From NCBI RefSeq assembly GCF_024519435.1, contig NZ_JALJRZ010000002.1:310001-374000 (forward strand): DNA of 64,000 nucleotides. The letters run 5' to 3'. Position 1 is the stretch's first letter. Every line of letters starts with the position of its first letter. This DNA comes from Terrabacter sp. Ter38. GTDB taxonomy: Bacteria; Actinomycetota; Actinomycetes; Actinomycetales; Dermatophilaceae. Made by a program: the position numbers and the translations under genes. Positions 1 through 64,000 of this stretch are shown piece after piece. The notes below the pieces were generated by a model. It did no database searches, was not told the DNA's origin, and saw only the letters and a list, made by a program, of their open reading frames with translations.

Positions 1-466
1 GCTGGACGATGCGCGACACCGCCCGGGCCGTGACCCATGGGGCGTGCAGCCTGTCCCACATGGTCTCGGCCCGCGCCGTGTGCACCGTGACGTTCGTCAG
101 ACCGAGCTGGGCGACGGTGCCCGAGAGCCACCCCGTGCGCCGGGCGAGCGGCTCGACGAGGTGCAGGTCCAGATCGGGACGGGCAATGGCCAGCGCCAGC
201 CCGGGCAGACCGGCACCCGACCCCACGTCGACGACCCGCTGCGTCTCTCCCGTCCGCGGGATCGCCTCGTGAACGACGCCGCAGTTGAGCAGGTGACGGT
301 CCCAGAGCCGAGGTGTCTCACGAGGGCCGATCAGGCCGTGGCTGATCCCGGTATCAGCCAGGATCGCCACGAAGTGTTCGGCCAGCGCGAGCCGGTCGCC
401 GAAGACCGCGGTTGCGACAGCGGGCGTCGGGGGCAGCTCCGCCGGGTCGAGAGCATCGTGGGTCAC
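1..466 (-). CDS. rsmG: 16S rRNA (guanine-N7)-methyltransferase RsmG, partial
   Basis: RsmG methylates N7 of G527 in 16S rRNA using S-adenosylmethionine. The first 155 residues are visible and the gene runs off the left edge. Family signatures are the segment PRLWDRHLLN and the SAM-binding glycine loop VDVGSGAGLPGLALA. I chose the GTG at 466 because AGGAG lies nine bases upstream and the protein begins at the usual distance from these motifs. It follows jag in the same direction, the standard actinobacterial order, in which parA and parB come next and would lie outside the window. The family assignment is firm; the true length cannot be seen. Confidence 0.93.
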   Translation of the reverse strand, partial: MTHDALDPAELPPTPAVATAVFGDRLALAEHFVAILADTGISHGLIGPRETPRLWDRHLLNCGVVHEAIPRTGETQRVVDVGSGAGLPGLALAIARPDLDLHLVEPLARRTGWLSGTVAQLGLTNVTVHTARAETMWDRLHAPWVTARAVSRIVQ

Positions 467-507
467 GCGCTCTCACTCCTCGTGGCTCTCGGATGCAGCG
501 GTCGATT

Positions 508-527
508 CCCGTTTCACGTGAAACGGG
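508..527. other. parS: parS centromere site (perfect palindrome)
   Basis: A 20-bp perfect palindrome contains the canonical parS core GTTTCACGTGAAAC at 511-524, extended by CCC/GGG on both sides. parS is the binding site of ParB, which loads near the origin and directs chromosome segregation. It lies in the jag-rsmG intergenic space, 7 kb from oriC and next to where parA/parB are normally found. The identity of the site is seen directly; occupancy by ParB is inferred. Confidence 0.93.
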
Positions 528-533
528 AGGTGG

Positions 534-1256
534 TCAGGCAGGAAGGATGACGATGTGGCGGTGCGGGTCGACGCCTTCGGACTCGGAGACGAGACCGGCG
601 GCCGCGACCTCGTCGTGGACGACCTTGCGCTCGAAGGCCGTCATCGGCTCGAGCGCGCGCTTCGTCCCCGACTCCTGCACCTCGGCGATGGCGACCTTGG
701 CCAGCTCGACGAGAGCCGAACGACGCTGCGCACGGTGACCGGCGATGTCGAGCATGAGGCGGCTCCGCTCACCGGTCTCGACCTGGACGGCCAGTCGGGT
801 CAGCTCCTGCAGGGCCTCGAGCACCTTGCCGTCGGTCCCGACGAGCCGGCGCGGGACGCGGCCCTCGTCGGAGTCGACGATGGCGATGGCAGCCCGGTCG
901 CCGTCGACGTCGACATCGATGTCCCCGTCGAGGTCGGCGATGTCGAGGAGGGTCTCGAGGAAGTCAGCAGCCACCTCGCCCTCGCGCTCGAGCATCCGGA
1001 CGCGCGACTTCTTGTCGCCCTTGTCAGCCCTGTCGGCCTGGTTCCCCTGGTCATCGGCGTCGGCCTCGTCGGAGTCCGCGGCCGCGTCCGAGGACTGATC
1101 AGAGGCGTCGGCCTCCGCCACCTCGCCGCCCTCGGAAGCCTCGACCGCCAGGGCGGACTCGGGGATCTCCGTGACCTGGTCGGTGCTCTCGCCCGTGTCG
1201 GGCTCGACAGTCGCGTCCGTCGGCGTCTCGACGTCCGTGGCCTGGGTGTCGCTCAT
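534..1256 (-). CDS. jag: Jag/KhpB-type KH-R3H RNA-binding protein
   Basis: Single-stranded nucleic acid-binding protein of the Jag (KhpB/EloR) family, associated in other bacteria with control of cell elongation and with the YidC membrane-insertion locus. Of 240 residues, 1-87 are very acidic and low-complexity. A KH-like domain follows (about 88-170, loop VGTDGKVL), then an R3H domain with R210 and H214 in the RxxxH signature, ending in HIVILPA. It lies downstream of yidC in the same direction, as in most Actinobacteria. The acidic N-terminal extension replaces the Jag-N domain of Firmicutes. The RNA targets are unknown. Confidence 0.93.
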   Translation of the reverse strand: MSDTQATDVETPTDATVEPDTGESTDQVTEIPESALAVEASEGGEVAEADASDQSSDAAADSDEADADDQGNQADRADKGDKKSRVRMLEREGEVAADFLETLLDIADLDGDIDVDVDGDRAAIAIVDSDEGRVPRRLVGTDGKVLEALQELTRLAVQVETGERSRLMLDIAGHRAQRRSALVELAKVAIAEVQESGTKRALEPMTAFERKVVHDEVAAAGLVSESEGVDPHRHIVILPA

Positions 1257-1287
1257 TGGAAACTCCTTCGTTCACCGGGGCCGCATC

Positions 1288-1339
1288 TGTGGACAACTCA
1301 CGTCTCCGCAGGTCAGAGGCCCCAAGGCAGTGTGGACAA
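1288..1339. promoter_or_regulatory. Two DnaA boxes between yidC and jag
   Basis: Two perfect copies of TGTGGACAA lie at 1288-1296 and 1331-1339, both in the 98-bp gap between the yidC stop and the jag start. They could tie expression of jag to DnaA or act as titration sites. The sequence match is direct; the function is inference. Confidence 0.7.
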
Positions 1340-1354
1340 GTGTGTGGAAGAACC

Positions 1355-2347
1355 TCAGCGGCGGTTCTTGGTCGGCTGCGTGCGGGTGCGCTTCTTGCCC
1401 TTCGGCTGCTGGCGCTGGCCCGACCTGGGCGCGTCGTCGGGGACGGTCTCGGTCGGCTCGAGGCCCGGCACGGTCAGCTCCTGCATGTCCTTGCCCTTGC
1501 GCTTCATCCGCTCGCGACGGGCGCGCTCGGCCTCGGACCCGGGAGCCGGCATGTTGCGGATGACGTAGAACTGCTGGCCCATCGTCCAGAGGTTCGTCGT
1601 GAGCCAGTAGATCAGGACACCGATCGGGAAGTTGACGCCCGAGATCGCGAAGAAGAGCGGCATCAGGTAGAGCAGGACCTTCTGCTGCTTCGCGAACGGG
1701 TTGTCCAGCGCTGCTGCGGGCATGTTCTTGCGCATCAGCTGGTACTGGGTCGTGAACGTCGTGGCCGACATGAGGATGATGAGCACGGCCGTGAGGATCT
1801 TGACGTTGAGGGAGGCACCCGGCGTCAGGAAGGAGTCGGAGAGCTTGGCGCCGAAGATCGTCGAGCTCTCGATCTGTGCCGCCACCTCGCGGGTGATCGG
1901 ACCGATCGCGTCGTGGCCGGGCACGCCCTCGGCCTGGGCCTTGAGGTTGTTGAGCAGCTGGAAGAGCGCGAAGAAGAAGGGGCTCTGGATGAGGATCGGC
2001 AGGCAGCTGCTGAACGGGTTGGTCCCGGTGCGCCGGTAGAGATCCATGATCTCGGCCTGCTGGGCCTTCTGGGACTCCGGGTCGCGCTTGCCCTTGTACT
2101 TCTTCTGGATCTTCTGCATCTCCGGCTGGATGAGCTGCATCCGTCGGGAGGAGTGGATCTGGCGCACGAAGAGCGGGATGAGCAGGAGGCGGACGACGAC
2201 CGTGAGGCCGACGATCGACATGGCCCAGGCCCAACCGGCCAGGTCACCGTTGAGGCCGATCTTGTCGAAGAGCCAGTGCCAGCCGTACATGACCCAGGCT
2301 TCACCGAGCTTGATCGGATAGAGCAGGGTGTTGAAGAACTCGATCAC
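1355..2347 (-). CDS. yidC: Membrane protein insertase YidC
   Basis: YidC/Oxa1 insertase inserts and folds inner-membrane proteins alone or with SecYEG. The 330-residue protein has the Gram-positive-type architecture without a large periplasmic domain. The first core segment, around 40-60, carries the conserved groove arginine (R53 in VVVRLLLIP). A basic cytoplasmic hairpin (IQPEMQKIQKKYKGK) follows, then the NPFSSCLPILIQ-PFFFALF segment, and the C-terminal tail is rich in Lys and Arg for ribosome contact. It lies between yidD and jag in the conserved rpmH-rnpA-yidD-yidC-jag run. The length is normal for actinobacterial YidC. Confidence 0.96.
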   Translation of the reverse strand: MIEFFNTLLYPIKLGEAWVMYGWHWLFDKIGLNGDLAGWAWAMSIVGLTVVVRLLLIPLFVRQIHSSRRMQLIQPEMQKIQKKYKGKRDPESQKAQQAEIMDLYRRTGTNPFSSCLPILIQSPFFFALFQLLNNLKAQAEGVPGHDAIGPITREVAAQIESSTIFGAKLSDSFLTPGASLNVKILTAVLIILMSATTFTTQYQLMRKNMPAAALDNPFAKQQKVLLYLMPLFFAISGVNFPIGVLIYWLTTNLWTMGQQFYVIRNMPAPGSEAERARRERMKRKGKDMQELTVPGLEPTETVPDDAPRSGQRQQPKGKKRTRTQPTKNRR

Positions 2348-2441
2348 GTGTTTCCTCTGTGGTCTGGTGGGCCGGCCGGTTCAGCTCGGGCTCGAGGTGT
2401 CTGGGCCACTCACCACTGATCGGCAACCATATGCCGGTTGG

Positions 2442-2816
2442 TCAGGTCGTGGGTTCGCGGTGGGTGACCGCGTATGGGACTGCGTGTGGGGCGTGCTCGT
2501 CGTGCTCGTGGTCGTGCTCGTCCTCGGCGCTTCCGGCCGGGCGGAAGTCCTCCGGCCGCACGTCGTTGCGCGTGGCCCACGTCTGGGGAACGGGATCGAC
2601 CCCGCCGGGGTTCCACGGGTTGCAGCGGCCGAGCCTGCGGATGGCGAGCCAACCCCCACGAACCGGTCCGAACCGCGTCAGCGCGGTGACGGCATACGCC
2701 GAGCAGCTGGGGTAGAAGCGGCAGCTGGGGCCGGTGAGCGGGGAGACGAAGCGCTGGTAGAAGCGGACCGCGAGCACCAGGGGTGCTGCGAGCACCTGGT
2801 TGACCGTGGGGCTCAT
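2442..2816 (-). CDS. yidD: Membrane protein insertion efficiency factor YidD
   Basis: Small membrane-associated factor that assists YidC-dependent insertion. The hallmark segment [13 protein letters not shown], followed by [15 protein letters not shown], is intact. I chose the ATG at 2816 over an upstream in-frame ATG at 2870 because it gives an ATGA overlap with the rnpA stop and begins directly with the conserved region. The product is 124 residues. The C-terminal 35 residues are a His/Asp/Glu-rich tail ([14 protein letters not shown]), which is longer than usual and could bind metal; that last point is inference. Confidence 0.94.
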
Positions 2817-3163
2817 GGCCGGCACGCCTTCTCGAGCTGACGTCGGACGGCGAGGTCGAGCTCGTCCCACGACGCCTGCGCCGCCGCCGGGTTGGCGCGC
2901 ACGACGAGGTCGAGACCAGCCGGTATGCCGGTCAACCGGGTCGCGACGCTGGAGCGCAGCCGGCGCTTGGTCCGGTTGCGCACGACGGCGTTGCCGACGG
3001 CCTTGGACACAACAAAACCGACGCGCGGCGGAAGTTCCGCACGCGCATCGGTCCGGTTGGCATGCACGACGATGAGTCGCCCGCCTGCTCTGCTGGCGCC
3101 GGGCCCGCGAACTGCCGTCGTGAAGTCCGTCCGCTCACGCAGTCGGTGACGTGCCGGCAGCAC
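2813..3163 (-). CDS. rnpA: Ribonuclease P protein component
   Basis: Protein subunit of RNase P, which matures the 5' end of tRNAs together with the RnpB RNA (not in this window). It has 116 residues with the conserved core [22 protein letters not shown], whose RNR motif contacts the RNA. It lies 18 bp after rpmH and overlaps yidD by four bases, so it is almost certainly transcribed from the rpmH promoter. The length is typical. Confidence 0.96.
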
Positions 3164-3181
3164 GCCGCGGCCTCCGGCTGC

Positions 3182-3319
3182 TCAGGCCGAGAGCTCGGCG
3201 CGGCCCTTGCTGCGGCGGCGGGCGAGGATGGCGCGGCCGGCGCGGGTGCGCATGCGCAGGCGGAAGCCGTGCGTCTTGGCGCGGCGACGGTTGTTCGGCT
3301 GGAAGGTGCGCTTGCTCAC
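3182..3319 (-). CDS. rpmH: 50S ribosomal protein L34
   Basis: Ribosomal protein L34, 45 residues, with the invariant [18 protein letters not shown] segment. The start is the GTG at 3319, preceded by GGAGAA at good spacing. It is the first gene of the leftward rpmH-rnpA-yidD-yidC-jag-rsmG run and is divergent from dnaA, the classic origin arrangement. Confidence 0.97.
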
Positions 3320-3860
3320 GAGGTTCTCCGTAGGTTGCAGGGGCCCGTCCGACGTCACGACGACGTCGGCCCGGCTCCCGTTGTGGGGCTGTCGGTGGCC
3401 GATGCGACCGCAATCGGCAAGCCCGTGGAGGCCGAGGGGATCCGGCTGGGCCGGGCTCGGGGCCATGGGCATGCGAAAGAGGTCGCAGACACGCTCGGTC
3501 AACGATACGGGAGCCGTCGAGAGGGGGTCAAACCGACGGAGCCGCTCCGGGGGCGCGGGCCAAAACCCACGATCCTCGAAGGTCCTACGGCGATTGCAAG
3601 CCGACACGCCGTCCAGCCGGAGATCTGTGGGCGACTCGATTGTCACCGGCGAGCCTGCGGCTGTAGGTTTTCGACTCTCACGATCCTCGCCACCCCATGC
3701 ACAGGCTGTGGACAAACGTGTGGACAACAGGGCATCGTTCACCAGGACACGGACGGACCCCGCAGGTCCGACCCCGGCGGACTCGAGCCCGTGCTCGAGA
3801 CGCTCAGAGCCGGGATCGCAACAGGTGCAACGGAATTGACTCAGGGGCAGGTGGGATCAG
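3320..3860. promoter_or_regulatory. rpmH-dnaA intergenic region with two DnaA boxes
   Basis: This 541-bp divergent spacer holds no gene I can support. Two perfect TGTGGACAA boxes occur at 3707-3715 and 3719-3727, spaced 12 bp and on the same strand, about 135 bp upstream of dnaA. Paired boxes here are typical of DnaA autoregulation in Actinobacteria. The rpmH promoter candidate lies in the left half. I could not assign a dnaA -10 element with confidence. Confidence 0.8.
3502..3531 (-). promoter_or_regulatory. Candidate promoter of the rpmH operon
   Basis: On the minus strand TTGACC (3526-3531) and TATCGT (3502-3507) are separated by 18 bp, a housekeeping-sigma arrangement. Transcription would start near 3495 and leave a leader of about 175 nt before rpmH. 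The assignment rests on the -35/-10 match only. Confidence 0.5.
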
Positions 3861-5501
3861 GTGGCCGAGACAGGCGTTGATTACGCGCAGATCTGGCAGC
3901 AGACGCTCGGCACCCTCGACTCGGTGGGCCTGTCGAACCAGGAGCGCGCCTTCGTCCGGCTGTGCCGACTCGTCGGCGTGCTCGACCAGACGGCCCTGGT
4001 GCGCGCACCCAACACCTTCACCAAGGACTTCCTCGAGCAGCGGGTCCGTGAGCAGATCCACGAGGCCCTCGCGAGCCAGCTCGGCCACCCGGTCCAGCTC
4101 GCCGTGTCGGTCGACGAAAGCCTCGAGCCCGACCTCGGCATGATCGCCGACGAGCCGAGCGGACAGGTCCACGACGGCTCACGCAGCGGTCAGGGCCCCG
4201 GCGCGGTCGGGGGCGGCTCCGGCTCGGCGACCGGCAACGGCTCCGGGGGCATCGGTGGCCACCAGAACGGCGGGTACGGCCAGGCCGCTCACAACCCGCT
4301 GCGCGACCTGGCCGAGAGCGCACCCGCGCTCAACGGCGCCGACCTCGACGAGCCGCGCCCGCCCGCGTACGAGGCGCAGACGCAGATGGAGCTCCGCCCC
4401 GACCCGCTGAGCGGTGGCGAGAGCGGGCCGCTGCGCCTGCAGCAACGGCCCGAGCCCAGCTCACCGGGCGACACACGGCTCAACCCGAAGTACACCTTCG
4501 ACACGTTCGTCATCGGCGCGAGCAACCGCTTCGCCCATGCGGCAGCGGTCGCGGTCGCCGAGGCCCCGGCCAAGGCGTACAACCCGCTCTTCGTCTACGG
4601 CGAGTCCGGTCTGGGCAAGACCCACCTGCTGCACGCGATCGGCCACTACGCCCGCACGATGTTCCCGAACGTCCGCGTGCGCTACGTGAACTCCGAGGAG
4701 TTCACCAACGACTTCATCAACAGCATCCGCGACGACAAGGCGAGCGCGTTCCAGAACCGCTACCGCAGCGTCGACGTGCTCCTCATCGACGACATCCAGT
4801 TCCTCCAGGGCAAGCTGCAGACGCAGGAGGAGTTCTTCCACACCTTCAACACGCTGCACAACGCGAACAAGCAGATCGTCATCACCAGTGACCTGCCACC
4901 GCGTGAGCTGTCCGGCTTCGAGGACCGGATGCGCACGCGCTTCGAGTCGGGCCTGCTCACCGACGTCCAGCCGCCCGACCTCGAGACCCGCATCGCGATC
5001 CTGCGCAAGAAGGCGATCCAGGACCGGATGAAGGTGCCGGACGACGTCCTCGAGTACATCGCGACGAACTTCAGCACGAACATCCGCGAGCTCGAGGGCG
5101 CGCTCATCCGCGTCACGGCGTTCAGCAACCTCAACCGGCAGGCGGTCGACCTGCCTCTCGCGGTCATCGTGCTCAAGGACGTCCTGCCCAACGAGACGCC
5201 CAACCAGGTGACCGCCGCGACGATCATGGCGGTGACGGCCGCCTACTACGCCGTGACCCTCGAGGACCTCTGCGGCTCGAGCCGTTCGCGCCAGCTCGTG
5301 ACGGCCCGGCAGATCGCGATGTACCTGTGCCGCGAGATGACCGACCTCAGCCTGCCCAAGATCGGCCAGCACTTCGGCGGCCGCGACCACACGACGGTGA
5401 TGCACGCCGACCGCAAGATCCGCGAGCTCATGGGTGAGCGCCGCGCCATCTACAACCAGGTCACCGAGCTGACCAACCGGATCCGCCAGCAGTCGCACTG
5501 A
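3861..5501 (+). CDS. dnaA: Chromosomal replication initiator DnaA
   Basis: Initiator ATPase that binds DnaA boxes at oriC, melts the origin and recruits the helicase. The 546 residues comprise domain I (about 1-95), a long Gly/Ser/Gln-rich linker (about 95-210), the AAA+ module with Walker A GESGLGKTH near 247 and Walker B LLIDDIQF near 307, and a C-terminal helix-turn-helix with the box-recognition signature RDHTTVMHADRKI near 509. The start is the GTG at 3861. The 110-residue linker is long, as in other actinobacterial DnaA proteins. Two DnaA boxes upstream suggest autoregulation. Confidence 0.98.
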   Translation: MAETGVDYAQIWQQTLGTLDSVGLSNQERAFVRLCRLVGVLDQTALVRAPNTFTKDFLEQRVREQIHEALASQLGHPVQLAVSVDESLEPDLGMIADEPSGQVHDGSRSGQGPGAVGGGSGSATGNGSGGIGGHQNGGYGQAAHNPLRDLAESAPALNGADLDEPRPPAYEAQTQMELRPDPLSGGESGPLRLQQRPEPSSPGDTRLNPKYTFDTFVIGASNRFAHAAAVAVAEAPAKAYNPLFVYGESGLGKTHLLHAIGHYARTMFPNVRVRYVNSEEFTNDFINSIRDDKASAFQNRYRSVDVLLIDDIQFLQGKLQTQEEFFHTFNTLHNANKQIVITSDLPPRELSGFEDRMRTRFESGLLTDVQPPDLETRIAILRKKAIQDRMKVPDDVLEYIATNFSTNIRELEGALIRVTAFSNLNRQAVDLPLAVIVLKDVLPNETPNQVTAATIMAVTAAYYAVTLEDLCGSSRSRQLVTARQIAMYLCREMTDLSLPKIGQHFGGRDHTTVMHADRKIRELMGERRAIYNQVTELTNRIRQQSH

Positions 5502-5524
5502 CGTCCGGCCGGGCCCGCTGACCC

Positions 5525-5550
5525 GGCCCGATGGCGTATGCCGTCGGGCC
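5525..5550. terminator. Bidirectional hairpin after dnaA with GTAT loop
   Basis: An 11-bp stem (5525-5535 with 5540-5550, one G-T pair) closes on the tetraloop GTAT. It lies between the convergent ends of dnaA and the epimerase gene. The core GGC-GTAT-GCC contains the octamer GTATGCCG that recurs throughout the window. There is no U-tract. Confidence 0.65.
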
Positions 5551-5559
5551 GCGCCGACG

Positions 5560-6555
5560 TCAGGCCGCGGCTCCCGCGTGCGCCGGCTTCGCAGCCTTCG
5601 CGGCGCGGCGGGCGGCGACGGTCGTCGCGAGCGCCTCGTCCCACGGGGTCGGTGCGAGCCCGAACGTGCGCTGGGTGAGCTCGGAGTCGAGGACGAACGG
5701 CCGCTCGAACTGGTGGCGGGTCTCGCGCAGCTCGCGCATGAAGGGGACGACCGCACCGGCCGCGGTGCCGAGTGGCCGGGGCAGCACGCGTACCCGCCGC
5801 TGCTTGACGCCGGCGATGCGCGCGACGTCGCCGCCGGCCTCGTCGAACGTGCGGGCGGGCGCGGTCGGCACGTGCCAGGCCCGGCCCCAGCCGTCGTCGC
5901 CGGCCGCGACCCTGGCTGCGAGCCGGCCGACGTCGGGGACGTAGGTCCACGAGTGCGGCGCGTCGGCGCGGCCGGCCGGCACGAAGGGCGGTCGGCCGGC
6001 GAGCAGCGCGTCGATGACCACGTCGCCCAGGTAGCTGGTCCGCGGCGTCGTACCCGGTCCGAAGTAGTCGCTGGAGCGGAGCTCGGTGACGCGCAGGCGC
6101 CCCGCCTCGTGGCGGGCCAGCGCCTCGGTCCACATGTCGGCACGGATGCGGCCCTTGTGACCGCAGGGCCGCATCGGGTCGTCCTCGTGCATGGGCGCCT
6201 CGACCTCGCCGTAGCCGTAGAGGTTGCCGATGATGACGAGGCCGGCTCCGGACTCCTCGGCGGCGGCCAGGGTGGCCGCGGCGATCGGCGGCCAGTCGGT
6301 GTCCCAGGTCATGTAGCTGGGCGGGTTCACGGCATTGACGATGCTCGCGGCACCGCGCGCCAGGGCCGTCAGCGCGGACGCGTCGCCGGCGTCGACGGCG
6401 ACGACCTCGACCGCGTCGGGGTGGGCGTCCTGCCAGGGTAGTTCGTCGACCCGTCCCGAACGGGACGCGAGGGTCACGGTGTGACCGAGCGCGACGAGTG
6501 CGACGGTCGTCGAGCGACCGACGCCGCCGGCGCCGAGGACGAGGTGGTGGCTCAT
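5560..6555 (-). CDS. NAD-dependent epimerase/dehydratase family protein
   Basis: Extended short-chain dehydrogenase-like protein of 331 residues. A Rossmann nucleotide-binding loop (LGAGGVGRST) opens the protein. The segments IIGNLYGYGE, DYFGPGT, YLGDVVIDALLAGRPP and SWTYVPDVGRLAARV match NAD(P)-binding sugar or nucleotide epimerase relatives. The usual catalytic YxxxK is not obvious, so the reaction cannot be stated. The start at 6555 has AAGGAG at good spacing. It is divergent from a TetR gene, with palindromes between them, and is probably its target. Its position between dnaA and oriC is unusual. Confidence 0.85.
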   Translation of the reverse strand: MSHHLVLGAGGVGRSTTVALVALGHTVTLASRSGRVDELPWQDAHPDAVEVVAVDAGDASALTALARGAASIVNAVNPPSYMTWDTDWPPIAAATLAAAEESGAGLVIIGNLYGYGEVEAPMHEDDPMRPCGHKGRIRADMWTEALARHEAGRLRVTELRSSDYFGPGTTPRTSYLGDVVIDALLAGRPPFVPAGRADAPHSWTYVPDVGRLAARVAAGDDGWGRAWHVPTAPARTFDEAGGDVARIAGVKQRRVRVLPRPLGTAAGAVVPFMRELRETRHQFERPFVLDSELTQRTFGLAPTPWDEALATTVAARRAAKAAKPAHAGAAA

Positions 6556-6578
6556 GGTGTGCTCCTTCGAGAATGTGG

Positions 6579-6643
6579 TGTGAGCACTGCTCACGTTTCG
6601 ATGGTGGCAGTGGTCGGCCAGAAAAGCAAGAGCACCGCTCACA
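6579..6643. promoter_or_regulatory. Twin operator palindromes in the epimerase/TetR divergent promoter
   Basis: A perfect 7+1+7 palindrome, GTGAGCACTGCTCAC, lies at 6580-6594. A second copy in opposite orientation at 6630-6643 reads TGTGAGCGGTGCTC on the minus strand. Both lie in the 118-bp space between the divergent starts, one near each gene. This is the expected layout for a TetR regulator controlling itself and its neighbour. The palindromes are seen; the binding protein is inferred. Confidence 0.75.
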
Positions 6644-6673
6644 TTGTTCCGTGACCTGTGGCAGGCTCGGTGC

Positions 6674-7447
6674 ATGGACCCGCTCGACGTCGCACCCGCG
6701 GACACACGCACGCACGCACCTGACGACGCGCCCACAGCACGGCTGGGCAAGCGCGCCCGTCACCGGCTCACCGTCGAGGCCGAGATCCTCCGCGTGGCTC
6801 GCGAGCACCTGGCCACTGACGGTGCGGCCGCACTCAGCCTGCGCGCCGTCGCCCGCGACCTCGGCATGGTCTCCTCCGGGATCTACCGCTACGTCGAGAG
6901 TCGCGACGAGCTGCTCACCCGCCTCATCGTCGACTCGTACTGGTCACTCGCCGCCGCCGTCCGCAGCAGCCACGACACCGTCCCGCACGACGACCTCGAG
7001 GCACGATGGGACGCGGTCGGCCGCGCACTACGAGCGTGGGCGCTCGACCGGCCGCACGACTTCGCGCTCATCTACGGCTCCCCGGTCCCGGACTACGAGG
7101 CCCCGTCCGAGCGCACCGAGGAACCGGGCACCGCCGTCCTCGTCCTTCTCGTCGCCCTGCTCGACGACGTCCGGGCAGCGGGCCGGCTCGCCGACCCCGA
7201 GGGGCTGGGTTTGGTGTCGGCGCGCGCCGAGACCGGTGTCGGCGCGCTGCTCGACGCACCGATGTTCGCCGCGACACAGCTGGACGCCGTCGACCTGACC
7301 CAGGGTCTGGCTGCCTGGACCCTGTTGCTCGGCGCCGTGACGAGCGAGATCTTCGCCCAGCTCGGGCCGGTTCCGGACGGCGAGGCCCTCTTCGAGTGTC
7401 TGCTCGCGGCGTCGCGACGGTGCGTCATCGCGCCGGTCGGTGACTAG
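6674..7447 (+). CDS. TetR/AcrR family transcriptional regulator
   Basis: One-component repressor with an N-terminal TetR helix-turn-helix. The region RHRLTVEAEILRVAREHL leads into LSLRAVARDLGMVSSGIYRYV, with the recognition helix and the conserved Y-R-Y-V-x-S-R-D-E-L continuation. The C-terminal half carries the WHG-like ligand domain (YGSPVPDYEAP). I placed the start at the ATG at 6674 (257 residues); an earlier in-frame ATG at 6644 would run into the second operator. It probably represses itself and the divergent epimerase gene. The ligand is unknown. Confidence 0.92.
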   Translation: MDPLDVAPADTRTHAPDDAPTARLGKRARHRLTVEAEILRVAREHLATDGAAALSLRAVARDLGMVSSGIYRYVESRDELLTRLIVDSYWSLAAAVRSSHDTVPHDDLEARWDAVGRALRAWALDRPHDFALIYGSPVPDYEAPSERTEEPGTAVLVLLVALLDDVRAAGRLADPEGLGLVSARAETGVGALLDAPMFAATQLDAVDLTQGLAAWTLLLGAVTSEIFAQLGPVPDGEALFECLLAASRRCVIAPVGD

Positions 7448-7491
7448 TCGGCCCCTGGGAGGACGGCTGCACCCGGCCGGGCACACGGCAC

Positions 7492-7924
7492 ACGTCCACA
7501 TCCGTCCACAGGTTTGTCCACACCTGTGTGCACAGCGTGACCTCCCCGTGACCCGGGGCCTACAGACGCAACGGGCCCGACGACCGCCAGAGTTGTCCAC
7601 CGCCTGTGGACAACTCTGTGGAAGTAGCGGTCCCCGATGGTGCACAGGTGACTAGTCCGCAACCAGTCCAAATCGGACATATTCCGACCGCTCTTCCACA
7701 CGTCTCTGTGGAAACGTGTGGACGACGAGCGCAAAGCTGCGGACAACCCATGGGCTGCCTGTGAGGACGATGTGCAGGGCCGAGATCTGTCCACAGGGCC
7801 GGGCCGCCGCGTCCGGCGCGACCCCACACGCCGTGCACAGCCCCATCGGCGGCCTGACCTGCACCGACGCGGGTTGTCCACAGCATCCACAGCACCTATG
7901 ACTATGACGAGATCCCAGTCATAG
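7492..7924. other. oriC: Chromosomal origin of replication oriC
   Basis: Gene-free space between the TetR gene and dnaN, packed with DnaA boxes in both orientations. Perfect TTGTCCACA sites lie at 7514-7522, 7605-7613 (reverse) and 7874-7882. One-mismatch sites lie at 7593-7601, 7717-7725, 7738-7746 and 7787-7795, with weaker ones at 7492, 7502, 7692 and 7707. Near the dnaN side is a short AT-richer patch with the perfect inverted repeat CTATGACT (7896-7903)/AGTCATAG (7917-7924), a candidate unwinding or protein-binding element. The remainder to 8105 would contain the dnaN promoter; no clear -35/-10 is visible. Confidence 0.93.
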
Positions 7925-8105
7925 AGGGGAGCCCCGACAACGGGAGTCAGGCCGGACGCCCCGGGCCGGCTCGGGGGTCCACGGACCCGACGGGGAATCG
8001 TGTGATTTCGCCGCGTCGGCGATTCGGGGAGTGTCTGTGGTGCCAGTCACCGGCAGGCACTAGTGTCTGAGCCCCAATGTCCTTACCTGTCGAAGTGAGT
8101 GCACC

Positions 8106-9233
8106 GTGAAGTTTCGGGTTGAGCGAGACGTCCTGGCCGAGGCCGTGACCTGGGTGGCCCGCGGGCTCCCGGCGCGCCCGCCGGTTCCCGTGCTCGCTGG
8201 CGTGCTCGTCGACGCGAACGAGGACGGCACACTGACCCTGTCCGCCTTCGACTACGAGGTGTCCGCGCGCATCACCGTGCCGGCAGACGTCGCCGAGGCG
8301 GGCCAGGTGCTGGTGCTCGGGCGCCTGCTCGCCGACATCTCGCGCAACCTGCCCAACAAGCCGATCGACGTCAGCACCGACGGCAGCAAGGTCAACGTCG
8401 CCTGCGGCTCGTCGCGCTTCGCGCTCCGAGAGATGCCGGTCGCCGACTACCCGACTCTGCCGCTCTCGCCCGAGACGAGCGGCACCATCGCCGGAGATGT
8501 CTTCACCCAGGCGGTGGCCCAGGTCTCGATCGCCGCCGACAAGGGCGACACCCTGCCGATTCTCACGGGCGTGCGGATGGAGATCGCCGGCGACAAGGTG
8601 ACCCTCCTCGCAACCGACCGCTACCGCCTCGCGATGCGCGAGCTGTCGTGGAGCCCCTCGGCCACCGACGCGAGCCACGTCGCGCTCATCCCGGCTCGCC
8701 AGCTCTCCGACACGGCACGCGCCCTCGGTGCCTCCGGCTCCGTCGAGCTCGCGCTCGGCCAGGGCGGCGACGGGCTCATCGGCTTCGAGGCCGGCCAGCG
8801 TCGCGCGACGACGCGCCTGCTCGACGGCGAGTACCCCAAGGTCACCTCCATCTTCCCGACGTCGGTCGACACCGAGGCGGTCATCGAGACAGCGGCGCTG
8901 GAGGAGGCCGTCAAGCGTGTCGCCCTCGTCGCCGAGCGCAACACCCCGGTACTGCTGAAGTTCACCGACGGCCAGGTCGCCATCGAGGCCGGCACCGGCG
9001 ACGATGCCCAGGCCTCCGAGGCCGTCGAGGCGACGCTCAACGGCCCCGAGATCCAGATCGCCTTCAACCCGCAGTTCCTCCTCGACGGCCTGCACGCGGT
9101 CGGCACCGCTTGGAGCCGGCTCTCGTTCACCCAGCCGAGCCGCCCGGCCGTGCTGACGGGCCAGGCGGAGGCCGACTCCGAGCCCGACACCAGCTACCGC
9201 TACGTCCTCATGCCGGTCCGCTTCGCCAGCTGA
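8106..9233 (+). CDS. dnaN: DNA polymerase III subunit beta (sliding clamp)
   Basis: The homodimeric ring clamp that tethers DNA polymerase III and other factors to DNA. The 375 residues cover the three repeated clamp domains. It begins MKFRVERDVLAEAVTWVAR and ends in the conserved YVLMPVR segment. It lies immediately right of oriC and is transcribed away from it, the standard arrangement. Length and ends are normal. Confidence 0.98.
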   Translation: MKFRVERDVLAEAVTWVARGLPARPPVPVLAGVLVDANEDGTLTLSAFDYEVSARITVPADVAEAGQVLVLGRLLADISRNLPNKPIDVSTDGSKVNVACGSSRFALREMPVADYPTLPLSPETSGTIAGDVFTQAVAQVSIAADKGDTLPILTGVRMEIAGDKVTLLATDRYRLAMRELSWSPSATDASHVALIPARQLSDTARALGASGSVELALGQGGDGLIGFEAGQRRATTRLLDGEYPKVTSIFPTSVDTEAVIETAALEEAVKRVALVAERNTPVLLKFTDGQVAIEAGTGDDAQASEAVEATLNGPEIQIAFNPQFLLDGLHAVGTAWSRLSFTQPSRPAVLTGQAEADSEPDTSYRYVLMPVRFAS

Positions 9234-9271
9234 CACCGACCTCCCGACCGCGCTCGCGGCTCCCTCGGGCA

Positions 9272-9293
9272 CCCGGTGCCGTATGCCGCCGGG
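9272..9293. terminator. Hairpin with GTAT loop downstream of dnaN
   Basis: CCCGGTG pairs with the matching CGCCGGG arm, with one internal mismatch, and closes on the tetraloop GTAT at 9281-9284. The architecture is the same as that of the hairpin after dnaA. It contains the octamer GTATGCCG and may attenuate read-through from dnaN into gnd. There is no U-tract. Confidence 0.45.
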
Positions 9294-9380
9294 CAGGCGT
9301 AGCCTCGAACCGCGCCACCCGCTCCGCCCGCTCCGTCCCCGCACGCTTCCCGCAGACTCCCCCGCAGAAAGGCTCGCGAC

Positions 9381-10517
9381 ATGCAGCTCGGTCTCATCGG
9401 TCTCGGCAAGATGGGCGGCAACATGCGCGAGCGCTTGCGTCGCGCGGGCCACGAGGTCATCGGCTTCGACCGCAACCCCGACCTCGCCGACGTGCGCACG
9501 CTGCCTGCTCTCGTCAAGGCTCTCGAGGCCCCGCGCGTCGTCTGGGTCATGGTGCCGGCCGGCGACCCGACCCGTGAGACCGTCGCCAAGCTCGCCGATC
9601 TGCTCGAGCCGGGCGACCTCGTCATCGACGGCGGCAACTCGCGCTTCACCGACGACTTCGAGAACGCCAAGCTGCTCGGCGAGAAGAAGATCGGATACGT
9701 CGACTGCGGCGTCAGCGGCGGCATCTGGGGCCTCGAGAACGGCTACGGCCTCATGTGTGGCGGTGACAAGAAGTGGGTCACCCGGGCGATGCCGATCTTC
9801 GACGCGCTTCGGCCGGAGGGCCCGCGCGAGGAGGGCTTCGTCCACGCCGGCAAGGTCGGCGCCGGGCACTACACGAAGATGGTCCACAACGGCATCGAGT
9901 ACGGCCTCATGGCCGCCTATGCCGAGGGCTACGAGCTGCTCGAGAAGAAGGACATCGTCACCGACGTCCCCGGGGCGTTCAAAGCGTGGAGCCGCGGCAC
10001 CGTCGTGCGGTCCTGGCTGCTCGACCTCATGGTCGACGCCCTCGAGGAGAACCCCCACCTCGACGACGTGTCCGACTACACCAACGACTCCGGCGAGGGG
10101 CGCTGGACCGTCGAGGAGGCCATCGCCCTCTCCGTGCCGATGCCGGTCATCTCGGCCTCGCTCTTCGCCCGCTTCGCCTCACGCCAGTCGAGCTCGCCGA
10201 CGATGCAGGCCGTCGCGGCGCTGCGCGGCCAGTTCGGCGGCCACCAGGTCATGACGATCGCCGAGGGCGAGAAGCTGCGCCAGGGCGATGTGCCGGCGGC
10301 CCCGGCCAAGAAGGCCGCGGCGAAGAAGGGCGCGTCGCGTCGCTCCGCGACGAAGCAGGCGAGCAAGCGCGCGTCTGCGACGGCGTCGCAGGCCAACGTC
10401 GGCGCCGCGAAGAAGGCCGCCTCCTCGGGTCGGGCGTCGGCGACGACGGCCACCGACATGGCCGACTCCGCGCGCGGCCAGAAGCGCGCCGCCAAGAAGA
10501 CCGCCAAGAAGGCCTGA
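9381..10517 (+). CDS. gnd: 6-phosphogluconate dehydrogenase (decarboxylating), NAD-type, with basic C-terminal tail
   Basis: Oxidative pentose-phosphate enzyme that converts 6-phosphogluconate to ribulose 5-phosphate. Residues 1-301 match the short (about 300-residue) form: [12 protein letters not shown] nucleotide fold, [12 protein letters not shown] substrate loop and the [10 protein letters not shown] catalytic segment. Residues 302-378 are an added tail of Ala, Lys, Arg and Ser ([22 protein letters not shown]) with about 19 basic and 2 acidic residues, like the C-termini of histone H1 and actinobacterial HU. The gene lies between dnaN and recF as in many Actinobacteria. The tail suggests nucleic acid association, which is inference. 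Confidence 0.94.
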
Positions 10518-10536
10518 GCAGAGCGCCGCACCCTCC

Positions 10537-11847
10537 TTGCACGTCCGTCACCTGACCCTCAAGGACTTCCGCAGCTACCCGAGCGCCGAGCTCGCGCTGA
10601 CGCCGGGGGTCACCACGCTCGTGGGTCTCAACGGCCAGGGCAAGACGAACCTCGTCGAGGCGGTCGGCTACCTCGCCACGCTCGGGTCGCACCGCGTGGC
10701 GACCGACCAGCCGCTCGTGCGGTTCGGCGCCGCCCAGGCGATCGTGCGTGGAGCCATCGTCCGCGACGACCGCGAGACGATGGTCGAGCTCGAGATCACG
10801 CCGGGTCGCGCCAACCGCGCCCGCCTCGGGCGCGCCCCCGTCGCTCGTCCGCGCGACGTGCTCGGCACGGTGCGCACCGTGCTCTTCGCGCCCGAGGACC
10901 TCGCCCTCGTCAAGGGCGACCCGTCGGAGCGGCGGCGCTTCCTCGACGAGCTGCTCGTGCAGCGACAGCCACGGTGGTCGGGGGTCCGATCCGACTACGA
11001 CAAGGTCCTCAAGCAGCGCAACGCCCTCCTCAAGTCGGCGGCGCCGGTGCTCCGCAAGGGCGCCCGCCGCCCGCCGCGGCCGCCACGCGACGGCGACCAG
11101 CCGCTCGACGAGGCGCGCGAGGCGGCACTGCACACCCTCGACGTGTGGAACGACCACCTCGCCTCGGTCGGGGCCCAGCTGCTCTACGCGCGTCTGCGGC
11201 TGCTGCGCGACCTCGTGCCCGACCTCTCCGACTGCTACGACGCGGTGAGCGCGGCCTCGTCGAACGCCCGCGCCACCTACAAGAGCTCGCTGCACGAGGA
11301 CCTCGCCAAGCGGCTCGCGGCGGGTGAGGTCCCCGCGATCGAGGAGCTGCGGATCGGGATGCTCGAGACCCTCGTCCAGGTGCGCTCCAGCGAGATCGAA
11401 CGAGGCATCTCCCTCGTCGGACCGCACCGTGACGACCTCGTGCTCTCGCTCGGCGAGCTGCCCGCGAAGGGGTACGCCAGCCACGGCGAGTCCTGGAGCT
11501 TCGCCCTGGGACTCAAGCTCGCGGCATACCGCCTCCTGCGGCGCGACCTGGGCGACGACCCGGTGCTCGTGCTCGATGACGTCTTCGCCGAGCTCGACTC
11601 CGGACGCCGCGATCGGCTCGCGGCGCTCGTCGCCGACTGCGAGCAGGTGCTCATCACCGCCGCCGTCGGGGCTGACGTTCCCGACGTGCTCCGCGAGAAC
11701 GGCACCACGTATGCCGTCGTGCTCGGTCAGGTGCAGGCCGCCGTGTCCCCGGAGGCGTCCGTGAGCGAGCCACTGCAGCTGGTTCCGGCGGAGGCCGCCG
11801 GAACCGAGTCGGGCGAGGAGCGGGCGATGGAGCGGGACGATGAGTGA
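10537..11847 (+). CDS. recF: DNA replication and repair protein RecF
   Basis: SMC-like ATPase that helps RecOR load RecA at gaps and stalled forks. It begins at the TTG at 10537, giving [19 protein letters not shown], the canonical RecF N-terminus; no ATG or GTG is nearby. Walker A is [10 protein letters not shown], and the C-terminal Walker B is [16 protein letters not shown]. At 436 residues it is somewhat longer than usual because of a basic/proline insert ([14 protein letters not shown]) and an acidic C-terminal extension. It overlaps the next gene by eight bases. Confidence 0.96.
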
Positions 11848-12427
11848 CGACGCGTCCGCAGACGCCTCACCCGAGTCAGCGGTCGGTCCTGTCGAGGACG
11901 CTCCCGCGCCGACGGACGAGGACACCCGGATCGCCGATGCGGCGGCCGCGGCCCTGGCGCGGGCTCGGGCCGGCGCGGCCGAGAAGGGTCTGCGGCCGGG
12001 GATGAAGCCGAAGAGGCGACGCCGTCCGGTCGGCGACGCGCCGGTGCTGTCCGGCTCGGCCCGCGACGGGCGCGACCCGGCCCTGCTCGGTGACCAGCTC
12101 GACCGGCTGCTGCTCGACCGCGGCTGGAAGGTCGACGTCGCGGTCGGCTCGGTCATGGGCCGCTGGCCCGAGATCGTGGGGCCCAACATCGCCGGGCACG
12201 TCGAGCCGCTCACCTTCGTCGACGGAATCCTCACCGTGCGTGCCGACTCGACGGCCTGGGCCACGCAGATGCGCCTGCTCGCGTCGTCGCTGCTCGCCCG
12301 GATCGACGAGGAGATCGGGGCCGGCGCGGTCAGCGAGCTCAAGGTCGTCGGCCCGAGCGCGCCGTCGTGGAACCGCGGCGCCCGTCGCTCCCCCGACTCG
12401 CGCGGACCGCGCGACACCTACGGCTGA
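11840..12427 (+). CDS. dciA: DciA-like (DUF721) helicase operator
   Basis: DUF721 protein of 195 residues. DciA proteins replace DnaC/DnaI as loaders of the replicative helicase in many bacteria. The conserved part is about 80-175 ([24 protein letters not shown] and [16 protein letters not shown]). An Ala/Asp-rich disordered N-terminus precedes it and a basic tail follows. The eight-base overlap with recF and the origin location support translational coupling and a replication role. The assignment to DUF721 is firm; the loader role follows from the family. Confidence 0.9.
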
Positions 12428-12618
12428 CCGGCCTCACGGACGGGTCCGGAGACGATGGTCCCCCGCGTGACCGAGCCATGGGCACGCGACAGGTCGACGG
12501 AGTCGAGGCGTCCGTCCGGTCCGGGGTCGACACCGGCTGCGAGGAGCTGGGCCCGCACGTCCTCGGGCAGCGACTCCCACGCGTCGTACCCGCGCCCGCC
12601 GACGTTGATCGTGATCAC
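12418..12618 (-). CDS. Small conserved-looking protein of unknown function (66 aa)
   Basis: A 66-codon frame starting at the GTG at 12618. The product begins VITINVGGRGYDAWESLPED and contains LLAAGVDPGPDGRLDSVDLS. I do not recognise the family. Support for coding: about 87% of third positions are G or C, and a -10-like TACAGT lies just upstream of the GTG, consistent with a leaderless transcript. It overlaps the end of dciA tail-to-tail by ten bases and is divergent from the M4 protease gene, so a shared promoter region is likely. Confidence 0.55.
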   Translation of the reverse strand: MITINVGGRGYDAWESLPEDVRAQLLAAGVDPGPDGRLDSVDLSRAHGSVTRGTIVSGPVREAGQP

Positions 12619-12678
12619 GCTGCGAACTGTAGGGCGGCTCGGAGGGCGGTTGTCGGTGTTCCAACGCAGACTGTCGTC

Positions 12679-14175
12679 ATGACCTCGATGCAGCCAATGC
12701 CGCAGCCAACGACGCAGATCTCGACGCCGCCCCGGACGTCGCACTGCACGATCGTCCCGCCCTACATGCTCGAGGCGATGGCGGCCAGCGACGAGCCGGT
12801 CCTGGCTGCACACGCGCGCGAGGCACTGCGCCACGACGCGGAGCTGCGTTCCTCGCGGCACACGCCGACGGCTCGCCCGACGACCCGCCGGGTCCCGCGC
12901 CGCGAGGACGTCACGTCGCCGACGGCCCATGGCACGGGACCGCACCGCACCATCGCCGACGCCCAAGGCACCCAGACGACCCCGGGCACCACGGTGCGCA
13001 CCGAGGGCGCGGCCGCGAGCGGTGACGTGGCGGTCAACGAGGCCTACGACGGACTCGGCGCGACGTGGGAGCTGTGGTCGACGGCATACGACCGCGACTC
13101 GCTCGACGGCAAGGGGATGCCGCTGCTCGCCACGGTCCACTACGGCCGCAACTACGACAACGCCTTCTGGGACGGCTCGCAGATGGTGTTCGGCGACGGC
13201 GACGGGGTCGTCTTCGAGCGGTTCACCCGGAGCCTCGACGTCATCGGGCACGAGCTCGCGCACGGCGTCACCGAGCACACGGCCGGTCTGCTCTACCAGG
13301 GCCAGTCGGGCGCGCTCAACGAGTCGATCTCCGACGTGTTCGGCGTCCTCGTCAAGCAGAAGGCCCTCGGGCAGAGCGCTGCGCAGGCCGACTGGCTCGT
13401 CGGCGCCGACCTGCTCAACCCCTCGGTCCACGGTCGCGCCCTGCGCGACATGCGCAACCCCGGCACGGCCTACGACGACCCGCGGCTGGGCACGGACCCG
13501 CAGCCGGCGGACATGGCGCACTACGTCGACACGCAGGACGACAACGGCGGCGTCCACATCAACTCCGGCATCCCCAACCGTGCTTTCGTGCTCGCGGCCG
13601 ACGCCATCGGCGGCAACGCGTGGGAGGGCCCGGGCGCGATCTGGTACGCCGTGGTGTCGGGTGACGGGATCAAGGCGGACTGCGACTTCGCGACGTTCGC
13701 CGGCCTCACGGTGGCGGCTGCGGGGAGCGCCCACGGCGAGGGCTCGGCCGAGCAGACCGCGGTGCGCTCGGCATGGGAACAGGTCGGCGTGCTCAGCGCT
13801 GGTGCGGACGCACCCCCGGGTGGCCCGACCGGCGGCACAGGCGCACCGGCACCCACTCCGTCGACCGGCGGCTCGTCCTCGATCCCCGGCACGGACGCCC
13901 AGGTGCTGCTGCGCCGCACAGGCGGCTTCGCCGGGCAGGTCCGCGAGCGGCGGCTCGCGCTCGGCGAGCTGCCCGAGCGCGACGCCAAGGACTGGCAGCA
14001 CCTGCTGGCCGCGCCGACCCTCCAGCGCATCGCCGCCTCCACCGAGCGCACCCATCCCGACGCCTACATCTACTCCGTCCTGTGCGACGAGGCCGGCTGC
14101 GACGTGACGCTCCAGGAGCCGCACCTGCCCGAGGCGATCCACTCCCTCTTCGAGCGCACCCTCGCCGACGACTGA
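12679..14175 (+). CDS. Protealysin-like M4 metallopeptidase fused to an emfourin-type inhibitor domain
   Basis: Thermolysin-family zinc protease of 498 residues. The N-terminal propeptide carries the short-precursor signature CTIVPPYMLEAMA. The catalytic site is HELAH at 191-195 with the third zinc ligand E215 in NESISD. No signal peptide is seen, as in protealysin relatives. After a Gly/Pro/Thr linker (about 372-404), residues 408-498 (VLLRRTGGFAGQVRERRLAL ... EPHLPEAIHSLF) resemble emfourin, the proteinaceous inhibitor normally encoded by a separate adjacent gene. Here enzyme and inhibitor domain are one chain. The start at the ATG at 12679 places the precursor motif near the N-terminus. 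Confidence 0.9.
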   Translation: MTSMQPMPQPTTQISTPPRTSHCTIVPPYMLEAMAASDEPVLAAHAREALRHDAELRSSRHTPTARPTTRRVPRREDVTSPTAHGTGPHRTIADAQGTQTTPGTTVRTEGAAASGDVAVNEAYDGLGATWELWSTAYDRDSLDGKGMPLLATVHYGRNYDNAFWDGSQMVFGDGDGVVFERFTRSLDVIGHELAHGVTEHTAGLLYQGQSGALNESISDVFGVLVKQKALGQSAAQADWLVGADLLNPSVHGRALRDMRNPGTAYDDPRLGTDPQPADMAHYVDTQDDNGGVHINSGIPNRAFVLAADAIGGNAWEGPGAIWYAVVSGDGIKADCDFATFAGLTVAAAGSAHGEGSAEQTAVRSAWEQVGVLSAGADAPPGGPTGGTGAPAPTPSTGGSSSIPGTDAQVLLRRTGGFAGQVRERRLALGELPERDAKDWQHLLAAPTLQRIAASTERTHPDAYIYSVLCDEAGCDVTLQEPHLPEAIHSLFERTLADD

Positions 14176-16823
<2,648 letters not shown>

Positions 16824-16846
16824 CTGTTGCTGTATGCCGTTCCGAC

Positions 16847-16860
16847 GTTCCACGTGAAAC
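16847..16860. other. parS: parS-like site in the gyrB-gyrA gap
   Basis: GTTCCACGTGAAAC differs from the parS core GTTTCACGTGAAAC at one position. It lies in the 100-bp gap between gyrB and gyrA, about 9 kb from oriC on the opposite side from the perfect site at 508-527. Actinobacteria usually carry several origin-proximal parS copies, so this is probably functional. Confidence 0.75.
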
Positions 16861-16923
16861 GTCGCCACCCGGCAGCTTCTCCCCTACTGCACTGAATCTG
16901 ACTGAGAGACAAAGGGATCTGAC

Positions 16924-19644
16924 GTGAGCGACGACCTGCCTCCCATCGACGGAGACGACGTCAACGAAACGCCCGACCAGGACGACAGCGCCGGTGACGA
17001 GGGCATCGACCTCGGTACGGCGCCCGTCGAGCGCGACGGCGACGAGACCGATCGCACCGAGGCCGTCGACCTCAACAACGAGATGCAGCGCAGCTACATC
17101 GAGTACGCCATGTCGGTCATCGTCAGCCGCGCGCTGCCCGACGTACGCGACGGCCTCAAGCCGGTGCACCGCCGCATCGTCTACGCGATGTACGACGGCG
17201 GCTACCGCCCCGACCGCGGCTTCAACAAGTGTGCGCGCGTCGTCGGCGACGTCATGGGCCACTACCACCCGCACGGCGACTCGGCGATCTACGACGCCCT
17301 CGTGCGCCTCGTCCAGGACTGGTCGCTGCGCTACCCCCTCGTCGACGGCCAGGGCAACTTCGGCTCCCGTGGCAACGATGGTGCCGCCGCCCCGCGATAC
17401 ACCGAGTGCCGGATGGCCCCCATCGCGATGGAGATGGTCCGGGACATCGAGCAGGACACCGTCGACTTCGTCCCGAACTACGACGGCAAGACGATGCAAC
17501 CGTCCGTGCTGCCGAGCCGCTTTCCCAACTTGCTCGTCAACGGCTCGGCCGGCATCGCGGTCGGTATGGCCACGCAGATCCCACCGCACAACCTCCGCGA
17601 GGTCGCTGCGGGCGCCGAGTACTACCTGAGGCACCCCGACATCGGCCGGGAGGAGCTGCTCGAGGCCCTGCTCGGCATCATCAAGGGCCCTGACTTCCCG
17701 ACCGGCGCGCTGATCATGGGACACCGCGGCATCGAGGACGCCTACCGCACGGGCCGTGGCTCGATCATCATGCGCGCCATCGTCAACGTCGAGGAGGTCG
17801 GCAACCGCCAGGCCCTCGTCGTGACCGAGCTGCCCTACCAGGTCAACCCGGACATGCTCGCGCTCAAGATCGCCGATCTCGTCAAGGACGGCAAGATCTC
17901 CGGCATCTCCGACATCCAGGACCACACCTCTGGTCGCACCGGCCAGCGACTCGTCATCGTGCTCAAGCGCGATGCCGTCGCCAAGGTCGTGCTCAACAAC
18001 CTCTACAAGCACACCCAGCTGCAGACGACGTTCGGCGCCAACATGCTCGCCCTCGTCGACGAGGTGCCGCGCACCCTCCCGCTGGACGGCTTCATCCGGC
18101 ACTGGGTCGACCACCAGGTCGAGGTCATCGTCCGCCGCACGACCTTCCGTCTGCGCAAGGCCGAGGCCGACATCCACCTGCTGCGTGGCTACCTCAAGGC
18201 CCTCGACATGCTCGACGAGGTCATCGCCCTCATCCGCGCCTCGCGCACCGTCGAGGTCGCCCGCGACGGCCTCATCGAGCTGCTCGGCATCGACGAGCTG
18301 CAGGCCGGCGCGATCCTCAACATGCAGCTGCGTCGCCTCGCCGCCCTCGAGCGCGAGAAGATCCAGCAGGACCACGACGCGCTGCAGCAGATGATCGACG
18401 AGTACCGCGCCATCCTCGACTCGCCGCAGCGCCAGCGCGACATCGTCTCGGAGGAGCTGCAGGCGATCGTCGACAAGTACGGCGACGACCGGCGCACCGA
18501 GATCGTCCCGTTCGACGGCGACATGTCGATGGAGGACCTCATCCCCGAGGAGGACGTCGTCGTCACGATCACCCGCGGCGGCTACGCCAAGCGCACGCGC
18601 GTCGACCAGTACCGCTCGCAGAAGCGCGGCGGCAAGGGTGTCCGTGGTGCCTCGCTGCGTGGCGAGGACGTCGTCGAGCACTTCTTCACGACGACGACCC
18701 ACCACTGGCTGCTCTTCTTCACCAACCTCGGCCGGGTCTACCGCGCCAAGGCGTACGAGCTGCCGGAGGGCTCGCGCGACAGCAAGGGCCAGCACGTGGC
18801 CAACCTGCTCGCCTTCCAGCCCGGTGAGCAGATCGCCCAGGTGCTCGCGGTCCGTGACTACGCCAAGGCCGACTACCTCGTCCTCGCCACTCGCGCGGGC
18901 CTCGTCAAGAAGACGCGCCTGGCCGACTACGACTCCAACCGCTCCGGCGGCCTCATCGCGGTCAACCTCCGCGAGGGCGACGAGCTCGTCGGCGCCGGCC
19001 TCGCCTCGAACCGCGACGACCTGCTGCTCGTGTCGCGCAAGGGCCAGTCGGTGCGCTTCACCGCGACCGACGAGGCATTGCGCCCGATGGGTCGGTCGAC
19101 CTCGGGCGTCACGGGCATGAAGTTCCGCGACGGCGACGACCTGCTCGCCATGTCGGTCGTCGAGGAGGGCGAGAGCCCCGACGTGTTCGTCGTCTTCGAG
19201 AACGGCCTCGCCAAGCGCACGCCGGTGTCGGAGTACCGCCTCCAGGGGCGTGGCGGCCTGGGCATCAAGGTCGCCAAGCTCTCCGACAAGGGCGGCGACC
19301 TCGTCGGCGCCCTCACGGTCATCGACACCGACGAGGTGATGGTCGTCATGGAGAAGGGCAAGATCGTGCGCTCTCGCGTCGACGAGGTGCGCCACACCGG
19401 GCGCTCGTCACAGGGCGTGAAGTTCGCAACTCCGGACAAGGGCGACTCGATCGTGGCCGTGGCCCGCAACGCCGAGTCCGCCATCGTCGTCGACGAGGTC
19501 GAGGACGGCGACGGTGCTGACGGCGACGCGACGTCCGCTCCGGGAGCGCCCGCTACGGTTCCCGGCCCCGATGGCGTACCGTCGGACCAGACGTCGGGTG
19601 ACGAGGCGAGCTCGTCGGAGACCGACAACGGAGGTGACGAGTGA
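16924..19644 (+). CDS. gyrA: DNA gyrase subunit A
   Basis: DNA cleavage/rejoining subunit of gyrase, 906 residues. The catalytic tyrosine is Y159 in PRYTECRM. The quinolone-resistance region [11 protein letters not shown] keeps the usual Ser and Asp, and the GyrA box reads QKRGGKG. The start is the GTG at 16924 with AAAGGGA upstream. The N-terminal ~35 residues are an acidic extension, which explains the shifted tyrosine number. The C-terminal tail after the beta-pinwheel is also acidic. It overlaps the next gene by four bases (GTGA). Confidence 0.97.
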
Positions 19645-20306
19645 GCGCGACCAGCCCTGAGGGCTCCGTGAGTGGACCCGGCACGTCGGCTCGCCGAGGC
19701 AGTGGCCCCGGCTTCACCGACGACCAGGCCCAGAACGGCTCCTACTACGCCGCCTCCGGTTCAAGCGCGTCGTCCGGCAGCACGTCGGGCGCCTCGAGCG
19801 CGGACCCGGCCACCGCGCTCTCGCGGGGTGCGGTCACCAACCGCACCGCCCCGACGCAGCGGGTCGGTTCCGGTCAGTCCGGCGCAGCGTCGTCGACCGC
19901 TGCCGGTGCGCGCACCGCGACCGCACACCGCAAGGCAAAGGGCCCGCGCCGCGTCCGCCTCGCCGTCGCACGCGTCGACCCGTGGTCGGTCATGAAGATG
20001 AGCTTCCTGCTCTCCGTCGCGCTCGGCATCGCCGGCGTCATCCTCACGGCCGTCCTGTGGATGATCCTGTCGACGATGAACGTCTTCTCCGACGTCGAGG
20101 GCGTCCTCCAGTCGCTGCAGACCACGACGTCGGACCCGTTCTCGATCAAGGACTACGTCGGCTTCGGCCGCGTCGTGTCGCTCTCGATCGTCATCGGCGT
20201 CATCGACGTCATCCTCATGACAGCGATCGCGACCGTCATGGCCTTCCTCTACAACATCTGCTCGGCCCTCGTCGGCGGCGTGCAGCTGACGCTCACCGAC
20301 GACTGA
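19641..20306 (+). CDS. DUF3566 membrane protein
   Basis: Actinobacterial membrane protein of 221 residues that habitually follows gyrA. The first ~100 residues are a Ser/Gly/Ala/Thr-rich cytoplasmic region. The DUF3566 core begins near [20 protein letters not shown] and has two membrane segments ([20 protein letters not shown] and [20 protein letters not shown]). It ends [17 protein letters not shown]. The GTG start overlaps the gyrA stop, implying co-translation. The function is unknown; a link to gyrase is suggested only by position. Confidence 0.9.
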
Positions 20307-20362
20307 GACCGCCCCGGCGGTCCTCGCCGGGCGTCACGGACGCGGCCACACGGCATACGCAG

Positions 20363-20394
20363 ACGGCCCCCACCCTCACGGGCGGGGGCCGTTT
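20363..20394 (+). terminator. Rho-independent terminator after DUF3566
   Basis: A 13-bp GC-rich stem with one wobble (20363-20375 with 20380-20392) is followed by TTTT, the most classical terminator in the window. It ends the gyrB-gyrA-DUF3566 unit before tRNA-Ile. Confidence 0.88.
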
Positions 20395-20483
20395 TGGATG
20401 AGGCGAGGTGCATCGGGTAACGTTTCCCCTCGCGTCCGGTCGTCATCTCTGACGGTGCGGATCGGCCGCGCGAAGGTGACGAT

Positions 20484-20560
20484 GGGCCTATAGCTCAGAC
20501 GGTTAGAGCGCTTCCCTGATAAGGAAGAGGTCGGAGGTTCAAGTCCTCCTAGGCCCACCA
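20484..20560 (+). tRNA. ileT: tRNA-Ile (GAT)
   Basis: Complete 77-nt cloverleaf with acceptor GGGCCTA/TAGGCCC and anticodon stem CTTCC/GGAAG closing on CTGATAA, anticodon GAT. The T-arm contains GTTCAAG. CCA is encoded. tRNA-Ile followed by tRNA-Ala downstream of gyrA is common in Actinobacteria. Confidence 0.97.
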
Positions 20561-20589
20561 TCACCGCCACCACGGAGAGGATCCCTCGC

Positions 20590-20769
20590 ATGCTGAAGCG
20601 TCTCGCCCTCGTCGGTGCAGCCGTCGCCGGCGTCGTCTTCCTTCGCAAGAAGGCGAAGCAGCAGCAGGCCGAGCAGGACCTGTGGACCCAGGCCACCGAC
20701 GACGTGCAGGCGCCCGTCGCACCGGCCACCGCCCCCACGGCGACCGACGAGGCCGACACCTCGGCCTGA
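20590..20769 (+). CDS. DLW-39 family small protein
   Basis: A 59-residue protein between two tRNA genes. It starts MLKRLALVGAAVAGVVFLRK, a single hydrophobic segment followed by a Lys/Gln-rich stretch, and contains the family hallmark EQDLWTQATD. The ATG at 20590 has GGAGAGGA upstream. Known relatives are tiny actinobacterial proteins of unknown function encoded in exactly this tRNA-Ile/tRNA-Ala neighbourhood. The Ala/Thr/Pro-rich tail makes this copy longer than the nominal 39 residues. Confidence 0.85.
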   Translation: MLKRLALVGAAVAGVVFLRKKAKQQQAEQDLWTQATDDVQAPVAPATAPTATDEADTSA

Positions 20770-20787
20770 GGCCGCTCTCCCCCACTC

Positions 20788-20863
20788 GGGGCCATGGCGC
20801 AATTGGTAGCGCACCTGCTTTGCAAGCAGGGGGTTAGGGGTTCGAGTCCCCTTGGCTCCACCA
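20788..20863 (+). tRNA. alaT: tRNA-Ala (TGC)
   Basis: Complete 76-nt cloverleaf with acceptor GGGGCCA/TGGCTCC that includes the G3:U70 alanine identity pair. The anticodon stem CCTGC/GCAGG closes on TTTGCAA, anticodon TGC. CCA is encoded. Confidence 0.97.
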
Positions 20864-20865
20864 GC

Positions 20866-20895
20866 AACGACCTCGTCCCAGCGGACGAGGTCGTT
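20866..20895 (+). terminator. Terminator hairpin after tRNA-Ala
   Basis: A perfect 13-bp stem (20866-20878 with 20883-20895) with a 4-nt loop begins three bases after the tRNA. It can end the tRNA transcript and also serve the convergent caspase gene. Confidence 0.8.
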
Positions 20896-20946
20896 CGTGC
20901 GTCTGACCGGCGACGCACGCGAGAGCTGGGCTTGGGGTGTGCCTGA

Positions 20947-23316
20947 TCAGTTCTCGACAGTTCGCGTCGCGTCGACCGCCCTGGCGCGCAGACTTACTGC
21001 TGCCAGCAGGAGCAGCCCGCATGCGATCGTCAGCACCGGGACGGCGTGCGGGTCGATCTCCATGCGGCTGAGGTAGACCCATTCCGACACCGAGTAGCTC
21101 AGGGCGCCGACGGCCCACCCGCCGAGCAGTGCCCGGCCCACGGCGGCCCCGAGAAGCACCGCGGACACGGTGAACGCCAAGGTCAACAGACCCCAGACCA
21201 AGGTGACAGCCCCCCAGTACGTCGAGGCCTGATCCGCGACGTGAGAGGCGTACGCGACGAAGACGGCGGTCGTGGCGATCCCGAGACCCAGGGCCACGAC
21301 CGATGTCCAGGCACGCTGGTCGAACCGTCGGAACGGCACCCGTGTCCGGGACGTCACGGCCAGCAGGGTCGCTAGCGCTGTCACCCCGACGAGGAGCTCT
21401 CCGACCAAGGCCACCCACCAGCCGACGTCGACGCGGTCGGCGCCGGACGCGTTGAACACCCCGAGGAGGGTGAGCGAGCCTGCACCGCAGGCGGCCCCGG
21501 TCGAGGTGAGTAGCGCCACCGCGACCGCGCCCCGGACCCGGGGCACGAGCATCGTGACGCCGGCGGTCAGAGCCAGCAGGCCACGGGTGATTGCTGCGGG
21601 GAGCTGCTCGGGTGCGTTGTCGGCGTAGGTCCCGCCGTCGAACCAGGGCAGGAAGATGCTCAGGAGGACGAGAAGCCCACCGAGGAGGGTCGCCCCACCC
21701 GCGACTCGTCGCCACGCAGGCGCCGTCGTGCGGTGTGCCGCGGCGGCCGTGACGTGGTCGGGCTGCGCGGGAGGGTAGCCGGGGGCGCCAGGCTCCTCGG
21801 GTGTCGCGGGTGCGGCGGACGGTTGGGGCGGGGATACCGACTCGGCTTCCGCCGTTGCAGCGGTCGATCCCACGACGGTGGCCGCCGACACCGACGCTGG
21901 TGCCGACACGGACGCGTCGTCGCGTGGTGTCTCGACCGGTAGGAGGCGTCGACCGACGAACTCCTCGTCATCGGGCCCGGAGTGGGAGGTGGGATCCCTC
22001 GGGACGTCCGGCGTGGGCTCGGGCGGGCGTGGAGGCGACTCGAGGAACCCCGTCCGGCGACCGACCGTGGCGGTGACCGGCACGATGACGGATCCCGTCG
22101 GACTCGTCAGCGTGATGCTGCCGGCATACGGCCTGTCGGTCGGTGAGAAGGTCACGGTGACCACGGAACCGTCCACGACGGCGCTGAGCGGTGGGTCGGC
22201 ATCGACGCGCACCTCTCGTGCCAGCGGTACGCCGTCCACGTGCAGCTCTCGCTCGACGGCAACCGCAGCCCCGAAGGCGACCTCGCCGAAGTCCAGCTCC
22301 GGAGGGGTGACCCGCGGTGCCGACGCGCCGATGACGGCGGCGGCATCGTCGGCGACGGACTTCGTGTCGGAGCGGGCGACGGACTGGAGCGCCTCGAGTG
22401 CGCCGAGCGCCACGCCCAGGTCGGGGTGTCCGAGCCGGTCCCGGAGCTCGACGACGGCCCCGCGTCGGTAGGTCGGGTCGGGCTCACGCAGGGCTGCCAC
22501 GATCGCCTCGGGGATCGGTACGGGCCGCACCTTCTTGTGGCGGCTCTTCGCCAGGTAGACGTCGCCGGACATCTCGACATCCCGGCCGGGTGTCTGACGT
22601 GGGTTCTGCTCCCGGACCCGGTCGAAGACGTAGTCGTAGAGCTCGCCCAGCGACACGAGGCCGTCTTCGTCGCGGTCTGCCTCACCCGTCTGCAGACCGT
22701 GGACGACGGCAGAGGTGAAGACCGACGGCTGGACCTCGTGGTCGGTGGTCAGGGTCGTCCCCTCGAACGCGTACTCCATCGCGCTCGAGGCACTGATCAC
22801 GGCGCGCCCACGGCCGCCTCCCAACCGTCCGGCCGGGAAGCTCTCCATGACGTTCACCGGTCCGGCCGCCCGAACCGCGACGCCCTCGCCGAAGGCGCCG
22901 CCGTAGCAGCAGTCGAGGAAGAGGACGATGGTGCGAGCTCGCGCCGTGCGCATGCAGCGCTGGATGAAGTCGGCCGGCACCGCCGTCGATCCCAGCCGGT
23001 CCGGACGGGTGTTGCGCGCCGCGACGAACAGCTCGCCCGAGTCGCTCTTGAGCCCGTGGCCCGAGAAGTGCAGGAGCAGCAGGTCGTCCGGGCGACTCTC
23101 GGTGAAGAGGTCGTCGATGTGCGACTGCACCTCGTAGGAGGCGGCGTTGTGCACGATCGACACCTCGAAGCCGCCGATCTCCGGGTCGCCGAGCACGGCC
23201 GCGAGGGCACGCGCGTCGGCCTCGGGGGCGCGCAGCTGGCCGAGGCTCGCGTGGTCGTAGGTGTCGTTGGCGATGATGAGCGCCCGCCGGGCGCCGGCTG
23301 CCCTGGTGTCGTTCAT
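20947..23316 (-). CDS. Caspase-family protease with EF-hand-like loop, Ig-like domain and multi-pass membrane C-terminus
   Basis: A 789-residue protein. Residues 1-265 form a caspase (C14) fold: RRALIIANDTY start, catalytic His87 in HFSGHG and catalytic Cys137 in LFLDCCYGG. A 12-residue EF-hand-like loop, DRDEDGLVSLGE, lies at 214-225. Residues ~270-350 are helical, ~350-435 look like an Ig/ASH-type beta domain (ELDFGEVAFG), and ~436-560 are a Pro/Ala/Ser-rich linker. The last ~220 residues carry about eight membrane segments. The start at the ATG at 23316 overlaps the EACC1 stop by four bases. Such effectors are known from bacterial conflict systems; the substrate is unknown. Confidence 0.9.
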   Translation of the reverse strand: MNDTRAAGARRALIIANDTYDHASLGQLRAPEADARALAAVLGDPEIGGFEVSIVHNAASYEVQSHIDDLFTESRPDDLLLLHFSGHGLKSDSGELFVAARNTRPDRLGSTAVPADFIQRCMRTARARTIVLFLDCCYGGAFGEGVAVRAAGPVNVMESFPAGRLGGGRGRAVISASSAMEYAFEGTTLTTDHEVQPSVFTSAVVHGLQTGEADRDEDGLVSLGELYDYVFDRVREQNPRQTPGRDVEMSGDVYLAKSRHKKVRPVPIPEAIVAALREPDPTYRRGAVVELRDRLGHPDLGVALGALEALQSVARSDTKSVADDAAAVIGASAPRVTPPELDFGEVAFGAAVAVERELHVDGVPLAREVRVDADPPLSAVVDGSVVTVTFSPTDRPYAGSITLTSPTGSVIVPVTATVGRRTGFLESPPRPPEPTPDVPRDPTSHSGPDDEEFVGRRLLPVETPRDDASVSAPASVSAATVVGSTAATAEAESVSPPQPSAAPATPEEPGAPGYPPAQPDHVTAAAAHRTTAPAWRRVAGGATLLGGLLVLLSIFLPWFDGGTYADNAPEQLPAAITRGLLALTAGVTMLVPRVRGAVAVALLTSTGAACGAGSLTLLGVFNASGADRVDVGWWVALVGELLVGVTALATLLAVTSRTRVPFRRFDQRAWTSVVALGLGIATTAVFVAYASHVADQASTYWGAVTLVWGLLTLAFTVSAVLLGAAVGRALLGGWAVGALSYSVSEWVYLSRMEIDPHAVPVLTIACGLLLLAAVSLRARAVDATRTVEN

Positions 23317-23705
23317 GGCGTCGGTGCGCCGTGCCGCGCCATGAAGACCCTGAGCAGGTCCTCCTGCTCGACCGAGGTGGCCCCGGACAGCTCGATGACG
23401 TCGCCGCTGATCTCGAGCCGCACCGTCCTGGTCTCCTCGGGCGCCCGCCCGAGCCACGCCCGCACCGACGAGATGAGCCCTGCCAGGCCACCGGATCCGA
23501 TCACGGCGACGGCCAGGGCGTTGACCGTCTCGGGGTCCAGCCCGCGTGAGCCTGGCTCAGGGGGTTCGGCAGGTGCCGCCGCGCCGGGCACGACGTCCAG
23601 CGCGTCGACGTGTCGCAGCTCCTGACGGAACTGTCGGTGCAGCAGGTCGACACGTGCGGCATCGGCCCCACGCTCGTGGAGCACCACGCTCATGCTCGTC
23701 ACCAT
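23313..23705 (-). CDS. Effector-associated constant component EACC1-like protein
   Basis: A 130-residue protein matching the EACC1 layout: an N-terminal alpha/beta part with LLHRQFRQELRHVD, a hydrophobic glycine-rich helix (VNALAVAVIGSGGLAGLISSVRAWLG), then a short beta-rich end (TVRLEISGDVIELSG ... EDLLRVF). EACC1 was described as a constant partner of variable effectors such as caspases in counter-invader systems. Here it is translationally coupled (ATGA) to a caspase. GAGGTGG precedes the ATG at 23705. No NTPase partner is seen nearby. The family call comes from pattern recognition and partner context. Confidence 0.8.
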   Translation of the reverse strand: MVTSMSVVLHERGADAARVDLLHRQFRQELRHVDALDVVPGAAAPAEPPEPGSRGLDPETVNALAVAVIGSGGLAGLISSVRAWLGRAPEETRTVRLEISGDVIELSGATSVEQEDLLRVFMARHGAPTP

Positions 23706-23815
23706 CGGCCCACCTCAGGGCGCCGGATCCCTTCACTCGATGGTAGCGGCGCAGGGCACGACCGATACGGAGCTTTCGGCGGGTGCGGCAGGGCAGCGAG
23801 AGGCCTCCCCGTGGC

Positions 23816-24256
23816 TCAGGGCGCCGCGAGCTCTCGGGCGGGCGTCGCGGCGAGCGACCTGAGAGCCACGCCCATCAGCACGAGCACGATGCCCAGGACG
23901 ACGGCCAGGGCGGCCACGCCGAAGGCCACGACCGAGGTGAAGAGCGAGGCCCGCAGGAACGAGGCCTGCATCGCCGTCGTCCGGGCAGGGTCGTCCTTGG
24001 CGAGCTCGGCGTAGGTCTTGCCGCCGGTGGCCTCGAGGGCGTGCTTGTTGATCACCTGCGCCTGGGCGTAGGCGGTGAAGGGCCCGGTGACGTCCTGGCC
24101 GGCCAGGAAGTCGGCGTCCTCCGAAACCGTGATCTTCTCGGCAGCGAGCTGGTTGTCGACGACGATCCACGTGACCACACCTGCCACCGCGAAGATCACC
24201 CCGACGATCGCGATGATCATGCCGATGGTTCCGGCTCGTCCTGCGGTGCGCGCCAT
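23816..24256 (-). CDS. Two-pass membrane protein of unknown function
   Basis: A 146-residue protein with membrane segments at about 10-33 (IGMIIAIVGVIFAVAGVVTW) and 105-130, and an extracytoplasmic loop containing DFLAGQDVTGPFTAYAQAQVI. Close relatives in Actinobacteria are often labelled as a ring-opening dioxygenase LigA, which nothing in this sequence supports. The start at 24256 has GAGGGGA at good spacing. It lies 110 bp upstream of the EACC1 gene in the same direction, so a shared transcript with the EACC1/caspase pair is possible. Confidence 0.8.
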   Translation of the reverse strand: MARTAGRAGTIGMIIAIVGVIFAVAGVVTWIVVDNQLAAEKITVSEDADFLAGQDVTGPFTAYAQAQVINKHALEATGGKTYAELAKDDPARTTAMQASFLRASLFTSVVAFGVAALAVVLGIVLVLMGVALRSLAATPARELAAP

Positions 24257-24521
24257 GGGAGTCCCCTCTCGCTCTGTCGGGTGTCGACACGACAAGTCTC
24301 GCGGTCGCCCCCACCTGACGTGGTCACTCGCGCGGAGTGAGAACGCCTGCCGCCGGTGGGACGCACGAGCTCGACAGAGGTCCCCCCGATGGGGTGATCC
24401 CTTCGTGGCTTCTCCTCCGTAGCGTCACACCTGCACCGACATCACGACGGCCGCACGAGTGCCATCTCCACCACCTCGGAGAGAGGCTGGGACGGTCGTT
24501 CTCAGCCTGAAGGAGAGCATC

Positions 24522-27269
24522 GTGGCCACACCGATCCGGACAGAGCCGTCGGACGCGGCTCCGGCACGCGACGAGACCGCATGGCACGTGCTCGGGGCCG
24601 ACGAGGTGCTGCGGCGCATCGGTGCCGACTCGGCCGCCGGCCTGACCTCCGCCGAGGTGGAGGACCGGACCCGACGCTTCGGTCCCAACCGGTTCACGGC
24701 CGGCACGTCGGAGACGCGGCTGCATGCATTCCTGCGCCAGTACGCCGACCCGATGCAGGTCGTCCTCCTCGTGGCGGGGATCGGGAGTCTGTATCCCCTG
24801 AAGGAGGTGGGGACCGGCATCCTGCTGCTGCTGCTCACCGTCTTCAACGCCGTGCTCGGCCTACGTCAGGAGGGCAAGGCCGCCGCCGCGGTCGCCGCAC
24901 TCCAGAAGATGATGATCATCAAGGCGAGGGTCACTCGGGACGGGCAGCTGACGCTGCTGCCCGCCGAGCAGCTGGTGCCGGGAGACATCGTCGCGATCGA
25001 GGCGGGCGACATCGTTCCGGCGGACGGGCGGTTGCTCCGTGCGGCGACGCTGGAGGTCGCCGAGTCCGCTCTGACGGGCGAGAGCCTGCCCGTCTCGAAG
25101 GGCACCGCAGCCGTGGACCAGCCGGAGACGCCCCTCGGGGACCGCAGCGACATGGTGTACATGAACACGAGCGTCACGCGAGGCTCCGGCGTGTTCGTCG
25201 TCGTCGCCACCGGGATGTCCACCGAGGTCGGCCACATCTCGGGCATGCTGCAGTCGACGGAGGAGACCAAGACCCCTCTCACGCGCCAGCTCGATGCGCT
25301 GACCCGCCAGATCTTCCTCATCGCTGGACTGGCGCTCCTCGTGTCGGTGGTCATCAACCTCGCGAGGGGCGAGACCTTCACGGCCATCTTCCACGCCGCG
25401 GTCGCCTTCGCCATCGGCGCGCTCCCCGAGAACATGCCGGCCGTGGTCACGACCATCCTCGCCTACGGCACCCAGGCGCTGGCCAAGGTCGGCGCGATCA
25501 TGAAGCGTCTGCAGTCCACCGAGACCCTCGGGTCCACCTCCGCGATCAACTCCGACAAGACCGGCACGCTCACCCTCAACGAGATGACGGCCGTGCAGTT
25601 GGCCCTGGTCGGTCGGCGCTACTCCATCGAGGGCTCGGGCTACTCACCCCAGGGGCAGATCACCAGGGTCGCTGGTCAGCCCGAGATCGGCCTGGACCCG
25701 TTCCTGCTGCCGATGGTCCTCGCCTCCGACGCGGTCCTGGACGGCGGAGCTCTCATCGGTGACCCCACCGAAGGTGCGTTGGTCGCGCTGGCCGCCAAGG
25801 GCGGAGTGGACGCCGTGTCCACCCGTCAGGCCTACCCCCGCGTCGCCGAGCTCCCGTTCGACGCGGCATACAAGTTGATGGCCACCTTCCACCTCATGAC
25901 CGACGAGTCCGGCACTGGGGTCGTCCGGTGCTTCGTCAAGGGCGCCCCGGACGAGCTGCTGGCGCGGGCCGCCTTCGTCCACGACGCCGACACGGGCCCG
26001 GTCCCGGTCGACGCGAACGCCCGGGACCTCTACCTCGCCGAGAACGCCCGCCTCGGTCAGGAGGGCCTGCGCGTGCTGGCCACGGCACGCAAGGACTTCG
26101 ACGCCGCGACCTTCGACTCGGGCGCGGACCTGCTCCCGCTCGTGGCGGACGGCCTCGAGCTGTTGGCGCTGGTCGGGATCGTCGACCCGCCCCGGCCCAC
26201 GGCGAAGGCCTCGATCGAGTCGGCTCGTGGTGCCGGCATCAGGGTACGGATGATCACGGGAGACCACGCCGTGACAGCCGGCGCCATCGCCCGTCAGCTC
26301 GGCATCGAGGGGGGCGTCATGACGGGGGCCGAGTTCGCCGGCCTCGACGACGACCAGGTCCTCGGCCGGATCGACGAGGTCGGGGTCATCGCCCGGGTGA
26401 CGCCTGAGGACAAGGTCAGACTCGTCGACCTGCTGAAGCGACAAGGACACATCGTGGCGATGACCGGTGACGGCGTCAACGACGCGCCCGCCCTGAAGAA
26501 GGCGGACATCGGCATCGCCATGGGGATCACCGGCACCGAGGTCGCCAAGGACGCGGCGGTCATGGTCCTCACCGACGACAACTTCTCCTCGATCGTCAAG
26601 GCCGTGGAGCTGGGTCGGGGGCTCTACGACAACCTCGTGAAGTACATCCGGTTCCAGATGGGCTGCCTCTTCGGCTTCATCGTCTCCTTTCTCGGGGCGG
26701 CCATCCTCAACATCGCCGGCGGGGTCCCGTTCCTCCCGCTGCAGACGCTGTGGATCAACTTCACGACGATGTTGTTCCAGGCGATCGGCCTGGGCTACGG
26801 CGAACCGGGTGCCGGACTCATGGAGCGGCGCCCGCGCGACCCGGAGGAACCCATCCTGTCCCGACCGACCATGCTCTGGCTCGTCACCATCGGCATCCTC
26901 ATGGGCGCTGCCACCTTGGCCACCATCGCGTGGGCCGAGAGCGCCTACGGCCGTCCCGTCGCGCTGACCATGGGTGTCGTGACCTTCTCGTTGGCCTGCC
27001 TGGTGTTCTCCCTCGCCACCAGGGACGAGGCCCGCACCGTCTTCAGCCTCGACACCCTGGCCGACAAGACCCTCGTCCGGTGCACCGCCGCGACGGTGGT
27101 CACGCTCCTGCTGACCACGGTGTTCGGGCCGCTGCAGACCTTCCTCGAGACCGTCGCGCTGAGCACCACCCAGTGGCTGGTCTGCGCTGGTGCCCCGCTG
27201 CTCGTGCTGGCTGCCTCCGAGCTGCGGGTCCTGGTCCGCCGCAGGAGGGCCGGCGTCATCGCTGCATGA
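24522..27269 (+). CDS. P2-type cation-transporting ATPase, substrate uncertain
   Basis: A 915-residue P-type ATPase with all catalytic marks: the TGES-type actuator (LTGESLPVSKG), the phosphorylated D345 in SDKTGTLT, a nucleotide domain (FVKGAPDELL), and the hinge TGDGVNDAPALKKADIGIAMG. The C-terminal half shows the six extra helices of PacL/Ca-type pumps. The ion site is atypical: membrane segment 4 reads ALPENMPAVV, not PEGLP, and segment 6 reads LWINFTTMLFQ, lacking the usual NLxTD aspartate. The GTG at 24522 is chosen for its AAGGAGAG. Calcium specificity is therefore doubtful. Confidence 0.88.
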   Translation: MATPIRTEPSDAAPARDETAWHVLGADEVLRRIGADSAAGLTSAEVEDRTRRFGPNRFTAGTSETRLHAFLRQYADPMQVVLLVAGIGSLYPLKEVGTGILLLLLTVFNAVLGLRQEGKAAAAVAALQKMMIIKARVTRDGQLTLLPAEQLVPGDIVAIEAGDIVPADGRLLRAATLEVAESALTGESLPVSKGTAAVDQPETPLGDRSDMVYMNTSVTRGSGVFVVVATGMSTEVGHISGMLQSTEETKTPLTRQLDALTRQIFLIAGLALLVSVVINLARGETFTAIFHAAVAFAIGALPENMPAVVTTILAYGTQALAKVGAIMKRLQSTETLGSTSAINSDKTGTLTLNEMTAVQLALVGRRYSIEGSGYSPQGQITRVAGQPEIGLDPFLLPMVLASDAVLDGGALIGDPTEGALVALAAKGGVDAVSTRQAYPRVAELPFDAAYKLMATFHLMTDESGTGVVRCFVKGAPDELLARAAFVHDADTGPVPVDANARDLYLAENARLGQEGLRVLATARKDFDAATFDSGADLLPLVADGLELLALVGIVDPPRPTAKASIESARGAGIRVRMITGDHAVTAGAIARQLGIEGGVMTGAEFAGLDDDQVLGRIDEVGVIARVTPEDKVRLVDLLKRQGHIVAMTGDGVNDAPALKKADIGIAMGITGTEVAKDAAVMVLTDDNFSSIVKAVELGRGLYDNLVKYIRFQMGCLFGFIVSFLGAAILNIAGGVPFLPLQTLWINFTTMLFQAIGLGYGEPGAGLMERRPRDPEEPILSRPTMLWLVTIGILMGAATLATIAWAESAYGRPVALTMGVVTFSLACLVFSLATRDEARTVFSLDTLADKTLVRCTAATVVTLLLTTVFGPLQTFLETVALSTTQWLVCAGAPLLVLAASELRVLVRRRRAGVIAA

Positions 27270-27838
27270 CGAGGCCCGGTTCGAGGTCATCGCGGGCGCG
27301 TTTCCACGCGCGCATCACCTCGAACCGGGGCCGACCCGGCGCCGGCTCGTTGGCCGTCGCCGTCCAGCGCTGGGTCGCCGCACCGGTGTCGGTGACCTGG
27401 AGGACCTTGCCGGTGCCGTCGACGGCGAGCGACAGCCCGCTGTGCTTGGCCGTCAGCTTCGGCTGGGCATGGGTCTGCGTCATGCCGCTCGCGTTCCACG
27501 CCAGTGGCGCCGTCGCGCGCATCAGCTCGGCGCCGCTCGCGTCCTGCAGCCGGAGGGTGATGGGGGACTTCGTGACCGTGAGGCGCGCCCTGGTCGTCGA
27601 GTTGACGTATGCCGCGCCGGTGTCGGTCACGCTCGACGCGCCGCCGGCGTAGTCCCGCTTGACGACGATCTCGGCGTCCGGTGCGGCCGCATCGGTGGGG
27701 TCCGCCGACGCGGGTTGGTGAAGGTGCTGTCGGGCGCGACCTGGACGCGCCGCAGCAGGTCCGTGTCGTCGACCTGGACGCGCAGCTGCGCCACGCCCGA
27801 GCCGAACGGGTAGACAGTCCGGGACGAGCTCCGTCCTG
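27256..27838 (-). pseudogene. Decayed GH31-type glycosidase with ricin-type lectin remnant
   Basis: Two reading frames join near 27709-27720. The upstream frame gives TVYPFGSGVAQLRVQVDD ... APDSTFTNP. The downstream frame continues ASADPTDAAAPDAEIVVKRD ... SPITLRLQDASGAELM ... LAWNASGMTQT, together matching the N-terminal mutarotase-like domain of GH31 enzymes. It then jumps straight to KHSGLSLAVDGTGKVLQVTD ... AATQRWT, the end of a ricin-B/CBM13 lectin repeat. The catalytic barrel is missing and a frameshift is present. It runs tail-to-tail into the P-type ATPase gene. Confidence 0.75.
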
Positions 27839-28049
27839 GCCGAGAGCCCACAGCGGATCCACGGGATCTTCCTCTGGCGCAACCGCGGCTCTGGTGCCAT
27901 GCTCGGTGGTGCAGCAACTCGCGGGTCCCTTCAGGGACGCCGGATCTCGCGGGCATGATGCGTGGAAGGAACCGAACTGACGCGCTTGATGTGATGCAAT
28001 CTTCATCGAGCCCCTCGCGCAACCAGCCGGACAGGGTCTAGACTGGTAG

Positions 28050-28185
28050 CAGCGAAGGGTTGGGCCCGCACGAACCGCGCCCAGCCCTTCTGCATGTGCT
28101 GGCTCGCTCTGTCCCCCTGTCGGAGCGAGCCAGCTCAAGCAGAGAAGGACCCGGATGCCCATGGCATCCGGGTCCTTCTCTGTGT
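28050..28185 (+). ncRNA. Candidate small RNA with three consecutive hairpins
   Basis: A -10-like TAGACT (28039-28044) is followed by three back-to-back stem-loops: 28054-28065/28079-28090 (12 bp, one wobble), 28098-28109/28123-28134 (12 bp, perfect, loop with five C) and 28140-28159/28163-28182 (20 bp, perfect, 3-nt loop) running into CTTCTCTGTGTG. This reads as a promoter, a structured RNA of about 135 nt and a terminator. No ORF with a ribosome-binding site fits. The last hairpin also terminates the convergent gene ending at 28233. The layout vaguely recalls actinobacterial 6C RNA, but the C-runs are too short to assign it. A repeat-derived terminator cluster is the alternative. Confidence 0.5.
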
Positions 28186-28232
28186 GCCTCCGGTCCGGTG
28201 CCGGACCCCGAGGGGACCGACACCGGCGGGTG

Positions 28233-29414
28233 TCACGTCGTGCTGTCGCCGTTGTCCTGCGCGAGCTTGGCCTTGGCCGAGCCCCGCGGGGACGCCTTCG
28301 TCGAGGCGCCGTTGATCGTGCCGCCCTCGACCGCTTCGGAGGTGATCGCGTCGGAGTCGGGCGCGGCGTCGACCGCCGTGGTCTCACCCTCCGCGGTCGC
28401 GGGTGCGCCCGCCAGCTCGTCCACCGCGTCGCTCGTCGCGTCGGTCGCGTCGGTCGCGTCGTCGACGGCCTCGCCGGACCGGTCCTTCGCGTCGGCGATG
28501 GCGGCCTGGCCCTTGGCCGCGAGGTCGCCGGCCTTGTCCTTCGCGGCGTCGGCGAGCTCCGAGCCCTTCACCTTGGCCTTGCTCGCGGCGTCGGTGACGG
28601 CCTCCTTGGCCTGGCCGACCTGCTCGGCCGCCTTGTCCTTGAGCTTCGCCGCGTCGGAGGCCAGGGCCGAGGCCGTCGAGCCGCCAGCGCCCGCGCCGGA
28701 GCGCGAGTCGAGCGGCGTGGCCCACGGGTCGTCGGCCTGCTTCTGCTTGCGGAAGGCTGCGACGGCGGCGACGGTGGCGGCGGTCAGGCCGATGGCGATG
28801 AGCCACCGCCCCCTGCTCCGACGCTTCTTGGCGACCGCGTCACCCTTGAGCACGTAGAAGGCGCCGTGGGCGCGGTGGCCACCGACCGCAGCCGTCTCCT
28901 TGGCCTGGGCGGCCGCCTGCTCCAGGTGCGGCTGGGCCGCCTCGCGAGCTTGCTCGGCACCGGCCGCGAGGGCCGCTGCGGCGGTGGCGATGGCCGCGCC
29001 GACCTTGGGCAGCACCGTGTCGACGAGCGTCGACTGGGCGGCTTCCACCTTCGGCTTGGCGCGGTCGGCCGCCTCGTGGAGCGCGTCGCCCGCGGCGTAC
29101 TTGGCCGTGGTCGCAGCGTCGTAGAAGCGGTCACGGGTCGCGTCGGCCGCGTCCTGGAGCGCGGGCGTCGCCGCCTGCTTGGCCGCCACGAGCCGCTCAC
29201 GCGCTGCGTCGGCGGCGTCCTGGACGGCCGGCGTCGCCGCCTCCTTCGCGGCATACGCGCGATCCTTGGCGGCCGCGGTGGCATCGCTCGCGGTGTCAGC
29301 GGCGCTGTCCTTCAGCGTGCCGAGCCGGTCACCTGCCGCCGAGCCGAGATCGGCTGCTGCGGAGCGTGCCTGGTCAACCGCAGCCTCTGTGCGGGACTGC
29401 TTGGTTCGGAACAT
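28233..29414 (-). CDS. LEA/apolipoprotein-like helical protein with one membrane segment
   Basis: A 393-residue protein dominated by Ala/Lys/Asp/Glu amphipathic helices with recurring 11-residue-like patterns (AATPAVQDAADAARERLVAA and a close repeat), as in LEA and apolipoprotein-like proteins. A single membrane helix (WLIAIGLTAATVAAVAAF) near 200-217 is followed by the actinobacterial motif KQADDPWATPLD. The start at 29414 has AGGAGG at good spacing. Related proteins are thought to associate with membranes or protect under stress; no enzymatic domain is visible. The long final hairpin at 28140-28182 lies about 50 bp downstream. Confidence 0.8.
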   Translation of the reverse strand: MFRTKQSRTEAAVDQARSAAADLGSAAGDRLGTLKDSAADTASDATAAAKDRAYAAKEAATPAVQDAADAARERLVAAKQAATPALQDAADATRDRFYDAATTAKYAAGDALHEAADRAKPKVEAAQSTLVDTVLPKVGAAIATAAAALAAGAEQAREAAQPHLEQAAAQAKETAAVGGHRAHGAFYVLKGDAVAKKRRSRGRWLIAIGLTAATVAAVAAFRKQKQADDPWATPLDSRSGAGAGGSTASALASDAAKLKDKAAEQVGQAKEAVTDAASKAKVKGSELADAAKDKAGDLAAKGQAAIADAKDRSGEAVDDATDATDATSDAVDELAGAPATAEGETTAVDAAPDSDAITSEAVEGGTINGASTKASPRGSAKAKLAQDNGDSTT

Positions 29415-29539
29415 ACGTCCTCCTAAGTCCACTCGTCCTTACCCATCCTGCCAACTTCGGCCACGCAGCGCACGGTTGCCTCCCGGGCCTGGACTGCATC
29501 GTCGCCGATGCCGATCGCGTATGCCGTGACACCCTCCGG

Positions 29540-30166
29540 TCAGCTCGTGGCGTCGTGCGGCGGTCGGGGCACGTGCGGGGCGGCGTCGGCGTCCTCGGGA
29601 GCCGGCGCGCCCGGGTGCGCGGCCGGCGCCGTCGGCGGGTGGTCGAGACCGAGGACGGTGTCCTCGAGGGTCGTGTCGGCGAGCGCCTCGCGGATCGGGA
29701 CCGGCACGTCACCCGCGGCGGCGTCGAAGCCGAGATCGTCGACCGGCGTCGGACGGTCGATCGGGGCCGGGGCCTCGAGCGGGCTGGCCGACACCGGAGC
29801 CGGGGCGTCGGGATCGACCGGGAAGGTCTCGCCGCCCGTCACGTCCGTGGCTCCCGCCGCAGCGGCAGCGCCCGTGGCGGTCGACGGTCCCGAGGTGTGG
29901 CCCTCGGCGACCTTGTCGACGCCGCGGTCGACGTGCTCCCTGACCTTGGCCACCTTGTCGGCGTACTTGCCCTCGGTCTTCTCGTCGATCTTCGTCGTGG
30001 CGGTCTCGACGTAGCCGTCGATCTTCTCGCGGTTCTGGGCGGCGTAGTCGCCCGCCTTCTCACGCGCCTGCTTTGCCGCCTGCGTGGCGGCGTCCTGCAG
30101 CTGCTTGGCCTTGGTCTCGAGGTCGAGCTCCTCGGCCTTCTTCTTCAGCTTGTCCATGAACGACAT
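29540..30166 (-). CDS. MT0933-like antitoxin-domain protein
   Basis: A 208-residue protein whose first ~90 residues (MSFMDKLKKKAEELDLETK ... DEKTEGKYADKVAKV ... VDKVAEGH) match the helical MT0933/Rv0909 antitoxin family. The remainder is a Pro/Ala/Asp-rich tail without a fold. The ATG at 30166 has GGAG upstream. No adjacent toxin gene of the Rv0910 type is seen, so an antitoxin role here is doubtful. Like its downstream neighbour it is rich in charged amphipathic helix, and the two may form a pair. Confidence 0.75.
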   Translation of the reverse strand: MSFMDKLKKKAEELDLETKAKQLQDAATQAAKQAREKAGDYAAQNREKIDGYVETATTKIDEKTEGKYADKVAKVREHVDRGVDKVAEGHTSGPSTATGAAAAAGATDVTGGETFPVDPDAPAPVSASPLEAPAPIDRPTPVDDLGFDAAAGDVPVPIREALADTTLEDTVLGLDHPPTAPAAHPGAPAPEDADAAPHVPRPPHDATS

Positions 30167-30339
30167 CGGCACTCCGTCCTGCGCCGGCTCCGAGCCGGCT
30201 GTCATCGGGTCGCGTCCTCGACTGCTGTGAGGATGATCCTTCTCCTAGGCCAACGGTGGGTCCAGCCCCAGCGTTCCGCCACTGCTGCGGCATACCCGCC
30301 CGGACGGCATACGTGCTCGGTCGTGCGAGGATTGGGCCC

Positions 30340-30858
30340 ATGAAGGCAACCCTGCACACGAACCGCGGTGACATCGTCATCGACCTCTTCGAGCACCAGG
30401 CCCCGAAGACCGTGGAGAACTTCGTCGGTCTCGCCAAGGGCGAGAAGGAGTACAAGGACGACGCGGGCCGGACCAACCCGACCCCGTTCTACGACGGCCT
30501 GATCTTCCACCGCATCATCCCGAACTTCATGATCCAGGGCGGCTGCCCGATCGGTCAGGGCTTCGGTGGTCCCGGCTACGCGTTCGACGACGAGATCAGC
30601 CCCGACAAGGACTTCACCAAGCCCTACATCCTCGCGATGGCCAACGCCGGCAAGCGCATGGGCAAGGGCACGAACGGCTCGCAGTTCTTCATCACGACCG
30701 CTGCGACGACCTGGCTCCAGGGCAAGCACACGATCTTCGGTGAGGTCGCCGACCAGGCGTCCCGCGACGTCGTCGACGCGATCGGCGCCGTTGCCACCGG
30801 TGCCAACGACAAGCCCGTCGAGGACGTCGTCATCAACTCGGTCACCATCGAGGACTGA
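30340..30858 (+). CDS. ppiA: Peptidyl-prolyl cis-trans isomerase (cyclophilin)
   Basis: Cyclophilin-type proline isomerase of 172 residues that assists protein folding. The active-site elements FHRIIPNFMIQGG, GTNGSQFFITT and W-LQGKHTIFG are intact. No signal peptide is present, so it is cytoplasmic. The ATG at 30340 directly yields MKATLHTNRGDIVIDLF, the family N-terminus. It is followed by a rhomboid gene and then crgA, a common actinobacterial order near the origin. Confidence 0.95.
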   Translation: MKATLHTNRGDIVIDLFEHQAPKTVENFVGLAKGEKEYKDDAGRTNPTPFYDGLIFHRIIPNFMIQGGCPIGQGFGGPGYAFDDEISPDKDFTKPYILAMANAGKRMGKGTNGSQFFITTAATTWLQGKHTIFGEVADQASRDVVDAIGAVATGANDKPVEDVVINSVTIED

Positions 30859-30937
30859 GCCCCGCACCACCGCACGACAGCTTCACCAGCATCACCCGAA
30901 CCACCGCCCACGGACGTGACCGGCAGGGGGACCACCG

Positions 30938-31888
30938 TTGTCTGACAACCCACCCAGCGGCCAGCAGGGTCAGCCCCCGCTCGAGCCGGGGGTCCCGCAG
31001 CCCGCTGCCGGTCCGTCCGTGTGCCCGCGCCACCCCGACCGGGAGGCCTACGTCCGCTGCCAGCGCTGCGGCCGGCCGGCCTGCCCCGAGTGCCAGCGCC
31101 CGGCCGCCGTCGGCATCCAGTGCGTCGACTGCGTCCGTGAGGCCGCCCGCACGGCGCCGAGCGCGCGCACCGTCTTCGGCGGGCGGGCGACCGACGGCAC
31201 GCCCGTCGTCACCTACACGATCATCGCGGTCTGCGCCGTCGCCTACCTCGCGCAGCGGGCCAACCCGAGCGTCACGGCGAACTTCGCGTTCGCGCCGGTC
31301 GTCGGGTGGACCGAGCCGTGGCGCTTCGTCACCGCGGCCTTCCTGCACTCGCCCTCGACGATCTTTCACATCCTGCTCAACATGTTCGCGCTGTGGAGCC
31401 TCGGGCAGTACCTCGAGCCGATGCTCGGTCGGGCCCGGTTCGCGGCGCTCTACCTCATCAGCGGCATCGGCGGGCAGGTCGCCGTGACGCTCCTCGCGGG
31501 CTCGCCGACGATCCCGGGCCTGCGGGCCGGCCTCGACGACGCGTGGCTCACCCCGGTCGTCGGGGCGTCCGGCGCGATCTTCGGACTCTTCGGCGCCCTC
31601 CTCGTGCTCAACCGGCACCTCGGACGCTCCTCGGCGGCGATGTACGCGACGATCGCCATCAACGCGGCCTTCGGCTTCTTCTACCCGGGCATCTCCTGGC
31701 AAGCCCACCTCGGCGGCCTCGTCACCGGTGTCGTCTGCGCCGGCGTCATCGTCGTCTTCCGACGACAGGGCGTCCGCCATCTCGTGTGGGCCGCGCTCAG
31801 CGCTGTCCTCGTGCTGCTCGTCGCGATCACCGTCGTCAAGTACCTCACGGTGCCCGAGGCCATCCGCGAGCTCAGCATCTTCGGCTGA
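30938..31888 (+). CDS. Rhomboid-family intramembrane serine protease with N-terminal zinc-binding domain
   Basis: A 316-residue membrane protease. Residues ~25-70 carry a B-box-like zinc module with Cys pairs (CQRCGRPACPEC and CVDC). The six-helix rhomboid core follows, with HILLNMFALW, the catalytic Ser211 in GASGAIFGLFG and His257 in WQAHLGGLVTG. The start is a TTG at 30938 with AGGGGG upstream. Rhomboids cleave membrane-anchored substrates within the bilayer; the substrate here is unknown. The following P-loop gene begins seven bases downstream. Confidence 0.93.
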   Translation: MSDNPPSGQQGQPPLEPGVPQPAAGPSVCPRHPDREAYVRCQRCGRPACPECQRPAAVGIQCVDCVREAARTAPSARTVFGGRATDGTPVVTYTIIAVCAVAYLAQRANPSVTANFAFAPVVGWTEPWRFVTAAFLHSPSTIFHILLNMFALWSLGQYLEPMLGRARFAALYLISGIGGQVAVTLLAGSPTIPGLRAGLDDAWLTPVVGASGAIFGLFGALLVLNRHLGRSSAAMYATIAINAAFGFFYPGISWQAHLGGLVTGVVCAGVIVVFRRQGVRHLVWAALSAVLVLLVAITVVKYLTVPEAIRELSIFG

Positions 31889-31895
31889 GGACCCC

Positions 31896-32480
31896 GTGCA
31901 CCTCGTCTGCGTCACCGGCCCGCCGGCCGTCGGCAAGATGACGGTGGGCCGCGCCGTCTGCGAGCTGACGGGCTTCCGGCTCTTCCACAACCACATGTCG
32001 ATCGAGCCGCTGCTCGGCGTCTACGACTTCGGCACACCCTCGTTCCAGCGGATCAACGGCCTGATCCGCCGCGAGGTCATCGCCGAGTCGGTCGTCGCCG
32101 ACCTGCCCGGCCTCGTCTTCACCTTCGCCATCGACCTCGAGCATCCCGGCGACCTCGCGCAGCTGCACGAGCTCGTCGAGCCGGTCGAGCGAGCCGGCGC
32201 GCCCATCGACGTCGTCGAGCTCTACGCACCCCAGGACGTGCGGCTGGCCCGCGAGGGTGGCACCGACCGGATGGACCACAAGCGCAGCAAGCGCGACGTC
32301 GAGTGGGCCCGCTCCCACGTCATCGAGCTCGAGTCCCGGGCCCGCCTCAACACCGACCCCGCGCGGGACGGGGAGCAGCTGCTGCCGGGTCACCGTCACC
32401 TGCGCCTGGACAACGCGCACGGCGACGCCCGGGCGACGGCCGAGCGGGTCGTCGACATGCTGGGGCTCCCCCGGGTCTGA
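31896..32480 (+). CDS. P-loop NTPase, small kinase-like protein
   Basis: A 194-residue P-loop protein starting at the GTG at 31896, seven bases after the rhomboid stop. Walker A is GPPAVGKMTVGRAV. The segments FRLFHNHMSIEPLL, YAPQDVRLAREGG and KRSKRDVEWARSHV resemble small shikimate-kinase-like or AAA proteins that phosphorylate small molecules. No lid or substrate motif allows a specific assignment. Close spacing suggests it shares the rhomboid transcript. Confidence 0.82.
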   Translation: MHLVCVTGPPAVGKMTVGRAVCELTGFRLFHNHMSIEPLLGVYDFGTPSFQRINGLIRREVIAESVVADLPGLVFTFAIDLEHPGDLAQLHELVEPVERAGAPIDVVELYAPQDVRLAREGGTDRMDHKRSKRDVEWARSHVIELESRARLNTDPARDGEQLLPGHRHLRLDNAHGDARATAERVVDMLGLPRV

Positions 32481-32517
32481 CGGAGGTCGAGCCCTCCACC
32501 GTCGAGGAGTCGGAAAG

Positions 32518-32690
32518 TTGTCCACCGGCTGTGGATAAACCTGTGGATGTAGTTACACACATGTCATTCATCCCCAGCTGGGGACAACGGTGTGGACAAG
32601 TCGCGCGATCCGCGCTGGAGGTTGTGCACGGCCGTCATCCACAGCTGTGGACGTGAAAGCCGTACGCCGGCTGTCCACAGGTGTGGACAG
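32518..32690. promoter_or_regulatory. Second DnaA-box cluster (nine sites in 173 bp)
   Basis: A gene-free stretch holds nine sites with at least seven of nine bases of the DnaA box. Exact: TGTGGATAA 32530-32538 and TGTGGACAA 32591-32599. One mismatch: 32518-32526, 32579-32587, 32635-32643, 32671-32679 and 32682-32690. Two mismatches: 32542-32550 and 32646-32654. Density is higher than at oriC, 25 kb away. It flanks crgA. It could titrate DnaA, promote nucleotide exchange, or be an accessory origin element; the sequence alone cannot choose. Confidence 0.8.
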
Positions 32691-32716
32691 CCGGCGCTCG
32701 GTGGGGTGTGGGCACA

Positions 32717-32751
32717 AGGGCCGCTCCGTCGTGAATGACAGGAGCGGCCCT
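32717..32751 (-). terminator. Terminator hairpin downstream of crgA
   Basis: A perfect 11-bp stem (32717-32727 with 32741-32751) with a 13-nt loop lies 46 bp beyond the crgA stop. It separates crgA from the DnaA-box cluster. Confidence 0.75.
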
Positions 32752-32796
32752 CTCGAGTGTGTGGGGGGTGCGGGTGGCTGCGGGGCTCGGTGGGGC

Positions 32797-33048
32797 TCAG
32801 CGCCACCGCATGGTCATGATGAAGCCGCCCATGAGCAGGACGAAGCCGATGCCGAGGTTCCAGACCCCGATTGACCCGATGGGGTACTTGTACTCGGTCA
32901 CGTAGTAGACGACGATCCACAGCAGCCCGAGGACGAGCAGCGTGATGAAGACGGGCGCCCACCAGGTGGGGTTGGGCTCGGCGGCCTTGCTCGTGCGGGG
33001 CGGGGTGTATGCCGCCGCCTTGTGGTCGCGGCCTTTGGACTCGGGCAC
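32797..33048 (-). CDS. crgA: Cell division protein CrgA
   Basis: Small actinobacterial septation regulator of 83 residues that interacts with FtsZ-ring and cell-wall proteins. Two membrane helices are clear (WWAPVFITLLVLGLLWIVVY and VWNLGIGFVLLMGGFIMTM), joined by a short loop with YKYPIGSIG. The start is the GTG at 33048 behind AAGGAGA. The neighbourhood next to rhomboid/ppiA and the pknB operon is the usual one for crgA. Confidence 0.95.
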   Translation of the reverse strand: MPESKGRDHKAAAYTPPRTSKAAEPNPTWWAPVFITLLVLGLLWIVVYYVTEYKYPIGSIGVWNLGIGFVLLMGGFIMTMRWR

Positions 33049-33666
33049 TGCGTTCTCCTTGCTCTGAGTTGAGGCAAGGGTAACCAATGACGCGCTCGGC
33101 GTCCCCGCGCGGGCGTGCCGGCCCGGTGGATCGGGGGGCTGCCCTCGGACGTACCGACCGGTCCCGTGCTCCCCTGCTCGGCGGTGCCCCTCGAGAACGT
33201 CTCGAGGGGCACCCCGACGGGTGGCACCGGTGTCGACGGCGTTCGGGCGGATGCGCCCCCTGTCTGCGCCCCGCCCGCCGCCGGTCCACACCCCGGTGAC
33301 CGGTCGAGGATGACAGGCGCGGGCCCGCGTGTCGCGTCTGCGCTTCCCCGGTTGCACGAACCTGCAGCGCGGGGTGCGCTCATCGAGTTGACCTGAGCCG
33401 GGAACCGGCCATGCTGGCAGTCACGGACAGCAGATCAGGGGACGACGTGATGACCAGCCCGATGTCGGGTCCCGGAGCGAACAGGGACGACGCGCAGCTG
33501 CGAGCGCCCTCGCCGGCCGCGGCCGCCGTCGAGCTCTCGTGCCTCCGCGGAGGCACCCAGACCAGCGAGCTCTCCCCCTACGCGCCCTGCCTCCGGTCGG
33601 TCCACGCCCCGTGACGAGGCACAATGGAGGCGGCGCGGAGGGTCCGCGCGAGCGAGGACACGAGTC
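33049..33666. other. Intergenic region with a 13-bp hairpin, no supported gene
   Basis: Between the divergent crgA and DUF881 genes. A perfect inverted repeat of 13 bp (33184-33196 with 33200-33212, loop ACG) stands alone at 33184-33212, suggesting a terminator or a protein-binding palindrome. A 67-codon frame at 33411-33614 lacks a convincing start context and any recognisable sequence. I see nothing else. Confidence 0.6.
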
Positions 33667-34512
33667 ATGACGGACGCCGAGCAGCCTGGGCCGCGCGTGC
33701 AGGCCGAGCCGCCCGAACAGCCCGAACCGGCGACGGCGGGCGACGCCGGCGACGCCGGTGACGTGGCAGCGTCCCCCGTGCCCTCCCGTCGTCGACCCCG
33801 TCTGACGTGGGGGCTGGTCGTCCCGGTCGTGATGGCCTCCGCCGGCGTGATGTTCGCGATGAGCTTCCAGACCGCGCAGGGTCGGGACCTCCGCGCCGAC
33901 CGCGACCTGCCGCAGCTGATCATGCAGGGTGACTCGCGCGTCGCCGAGAAGGCCAGCGTCCTCGACGGGCTCCAGAAGGAGGTCCAGGCGCTGTCGAAGA
34001 CGAACGCGCCCACCGACGAGCACCTCTCGAGCCTGACCCGCGCGGCCGACGAGCTCGCCGCGCCGGCCGCGACGACGAAGGTCCGGGGCGCCGCGCTCGA
34101 GGTGACCCTGGACGACGCGAAGCGCACCGCGGACTCCCTGCCCGACGGCTTCACCGCCGACGACATCGTCGTGCACCAGCAGGACGTCCAGGCCGTCGTC
34201 AACGCGCTCTGGACGTCCGGAGCCGAGGCGATGATGATCCAGGACCAGCGGGTCATCTCGACGAGCGCCGTCCGCTGCGTCGGCAACACCCTCATCCTGC
34301 AGGGCCGCGTCTACGCGCCGCCCTACCGGATCACCGCCATCGGCGACGTCGACCGCATGCAGCAGGGGCTCGACGCCGACGCCTCCGTCAACATCTACAA
34401 GCAGTACGTCGACGCCGTCGGTCTCGGCTACGCCTTGCACACCCACAACTCGATCGAGTTCCCGGCATACTCGGGCTCGGTCGACTTCCAGTACGCGTCA
34501 CCGATCCGCTGA
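33667..34512 (+). CDS. DUF881 family protein
   Basis: A 281-residue single-pass membrane protein. An acidic/Pro-rich cytoplasmic start is followed by one membrane helix (GLVVPVVMASAGVMFAMSF), a coiled-coil stretch (EKASVLDGLQKEVQALSK) and the DUF881 domain (VRGAALEVTLDDA ... VVNALWTSGAEAMMIQDQRV ... CVGNTLILQGRVYAPPY). Relatives sit near crgA and the kinase operon in many Actinobacteria, suggesting a link to envelope or division. The biochemical function is unknown. Confidence 0.9.
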   Translation: MTDAEQPGPRVQAEPPEQPEPATAGDAGDAGDVAASPVPSRRRPRLTWGLVVPVVMASAGVMFAMSFQTAQGRDLRADRDLPQLIMQGDSRVAEKASVLDGLQKEVQALSKTNAPTDEHLSSLTRAADELAAPAATTKVRGAALEVTLDDAKRTADSLPDGFTADDIVVHQQDVQAVVNALWTSGAEAMMIQDQRVISTSAVRCVGNTLILQGRVYAPPYRITAIGDVDRMQQGLDADASVNIYKQYVDAVGLGYALHTHNSIEFPAYSGSVDFQYASPIR

Positions 34513-34543
34513 GCGCGCCCCACCACCCCTCTGAGGCCCCCGC

Positions 34544-35182
34544 ATGACCAGCCCCACCCGCATCCTCGTCGTCGACAACTACGACAGCTTCGTCTACACG
34601 ATCGTCGGCTACCTCGAGCAGCTCGGCGCGGAGTGCACCGTCGTGCGCAACGACGCCGTGGCGGCGACCGACGCCGCTGCCTACGACGGCGTGCTCGTCT
34701 CTCCCGGGCCGGGCACTCCGGAGGATGCCGGGGTGTCGATGGACATGATCCGCGAGTGCGCCCGCATCGCGAAGCCGATGTTCGGCGTGTGCCTCGGGCA
34801 CCAGGCGCTCGGCGTCGTGGCCGGTGCGGTCGTCGGGCGGGCACCGGAGCTGCTCCACGGCAAGACGTCGCTCGTGCACCACGACGGCACCGGGGTCCTC
34901 GAGGGACTGCCGAGCCCCTTCACCGCCACCCGCTACCACTCGTTGACCATCGACCCCGCGACCCTGCCCGACGAGCTCCTCGCCACCGGCAGCACCGACT
35001 CGGGCCTCGTCATGGCGGTCCGCCACCGCGACCTGCCGTTGCACGGGGTGCAGTTCCACCCCGAGAGCGTCCTGACCGAGGGCGGCCACCGGATGCTCGC
35101 GAACTTCCTCGCGCTCTGCGGCGACACCGGCGCCGTGCAGCGTTCGGTGGGGCTCAGCCCCCTCGTGACCGCCGCCGTCTGA
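34544..35182 (+). CDS. trpG: Glutamine amidotransferase subunit (TrpG/PabA type)
   Basis: Class I glutamine amidotransferase of 212 residues that supplies ammonia for anthranilate or 4-amino-4-deoxychorismate synthesis. Motifs are VVDNYDSFVY, the catalytic C83 in GVCLGHQALG and the H172/E174 pair in FHPES. The partner synthase gene is not in the window, so anthranilate and folate roles cannot be separated; in many Actinobacteria this stand-alone copy near pknB serves folate (pabA). It ends 35 bp before a strong terminator. Confidence 0.93.
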   Translation: MTSPTRILVVDNYDSFVYTIVGYLEQLGAECTVVRNDAVAATDAAAYDGVLVSPGPGTPEDAGVSMDMIRECARIAKPMFGVCLGHQALGVVAGAVVGRAPELLHGKTSLVHHDGTGVLEGLPSPFTATRYHSLTIDPATLPDELLATGSTDSGLVMAVRHRDLPLHGVQFHPESVLTEGGHRMLANFLALCGDTGAVQRSVGLSPLVTAAV

Positions 35183-35217
35183 CGCGACGCTCGACCCGGC
35201 ATACGGCACCACCTGTG

Positions 35218-35253
35218 ACGAAGGGCCCCTCCCGCTCGGGAGGGGCCCTTCGT
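35218..35253. terminator. Strong bidirectional terminator between trpG and pknB
   Basis: A perfect 16-bp GC-rich stem (35218-35233 with 35238-35253) with a 4-nt loop between convergent genes. The outer arm ACGAAGGGCCCC is identical to that of the terminator after tRNA-Leu at 49431-49467. Confidence 0.88.
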
Positions 35254-35273
35254 CGGATGCCGGGTGCTGACCG

Positions 35274-37211
<1,938 letters not shown>

Positions 37212-37212
37212 G

Positions 37213-38439
37213 TCACTTCGCCTTGCCCTTCCCCTTGCCCTTGCCCTTGCCGGCATGGGCGGGCTGCGGCTTGATGCTCGTCTGCTTCGTGGCAGCCGTG
37301 GCCTTGGCCGCCGTGCGGGTCGGCGTGGCCTTCGGGGCGGTCGTGGTCGCCCGGGAGGCGTTCGCGGTCGGCGTCGAGGTCGGGGTCGACGACGTGGCGG
37401 GGGGGAGGGTCGCCGGGGCCGTCGACCGGGCCTCGGGGCTCGCAGAGCCGGCGTTCAGGACGCTGCCGAGCGCGAACGCTCCCCACGCCACGAGGGCGAC
37501 GGTCGGGACGGCCAGCCATGCCCAGCGACGTCCCGCCGAGGCTTCCGTGGCGGCCGCGTCGGCGGCCGGGATGACCGTCGTGGCGTCAGCCACCGCTGGA
37601 GGTGGCGTGACCCCGGGCAGGGACGCGAGCGGCACGCCGGCGGCTTCGGCCACCGCGCGGGCGTCGGCCGGGCGGTCGGACGCCGACTTGGCGAGGCACG
37701 CGTCGACGACCTCCCGCAGGTCGACAGGGACCGTCGAGGGCAGCTCGGGCGGCGCGTCGTTGACCTGCGCGATGGCCGTCGCCACGGGTGAGCCCATGTC
37801 GAAGGGCTTGCGGCCGGTGATCATCTCGTGAGCCACGACGCCGAGGGAGTAGATGTCGCTCGAGGCCGTCGCCGGCTCGCCGAGAGCCTGCTCCGGGCTG
37901 ATGTAGTCGGGGGTGCCCAGCACCTCGCCCGTGAGGGTGTGTCCCGAGCCGTCGCCGACCCGGGCGATCCCGAAGTCGGTGAGCTTCGCCTGTCCCTCGG
38001 GCGTGACGATGATGTTGGCCGGCTTGACGTCTCGGTGCACGACGCCCGCCTCGTGGGCCACCGACAGGGCCAGCGCCGCCTGGCCGAGCAGGGAGCGCAC
38101 CTCCTCGGCCGGCATACCGCCGTCGTTCTCGCGGATGATCTCGCCGAGCGTGCGTCCGGGCACGAGCTCCATGACGAGGTATGCCGTGCCGTCCTCCTCG
38201 CCGTAGTCGAAGACGGACGCGATGTTGGGGTGGTGGAGCGAGGCACTGCCCCGGGCCTCGTCGCGGAAGCGCTCGAGGAAGGCGTCGTCCTCGGGCCCCT
38301 GCGGGCGCATCACCTTGACGGCGACGGGACGCTGGAGCACCTCGTCGCTGGCTTCCCAGACGTCGCCCATCCCGCCCGAGGCGATGGCCGAGCCGAGGGT
38401 GTAGCGGCCGCCGAGGGTCGCACCGGTCGAGAGGGTCAT
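37213..38439 (-). CDS. pknA: Serine/threonine protein kinase PknA
   Basis: Transmembrane Ser/Thr kinase of 408 residues without PASTA domains. The catalytic motifs IASGGMGDVWE, VAVKVM, HRDVKPANII and DFGIARV are intact. One membrane helix (WAWLAVPTVALVAWGAFALG) precedes an exported Thr/Pro/Ala-rich stretch that ends in an alternating Gly-Lys tail (GKGKGKGKGKAK). The ATG at 38439 overlaps the pbpA stop (ATGA). PknA works with PknB on division substrates in Actinobacteria. The basic tail is an oddity that could touch anionic wall polymers; that is inference. Confidence 0.95.
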   Translation of the reverse strand: MTLSTGATLGGRYTLGSAIASGGMGDVWEASDEVLQRPVAVKVMRPQGPEDDAFLERFRDEARGSASLHHPNIASVFDYGEEDGTAYLVMELVPGRTLGEIIRENDGGMPAEEVRSLLGQAALALSVAHEAGVVHRDVKPANIIVTPEGQAKLTDFGIARVGDGSGHTLTGEVLGTPDYISPEQALGEPATASSDIYSLGVVAHEMITGRKPFDMGSPVATAIAQVNDAPPELPSTVPVDLREVVDACLAKSASDRPADARAVAEAAGVPLASLPGVTPPPAVADATTVIPAADAAATEASAGRRWAWLAVPTVALVAWGAFALGSVLNAGSASPEARSTAPATLPPATSSTPTSTPTANASRATTTAPKATPTRTAAKATAATKQTSIKPQPAHAGKGKGKGKGKAK

Positions 38440-39896
38440 CGGCCGAGCACCGCCTCCATGACCTGGCGGGCGATCGGGGCGGCGACGCGGCCACCGCCGA
38501 TCTCGCTGCCCGTGACGCCGCCGTCCTCGACGACGACGGCGACGGCGATCTTGGCGTCGGTGGCCGGCGCGAACGAGATGAACCACGCGTGAGGGGGCTT
38601 GCCGGGGTCGTGCTGCGCGGTACCGGTCTTGCCCGCGACCTCGACGCCGTCGATCTGCGCCCGCGCGCCGCTGCCGTGGTCGACGACCGAGACCATCATC
38701 TTGGTCAGGGTCGAGGCGGTCTGCTCGGACGTCGCCTGCGACAGCTCGACCGGGTCGGGCGTCGACTCGATGATGTCGAGGTTGGGGCTGCGCACGGAGT
38801 CGATGAGGTAGGGCGTCATGACCCGGCCCTGGTTGGCGATGCCGGCCGCGACCATGGCCATCTGGAGCGGCGTGGTGCGCACGTCGTACTGCCCGATGGC
38901 GGCCTGTGCGGCCTGCGGCGCGTTGAGGTCGGCCGGGACCGAGCTCACCGAGACGCGCATCGGGATCTGGAGGGCGTCACCGAAGCCGAACTTCGCGGCC
39001 TGGGCGCGGATCTTCTCGCCGCCGAGCTCGAGTCCGAGGGAGCCGAACGCCGTGTTGCACGAGATCTCGAGCGCGTGGATGAGCGTCGTCTTGTCGCCCG
39101 GCCCGCAGGCGCGGCCGTCCTCGTTGGGCAGGTTGGTGCTCGTCAGCGGCAGGTCGAGCTCGGCCGGCCCGGGGACGGAGGAGTTCTCGTCGCTGACGAC
39201 GCCGTTCTCGAGCGCGGCGGCCGCCGTGATGACCTTGAAGGTCGACCCGGGCGGGTAGACGCCGTTGATGGTGCGGTTGAGGTAGGACTTGTCCTTGTCG
39301 TTGGACAGCGTCTGCCAGGCCTTGGAGGCCTTGGTGAGGTCGTGGCTCGAGAGCGGGTTGGGGTCGTAGGACGGGTGGCTCACCATCGCGAGGATCGCGC
39401 CGGTCTTCGGGTCGAGGGCCACGACGGCGCCCTTGTTGTCGCCGAGGGCCTTGTCGGCCGCCGCCTGCGCCTTCGGGTCGATCGTCAGCTCGAGCGTCGC
39501 GCCAGCGGTCTTGCGGCCCGTGATCAGGTCGGTGACGCGCCGCACGAAGAGGGTGTCGGCATCGCCCGAGAGCAGGTCGTCGGAGGCGTGCTCGAGTCCG
39601 TAGGGTGCCCCGACGGCATACGAGTAGAAGCCGGTCATCTGGGCGTACAGCTCGTCCTGGGGGTAGGTGCGCAGGAAGCGGTACTGGTCCTGGACGGGCA
39701 CCGACTTCGCGATGGCCTGGCCGCCGACGATGATCGCCCCGCGCTCGCGGGAGTAGGTGTCGAGCAGGGTGCGCTTGTTGGACGCCATGGCGTTGAGCGT
39801 CTTCGCCTGGGTGAACTGCACCATCGTCGCCGCGACGAGCAGGGCGGTGAAGAGAGCGGCGATGACCACGGACAGGCGGCGGATGGGCGTGTTCAC
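38436..39896 (-). CDS. pbpA: Penicillin-binding protein PbpA (class B transpeptidase)
   Basis: Membrane-anchored peptidoglycan transpeptidase of 486 residues. An N-terminal signal anchor (LSVVIAALFTALLVAATM) precedes the dimerisation domain and the transpeptidase domain with SxxK (PPGSTFKV), SxN-type SCN (EISCNTAFG) and KTGT (AGKTGTAQ). The start is the GTG at 39896, overlapping the ftsW/rodA stop (GTGA). It pairs with the SEDS protein encoded just upstream and is a candidate target of PknA/PknB signalling. Confidence 0.95.
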   Translation of the reverse strand: MNTPIRRLSVVIAALFTALLVAATMVQFTQAKTLNAMASNKRTLLDTYSRERGAIIVGGQAIAKSVPVQDQYRFLRTYPQDELYAQMTGFYSYAVGAPYGLEHASDDLLSGDADTLFVRRVTDLITGRKTAGATLELTIDPKAQAAADKALGDNKGAVVALDPKTGAILAMVSHPSYDPNPLSSHDLTKASKAWQTLSNDKDKSYLNRTINGVYPPGSTFKVITAAAALENGVVSDENSSVPGPAELDLPLTSTNLPNEDGRACGPGDKTTLIHALEISCNTAFGSLGLELGGEKIRAQAAKFGFGDALQIPMRVSVSSVPADLNAPQAAQAAIGQYDVRTTPLQMAMVAAGIANQGRVMTPYLIDSVRSPNLDIIESTPDPVELSQATSEQTASTLTKMMVSVVDHGSGARAQIDGVEVAGKTGTAQHDPGKPPHAWFISFAPATDAKIAVAVVVEDGGVTGSEIGGGRVAAPIARQVMEAVLGR

Positions 39897-41290
39897 GTCA
39901 GCCTCACCACCTGGGTCACCTCGGCGGGAGCCGGCTCGTCGGCGGCGACACCCACGGGGATCTCGGGCATCGGCCGACGGGCCTGGTCGGAGATGCGCAG
40001 CAGCAGCGCCATGATCACCCAGTTCGCGAGCAGGGACGAGCCACCGAGCGACATGAAGGGCGTCGTGAGGCCGGTCAGCGGGATGACCCGCGTGACGCCG
40101 CCGACGACGATGAAGAGCTGGAAGGCGACGGAGAAGGCCAGGCCGATGGCGAGCAGCTTGCCGAAGCCGTCGCGCACGCCGAGGGCCGTGCGGATGCCGC
40201 GCTCGCAGAAGATGAGGTAGAGCACGATGATCGCGACGGACCCGAAGAGGCCGAGCTCCTCCCCGAGGCTCGGGAAGATGAAGTCGCTCTCGGCGAAGGA
40301 CGTCAGGTAGGGCCGGCCCGCGCCGAGCCCGGTGCCGGTGAGACCGCCCGAGGCCATGCCCCACAGGCCGTTGGCCAGCTGGTTGGACCGCTCGAGGTTG
40401 TCCGGCGAGAACGGGTCGAGCCACAGGTCGACGCGCTTCTGGAAGTGCGTGAAGGCCGACAGGGCGAAGGCGACGGCCGCGGCGAAGAGCATCAGGCCGA
40501 TGGCGATCCACGAGACGCGCTCGGTGGCGACATAGAGCATCGCGACGAAGAGTCCGAAGAAGAGCAGCGCCGAACCGAGGTCCTTCTGGAAGACGAGGAC
40601 GAGCAGCGCGAGCACCCACGCGACGAGGATCGGGCCGAGGTCGCGTCCGCGAGGGAAGGTGAACCCGAGGACCTTCTTCCCGGCCAGGGAGAGCACGTCA
40701 CGGGTCTGCACGAGGTAGCCGGCGAAGAAGATCGCAAGGGCGATCTTGGCGAACTCGCCGGGCTGGAAGTTGAGCGGGCCGACCGAGATCCAGATCTGCG
40801 AGCCGTTGATCGTGCGGCCGATGCCGGGGACGAGCGGCAGCAGGAGCAGCACGAAGCCGACGGCCATCGTCACGTAGGTGTAGCGGCGGAGCAGGCGGTG
40901 ATCGCGCAGCACGAAGAGGACGGCCACGGCGAGAGCCACGGCGAGCGTCGTCCAGATGATCTGGCGGTAGGCGTCGCCGTCCGTCCCGAGCTTGCCGCGG
41001 GCGAGGTCGAGACGGTGGATCATGACGAGCCCGAGCCCGTTGAGGACGGTCGTGATCGGCAGGAGCACGGGGTCGGCGTAGGCCGCCTTCCAGCGCAGCA
41101 CGAGGTGGACCGTGAGCACGAGCGCGGTGAAGCCGCCCGCGATCGGGATGATGTTGGCCGGCACCGTGCCGTTGCGGTTGAGGTCGGTCGTGACCCAGGC
41201 GAGCAGCACGATGCCGATCGCGAGGATGAGGAGCAGCAGCTCGGCGCCGCGACGCGTGCGCGGAGTCAGGGGCTCGACGGTCGTCGTCAT
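39893..41290 (-). CDS. ftsW: SEDS-family FtsW/RodA/SpoVE glycosyltransferase
   Basis: Multi-pass SEDS peptidoglycan polymerase of 465 residues with about ten to twelve membrane helices. Family signatures are WISVGPLNFQPGEFAKIALA, VFQKDLGSALLFFG, FAESDFIFPSLGEELGLFG and GLTTPFMSLGGSSLLANW. The ATG at 41290 overlaps the pstP stop (ATGA). Encoded with pbpA it forms a polymerase/transpeptidase pair; in this operon the gene is variously named rodA or ftsW, and sequence alone does not separate septal from lateral roles. Confidence 0.94.
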   Translation of the reverse strand: MTTTVEPLTPRTRRGAELLLLILAIGIVLLAWVTTDLNRNGTVPANIIPIAGGFTALVLTVHLVLRWKAAYADPVLLPITTVLNGLGLVMIHRLDLARGKLGTDGDAYRQIIWTTLAVALAVAVLFVLRDHRLLRRYTYVTMAVGFVLLLLPLVPGIGRTINGSQIWISVGPLNFQPGEFAKIALAIFFAGYLVQTRDVLSLAGKKVLGFTFPRGRDLGPILVAWVLALLVLVFQKDLGSALLFFGLFVAMLYVATERVSWIAIGLMLFAAAVAFALSAFTHFQKRVDLWLDPFSPDNLERSNQLANGLWGMASGGLTGTGLGAGRPYLTSFAESDFIFPSLGEELGLFGSVAIIVLYLIFCERGIRTALGVRDGFGKLLAIGLAFSVAFQLFIVVGGVTRVIPLTGLTTPFMSLGGSSLLANWVIMALLLRISDQARRPMPEIPVGVAADEPAPAEVTQVVRLT

Positions 41291-42735
41291 GCGCGGCTCC
41301 CCGGGGGTGCCACGAGGCGAACGGCGGACCCGGCCACGGCCGGCGGCGTGGTGATCGACGGGTTGGGGCGCGACGTCGCCGGCCGCGGGGCCGGCAGGCT
41401 CGGGCTCGGGCTCGGGCTCGGGCCCGGTGTCGTCGGGGGCGTCGTGGGCACCGGGGTCGGTGTCGGCGACGTGCCGCACGGCGTGCCGGTCGCGGCGAGG
41501 CGCTGGCAGCGCTCCGCCTCACCGCGCAACGCGGCGACCTTGACGAGCGCGTCGGCGAGGTCGCGGGCGGGGATCGTGTTGCCGACGGAGGCCTGGACGT
41601 CGCTCGGGAGGTCGGAGACGAGCACGTCGGACGGCGACTCGACGTGGGAGAGGCTGATCGGTCCGAGGTCCTGGGAGACGCCGCGGAAGATCGCGACGTG
41701 GGTTCCGTCGGTCGCGACGTAGTACTGCTTCTGCGACCAGGCCCAGGCGGCATACCCGCCGCCGACGAGGATGGCGGCGACGACGATGGCACCGATGGTG
41801 CGCAGCGCGATCGTGGACCGGCGTGAGCGCGGCTGGTCCTCGGCGAGCTCGAGGGAGTCGTCGTCGGGCTCCGCGCGACCCGTGGCCTCGCGCGACAGGG
41901 CGGCCGCCTTCTCGGCCGGGCTCGTCGGGATGGCGCGGGTGCGGCCCCGCATCCGCTTGCCGGCGGCGCCGACGACCTGGGGCACGGTGGTGGGGAGGTC
42001 GTCACCGTCGGCGTCGACGACCTCGGCGACGACGACCGTCACGTTGTCACGGGTGCTGGCCTTGAGCGCGACCTCGATGCACCGGTCGGCCGCCTGGTCG
42101 GGCGTACGCGCCTCGCGGAGGATCTCCTCGATGACGTCGGCGCCGACGAAGTCGGACAGGCCGTCGGAGCAGAGCAGGAAGCGGTCGCCGATCTTGGCCT
42201 CGCGCAGCGAGGTGTCGGGCTCGTCGTCGGGCTGGCCGGTCATGACCCGGGTCACGACCGAGCGCTGCGGGTGGTGGCCGGCGTCCTCCTTGGAGATGCG
42301 GCCCTCGTCGATGAGCTGCTGGACGAAGGAGTGGTCCTTCGTGATCTGCGAGAACGTGTCGCCGCGGAGCATGAACGCCCGCGAGTCGCCGCTGTGCGCC
42401 ATGGCGAGCTTGTTGCCGGTGCGCAGCATGACGATGGTCGTGCTGCCCATGCCGGACAGGTCGGCGTTCTCCCGCATCGCCTTGGTGAGTTTGGCGTTCG
42501 CGGCGTGGAGCGCCTCCTCGAGGAGCGGGATCGCCTGGTCGGCGGTGACGTCCTCCTCGTCGAGCGGGGCGAGCTCGCCGACGATCATCGAGCTGGCGAC
42601 GTCGCCCGCGGCGTGGCCGCCCATGCCGTCGGCGAGCACGAGCAGGTTGGGCCCGGCATACCCCGAGTCCTCGTTGCGGGACTTGGGTCCCAGGCCGAGG
42701 TCGGAGCGCGCGGCATAGCGCAAGGCGATGGCCAT
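41287..42735 (-). CDS. pstP: PP2C-family Ser/Thr phosphatase PstP
   Basis: Membrane phosphatase of 482 residues that reverses PknA/PknB phosphorylation. The PP2C domain occupies about 1-240 with metal-site motifs RNEDSGY, LADGMGGHAAGD, AHSGDSRAF and CSDGLSDFV. A linker and one membrane helix (RTIGAIVVAAILVGGGYAAW) lead to an exported domain, and a Pro/Ser/Thr-rich tail ends the protein. It starts four bases after the fhaB stop, so the two are co-translated. Confidence 0.95.
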   Translation of the reverse strand: MAIALRYAARSDLGLGPKSRNEDSGYAGPNLLVLADGMGGHAAGDVASSMIVGELAPLDEEDVTADQAIPLLEEALHAANAKLTKAMRENADLSGMGSTTIVMLRTGNKLAMAHSGDSRAFMLRGDTFSQITKDHSFVQQLIDEGRISKEDAGHHPQRSVVTRVMTGQPDDEPDTSLREAKIGDRFLLCSDGLSDFVGADVIEEILREARTPDQAADRCIEVALKASTRDNVTVVVAEVVDADGDDLPTTVPQVVGAAGKRMRGRTRAIPTSPAEKAAALSREATGRAEPDDDSLELAEDQPRSRRSTIALRTIGAIVVAAILVGGGYAAWAWSQKQYYVATDGTHVAIFRGVSQDLGPISLSHVESPSDVLVSDLPSDVQASVGNTIPARDLADALVKVAALRGEAERCQRLAATGTPCGTSPTPTPVPTTPPTTPGPSPSPSPSLPAPRPATSRPNPSITTPPAVAGSAVRLVAPPGSRA

Positions 42736-42739
42736 CCGG

Positions 42740-43312
42740 TCAGCCTCGCAGTTCGAGGACGGTCTTGCCGATCCGCAGGGTGGTGCCGATCTCGACCGGT
42801 CGCGCCCCGGTCAGCCGGTCGCGTCCGATGAAGGTGCCGTTGGTCGAGCCGAGGTCCTCGACGACCCAGCCGTCGCGACCCGACGGGTCGGGATGGATGC
42901 GGCAGTGCCGGCCGGAGGCGTAGTCGTCGTCGAGGACGAGGGCGCACTCGGGGTTGCGCCCGATGAGGATGCCTCCGCTGCGCAGCGGGAGTGACGTGCC
43001 GGTCAGGGGGCCCTCGGTGACGACGAGGGTCGTCGGGCTGCCCTTGCCGCGGCGACCCTTGCGGGCGGGCGCTTCGGGGGTGACGGCGGCGGCACCCGCC
43101 GCGCCGGCGCCGACGGCAGCCGGGGAAGGCGTACGCCTCGGGGCGGCCTTGCTGTCCTGCTTCGCCGCCTGTTTGAGCGCCTTGCGCTGCCCGCGCCGGC
43201 TCACCGCCGTGCCGTAGATGTCGGTGCGCAGCACGCCGACGACGCTGAAGATGAAGAGCCACAGCAGCGCGAGCAGACCCAGCCGCAGCAGGGTCAGGGT
43301 GAGTTCACTCAT
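42740..43312 (-). CDS. fhaB: FHA-domain membrane protein FhaB/FipA
   Basis: A 190-residue protein. An N-terminal membrane helix (LLRLGLLALLWLFIFSVVGV) is followed by a basic Ala/Lys linker and a C-terminal FHA domain at about 95-190 (LIGRNPECALVLDDDYASGRH, DLGSTNGTFIG) that reads phosphothreonine. It lies between fhaA and pstP and is a likely phospho-dependent adaptor for PknA/PknB and the SEDS/PBP pair. Confidence 0.94.
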   Translation of the reverse strand: MSELTLTLLRLGLLALLWLFIFSVVGVLRTDIYGTAVSRRGQRKALKQAAKQDSKAAPRRTPSPAAVGAGAAGAAAVTPEAPARKGRRGKGSPTTLVVTEGPLTGTSLPLRSGGILIGRNPECALVLDDDYASGRHCRIHPDPSGRDGWVVEDLGSTNGTFIGRDRLTGARPVEIGTTLRIGKTVLELRG

Positions 43313-43361
43313 GCGTCACCAGATGTCATCGCCGGAGGGCCGTCCAAGGGGGTCATCGCGC

Positions 43362-44147
43362 TCACCGGCGCCCAGCACGGAAGGTCGCGGACGTCCGGCC
43401 GATCGTCAGACGGTCGCCGTCCTGGAGCCGCTGGCTCGAGACGCGCTCGCCGTTGACGAAGGTGCCGTTGGTGGAGTTGAGGTCGCGGATCGAGGTCACG
43501 AGGTGCGGACCGTCGGTCGTCACGCGGATCTCGCTGTGGCGGCGCGACACCCCGGGGTCGTCGATGACGATGTCGGTGGTCTCGTCGCGGCCGAGCGTCG
43601 TGAGGCTGCCGAGGAGGGGGTAGCGGTCTCCTCCGATGTCGAGCCACGGACGGGCGGACGGGTTGCTTCGGGGTGCCGGACGGTGCGCCGGGGCCTCGTC
43701 GATGGCCGTGCCGTTCGTGGTCTGCGGCCGCGGTGCCACGGGTGCCGGTTCGCGGGCGGCGGACTCGCGCCCGGCCTGCTTGGCGGTGGCGGGGCGCACG
43801 CGGAAGACGCCGGTCTCGAGCCCCTCGCCCTCGACGAGCGCGACCTCGAGCGGGCCGCCGGGCTGGTAGCCCTGCGAGTCGGCGTGCTCCTGCGCCGCGG
43901 CGACGAGGTCGTCGGACAGGTCGTCCTCGTAGTCGCCGAGCCGCTCGTAGTCGGTCTGGCTGAGCTCGATCGTGTAGAGGTTGGGCACCATGGCCCGGCC
44001 GTGGCCGAGCAGCGCCGCCCGGTCGTCCATGGCGCGGCGGATGGCCGAGGCGATCTCGACGGGCTGCACCTCGGACTTGAACGCCTTGGCGAAGGCACCG
44101 TGGACAGCCTTGGCGAGACCGTGCTCGACACGGTTGATGATTCCCAC
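43362..44147 (-). CDS. fhaA: FHA-domain protein FhaA with DUF3662 N-terminus
   Basis: A 261-residue soluble adaptor. Residues 1-125 form the DUF3662 domain (VQPVEIASAIRRAMDDR ... VPNLYTIELSQTDYERL). A Pro-rich linker and a C-terminal FHA domain (LGRDETTDIVIDDPGVSRRH, DLNSTNGTFVNGE) follow. The GTG at 44147 has AGGAGGAGG upstream. It is the first gene of the leftward kinase/cell-wall operon and is divergent from the MinD-like gene. FhaA relatives bind phosphorylated wall-synthesis factors such as the MviN pseudokinase. Confidence 0.94.
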   Translation of the reverse strand: MGIINRVEHGLAKAVHGAFAKAFKSEVQPVEIASAIRRAMDDRAALLGHGRAMVPNLYTIELSQTDYERLGDYEDDLSDDLVAAAQEHADSQGYQPGGPLEVALVEGEGLETGVFRVRPATAKQAGRESAAREPAPVAPRPQTTNGTAIDEAPAHRPAPRSNPSARPWLDIGGDRYPLLGSLTTLGRDETTDIVIDDPGVSRRHSEIRVTTDGPHLVTSIRDLNSTNGTFVNGERVSSQRLQDGDRLTIGRTSATFRAGRR

Positions 44148-44369
44148 GCCGTCTCCTCCTCCTTGGTGAGCGCTCCAGTCGGGCGCTTCATCGTAACCGC
44201 GTCAGCACCCCGAGCCCCCAACCGACAGTCGGCACGGGGCGGCGTGAAACGTCCGTTTCGGCCCGCCGGGCCCCCGTCGGCGGGTTTGATGTGCGACGGA
44301 AGCATGGGACGATCACACGGGGTCCCGCGGCGGGATCCCGCACGTGGTGAGGCCAGCAAGGAGCGCTCG

Positions 44370-45965
44370 ATGAGCAAGGACGACACCGGAAACACCGAGA
44401 GCCAGGGCATCCCCGGCTTCTCGGCGAACAGCTCCATCCCGGGTGGTTTCGCCCTTCCCATCCCGACGGCGACCACCGGCGCGGCCCAGCCCGACCAGGC
44501 GCCGGCCGACCCGTGGAGCTCGACGTGGGAGGACACCTCCTGGCAGTCCGGCGACACCGGTGCCATCCCGACCGTCGCCGCCGGCGACGCAGGCTCGGCG
44601 TCCGACGACTGGAGCGCTTCCCATGAGTACGGCGGTGCGAGCGCCACCGGCGGCACCCCCGAGCTCAACGGCCACGCCCAGAACGGCTCGGCCCAGGGCG
44701 ACGCAGCCTCGTCCGGCTCCTCCGGGGCGACGAACTCGTGGACCGACTGGCAGCCCTCCGATCGCGGCACCGCCGAGTGGCCGGCTGCGAGCAGCGACGA
44801 GCCCGAGGCCACCTACACCGGGTGGACCCCCGCCGGAGCGAGCCTCGCGGACTACGCGGCAGGCACCGTGCCCGGTCCCTCGGCTGCGGCGTCGACCGAC
44901 CCCACGGCGGCGCAGCAGGCGTATGCCGCCCAGCCCGCCGTCGACCCCGACGTGGCCGCCGCGGCCGCCGAGCTCGGCCCCGACGTCGAGACCCCCGCGG
45001 GACCGTCCTACGACCTGACCCCCGCGCCGCGCACCGGCAACTCCGACCGCCCCAGCGCCGAGGACCTCATCACGGCCCGGTCGAAGGGCGAGCGCCAGAA
45101 GGTCAAGGCCAACTCCGGACTGCGCAAGGCGTTCGGCCTCGGCCCGAGCGTCAAGGAGATGCTCGAGCGCGACCGCATCGACCGCATCGCCCGCCCGCTC
45201 AACGGCCGCAAGACGATCATGGTCATCAACACCAAGGGTGGCGGCGGCAAGACCCTCGTCACGCTGATGCTCGCGAGCTACCTCGGCCGCTACCGCTCGG
45301 GCTCGGTGCTCGCGTGGGACAACAACGAGACCGAGGGCACCCTCGGCATGCGTGCGCCGTCGCAGAGCCACCACCGCACGGTCGTCGACCTGCTCGGTGC
45401 CCTGCCGACGATCGCCAACGACCCCAACGCCGGCACGTCGGAGCTCGAGCACTGGGTCCGCGAGCAGCGGGGCCTGTCGTTCGACGTGCTCGCATCGGCC
45501 GACGACGACGAGGCGATGCGGATCATCGGGGAGCAGGAGTTCGAGGACCTCCACACCCAGCTCTCGCGCTTCTACCGGATGATCGTCGTCGACACCGGCA
45601 ACAACCGACTGTCGCCGAACTGGCTGGCCGCCGCCGCACGCGCGGACATGCTCGTCTTCGCCACCTCGCTCAAGGACGACACGTCGGTCGTCGCGGCCAA
45701 GAACCTCGACGCGCTCGTCGCGATGGGCCGGGGGGACCTCGTGCGCAACGCCGTCTGCGTCATCTCGCACACGTCGGCCAAGGGCAACGACGTCGGCGCC
45801 GGGGTCCACACCCGCGAGCACTTCGAGCAGTGGGTGCGCGCGGTCGTCGACATCCCCTACGACCCGATGCTCGCTCCGGGTCTGCACCTCGACCCGCTGA
45901 AGATCAGCCCCAAGACGCACCAGTCGTGCATGGAGATGGCTGCCGTCGTCGTCGACGGCCTCTGA
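44370..45965 (+). CDS. MinD/ParA-like ATPase with long disordered N-terminus
   Basis: A 531-residue protein. The first ~230 residues are low-complexity Ser/Ala/Thr/Asp/Trp-rich sequence. The C-terminal 260 form a SIMIBI-class ATPase with the deviant Walker A KGGGGKT at 289-295 (signature lysine present), the switch-like WDNNETEGTLGM and VVDTGNNRLSP. The ATG at 44370 has AAGGAG upstream. It is divergent from fhaA. Similar proteins occur beside type VII secretion or wall operons in Actinobacteria, but no secretion gene is seen here; the partner is unknown. Confidence 0.87.
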   Translation: MSKDDTGNTESQGIPGFSANSSIPGGFALPIPTATTGAAQPDQAPADPWSSTWEDTSWQSGDTGAIPTVAAGDAGSASDDWSASHEYGGASATGGTPELNGHAQNGSAQGDAASSGSSGATNSWTDWQPSDRGTAEWPAASSDEPEATYTGWTPAGASLADYAAGTVPGPSAAASTDPTAAQQAYAAQPAVDPDVAAAAAELGPDVETPAGPSYDLTPAPRTGNSDRPSAEDLITARSKGERQKVKANSGLRKAFGLGPSVKEMLERDRIDRIARPLNGRKTIMVINTKGGGGKTLVTLMLASYLGRYRSGSVLAWDNNETEGTLGMRAPSQSHHRTVVDLLGALPTIANDPNAGTSELEHWVREQRGLSFDVLASADDDEAMRIIGEQEFEDLHTQLSRFYRMIVVDTGNNRLSPNWLAAAARADMLVFATSLKDDTSVVAAKNLDALVAMGRGDLVRNAVCVISHTSAKGNDVGAGVHTREHFEQWVRAVVDIPYDPMLAPGLHLDPLKISPKTHQSCMEMAAVVVDGL

Positions 45966-45996
45966 CGCTTGCGTCCCGGTCGGGGAGACTGCTGAC

Positions 45997-46821
45997 GTGG
46001 CTCTCATCGCGCTGACCGGAGCCGCCGGGCGCATCGCGACGGCGCTGCGCCCACGGCTGCGCGCCGCCGGACACCGGCTCGTCCTCTGCGACGGCCTCGG
46101 GGTCGCCGTCTGCGACGTCGACGCCGCGGCGGAGCGGGCCGTGGAGTGCGACCTGCGCGACGTCGACGGCCAGGCGGCGGCGTTCGCCGGCGCCGACCTC
46201 GTCGTGCACCTCGGCGCGTACTCCGACGAGCGGTCCTGGGCCGACATCCTCGCCGTCAACATCGACGGCACGCACGCCGTGTGTGAGGCGGCGCAGCGCG
46301 CGGGGGTGACGAGGCTGCTCCTCGCGAGCTCGGTGCATGCGGCCGGCTACGTCCCGGTGGACTCGCCGGTTGCCGCCGAGGGGATGCCGCTGCCGGCGCC
46401 CGACACGTACTACGGCGTCAGCAAGGCGGCGCTCGAGGCCCTCGGTGGGTTGTATGCCGGCCGGTTCGCGATGACGGTCGTCAGCGCCCGGATCATGACC
46501 TTCGACGACGAGCCGGGTGGGCCGCGCTCGCTCCAGTCGTGGCTCTCCCCCGACGACATGGCGCGGCTGGTGCTCGCGACGCTGACGACGGCGGCCGGAG
46601 GCCACCACGTCGTGTGGGGCGTCTCGCGCAACACGCGGCGCCGGATCGACCTGGCGCCCGGTCTCGCGATCGGCTTCGACCCCCAGGACGACGCGGAGGC
46701 GTATGCCGCGGGCGTCGAGCAGCGCGACCCGAGCCGTCCGCCCGGGGTGCTCGGCGGCGGGTTCGCCGACGCGGCATACCTCCTCGGGGTGCCGCACGGG
46801 GGCGCACGCGATCGGTCGTGA
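45997..46821 (+). CDS. NAD(P)-dependent short-chain dehydrogenase, uronate-dehydrogenase-like
   Basis: Extended SDR of 274 residues. The Rossmann start ALTGAAGRIATALRPRL, the segment VNIDGTHAVCEAAQRAGV, the catalytic Ser region LLASSVHAAGY and the Tyr-Lys pair in DTYYGVSKAALE are all present, closest in pattern to uronate dehydrogenases that oxidise hexuronic acids. The GTG at 45997 has GGGGAG upstream. Substrate specificity is inferred from a few motifs and is uncertain. Confidence 0.82.
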   Translation: MALIALTGAAGRIATALRPRLRAAGHRLVLCDGLGVAVCDVDAAAERAVECDLRDVDGQAAAFAGADLVVHLGAYSDERSWADILAVNIDGTHAVCEAAQRAGVTRLLLASSVHAAGYVPVDSPVAAEGMPLPAPDTYYGVSKAALEALGGLYAGRFAMTVVSARIMTFDDEPGGPRSLQSWLSPDDMARLVLATLTTAAGGHHVVWGVSRNTRRRIDLAPGLAIGFDPQDDAEAYAAGVEQRDPSRPPGVLGGGFADAAYLLGVPHGGARDRS

Positions 46822-46925
46822 TCGTCCGCACCGGACCGTGGAGCTGACCTGCCCGATGAGACGGCGTCCGGTGGCCTGATCACCCCACCTTTTGCAGCAC
46901 CATCAGGCGGTCCGTCAGGCGTTCC

Positions 46926-47525
46926 TCAGCCGTCGTCGGTCGCGAACCGGTGGTAGGCCTCCGTCGCGGCCTGCAGGTAGCGGTGGATGGCGTCTCGCTC
47001 TGCGGGCGTGAACTCGGCGGTCAGCGCGTCGAGCCCGTCGAGAAGGGTGCGAAGCTGACCTCGGACCTCGGTGGCGGCGGAGTCGGTGGGCACGAGGCGC
47101 ACCCGCCTGCGGTCCGCGGTGTCGCGCTCGCGCAGCAGGTGGCCGGCGGCCTCGAGCCGGTCGACGACGTCGGTCATGGCGGCGGGTGTGATGCCGAGCC
47201 GGGAGCTCAGCTCCCGTGGACCGAGCCTTCCGTCCGAGGCGGCGACGTGGCTCATCGCCGACAGGTCGGTGGGGTGCATCTTCATCCGCCGGGCCAGGGC
47301 GCCGCTGGCCTCCGCCGCGGCGGCCCCGAGGGCGCGCAGCGCCCAGGTCTCGGGCTCGTGGGCTCGTCGTCCAGGGCTCTCCAGGCTCTCGGTGCTCTCG
47401 GTGCTCTCGGTGCTCTCGGTGCTCTCGGTGCTCTCGGTGCTCTCAGTGCTCTCAGTGCTCTCAGTGCTCTCAGTGCTCTGAGTGCGCTCGGTGCGGTCGG
47501 TGCGCTCCGGAGGTGGGATTGCCAT
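46926..47525 (-). CDS. MarR-family regulator with Thr-Glu-Ser repeat N-terminus
   Basis: A 199-residue protein. Residues ~60-195 form a MarR winged helix (LSAMSHVAASDGRLGPREL, LGITPAAMTDVVDRLEAAGH, RRVRLVPTD). Residues ~15-52 are a run of Thr-Glu-Ser triplets encoded by a 9-bp tandem repeat. It is divergent from an MFS exporter with a 56-bp gap, so it probably represses that gene and itself. The in-frame repeat means copy number could vary without breaking the regulator. Confidence 0.9.
   Translation of the reverse strand: MAIPPPERTDRTERTQSTESTESTESTESTESTESTESTESTESTESLESPGRRAHEPETWALRALGAAAAEASGALARRMKMHPTDLSAMSHVAASDGRLGPRELSSRLGITPAAMTDVVDRLEAAGHLLRERDTADRRRVRLVPTDSAATEVRGQLRTLLDGLDALTAEFTPAERDAIHRYLQAATEAYHRFATDDG
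47391..47507. repeat. 9-bp tandem repeat encoding Thr-Glu-Ser units
   Basis: Ten near-identical 9-bp units run from 47391 to 47480: six GGTGCTCTC, three AGTGCTCTC and one AGTGCTCTG on the plus strand. Three degenerate units follow to 47507. On the coding (minus) strand each unit reads as three codons. The periodicity keeps the MarR frame open at any copy number. Confidence 0.95.
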
Positions 47526-47581
47526 GGCTCAATCCTACTGCTTTCATATGTTCAGGTGATCTAAAGACTTTGGAGGCGGAC

Positions 47582-49276
47582 ATGACGACGGATGGGTCGA
47601 GCACAGCACGAGGTGGGGAACGGCGCCGATGGTTCGGCCTCGTCGCGATCAGCCTCGCGGTCGCGCTCATCATCGTCGACTCCACCATCGTCAACGTCGC
47701 CGTGCCCCACATCGTCGACGACCTGGGACTCACGTCGTCGCAGGTCCAGTGGGTCCAGGAGTCCTACACCCTCGTCTTCGCGGCCACCCTGCTCATCTGG
47801 GGCGCCGTGGCCGACCGTATCGGACGACGCCGGATGCTCCTCATCGGTGTCGTCGTCTTCGTCGCGGCCTCGGTCCTGGCGGCCGTCGTCGACTCGGGTG
47901 GGGCGCTCATCGGCGCCCGGATCCTCCAGGGCTTCGGCGGCGCCATGATCCTGCCGACGACCCTCTCGCTCATCAACGCCGGCTTCACCGGCCGCGAGCG
48001 AGGCATCGCCTTCGCGGTGTGGGGCTCGACCATCGGCGGCATGGTGGCGGTCGGGCCGCTGCTCGGCGGATGGCTCACGACGTCGTTCTCGTGGCGCTGG
48101 GCGTTCGGGATCAACCTGCCCATCGGCCTGCTCATCGTCGCGGGGGTGCTGCTCTTCGTCGACGAGTCGAGGTCCGGCCGACGTGAGGCGATCGACGTCG
48201 TGGGAGCGCTGCTGTCGGCGGTCACCTTCGCGACGCTGGCCTTCGGGCTCATCGAGGGACGGACCTACGGCTGGTGGAGCCTGACGAAGCCCTTCGAGGT
48301 CGGTCCCTGGACGTGGACCAGGGGGCTGTCTCCCGTGGCCGTCGCCTTCGCGGTGACGCTCGTCGCGGGGACGGTCTTCGTCGTGCGCACCCTGCGCCGC
48401 ACGGCGGCCGGACGCCCGACCCTCTTCCGTTTCGACCTCTTCGGCATCCGTTCCTTCCGCAACGGCAACATCGCCGCGATGATCGTCAGCCTCGGCGAGT
48501 TCGGCATCGTGCTGTCCCTGCCGCTCTGGCTCCAGAACGTGCTCGGCTACACCGCCTTCCAGACCGGGCTCGTCCTGCTCGCGCTCGCCATCGGGTCCTT
48601 CACGGCCAGTGGTCTCGTCACCGTGCTCAGCTCCCGGCTCACGGCTGCGGCGATCGTGCGGATCGGCATCGTCGCCGAGATCGCCGGCATCGCCGGGCTC
48701 GGCCTCGTCATCGGACCCACGACCTCGTGGGTGGCCGTGGCGCCTTGCCTCTTCGTCTACGGGTTCGGCGTCGGCCTCGCGACGGCTCAGCTGACCGGCG
48801 TCGTCCTCGTCGACGTGCCGGTCGAGCGCAGCGGCGAGGGCTCGGGGTTGCAGTCGACGGCGCGCCAGGTCGGCTCGGCACTGGGCATCGCCATCCTCGG
48901 CACGGTGCTCTTCACGACCGCCGGGGCGCGTCTCGACTCGGGCCTCGCCGACCTGGGGGTGCCCGAGGCGAGCCGGACGGTCGTCGTCGACGCGGTCGTC
49001 GAGAGTGCGGGCGGCGCGATCCCTGCCCTGGCCGCCGACCCCCGCACGGCCGCGGCCGCCCCGGTCGCGGAGCAGGCCTTCTCCGACGCGACGAGGTATG
49101 CCGCGTTCACCGCTGCAGGCTTCCTCGTGCTCGGTCTTCTCGCGACCCTGTCGCTCGGTGACCCCGGCGGCGGCCGTCACCGGCAGGGGTATGCCGAAGC
49201 GCGCGGTCCGGCGGACCGGCGACGCTCGTCGGAGGACGTGAACGTCCCCGACGCGGACGCCCCGGCCCTCCCGTAG
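47582..49276 (+). CDS. MFS transporter, DHA2 (14-helix) drug-exporter type
   Basis: Proton-driven efflux protein of 564 residues with about 14 membrane helices. The DHA2 motifs VDSTIVNVAVPHIVDDL and WVQESYTLVFAATLLIWGAV, the loop motif GAVADRIGRRR and motif C (GSTIGGMVAVGPLLGGWL) are present. The start at the ATG at 47582 has GGAGG. Divergent from the MarR gene, it is probably induced by a compound that releases that repressor. The substrate is unknown. The C-terminal ~35 residues form a charged cytoplasmic tail. Confidence 0.92.
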   Translation: MTTDGSSTARGGERRRWFGLVAISLAVALIIVDSTIVNVAVPHIVDDLGLTSSQVQWVQESYTLVFAATLLIWGAVADRIGRRRMLLIGVVVFVAASVLAAVVDSGGALIGARILQGFGGAMILPTTLSLINAGFTGRERGIAFAVWGSTIGGMVAVGPLLGGWLTTSFSWRWAFGINLPIGLLIVAGVLLFVDESRSGRREAIDVVGALLSAVTFATLAFGLIEGRTYGWWSLTKPFEVGPWTWTRGLSPVAVAFAVTLVAGTVFVVRTLRRTAAGRPTLFRFDLFGIRSFRNGNIAAMIVSLGEFGIVLSLPLWLQNVLGYTAFQTGLVLLALAIGSFTASGLVTVLSSRLTAAAIVRIGIVAEIAGIAGLGLVIGPTTSWVAVAPCLFVYGFGVGLATAQLTGVVLVDVPVERSGEGSGLQSTARQVGSALGIAILGTVLFTTAGARLDSGLADLGVPEASRTVVVDAVVESAGGAIPALAADPRTAAAAPVAEQAFSDATRYAAFTAAGFLVLGLLATLSLGDPGGGRHRQGYAEARGPADRRRSSEDVNVPDADAPALP

Positions 49277-49338
49277 AACCGCTACCCGCCCCGGTTTGGC
49301 GATAGCGGGCCTCATACAGCACACTGTCTGCTTGTCAC

Positions 49339-49421
49339 GCGCGAGTGGCGGAATGGCAGACGCGCTGGCTTCAGGTGCCAGTGTCCGAAAGGGCGTGGGG
49401 GTTCAAATCCCCCCTCGCGCA
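49339..49421 (+). tRNA. leuT: tRNA-Leu (CAG)
   Basis: An 83-nt class II cloverleaf with acceptor GCGCGAG/CTCGCGC, anticodon stem CTGGC/GCCAG closing on TTCAGGT (anticodon CAG) and a long variable arm. Unlike the Ile and Ala tRNAs here, CCA is not encoded. Confidence 0.95.
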
Positions 49422-49430
49422 CGCGTGCCG

Positions 49431-49467
49431 ACGAAGGGCCCCGACCGATCAGGTCGGGGCCCTTCGT
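49431..49467 (+). terminator. Terminator after tRNA-Leu
   Basis: A perfect 16-bp stem (49431-49446 with 49452-49467) with a 5-nt loop, ten bases after the tRNA. It shares the outer arm ACGAAGGGCCCC with the trpG/pknB terminator. Confidence 0.88.
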
Positions 49468-49708
49468 GCCGTCTTGGCCCTCGTCGTCACGTGTCCACGG
49501 CGTAAGCGCCCGGTGGGAGCGACGGGATCTCCCCCAACACCAGGCGGATCCGGTATCTGCCGGCTCTGCTCCTCCGTCTGTCAGCTACCCGCTCGATCGG
49601 CTCCGGCCACGGCCCGACGGAATCCTCGAAGGCCCGGCGCCCCTGGGAGCGATCGCGGTCCATGGCGCGGCCGTGCGGGGTCGACTCTCCACGTGAAAGG
49701 AGCGCCAC

Positions 49709-50119
49709 ATGTCCAGTCAGTCCTCCACCACCACTCGACTCGGTCGCCGTTCGGCCGCGGCGTTCGGCACCTCGGCCGTCTTCTGTCTCGCTGTCGCCGG
49801 GCCGGCCCTGGCCGTCCCGCGTCCCGACCCGGTGCCCGGTGCGCAGCCCTCGTCCGCGTCGGCGAGTTGCGTCTACGTCGGCGGCGGGTCCGTCGTGTCC
49901 TGCGCCGACCCGTCGTCTGCGTCCCCCGCTTCTGGCGCGGGCTCGGCGAACTCGGCCGAGGGGAGCACGCCCGCCGTCGTCGCACCCGTGTCGCGCCGGA
50001 TCGTCCTGCCCTCGCCCCAGCCGTCCGACCTGCCCGTGCTCGGGCTCGGCGTCGCCGCCGCGGTCGTCGTCGCGGGTGGCCTCCTGATCGCCTCGACGAA
50101 CCGGCGCCGTCCCGCCTGA
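49709..50119 (+). CDS. Small secreted/anchored protein of unknown function
   Basis: A 136-residue protein with a signal peptide (FGTSAVFCLAVAGPALA, likely cut before VPRP). A Ser/Ala-rich exported part has two cysteines that could form a disulfide (ASCVYVGGGSVVSCAD). A C-terminal membrane helix (VLGLGVAAAVVVAGGLLIA) precedes a basic end, RRRPA. The helix-plus-basic tail recalls sorting signals, but the preceding SDLPVLG is not a proper LPxTG. The ATG at 49709 has AAAGGAG upstream. I do not recognise a family. Confidence 0.72.
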   Translation: MSSQSSTTTRLGRRSAAAFGTSAVFCLAVAGPALAVPRPDPVPGAQPSSASASCVYVGGGSVVSCADPSSASPASGAGSANSAEGSTPAVVAPVSRRIVLPSPQPSDLPVLGLGVAAAVVVAGGLLIASTNRRRPA

Positions 50120-50455
50120 CCGCCCGTGCCCCGCTCGGTCGCCTCGCCCGGTCGCCTCGCCTGATCGCCTCGCCGACCGTCGTCCCATGGACCCGACCCA
50201 GGGCCACGTCGACGACGGACCCGGCCCGGCGGCATACGCCATCGTGTGTCGCCGGGCCCCGGCGGACCCGCCCAAAACGGGTGTTCGAGGCCCGGACCTC
50301 AGGGGTATGTAGGCGGGAGCCGTGCCCGGGGGCACGGTTCAGCAGAGACCCAAACCCGTGAATGCTCAATCATCTGCGGGTCCCGTACCATGACCGCTGA
50401 CGAAGGCCCCTGAGATGTCATCTGACGTGCACCTTCAGTCCTTGGAGACCGAGGT
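50120..50455. repeat. Intergenic region with a 13-bp triple repeat
   Basis: This 336-bp space between the secreted-protein gene and the kinase contains three tandem 13-bp copies of the form (C/T)G(G/A)TCGCCTCGCC at 50136-50174. It also holds a CGGCATAC octamer near 50231 and a short inverted repeat around CCGTGCC/GGCACGG near 50322-50339 that may belong to the kinase leader. I see no gene. Confidence 0.7.
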
Positions 50456-51466
50456 GTGCCCGACATGAACCGCCTGCATGAAGGATTCGTGCTCGGCGAG
50501 CGCTACCACCTGGAGAGCCGCATCGCCTCCGGCGGGATGGCCGACGTCTGGGCAGGCACCGACTCCGTGCTCCGGCGTGAGGTCGCGGTCAAGGTCATGC
50601 GTCCCGACGCCGACCACGAGCGGCTCTTCGCGCTCCGCTTCCGCGACGAGGCCGTGCACTCGGCCGCTCTGATGCACACGAACATCGCGACGGTCTTCGA
50701 CTACGGCGAGGACCAGGGCCTCGCCTTCCTCGTCATGGAGCTCGTCTCCGGTGAGCCGCTCTCGGCCGTGCTCAACCAGCGCGGCCCCCTTGCACCCGCC
50801 GAGGTCCGCTCGATCATGGGCCAGGCCGCGCTCGCGCTCGGCGTCGCCCACGAGGCCCGCGTCGTGCACCGCGACATCAAGCCGGCCAACATCATGGTCC
50901 GCGAGGACGGCCTCGTGAAGCTCACCGACTTCGGCATCGCACGTGCCCTCGACGCGTCCGGACACACTCAGCACGGCGAGATGCTCGGCACGCCCAACTA
51001 CATCAGCCCCGAGCAGGCTCTCGGCCACGCGGCCACGGGCGCGAGCGACCTCTACGCCCTCGGCGTCGTCGGCCACGAGATGCTCGTGGGCAGGCGTCCC
51101 TTCGACCGCGGCACGCCCATCGCCACCGCGCTGAGCCATGTCAACGAGCCGCCCCCGCCGCTGCCCGACGACGTCCCCGAGGACCTGCGCGACCTCATCG
51201 CCGAGTGTCTCGAGAAGGACCCCGAGAAGCGTCCGGCCAATGCCGCCGCCGTCGCGGTGCGCCTCGGCCTCGGCGACCAGGAGCTGCGCGGCCTGGCCCT
51301 CGGTCTCGCGACGGCCATCAACGGCTCGCCCGCGGAGATGCTCGACGAGGTCGAGGAGCTCCACGGCGAGGTCCGCGACCCGGGGCAGCGCACCGGCTCG
51401 GGCCGGGCCGTGACCGCCGACCAGCTCGGCGCCACCCAGGCCATGCCGTCCGGCGTCCCGGACTGA
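50456..51466 (+). CDS. Soluble serine/threonine protein kinase
   Basis: A 336-residue kinase. The domain at about 12-275 contains IASGGMADVWAG, VAVKVM, HRDIKPANIM, DFGIARA and GTPNYISPEQ. Its sequence resembles the PknA kinase domain encoded 12 kb to the left. No membrane helix or sensor domain follows, only ~60 mostly polar residues, so it is probably cytoplasmic. The start is a GTG at 50456; an ATG nine bases later is an alternative. The substrate is unknown. Confidence 0.92.
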   Translation: MPDMNRLHEGFVLGERYHLESRIASGGMADVWAGTDSVLRREVAVKVMRPDADHERLFALRFRDEAVHSAALMHTNIATVFDYGEDQGLAFLVMELVSGEPLSAVLNQRGPLAPAEVRSIMGQAALALGVAHEARVVHRDIKPANIMVREDGLVKLTDFGIARALDASGHTQHGEMLGTPNYISPEQALGHAATGASDLYALGVVGHEMLVGRRPFDRGTPIATALSHVNEPPPPLPDDVPEDLRDLIAECLEKDPEKRPANAAAVAVRLGLGDQELRGLALGLATAINGSPAEMLDEVEELHGEVRDPGQRTGSGRAVTADQLGATQAMPSGVPD

Positions 51467-51548
51467 GACTCGGGTCCGAGCCCCCGTCGGGCACCGAGGG
51501 CTCGACAGCCCACCTGCCACTTTGCAGTTCCGACCTAGGCTGGCCTTC

Positions 51549-52199
51549 ATGGCGACCTTGCCGCTCTTTCCGCTCGGCACCGTGCTCGTGCCCGGTGCGC
51601 GGTTGCCGCTGCAGATCTTCGAACCGCGCTACATCCAGCTGCTCAAGGACCTGCTCGACGGCCAGGACGAGCGTCTGCCCGTCTTCGGGGTCATCGCGAT
51701 CCGCGAGGGCTTCGAGGTGGGTGACGACGGCGTGCGGGCGCTGCACCCCGTCGGCTGCGGTGCCTTGCTCGTCCAGGCGGCAGCCCTGGAGGGTGAGCGT
51801 TTCCTCGCCGTCTCGGAGGGCACCGACCGCTTCCGCCTCGACGCCATCGACGAGTCCGCCGGCACCCCGTACACCACCGCCCGGGTCACCTGGCTGACCG
51901 AGCCCGACGGCGACGTCCCGGCCGTCGCCGTCCTCGCGGCGCGGCTGCGGGCCGAGCTGACCGCCTTCGGCGCGGCCACCGGGGCCGAGCCGGAGCTCCC
52001 CACCGACGACCGGTCGCTGGCGTATGCCGTCCCGGACACCGTGAGCCTCGACGTGTCCGACCGCCAGCGCCTCCTCGCAAGCAGCGACACGGAGTCCCGC
52101 CTGCGCCTCGGCATCCGGCTCGTCCGGCGCGAGCGGGAGTTCGCCTCAGCGCTGGGCGCGGTGGGCCGGGCGGCGATCCCACCCTTCAGCCTCAACTGA
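51549..52199 (+). CDS. LON substrate-binding domain protein
   Basis: A 216-residue stand-alone LON N-terminal (PUA-like) domain without ATPase or protease parts: LPLFPLGTVLVPGARLPLQIFEPRY at the start, then GVIAIREGFEVG and GTDRFRLD. The role of such proteins is not established. No ribosome-binding site precedes the ATG at 51549, but TAGGCT lies about ten bases upstream, consistent with a leaderless transcript. It is convergent with the M50B-like gene across a long hairpin. Confidence 0.88.
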   Translation: MATLPLFPLGTVLVPGARLPLQIFEPRYIQLLKDLLDGQDERLPVFGVIAIREGFEVGDDGVRALHPVGCGALLVQAAALEGERFLAVSEGTDRFRLDAIDESAGTPYTTARVTWLTEPDGDVPAVAVLAARLRAELTAFGAATGAEPELPTDDRSLAYAVPDTVSLDVSDRQRLLASSDTESRLRLGIRLVRREREFASALGAVGRAAIPPFSLN

Positions 52200-52228
52200 C
52201 GCGGCGCCACGTTTTCCAGCGGGGCTCA

Positions 52229-52267
52229 GCCCGGCGGCATACCTGGACCCCCTGTATGCCGCCGGGC
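52229..52267. terminator. Octamer-containing 14-bp hairpin between convergent genes
   Basis: A perfect 14-bp inverted repeat (52229-52242 with 52254-52267) with an 11-nt loop. Each arm ends in the recurring heptamer (GGCATAC and GTATGCC). It lies between the stops of the LON-domain and M50B-like genes, so it is probably a bidirectional terminator. Confidence 0.75.
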
Positions 52268-52403
52268 CGCGGCCGCGGTCATCCGTGCACCGGATGTGGC
52301 GTCCCCCGAGCCGTGCTGCAGGTGGCTCCCCCTGGCCCCACCCGAGCAGCGCTTACCCACTTCTCGGCGCGTCGAACATCAACGCCGCGGGGATCGTGCC
52401 GGC

Positions 52404-53111
52404 TCAGCGCAGGGTGGCGACGACCTCGCCGACGACGACCCACGTCGAGAGGGCGCACACGACGACGAACGAGAGGTTCCAGAAGGCGCGCGGCAGGGGG
52501 GTCAGGGAGGCGAGGACCCCCGGGTCGCTGCCGCTGCTGCGGTCCCGGAGCACGGCCACGAGATGGCGCCACCCCCCGACGACGAGCACGACGCCGAGCC
52601 CGACGAGCACCTGGGTCTGGAGCGCATCGTCGCGCCACCACCACAGGGCCGCCGAGCCGGCGATCGCGACGACCATGACGACGACGGTGAGCGCCGAGCG
52701 GACCCGGACGAGGGCGAAGAACAGCACGGCCAGGCCGGCCGTGATGACCGGGGCCGCCCAGCCTCGCTCGGCGGCCCAGACCATCGCGGCGCCGAGCAGC
52801 GCCGGCACCGGGTAGCCCGACCATGTCGACGCGACGCGACCGGTGCCGCGCACGGGACCTCGGGTCACGGCGTGGCCGGACATGTCGCCGCGGAGGACGA
52901 AGCCGGTGAACTGGCGGCCGACGAGGACCCCGACGACGGCGTGACCGAGCTCGTGCACGAGGGTGACGGCGAGACGGACGACCCGCCAGAGCGGCTCGAC
53001 GGCGACGAGCACGAGCGCGACACCGAGGACGACGAGCAGGCGGGGCGCCGCGAGGGCGACGTCGGCGGTCGCCGGGACGACCCGGTCGCGCACGTGCTCG
53101 AACCACTCCAC
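52404..53111 (-). CDS. M50B-like membrane metalloprotease
   Basis: A 235-residue membrane protein with the zinc motif HELGH in LAVTLVHELGHAVVGVLVGRQ and about six further hydrophobic segments. The arrangement fits the M50B-like site-2-protease relatives of Actinobacteria. The second metal-binding aspartate motif cannot be pinned down by eye. The ATG at 53111 begins MEWFEHVRDRVVP. The substrate is unknown. Confidence 0.85.
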   Translation of the reverse strand: MEWFEHVRDRVVPATADVALAAPRLLVVLGVALVLVAVEPLWRVVRLAVTLVHELGHAVVGVLVGRQFTGFVLRGDMSGHAVTRGPVRGTGRVASTWSGYPVPALLGAAMVWAAERGWAAPVITAGLAVLFFALVRVRSALTVVVMVVAIAGSAALWWWRDDALQTQVLVGLGVVLVVGGWRHLVAVLRDRSSGSDPGVLASLTPLPRAFWNLSFVVVCALSTWVVVGEVVATLR

Positions 53112-53247
53112 GGACGCAGAACCTAGCCGACGACCGTGTGGGCGCCCGACGCAGCGTCCCGCTGGGTACGGGATGAGGAGTCGCGCGTGAGGAGCCGGCT
53201 CTCGATCGAACGCTCTCGGGGCGACAGGACGGACGGTTCACGGCACC

Positions 53248-54102
53248 ATGCACGACATGCGTCAGGGGTCCCTCGTCCGCGCACCCGGTCGGCACCGAGC
53301 CACCGGCGCGAGCGCGTCCCGTGGCCGCCGGCCCGTGTGGCTCGGCGCCGTGGTCCTCACCGTCCTGGCCGTCGTGGTCCCGCTGTGGCAGTGGCAGGCC
53401 AGACCGTTCGACTCGCGGCACGGCTTCGGTGTCGACTCGCCGCCCGCGGGCATCGGCGCGGCCCAGGAACCGCTCGGCGCTCCACCGACGATGCCCGGCG
53501 GCACGGGCGGCTACACGTTCATGCGGATGCAGGCCAACGGCACGGACCCGGTGGCCTACGACCCCTGCCGGCCGATCCACTTCACGACGAGCACCGTCGG
53601 TCTTCCCCCGGGCGGCGACGCCCTCGTGCGCGAGGCCGTGGCGACGATGTCGGAGGCGAGCGGGCTGCGCTTCGTCGACGACGGCCTGACCGACGAGGCG
53701 CCGGCGCCGGAGCGAGACCCCTACCAGCCCGACCGATACGGCGACCGCTGGGCGCCCGTCTACATCGCGTTCGCGACGCCCGACCAGATCCCGCGCCTCG
53801 CGGGCAGCACCGTCGGTCTCGGTGGGAGCACGCCGCGCGCGGCCGGCGACGGGGCCCTCGTCTACGTCACCGGCTCCGTCTGGCTCGATGCCACGGCCAT
53901 GGACGACCTGCTCGCGGCGGGTCGCGAGGACTCCGCGCGGGCCGTCGTCGAGCACGAGATCGGTCACGTCCTCGGGCTCAACCACGTCTCCGACGGGTCC
54001 CAGCTGATGTCACTGACGGGTGGCACCGGTGCCGGACCGGCCGACGGGGACCTGCGCGGGCTGGCGATCCTCGGCCGCGGGGTGTGTCGCCCCGACCTCT
54101 GA
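53248..54102 (+). CDS. Matrixin-type metzincin metalloprotease, membrane-anchored
   Basis: A 284-residue protein with an N-terminal signal anchor (VWLGAVVLTVLAVVVPLWQW) and an exported catalytic domain. The metzincin zinc site HEIGHVLGLNH is followed by the Met-turn (SQLMS), as in matrixins. The motif PCRPIHFTTST marks the domain start. No propeptide cysteine switch is obvious. The ATG at 53248 is used; an ATG nine bases later is possible. An 11-bp repeat array begins ten bases after its stop. Confidence 0.9.
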   Translation: MHDMRQGSLVRAPGRHRATGASASRGRRPVWLGAVVLTVLAVVVPLWQWQARPFDSRHGFGVDSPPAGIGAAQEPLGAPPTMPGGTGGYTFMRMQANGTDPVAYDPCRPIHFTTSTVGLPPGGDALVREAVATMSEASGLRFVDDGLTDEAPAPERDPYQPDRYGDRWAPVYIAFATPDQIPRLAGSTVGLGGSTPRAAGDGALVYVTGSVWLDATAMDDLLAAGREDSARAVVEHEIGHVLGLNHVSDGSQLMSLTGGTGAGPADGDLRGLAILGRGVCRPDL

Positions 54103-54112
54103 CCGTCCCGAC

Positions 54113-54178
54113 CACATCGCGCCCACATCGCGCCCACATCGCGCCCACATCGCGCCCACATCGCGCCCACATCGCGCC
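54113..54178. repeat. Six perfect 11-bp tandem repeats
   Basis: Six identical units of CACATCGCGCC fill 54113-54178 with no divergence. They occupy most of the gap between the convergent matrixin and ketopantoate-reductase-like genes. The 11-bp period is close to one helical turn. Confidence 0.97.
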
Positions 54179-54213
54179 CACCGAGGGCGTACGCCAGGAG
54201 TGGGGTCCAGCGG

Positions 54214-55149
54214 TCAGCCGAGCAACGCTGCGGGGTGGCGTGACGTGAGCACCTCGAGGAGCAGCCGGTGCAGCGGGACGTCGACACCGGACTCGCCGGC
54301 GAGGCGCACGACGGCGCCCGTCCACGCGTCGAGCTCCGACGGCCTGCCCTCGAGCAGGTCGCGCTGGAGCGAGGTCGTCGCGTCGGCCGGCTGGTCGTCG
54401 ACAAAGGCGATCGTGCCCTCGACGATCCCTTCGGGCAGGCGTATGCCGCGGGCCCGGGCCAGCGACTCGACCTCCCGCATCGCGTCCTGCAGCAGCACCC
54501 GGCGCGGCGCGTGCGAGCGGAGCTCGCCGATGGTCGCGTCGAGGGCGGCGCCGAGCCCACCGAAGGGCACGACGAAGAGCATCTTCGACCACAGCTCGGC
54601 CCAGATGTCGTCGGGCACGGGCGAGACGGCGCCGGACGCCGTGACGGCGGCGCGCAGCCGCGTGACCCGGTCGGACGTGGCGCCGGGAGTGGCCGACCAC
54701 TCGTCGAAGGCCAGCGAGGCCGGACCACCGGCGTGCGTGATGCGGCCGGGACCGTCGATGAACGCGAAGATCTTGGCGATGCCGGGCAGCACGACGGCGC
54801 GTCCGACGAGGCCTGCGACCTGGTCGGGCGCCTCGACGCCGTTCTGGGTGGTGACGACGGCCGTGTCCGGGCCGACGAGCGAGGGCAGCGCCTCGAGGAC
54901 CGGTGGGAGCTGCCACGTCTTGACGGCGAGGAGGACCACGTCGACGACCCCGATGGAGGCCACGTCGTCGGTGACCCGCGCGGGCTCGACGGTCACGTCC
55001 CCCGCGACGCTCGTCACGACGAGGCCGTGGTCGCGGATGGCCTCGAGATGGGGACCCCGCGCGACGAAGGTGACGTCGTGCCCGGACGCCGCGAGCCGCC
55101 CTCCGAAGTAGCCGCCGATCCCGCCCGTGCCCAGCACCGCGATGCGCAT
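54214..55149 (-). CDS. panE: Ketopantoate reductase family protein
   Basis: NADPH-dependent 2-dehydropantoate 2-reductase-like protein of 311 residues (pantothenate pathway or a related 2-oxo-acid reduction). The Rossmann motif is LGTGGIGGYFGGRLA; further family marks are VVTTQNGVE, the lysine segment ELWSKMLF and the C-terminal DVPLHRLLLEVL. The ATG at 55149 has AGGAGAG eight bases upstream; a GTG six bases earlier lacks spacing. Several paralogues of this family are not PanE, so the pathway is uncertain. Confidence 0.85.
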   Translation of the reverse strand: MRIAVLGTGGIGGYFGGRLAASGHDVTFVARGPHLEAIRDHGLVVTSVAGDVTVEPARVTDDVASIGVVDVVLLAVKTWQLPPVLEALPSLVGPDTAVVTTQNGVEAPDQVAGLVGRAVVLPGIAKIFAFIDGPGRITHAGGPASLAFDEWSATPGATSDRVTRLRAAVTASGAVSPVPDDIWAELWSKMLFVVPFGGLGAALDATIGELRSHAPRRVLLQDAMREVESLARARGIRLPEGIVEGTIAFVDDQPADATTSLQRDLLEGRPSELDAWTGAVVRLAGESGVDVPLHRLLLEVLTSRHPAALLG

Positions 55150-55299
55150 GACCACACTCTCCTAGTCACCCGGCTCGGCTCGTCGGGGCCACGCGTCGGC
55201 CTCGAGCACGAGCCCTCGACACCATCATCGCGCCGGGGCCGGTCCGGAGGTAGCGTCGTGGCGCACCGTCTCGTCGAGACGCAGCCGCAGGAGGCCCTC

Positions 55300-57897
55300 A
55301 TGGAGCTCACCACCACGGTCAACGACGAGGCGCGGGTGATCGACGTCGACGGCACGGAGTCGGCGCTGGACGTCGTGCGCGACGGACTCGGCCTGACCGG
55401 CACGAAGCTCGTCTGCGGCAGCGGGGTGTGCGGTGCGTGCACGATGCTCGTCGACCGCGAACCGCTGCTCGGCTGCCTCACCCCCGCCACCCGGTTGCGC
55501 GGCGCGAGCGTCACGACCGTCGAGGGCCTCGCCGACGGCGAGGACCTCCACCCCGTCCAGCGGGCCTTCGCCCACCACGACGGGCTCCAGTGCGGCTACT
55601 GCACGCCGGGGTTCGTCGTCGAGGCGGTCGCCTTCCACGACCGGTGGCGGCCCGAGCACGGTGCCGACGAGCCGGACGGCCCGAGCCGCGAGGTCATCGC
55701 CGAGGCGCTCGCCGGCCACCTGTGCCGGTGCGGTTCCTACGAAGGCATCTACCGTGCCGTCGCCGCCGCGTGCCGCGGTGAGCACGACGGCGGGGTCGGC
55801 GACGTGGAGCGCGTCGACGCCCCCGCCAAGGTCACCGGCGCCGCCGTCTACACGACCGACGTCGTCCTGCCCGGCATGATGCACGCTGCGATCCGGCGCT
55901 CCGACGTGGCGGCCGGCACGGTCGGCCCGATCCGCTTCCCCGACGGCGTCGTCGGCCTCGACGTCCTCGGCGACGACCGGCGCGTGCGCTGGGCCGGGCA
56001 GCCGATCGCCGTCGTCGCGGCGGAGTCCCTCGCCGAGGCGCGCCGGATCGCGCGGGAGCTCGTCGTGCCGGTGACGGTCCACGACTTCGTGCTCGATCCC
56101 GAGGTGGCCGTACGCCCGGGTGCCCCGCTCGTCTACCCGACCCGGGGCGAGCGGAAGGCGGCGCCCTCCGCCGGCGAGGGCGGGTCGATGCCGGCACCCT
56201 GGGACGGCAACCGCCACGGGCCCTCGCGCAGCCCCTTCCTCGGCACGCTCGCCAAACGTCGCGTCGGCGCCGCGCGCGCTGCCGGGAGACGTTGCCTCGT
56301 CGAGCTGGAGTTCCACACCGCCGCCCAGCTGCACACGGCGTTCGAGCCGCACGCCTGCGTCGCCGACTGGACCGACCCACAGCACCTGCGAGTCTGGCTC
56401 AGCACCCAGGGCGTGGACCTCATGCGGTACGCCATCGCCGACCGTTTCGACCTCGACCCCGCGCAGGTGGAGGTCGTCGCCGAGCACGTCGGCGGTGGGT
56501 TCGGGGCCAAGCTCTCGCTCACGACGGAGGCCACGAGTGCGATCTCCCTGAGCCGCCTCGCGCGTCGACCCGTACGGCTCGTGCTCGACCGGCACGAGGA
56601 GCTGACCGGCACCGGCAACCGTCCGGGGAGCCGGTCGCGCGTCTCCATGCTCGTCGACGACGACACGCAGGCCGTCAGGGCGCTCGTCGTCGACACCGAC
56701 AGCCACGCGGGCGTCGCCATCGGCAACAGCGTGGCCGCCCTCTCGATGCTCCTCTACGAGCGCACGCCCCGGCTGGCCCGCGACGTCGACGTCGTGACGA
56801 ACGCGCCACCCGGAGCGCCGTTCCGGGGACCCGGCGGCCCGACGAGCGCCTGGTCGCTCGAGCAGACCGTCGACGAGGTCGCGCACCGCTTCGGCCGCGA
56901 CCCGATCGCATTGCGCGCCCAGTGGGACGGCAACCAGAAGCGTCAGGCGCTCTACCGCTGGGCCAGTGCGCTGCCGACCTGGGAGCGGCGACCCGCCACG
57001 GGCAGCCAGTCCGGGCGTTTCCGGCGCGGCGTCGGTGTGGCTGCCGGCAACTGGATCTACCTCGTCGACCCCGACTGCGAGGTCGTCGTGTCCGTCGAGG
57101 CCGGTCACCTGGTCGCGTCGACGGCGGCGCAGGACATGGGGACCGGGAGCCGCACGGTCGTCGCCCGGGCGGTGGCAGGTGTCTTCGACGTCGACCCGTC
57201 CCACGTCGAGGTCCGGCTCGGCCGCTCCCACGGCGGCACGTCCCACGGCCCGGCGTCCGGGGGCAGCCGCACGACGGTGTCGCTGTGGTCGACCGCCGTC
57301 GAGGCGGCGACCAGCCTCCGGGACCGGGTCGGCACCGACCTCGACCGTGCCCCAGACGGCGCGTCGGCGACGGCGAAGCGCGGGGGCGACCGAGGCCTGC
57401 GAGCCGTCCCGATGACGATGAACGGCATCCAGGTCGGCCGCGGCTTCTCGGCGGCCCTGCACGTCACCGAGGTCGAGGTGGACACCCGCACCGGGAAGAC
57501 CCGCGTGCTCCGTGTCCACGGCGGCATCGCCGTCGGCCGCATCCACGCACCGGTCCTGGCCCGGAGCCAGTGCGAGGGCTCGATCATCCAGGGCATCGGG
57601 CTCGCGCTCTACGAGAACCAGGTCCTCGACCCGCACACCGGCCTCACCCTGACCGCCAACCTCGAGGACTACCGGATCCCCCAGCTCGGCGACACCCCGG
57701 AGATCGACATCCACTTCCACGAGGAGGGCTGGGACCGCGTGCCCGGCGGTGGGGTCGGCCTCGGCGAGGTCGCCACCGTCAGCCCTGCCGCCTCCGTGGG
57801 AAACGCGATCTTCAACGCGACGGGCTGGCGACCGCTGACGCTCCCGGTACGACCCGACCGACTGCTCGAGGGACTCCGCTCGGAGGTCACGCGATGA
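55300..57897 (+). CDS. Fused [2Fe-2S]/molybdopterin aldehyde or xanthine dehydrogenase subunit
   Basis: An 865-residue fusion. Residues 1-~150 are the small iron-sulfur subunit with CGSGVCGACTMLVD (plant-type cluster) and CGYCTPGF ... CRCGSYEGI (second cluster). Residues ~165-865 are the molybdenum subunit with GGGFGAKLSL, PPGAPFRGPGG and the catalytic Glu in GGVGLGEVATV. The first part lacks a Tat signal, so the enzyme is cytoplasmic. The ATG at 55300 has CAGGAGG. It overlaps the FAD-subunit gene by four bases. The substrate is unknown; the closest overall organisation is the PaoABC aldehyde oxidoreductase. Confidence 0.92.
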   Translation: MELTTTVNDEARVIDVDGTESALDVVRDGLGLTGTKLVCGSGVCGACTMLVDREPLLGCLTPATRLRGASVTTVEGLADGEDLHPVQRAFAHHDGLQCGYCTPGFVVEAVAFHDRWRPEHGADEPDGPSREVIAEALAGHLCRCGSYEGIYRAVAAACRGEHDGGVGDVERVDAPAKVTGAAVYTTDVVLPGMMHAAIRRSDVAAGTVGPIRFPDGVVGLDVLGDDRRVRWAGQPIAVVAAESLAEARRIARELVVPVTVHDFVLDPEVAVRPGAPLVYPTRGERKAAPSAGEGGSMPAPWDGNRHGPSRSPFLGTLAKRRVGAARAAGRRCLVELEFHTAAQLHTAFEPHACVADWTDPQHLRVWLSTQGVDLMRYAIADRFDLDPAQVEVVAEHVGGGFGAKLSLTTEATSAISLSRLARRPVRLVLDRHEELTGTGNRPGSRSRVSMLVDDDTQAVRALVVDTDSHAGVAIGNSVAALSMLLYERTPRLARDVDVVTNAPPGAPFRGPGGPTSAWSLEQTVDEVAHRFGRDPIALRAQWDGNQKRQALYRWASALPTWERRPATGSQSGRFRRGVGVAAGNWIYLVDPDCEVVVSVEAGHLVASTAAQDMGTGSRTVVARAVAGVFDVDPSHVEVRLGRSHGGTSHGPASGGSRTTVSLWSTAVEAATSLRDRVGTDLDRAPDGASATAKRGGDRGLRAVPMTMNGIQVGRGFSAALHVTEVEVDTRTGKTRVLRVHGGIAVGRIHAPVLARSQCEGSIIQGIGLALYENQVLDPHTGLTLTANLEDYRIPQLGDTPEIDIHFHEEGWDRVPGGGVGLGEVATVSPAASVGNAIFNATGWRPLTLPVRPDRLLEGLRSEVTR

Positions 57898-58832
57898 GCC
57901 TCACGATCCTCACGGCATACGACGAGCGGCCTGACGGCACAGGCGATCTCGTCTACCGAGCCGGCGGCACCGACCTCCAGGAGCGGCTGCGCACGACCGG
58001 CGCCACGCCGCACGTTCTCGACCTGACGGGGGTGCCCGGCTTCGCCGCGGTCGAGCGCACCGACGCGGGCACGACCCTCGGCGCCGGCGTCACCGTGGCC
58101 ACGGTGGCTCGCGATCTCGCGACCGACTACCCGGCGCTCGCGCTCACGGCCGCAGGCCTGGCCACGCCCCAGGTGCGTGCCGCCGCGACGATCGGTGGCA
58201 ACCTGCTCCAGCGCACCCGCTGCTGGTACTTCCGGCACCCTCACACGTCGTGCTTCAAGTCGGGCGGCGACGGCTGCCCCGCGCGCGACGGGCGCCACCT
58301 CTACGGCGTCGCCTTCGACACCGCCCCGTGCGTCCACCCGCACCCGTCGTCCCTCGCGATGGCACTGCTGACGTATGCCGCCACCGTCGACACGACGCAC
58401 CGTGACGGTCTCGGCGTGGGCGACGTGCTCGGCGACGGGTCCGACCCCACCCGTGACCACCTGCTCGCCGACGACGAGGTGCTGACCCGCGTCACCCTGC
58501 CGCCTCCGGCTGCGGGCGAGCGGGCCGCCTACGTCCGCTCGATCAGCCGGTTCGAGGCCGAGTGGCCGCTCGTCGAGGCTGTCGTCCGCATCGTCCGCGA
58601 CGCGGCCGGCACGGTCACGTCGTGCGGTGTCGCGATCGGCGGCGTGGCGCCCGTTCCCCTGCGGCTCGGTGCCGTCGAGGAACTGCTGACCGGCTCGACG
58701 CTCGACGACGGCACGGTCGCCGCGGGCGCGCACCTGGCGACCGAGGGCGCGAGCCCGCTGCCGGAGACGGGCTACAAGGTGCAGCTCGTCGAGGCCACGG
58801 TCCTCGAGGTGCTCGAGCGTGTCCGCGGGTAG
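57894..58832 (+). CDS. FAD-binding subunit of molybdenum hydroxylase, PaoB-like
   Basis: A 312-residue flavin subunit. The FAD loop ATIGGNLLQ is followed by a cysteine-rich insertion (RTRCWYFRHPHTSCFKSGGD, CPAR, APCVH) of the kind that holds an extra [4Fe-4S] cluster in PaoB and 4-hydroxybenzoyl-CoA reductase. The C-terminal CO-dehydrogenase-flavoprotein domain is present (SISRFEAEWPLVEAVVRIVR). The ATGA overlap with the fused subunit indicates one complex made stoichiometrically. Confidence 0.92.
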   Translation: MSLTILTAYDERPDGTGDLVYRAGGTDLQERLRTTGATPHVLDLTGVPGFAAVERTDAGTTLGAGVTVATVARDLATDYPALALTAAGLATPQVRAAATIGGNLLQRTRCWYFRHPHTSCFKSGGDGCPARDGRHLYGVAFDTAPCVHPHPSSLAMALLTYAATVDTTHRDGLGVGDVLGDGSDPTRDHLLADDEVLTRVTLPPPAAGERAAYVRSISRFEAEWPLVEAVVRIVRDAAGTVTSCGVAIGGVAPVPLRLGAVEELLTGSTLDDGTVAAGAHLATEGASPLPETGYKVQLVEATVLEVLERVRG

Positions 58833-58841
58833 GAGTCGTGC

Positions 58842-59366
58842 ATGGCGAGAGGCAGGAGCACCGGGAGGTCCGTCGAGCGCGAGCGCCTCGGGGCGTGGGT
58901 GCTCAAGTGCAACCCCTCGCTCTGGGACCTGCGGGCCCTGCTTGGGTCCGGCGAGCGACGCCTGACCTCGTGGGCCGTGCACCCGAGCTACCGCACGCGG
59001 CTCGTCGCTCCCGGGGACAAGGTGCTCTTCTGGGTCTCTGGCGACGGTCGTGACGGCCTGAGCCGCGGGGTGTGGGGACTCGGCCATGCCGTGGCGCAGG
59101 TCGAGCCCTGGGTGGAGTCCACCCAGGCCTGGTGGCGCACCGCATCGGACGCGCACGCCGTGCGTGAGCGGGTCGAGATCGACGTCGCGCTGCTCGACGA
59201 CCCGGTCGAGGACGCGGAGCTGAGGGCGGCGGGCATCGACGGTCTCGAGGTGCAGGGCCAGCCCTTCATGGCCAACCCGTCGTTCGTCTCGGCCGAGCAG
59301 CTCGGCGAGCTGCTGCCCCTGCTGCCCCCGTGGCCGACGACACCAGCGGGCGGGGGTCGGTCGTGA
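58842..59366 (+). CDS. EVE (PUA-like) domain protein
   Basis: A 174-residue protein with the EVE fold: GAWVLKCNPSLWDL, a PGDKVLFWVSG strand-loop and SRGVWGLGHAVAQV. EVE domains bind modified bases in DNA or RNA and often accompany restriction or RNA-modification systems. It begins nine bases after the FAD-subunit stop and overlaps the phosphoesterase start, so it is part of the operon, though a functional link to the oxidoreductase is not obvious. Confidence 0.85.
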   Translation: MARGRSTGRSVERERLGAWVLKCNPSLWDLRALLGSGERRLTSWAVHPSYRTRLVAPGDKVLFWVSGDGRDGLSRGVWGLGHAVAQVEPWVESTQAWWRTASDAHAVRERVEIDVALLDDPVEDAELRAAGIDGLEVQGQPFMANPSFVSAEQLGELLPLLPPWPTTPAGGGRS

Positions 59367-59857
59367 GGGTCCTCGTCGTCTCCGACACGCACGCGCCACG
59401 CCACTGGAAGGCCTGCCCGCCGGCGCTGCTCCCGCACCTCGCGTCGGCCGACGTCATCCTGCACGCCGGGGACGTCTGCACGCCCGACGTCCTCGACCTG
59501 CTCGCATCGTTCGCGCCGGTGCACGTCGTCATGGGCAACAACGACGTCGCGGAGGTCGCCGCGTGGGGCGCACCCGAGACGCTCGAGGTCGACCTGGACG
59601 GGCTGCGCGTCGGGATGATCCACGACAGCGGGCAGCGCCAGGGGCGCACCGCGCGGATGCGGCGGCGCTTCCCGACGGCCGACCTCGTCGTCTTCGGGCA
59701 CTCGCACATCCCGCTCGACGAGACCGGCGACGGCGTCCGCATCCTCAACCCGGGGTCGCCGACCGACCGTCGGCGTCAGCCCGCCGGGACCTTCGCCTGG
59801 CTCGACGTGCGCGACGGACAGCTCGTCGACGCCCGGATCGAGCAGCTGCCGCGCTGA
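59363..59857 (+). CDS. YfcE/MJ0936-type metallophosphoesterase
   Basis: Calcineurin-like phosphoesterase of 164 residues with the full metal set: VSDTHAP, AGDVCTPDV, GNNDV and VFGHSHIP. The GTG at 59363 overlaps the EVE stop (GTGA) and gives VRVLVVSDTH directly; a GTG 33 bases upstream is a longer alternative. Such enzymes hydrolyse phosphodiesters of unclear physiological identity. It is the last gene of the rightward operon. Confidence 0.9.
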   Translation: MRVLVVSDTHAPRHWKACPPALLPHLASADVILHAGDVCTPDVLDLLASFAPVHVVMGNNDVAEVAAWGAPETLEVDLDGLRVGMIHDSGQRQGRTARMRRRFPTADLVVFGHSHIPLDETGDGVRILNPGSPTDRRRQPAGTFAWLDVRDGQLVDARIEQLPR

Positions 59858-59900
59858 TCCCCGGCCCGACGGCCGCGGTCAGCGACCCCGGAAGGTCTGG

Positions 59901-60389
59901 TCAGCGACCCCCGAAGGTCTCGAGCAGCATCTGGCGCTCGCCCTCGGTGAGGTTGGTGGTGATGAGCTTGCTGTGGATCCCGCGGAGCCGCTCGCCCACG
60001 CGGTCGAGGTCGCCGTTCTCGGTGACGACGAAGAGCGCCGACGTGCCCGGGGTCAGCTCCGTGCGGATCGTCTCCAGCTGCTCCTTCGTGATGCCGGCGT
60101 CCTCGGTCATCTTGCTGATCGCCCCGATGGCCGCGCCGACGACGCCGCCCACGACGGGAACGAAGAACAGCGCGCCGACGAGCACTCCCCAGAGCGCGCC
60201 CCAGCCCGTGCCTCGCCACTTGTCGTCGTTCCCGTGGCTCGTCTTGGGGTGCGGGTCCCCCGGGGGCCAGGTGACGACGGCGTGGTCGATGACCTTGAGG
60301 AAACCCTCCGCCTGACAGTCCTCGAGGACGGATTCGGCGTGGTCGGCGCCGTCGAGGTCGTCGAACTTCCATACCGTGAAGGCAGCCAT
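59901..60389 (-). CDS. DUF1269 family protein
   Basis: A 162-residue protein beginning MAAFTVWKFDDLDGADHAES, with a glycine-rich double hydrophobic hairpin (WGALWGVLVGALFFVPVVGG) and a C-terminal DUF1269 part (GTSALFVVTENGDLDRVGERL). Family members are small membrane-associated proteins of unknown function, often stress-related. No partner is evident. Confidence 0.87.
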   Translation of the reverse strand: MAAFTVWKFDDLDGADHAESVLEDCQAEGFLKVIDHAVVTWPPGDPHPKTSHGNDDKWRGTGWGALWGVLVGALFFVPVVGGVVGAAIGAISKMTEDAGITKEQLETIRTELTPGTSALFVVTENGDLDRVGERLRGIHSKLITTNLTEGERQMLLETFGGR

Positions 60390-60548
60390 GTCCTGCTCCT
60401 TTGCGTGGCGCCGTGGCGGGCCGGCCGTCCGGCGGTCGTTGCGGTCATGTCGTCGGGCTCCTGTGCGTCGCCGGACGCACGTCTCCCACCGACCACCCTG
60501 CCCCTCGGCGCGCCCGCGATCCTCCCCCTCTGAGGGTGAGGTCTGGCG

Positions 60549-61046
60549 TCACCAGCCCCGGGAGCCGGGGCCGCCCTTGAACGGACCCACGACGCGGTCG
60601 GTGATCCACCCGCCGTAGAAGCCGCCGTCCTGGGCCCGCACCTGCTCGCCGTCGACGAAGCACGCGTCGACGAGCCCCGGCATGACGGCGACGTGACCGG
60701 CGAGGACGGCATACGTGGGCACGGGGTCCGGATAGGTCCACGCCGCCCCGGCCGCCCGGCGCCCACCACCGACGACGTCGAGGTACGCCGCCTGGCCCTT
60801 CCACTCGCACACCGAGCTGCCCGCCACGGGGACGAGAGCGCCGTCGGCGAAGGCGTCGAGCGGCAGGTAGTAGGTCGGCGGGTGGCTCGTCTCCAGCACC
60901 CGGAGCGAGGCCCGGGTCCGCGCCACGACCTCCCCGCCGAGGTGCACCTCGACGAGCTCACCGCTCGGGTCGACGGCCGGTGGGCGCGGGTAGTCCCACA
61001 CCGACTCCTGGCCGGGCCCCGCCGGGAGCGGCACCGGGCGACTCAT
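60549..61046 (-). CDS. DUF427 family protein
   Basis: A 165-residue protein with the DUF427 core: VEVHLGGEVVARTRASLRVL, PTYYLPLDAF, SSVCEWKGQAAYLDVV and AWTYPDP. The function is unknown. Its ATG overlaps the stop of the upstream aminotransferase gene by four bases (ATGA), so the two are co-expressed. The C-terminal ~45 residues (VDGEQVRAQDGGFYGGWITD) include the usual end of the family. Confidence 0.9.
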   Translation of the reverse strand: MSRPVPLPAGPGQESVWDYPRPPAVDPSGELVEVHLGGEVVARTRASLRVLETSHPPTYYLPLDAFADGALVPVAGSSVCEWKGQAAYLDVVGGGRRAAGAAWTYPDPVPTYAVLAGHVAVMPGLVDACFVDGEQVRAQDGGFYGGWITDRVVGPFKGGPGSRGW

Positions 61047-62278
61047 CGCCCCACCCCGCAGATCTGCTCGAGGCCGGTCGCGAGCCGCTCGACGTCATCG
61101 GCGCTCGTGTAGGGAGCGAGCCCCATCCGCAGCCCTCCCGTGGTGCCGAGCCCCAGCGCGTGGCTCGCCTCCCACGCGTAGAAGTGCCCCGCGGGCGCGT
61201 TGACGCCGCGCTCGGCGAGGGCGACGCGCAGGTCCTGCGGGTCGTGGCCCTCCACCGTGACGAGGAGGGTCGGTGTCCGGTGCTGCGCGTTGCTGTGCGC
61301 CGTGAGCCCGGGGACGGCGCGCAGCCGCGCCTCCAGCGTGGCGAGGAGGCCGTCCTCGTGCGCCTCGAGCGCGGCGAAGGAGGACACGAGTCGCTGACGG
61401 CGGGGCTGCGAGGGATCGGTGAGGGCGAGGTCGGCCAGGAAGTCGACGGCGGCGGCCGTGCCGGCGAGCAGCTCGTAGGGCAGCGTGCCGAGCTCGAACC
61501 GCTCGGGCACCGCGTCCGACGAGGGCACCAGCTTGGCGGGGTGCAGCGTCTCGAGGAGGGCGGGCGTGGCGGCGAGGACGCCGTGGTGCGGGCCGAGGAA
61601 CTTGTAGGGCGAGCAGACCCAGAAGTCCGCGCCGCTCGCAGGCACGTCGGTGAGCACGTGCGCGGTCGCGTGGACGCCGTCGACCCAGACGAGGGCACCC
61701 GCCGCGTGGGCGATCTCGGCGATGGCGGGGAGGTCGGGGCGCGTGCCGATGAGGTTGGACGCCGCGGTCACCGCGACGAGACGCGTGCGCTCGCCGACGA
61801 CCGCGGCGACCGCGTCGGGGCTGAGCTCGCCGGTGGCCGGGTCGAACTCGGCCCAGCGCACTGTGGCGCCACGGGCCTCGGCCGCGAGCACCCACGGCCG
61901 GATGTTGGCGTCGTGGTCGAGGCGGCTGACGACGACCTCGTCGCCGGGCCCCCAGACCGCCGACAGCGTGCGGGCGAGGTGGAAGGTCAGCTCGGTGGCC
62001 GAGCGGCCGAAGACGACGCCACCCGGGTCGACCGCCAGCAGGTCACCCATCGCGGCACGGGCCTCGACGACGACGCGCTCGGCACGCCGTTCGGCAGCCG
62101 TGACGGTGCCGCGGTTCGAGATGGCCGAGGTGAGCGTCTCGACGACCGCCGTCGCGACGGTGTCGGGCACCTGTGACCCGCCGGGGCCGTCGAAGTGCGC
62201 GGCCCCTTCGTGCAGCGCGGGGAAGTGCCAACGGATCCGGTCGACGTCGTACGCGGTGGGTGGTCCCAGTGGTGCCAT
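61043..62278 (-). CDS. Cysteine-desulfurase-like aminotransferase (class V)
   Basis: PLP-dependent fold-type I enzyme of 411 residues. Landmarks are HFDGPGGSQVP, the sulfate/phosphate-binding region, VWVDGVHATAH and the PLP lysine in VCSPYKFLGPHHG. It matches the class V subgroup labelled cysteine desulfurase-like; a mobile catalytic-cysteine loop is not apparent, so sulfur transfer is unproven. It is encoded with DUF427 as a two-gene unit. Confidence 0.9.
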   Translation of the reverse strand: MAPLGPPTAYDVDRIRWHFPALHEGAAHFDGPGGSQVPDTVATAVVETLTSAISNRGTVTAAERRAERVVVEARAAMGDLLAVDPGGVVFGRSATELTFHLARTLSAVWGPGDEVVVSRLDHDANIRPWVLAAEARGATVRWAEFDPATGELSPDAVAAVVGERTRLVAVTAASNLIGTRPDLPAIAEIAHAAGALVWVDGVHATAHVLTDVPASGADFWVCSPYKFLGPHHGVLAATPALLETLHPAKLVPSSDAVPERFELGTLPYELLAGTAAAVDFLADLALTDPSQPRRQRLVSSFAALEAHEDGLLATLEARLRAVPGLTAHSNAQHRTPTLLVTVEGHDPQDLRVALAERGVNAPAGHFYAWEASHALGLGTTGGLRMGLAPYTSADDVERLATGLEQICGVGR

Positions 62279-62403
62279 GGCCCCATCTTGGCCGAGAGGC
62301 GAGCAGATCGTCCGTTCGGACCCGCTGGCGGGCGGACCGTCCTACCGTCGAGAGAGGGGTGGTCGCACGTCGTCCTGCCCGCACGCTGCACCAGGGGTTT
62401 TCC

Positions 62404-64000
62404 ATGACCCGTCCTCTCCTGCTCGTCGTCGACCACGACCTCGACGCACTGGCCCGGACCGAGGCTGAGCTGGCCCGGCGCTTCGGCGCGGACTTCCGGG
62501 TGCGTGGTGAGTCCGACAGCGCCGTCGCCCTGCACCACGTCGAGCTCGCGGCCGAGCGACGCGACCCCGTCGCCCTCGTCCTCGCCGACCCGTGGCTGCC
62601 CGGCCTCGGGGGCGCCGAGCTGCTGCGGTCGGTGCGCACCCTGCACCCGGACGCAGCCCGCGCCCTGCTCGTGCCGTGGGGCGCCTGGGCCGACGGGCGC
62701 ACGGCGGCGGCGATCCTGCGCGGCATGTCCCTCGGCGACATCGACTACTACGTGCTCCAGCCGTGGACCTCGCCGGACGAGCTCTTCTGCCGCACCGTCT
62801 CGGAGTTCGTCCAGGTCTGGTCGCGCACCGTCGCCAACCGCCGGCGCGAGGTGGTCGTCGTCGGCGCGGCCCGCGACCCGCGGGGTCATGCCGTGCGGAC
62901 CCTCCTGACCCGCAACGGGATCCCGCACGCGTACCTCGATCGCGGCTCGACCGAGGCGGTGGACCTGCTCGGGGAGATCGAGGCCCCGCGACCGGACGAC
63001 GCGGACGGGCCGCTCGTCCTCTGGCTCGCGGCGCTGGGCGGCCGGGTCCTGCTCGACCCGACCGACGTCGAGATCTGTCAGGCCTGGGGCATCGGGACCG
63101 ACCTCTCGGTGCCTCGTGGCGACGGGGGCCGCGACGAGGTGCGCGATGTCGACCTGCTCGTCGTCGGCGCCGGGCCGGCCGGTCTCGCGGCCGGGGTCTA
63201 CGGCTCGTCGGAGGGGCTGTCCGTGGTCTGCGTCGAGGAGCACGCGCTCGGGGGCCAGGCCGGCACGAGCTCGCTCATCCGCAACTACCTCGGCTTCTCG
63301 CGGGGGGTCTCCGGCGCGGAGCTGGCCCAGCGAGGCTTCCAGCAGGCGTGGGTCTTCGGCGCGCGGTTCGTCCTGACGCGACGCGTCACGGCGATCGACC
63401 GGACCACCGACGCGGACGGGTCCTCGTGGTTCGTGGTCACCGTCTCCGACGTGGGCGACGTGCGGGCACGCGCGGTGCTGCTCGCCACCGGGGTGGCCTA
63501 CCGGCGCCTCGGGGTGCCGTCGCTCGAGGCGCTGAGCGGCTCCGGCGTCTACTACGGCGCGAACGTCTCCGAGGCGCACGGACTCGCCGGGGCGCACACC
63601 GTCATCGTGGGCGGCGGCAACTCGGCCGGGCAGGCGGCCCTCCACCTGCAGCGGTACGCCGCGGACGTGACCGTCGTGATCCGCACCCCGGACCTCTCGG
63701 CGACGATGTCGCGCTACCTCATCGACGAGATCGAGGCGTCGCCCACCATCACGGTCGTCCCGAACGCCGACGTCGTCGACGGGAGCGGCGACGGATGGCT
63801 GTCCGAGGTCGTCGTCGCCGACCGCACGACCGGCGACCGACGCTCGACCCCGGCGGACGGCCTCTTCGTGATGATCGGCGCGCAGCCCCACACCGCGTGG
63901 CTGCCCGAGGCGGTCGCCCGCGACCCCTGGGGCTTCCTGCGCACCGGTGCCGACGTGCGCGAGGCCGGCTGGAGTCTCGACCGACCCCCGTGCGCCCACG
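62404..64000 (+). CDS. Response-regulator/thioredoxin-reductase-like flavoprotein, partial
   Basis: A protein of at least 532 residues running off the right edge. Residues 1-~125 look like a REC domain (LLVVDHDLDAL, then LVLADPWLPGLGG with the phospho-acceptor position). A ~100-residue thioredoxin/glutathione-transferase-like linker follows. Residues ~240-532 are a thioredoxin-reductase-type FAD/NAD oxidoreductase (LLVVGAGPAGLAAGVYG, GGQAGTSSLIRNYLGF, VIVGGGNSAGQAA). The redox CxxC is absent: YYGANVSEA stands in its place. Relatives fused to sensor domains exist; the electron acceptor is unknown. Confidence 0.88.
   Translation, partial: MTRPLLLVVDHDLDALARTEAELARRFGADFRVRGESDSAVALHHVELAAERRDPVALVLADPWLPGLGGAELLRSVRTLHPDAARALLVPWGAWADGRTAAAILRGMSLGDIDYYVLQPWTSPDELFCRTVSEFVQVWSRTVANRRREVVVVGAARDPRGHAVRTLLTRNGIPHAYLDRGSTEAVDLLGEIEAPRPDDADGPLVLWLAALGGRVLLDPTDVEICQAWGIGTDLSVPRGDGGRDEVRDVDLLVVGAGPAGLAAGVYGSSEGLSVVCVEEHALGGQAGTSSLIRNYLGFSRGVSGAELAQRGFQQAWVFGARFVLTRRVTAIDRTTDADGSSWFVVTVSDVGDVRARAVLLATGVAYRRLGVPSLEALSGSGVYYGANVSEAHGLAGAHTVIVGGGNSAGQAALHLQRYAADVTVVIRTPDLSATMSRYLIDEIEASPTITVVPNADVVDGSGDGWLSEVVVADRTTGDRRSTPADGLFVMIGAQPHTAWLPEAVARDPWGFLRTGADVREAGWSLDRPPCAH

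Follow-up and report, generated by a model that had tools for sequence, protein, structure and literature searches.

A conserved DnaA-box cluster on the 3′ side of crgA in Terrabacter, a candidate oriC-proximal locus for DnaA titration or inactivation in the Actinomycetes

Described DnaA-binding sites and the cluster beside crgA

The closest described systems come from mycobacteria, where five regions are bound by M. tuberculosis DnaA in vitro, namely oriC, rpmH-dnaA, the region upstream of dnaB, Rv3843c-RVnc0040 and Rv0010c-Rv0011c, and the homologous five are bound in M. smegmatis as seen by ChIP-seq (Hicks et al., PLoS Pathog 2020, PMC7738170). Mutants of the Rv0010c-Rv0011c site phenocopy dnaA mutants in M. 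smegmatis; the available text of that paper reports binding and phenotypes rather than initiation rates, notes no correspondence in other species, and leaves the function open (PMC7738170). Clusters of DnaA boxes near oriC are also reported to repress untimely initiation in B. subtilis (Okumura et al. 2012, via PMC5742627) and in S. coelicolor (Smulczyk-Krawczyszyn et al. 2006, doi 10.1128/JB.00528-06, via PMC4585315). The former, likened here by description only, resemble the locus discussed below in being oriC-proximal and differ in phylum and gene context, whereas the latter occur in a family, the Streptomycetaceae, that lacks the second palindrome present in Terrabacter.

The DNA considered here is a 64-kb window (the whole analysed stretch of 64,000 nucleotides) from the genome of Terrabacter sp. 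Ter38, which contains a dense DnaA-box cluster 25 kb from oriC. Throughout, we take Rv0011c to be crgA and therefore the Rv0010c-Rv0011c region to be the counterpart of this cluster: both lie immediately 3′ of crgA and near oriC, and both include a palindrome made of two head-to-head boxes. At the mycobacterial site, however, the adjacent gene runs codirectionally, binding of DnaA has been proven, and the second palindrome is not described by the authors in the available text (PMC7738170). Terrabacter has clusters at four of the five mycobacterial regions, i.e., oriC, the dnaA promoter (3707-3727), upstream of dnaB (C22:226634-226807), and the crgA side. An earlier note on this window, made from the sequence, had let its reading of the crgA-side cluster hang on DnaA occupancy and on conservation in relatives, and the first of these points is borne out at the mycobacterial counterpart, for which binding has been published in vitro and, for M. 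smegmatis, in vivo (PMC7738170).

The cluster spans 32518-32690 (173 bp; Table 1) and, as had been counted in that note, includes two exact and five one-mismatch boxes (the latter starting at 32518, 32579, 32635, 32671 and 32682), while the sites with two mismatches to TTRTCCACA number five instead of two (32542, 32553, 32568, 32622, 32646). Boxes with at most one mismatch number seven between 32481 and 32800, against a shuffle mean of 0.16 and a maximum of 3. The cluster overlaps no gene, as claimed, since the forward-strand ORF on one side stops at 32480, and on the other side crgA has its stop codon at 32797-32799; crgA does adjoin it as the bordering division regulator, although the note omitted that the cluster lies on the 3′ side of this minus-strand gene, between convergent genes. 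With exact boxes weighted 3 and one-mismatch boxes 1.5, and with scores taken per 250-bp segment across the window, the top segment is the crgA-side cluster (13.5) and oriC comes next (10.5), so that the description of the cluster as denser than oriC holds per 250 bp, but the oriC boxes are more numerous over its 390 bp. The exact motif is scarce, with only 24 copies in the 4.83-Mb genome, ten of them within the window and two of these in the cluster.

Other box sites of this genome have features of their own. The oriC boxes (7593-7625) and the cluster (32518-32550) have a very similar 39-bp stretch in common, with the same + − − trio. The dnaA-dnaN gap is unusual for an origin in holding two additional genes (5563-7444) between dnaA and the oriC boxes, one for a TetR-like regulator and one for an NAD-binding epimerase-like protein. 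The two exact boxes just upstream of dnaA are in tandem, 12 bp apart, and probably form an autoregulation site, and two further exact boxes, 43 bp apart, lie between khpB/jag and yidC (1288-1339). The cluster upstream of dnaB (L147:2135-2308), 91 kb from oriC, comprises three exact and two weak boxes, is conserved in two other genera (L160, L161), and matches the mycobacterial dnaB-upstream DnaA site.

Table 1. Features of the window in and around the crgA-side cluster, with oriC for comparison
Feature	Position	Strand	Remarks
oriC DnaA-box cluster	7492-7891		comparison; dnaA-dnaN gap, upstream of dnaN
Rhomboid protease gene	30938-31888	+	neighbor that the cluster stays with
P-loop kinase-like ORF	31899-32480	+	convergent with crgA; without Pfam match
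DnaA box, one mismatch, TTGTCCACC	32518-32526	+	head-to-head with 32530 box; conserved in genus alignment
DnaA box, exact, TGTGGATAA, listed as TTATCCACA	32530-32538	−	genus alignment
Weak DnaA box, two mismatches, ACATCCACA	32542-32550	−	end 1 bp from palindrome; genus alignment
Second palindrome, GTTACACACATGTCAT, consensus ATTACAC-NN-GTGTAAT	32552-32567		putative site of dimeric DNA-binding protein
Weak DnaA box, two mismatches, TCATCCCCA	32568-32576	+	abuts palindrome; fixed register
DnaA box, one mismatch, TTGTCCCCA	32579-32587	−	head-to-head with 32568 box; genus alignment
DnaA box, exact, TGTGGACAA, listed as TTGTCCACA	32591-32599	−	genus alignment
Weak box, two mismatches, TTGTGCACG	32622-32630	+	within conserved block of genus alignment
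DnaA box, one mismatch, TCATCCACA	32635-32643	+	genus alignment
Weak DnaA box, two mismatches, ACGTCCACA	32646-32654	−	head-to-head with 32635 box; genus alignment
DnaA box, one mismatch, CTGTCCACA	32671-32679	+	head-to-head with 32682 box
DnaA box, one mismatch, CTGTCCACA	32682-32690	−	head-to-head with 32671 box, inside 20-nt inverted repeat
GC-rich hairpin, probable crgA terminator	32717-32751		between crgA and cluster; degenerate in some congeners
crgA (cell division protein CrgA)	32797-33048	−	PF06781; 3′ end faces cluster

Conservation in the class and the second palindrome

Loci of crgA were collected from the genus, family, order, and class Actinomycetes, giving 122 non-redundant loci from about 45 families, with families counted from database labels and several orders thinly sampled; the crgA copies nearest to that of the window are from Terrabacter. 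Exact boxes occur at 5.9, 4.4 and 2.0 per kb over the three successive 100-bp bins that follow the crgA stop, at about 0.01 per kb upstream of crgA, and at 0-0.2 beyond 400 bp. Up to 450 bp past crgA there are 156 exact boxes in the 122 loci versus 0-1 in shuffles, and at least one exact box is found in 88 loci (control segments, 1). The sequence TTRTCCACA is conserved exactly, with A and G exchanging freely at R, and a reversed-motif control at up to one mismatch is mildly enriched (1.7 per kb versus 14.9 per kb for the true motif); chance or composition as the source of the cluster is ruled out by the shuffles and motif controls. As regards the conservation in relatives on which the earlier note had also relied, the cluster is kept 3′ of crgA class-wide, since at least two boxes with at most one mismatch are present in 99 of the 122 loci versus 3 of 122 in each control segment. 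By these comparisons, the cluster is very old and kept across the class, and the site of mycobacterial type, too, is conserved class-wide.

Within the Terrabacter alignment, invariant columns amount to 94% in the boxes, 89% in the two-mismatch boxes, 84% in the crgA coding sequence, 47% between boxes, and 17% outside, the second of these figures arguing that the weak boxes are also under selection. In 26 of 28 genomes, crgA and dnaA are separated by 12-85 kb. Two to four exact boxes are present within 400 bp after crgA in most loci of Streptomyces and Streptacidiphilus. About 10 of the 122 loci, such as L112, L113 and L131, are without boxes within 450 bp, for which insertion or relocation accounts in several cases but not in all, so that the element is dispensable in some lineages.

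Alignment of the conserved non-box sequence exposed a second palindrome, ATTACAC-NN-GTGTAAT (in its shorter form TnACAC-NN-GTGTnA), with an almost invariant ACA-N4-TGT core. At least 10 of its 14 positions are matched in 84 of the 122 loci, whereas the counts are 1 upstream, 3 for the +600-1050 segment, and 2 for shuffled sequence; at 11 of 14 or better, its center is 2 bp long in 64 loci, 4 bp in 4, and 0, 1 or 3 bp in none. Its register with the boxes is fixed: a DnaA-like box, with at most two mismatches, begins 15-17 bp past the palindrome start, or in the mirror arrangement, in 77 of these 84 loci, against 9.6 expected by random placement and a maximum of 21 in 500 trials, and in Terrabacter a box flanks the palindrome on either side. 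The loci of family f22, taken as mycobacteria, also carry the TnACACnnGTGTnA palindrome. In the Streptomycetaceae the boxes are present and the palindrome is absent, and therefore the palindrome match is no by-product of the boxes, nor can it be essential to DnaA binding. A second palindrome in fixed register with DnaA boxes seems, from the alignments, to be what is new here; no prior description of it was found in the open-licence literature, and priority is not claimed.

A genome has 1-8 sites with at most two mismatches to the palindrome, and the site at crgA is the sole exact one in several genomes. The palindrome also occurs in the promoters of class II whiB genes (whiB2/whmD) in 27 of 28 genomes, where it overlaps or abuts the −10 element of a TTGAC-type promoter; downstream controls give at most 10/14, and shuffles 9. 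Its presence at nearly every whiB2 −10 examined (L182-L188, L197-L224) points to autoregulation or to a class-wide regulator that has not been described. In family f36, two genomes have DnaA boxes together with the same palindrome in the nrdR promoter (L193:2000-2067, L194:1858-1925), hinting that the composite is reused at this nucleotide-reductase regulator, and in two genomes of family f22 the palindrome stands upstream of a gene for a SepX/GlpR-like division membrane protein (L195:2005-2020).

Because the palindrome is common to the whiB2 promoter, its binder probably belongs to the septation network, in which WhiB2 binds its own promoter, WhiA and WhiB act jointly on division genes, and WhiA recognizes GACAC. 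The motif GACAC/GTGTC is found in many but not all of the sites, the other half-sites being TACAC or CACAC, and WhiA/WhiB2 is only our leading guess. Other candidates were rejected. The BldD operator, which we take to be TNACNC-(A/T)-GNGTNA, has a 1-bp center, and no locus reaches 11/14 with such a center, as opposed to 64 with a 2-bp one; bldD has undergone many losses, which may have shaped the Micrococcineae and Corynebacterineae. The BldM group I site, TCACcCgnncGgGTGA, differs in sequence, the NrdR box presumably differs in spacing, and the promoter of the gene for an Rv2175c-like protein carries the site in Terrabacter and close relatives but not beyond.

Other readings of the cluster

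Several other functions have to be weighed against the one proposed below. It is unlikely that the cluster acts like DARS, where head-to-head DnaA pairs strip ADP from DnaA, raise ATP-DnaA, and promote initiation. Inverted box pairs are indeed prominent, DARS boxes I and II act head-to-head, and the + − − trio (32518, 32530, 32542) shares the core topology of E. coli DARS1 and DARS2, i.e., opposed boxes plus a tandem box. However, box starts in DARS1 and DARS2, read from the genome, are 14 and then 12 bp apart, as opposed to 12/12 or 10-12 in actinomycete loci, where close inverted pairs are 10, 11 or 12 bp apart (122 loci) and the offset of 14 is absent from the recurring inverted pairs, so that the core arrangement + 14 − 12 − is not found; moreover, nearly the same + − − stretch occurs in Terrabacter's own oriC, and the cluster adjoins oriC. 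Control of a neighbor's transcription by DnaA, with or without the palindrome protein, is quite unlikely. Such control, e.g., of crgA or of the mycobacterial Rv0010c, would suit the position of the palindrome at whiB2 −10 elements and the fact that Rv0010c runs away from the site, but the flanking genes of Terrabacter converge on the cluster, no promoter-like site was found, and the cluster can part from crgA. In loci with inserted DNA between crgA and the rhomboid gene (L024, L041, L153), the boxes have remained beside the latter, at 1.2-2 kb from crgA. In genome G046, crgA is 569 kb from dnaA and has no cluster, whereas the composite is present in duplicate past the 3′ end of the rhomboid gene, at 177 kb from dnaA. 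Since the boxes stay with the rhomboid gene upon insertion or relocation, a cis effect on crgA is unlikely: instead of lying upstream of crgA and being inherited with it, they are on its 3′ side and rhomboid-linked (L024, L041, L153, L271). The suggestion of the earlier note that the cluster couples crgA to the replication cycle thus finds no support, the cluster lying past the 3′ end of crgA and segregating from it when the genes separate, and a crgA promoter element is ruled out by this position and segregation.

A structural site at which DnaA and a partner anchor or organize the oriC region for segregation or nucleoid layout, but do not set the timing of initiation, is quite improbable: the cluster is oriC-proximal and intergenic and has the second palindrome in fixed register, but neither a ParB nor any other known segregation motif was noticed, and the mutants of the mycobacterial site phenocopy dnaA mutants (PMC7738170). 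There is very little to commend the view of the inverted repeats as a mere bidirectional terminator of the convergent genes with an incidental DnaA-box match. The strand does fold far better than shuffles (z −7.1) and the inverted repeat at 32660-32701 is long; against this, T-run terminators were not found, the separate hairpin nearer crgA probably already ends that gene, exact TTRTCCACA is conserved with free A/G exchange, boxes in tandem are unable to pair, and the mycobacterial counterpart is a DnaA-bound site (PMC7738170). Hardly credible, finally, is a second replication initiation element, which the earlier note had listed among its options. The box density per 250 bp exceeds that of oriC, and the lowest 30-bp GC is 0.37 in the cluster versus 0.43 in oriC, but this AT-rich dip is the palindrome itself, with no recognizable unwinding element; DnaA-trio repeats are not obvious, and the window shows no clear skew switch at 32 kb. 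The cluster lacks the makeup of an origin, a dnaA-dnaN gap with an unwinding element, and that gap is the place of oriC; mycobacteria and Streptomyces, which have the same element, start replication at oriC.

A proposed role in limiting DnaA

That the cluster is a DnaA control locus in Terrabacter is well supported, as far as sequence comparison goes, because of its class-wide conservation and the published DnaA binding at the mycobacterial counterpart. By analogy, we infer the further step to titration or inactivation, and we hold, with rather more confidence than doubt, that the cluster is an oriC-proximal DnaA titration or inactivation locus with a datA-like role, at which DnaA sits beside a division-linked DNA-binding protein. 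Where the earlier note had left titration and reactivation side by side, DnaA control stands and reactivation is less likely, since the locus is oriC-proximal in 26 of the 28 genomes and the DARS core geometry is missing. Like a titration-type cluster, it combines dense consensus boxes beyond chance with conserved closeness to oriC. This closeness would suit a brake that depends on dosage, like datA or the clusters reported for B. subtilis and S. coelicolor. E. coli datA likewise has oriC-proximal intergenic boxes, with a +/− pair whose starts are 12 bp apart (2107/2119 of L150) as at 32518/32530, but it needs IHF between its boxes, whereas Terrabacter has the palindrome of another protein, and there is no homology between the two.

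In the proposed mechanism, several DnaA molecules would occupy the boxes pairwise, either head-to-head, with starts 10-12 bp apart, or in tandem, at 12-13 bp, and would do so beside a dimeric protein recognizing TnACAC-NN-GTGTnA at 32552-32567. The 122 loci show these same spacings for their close inverted (10-12 bp) and tandem (12-13 bp) pairs, and close tail-to-tail pairs are absent among them. Since replication reaches the cluster shortly after every initiation, the additional complexes would take up free DnaA or promote its inactivation and thereby limit re-initiation, a datA-like role. A more specific composite, in which DnaA and the whiB2 regulator (perhaps WhiA with WhiB2) stand side by side in fixed register near oriC throughout the class, is a tentative and rather doubtful possibility; if true, replication initiation would be coupled to septation directly on DNA, a checkpoint unknown in other bacteria.

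To our knowledge, Actinomycetes have neither Hda nor SeqA, and the cluster is a testable candidate for how nearly the whole class limits DnaA after initiation. Its conservation would also offer an evolutionary explanation for the importance of the unexplained mycobacterial site, and the palindrome common to whiB2 promoters is a lead to a protein possibly connecting replication with septation. The cluster probably helps time DNA replication, and it may tie replication to division across the class.
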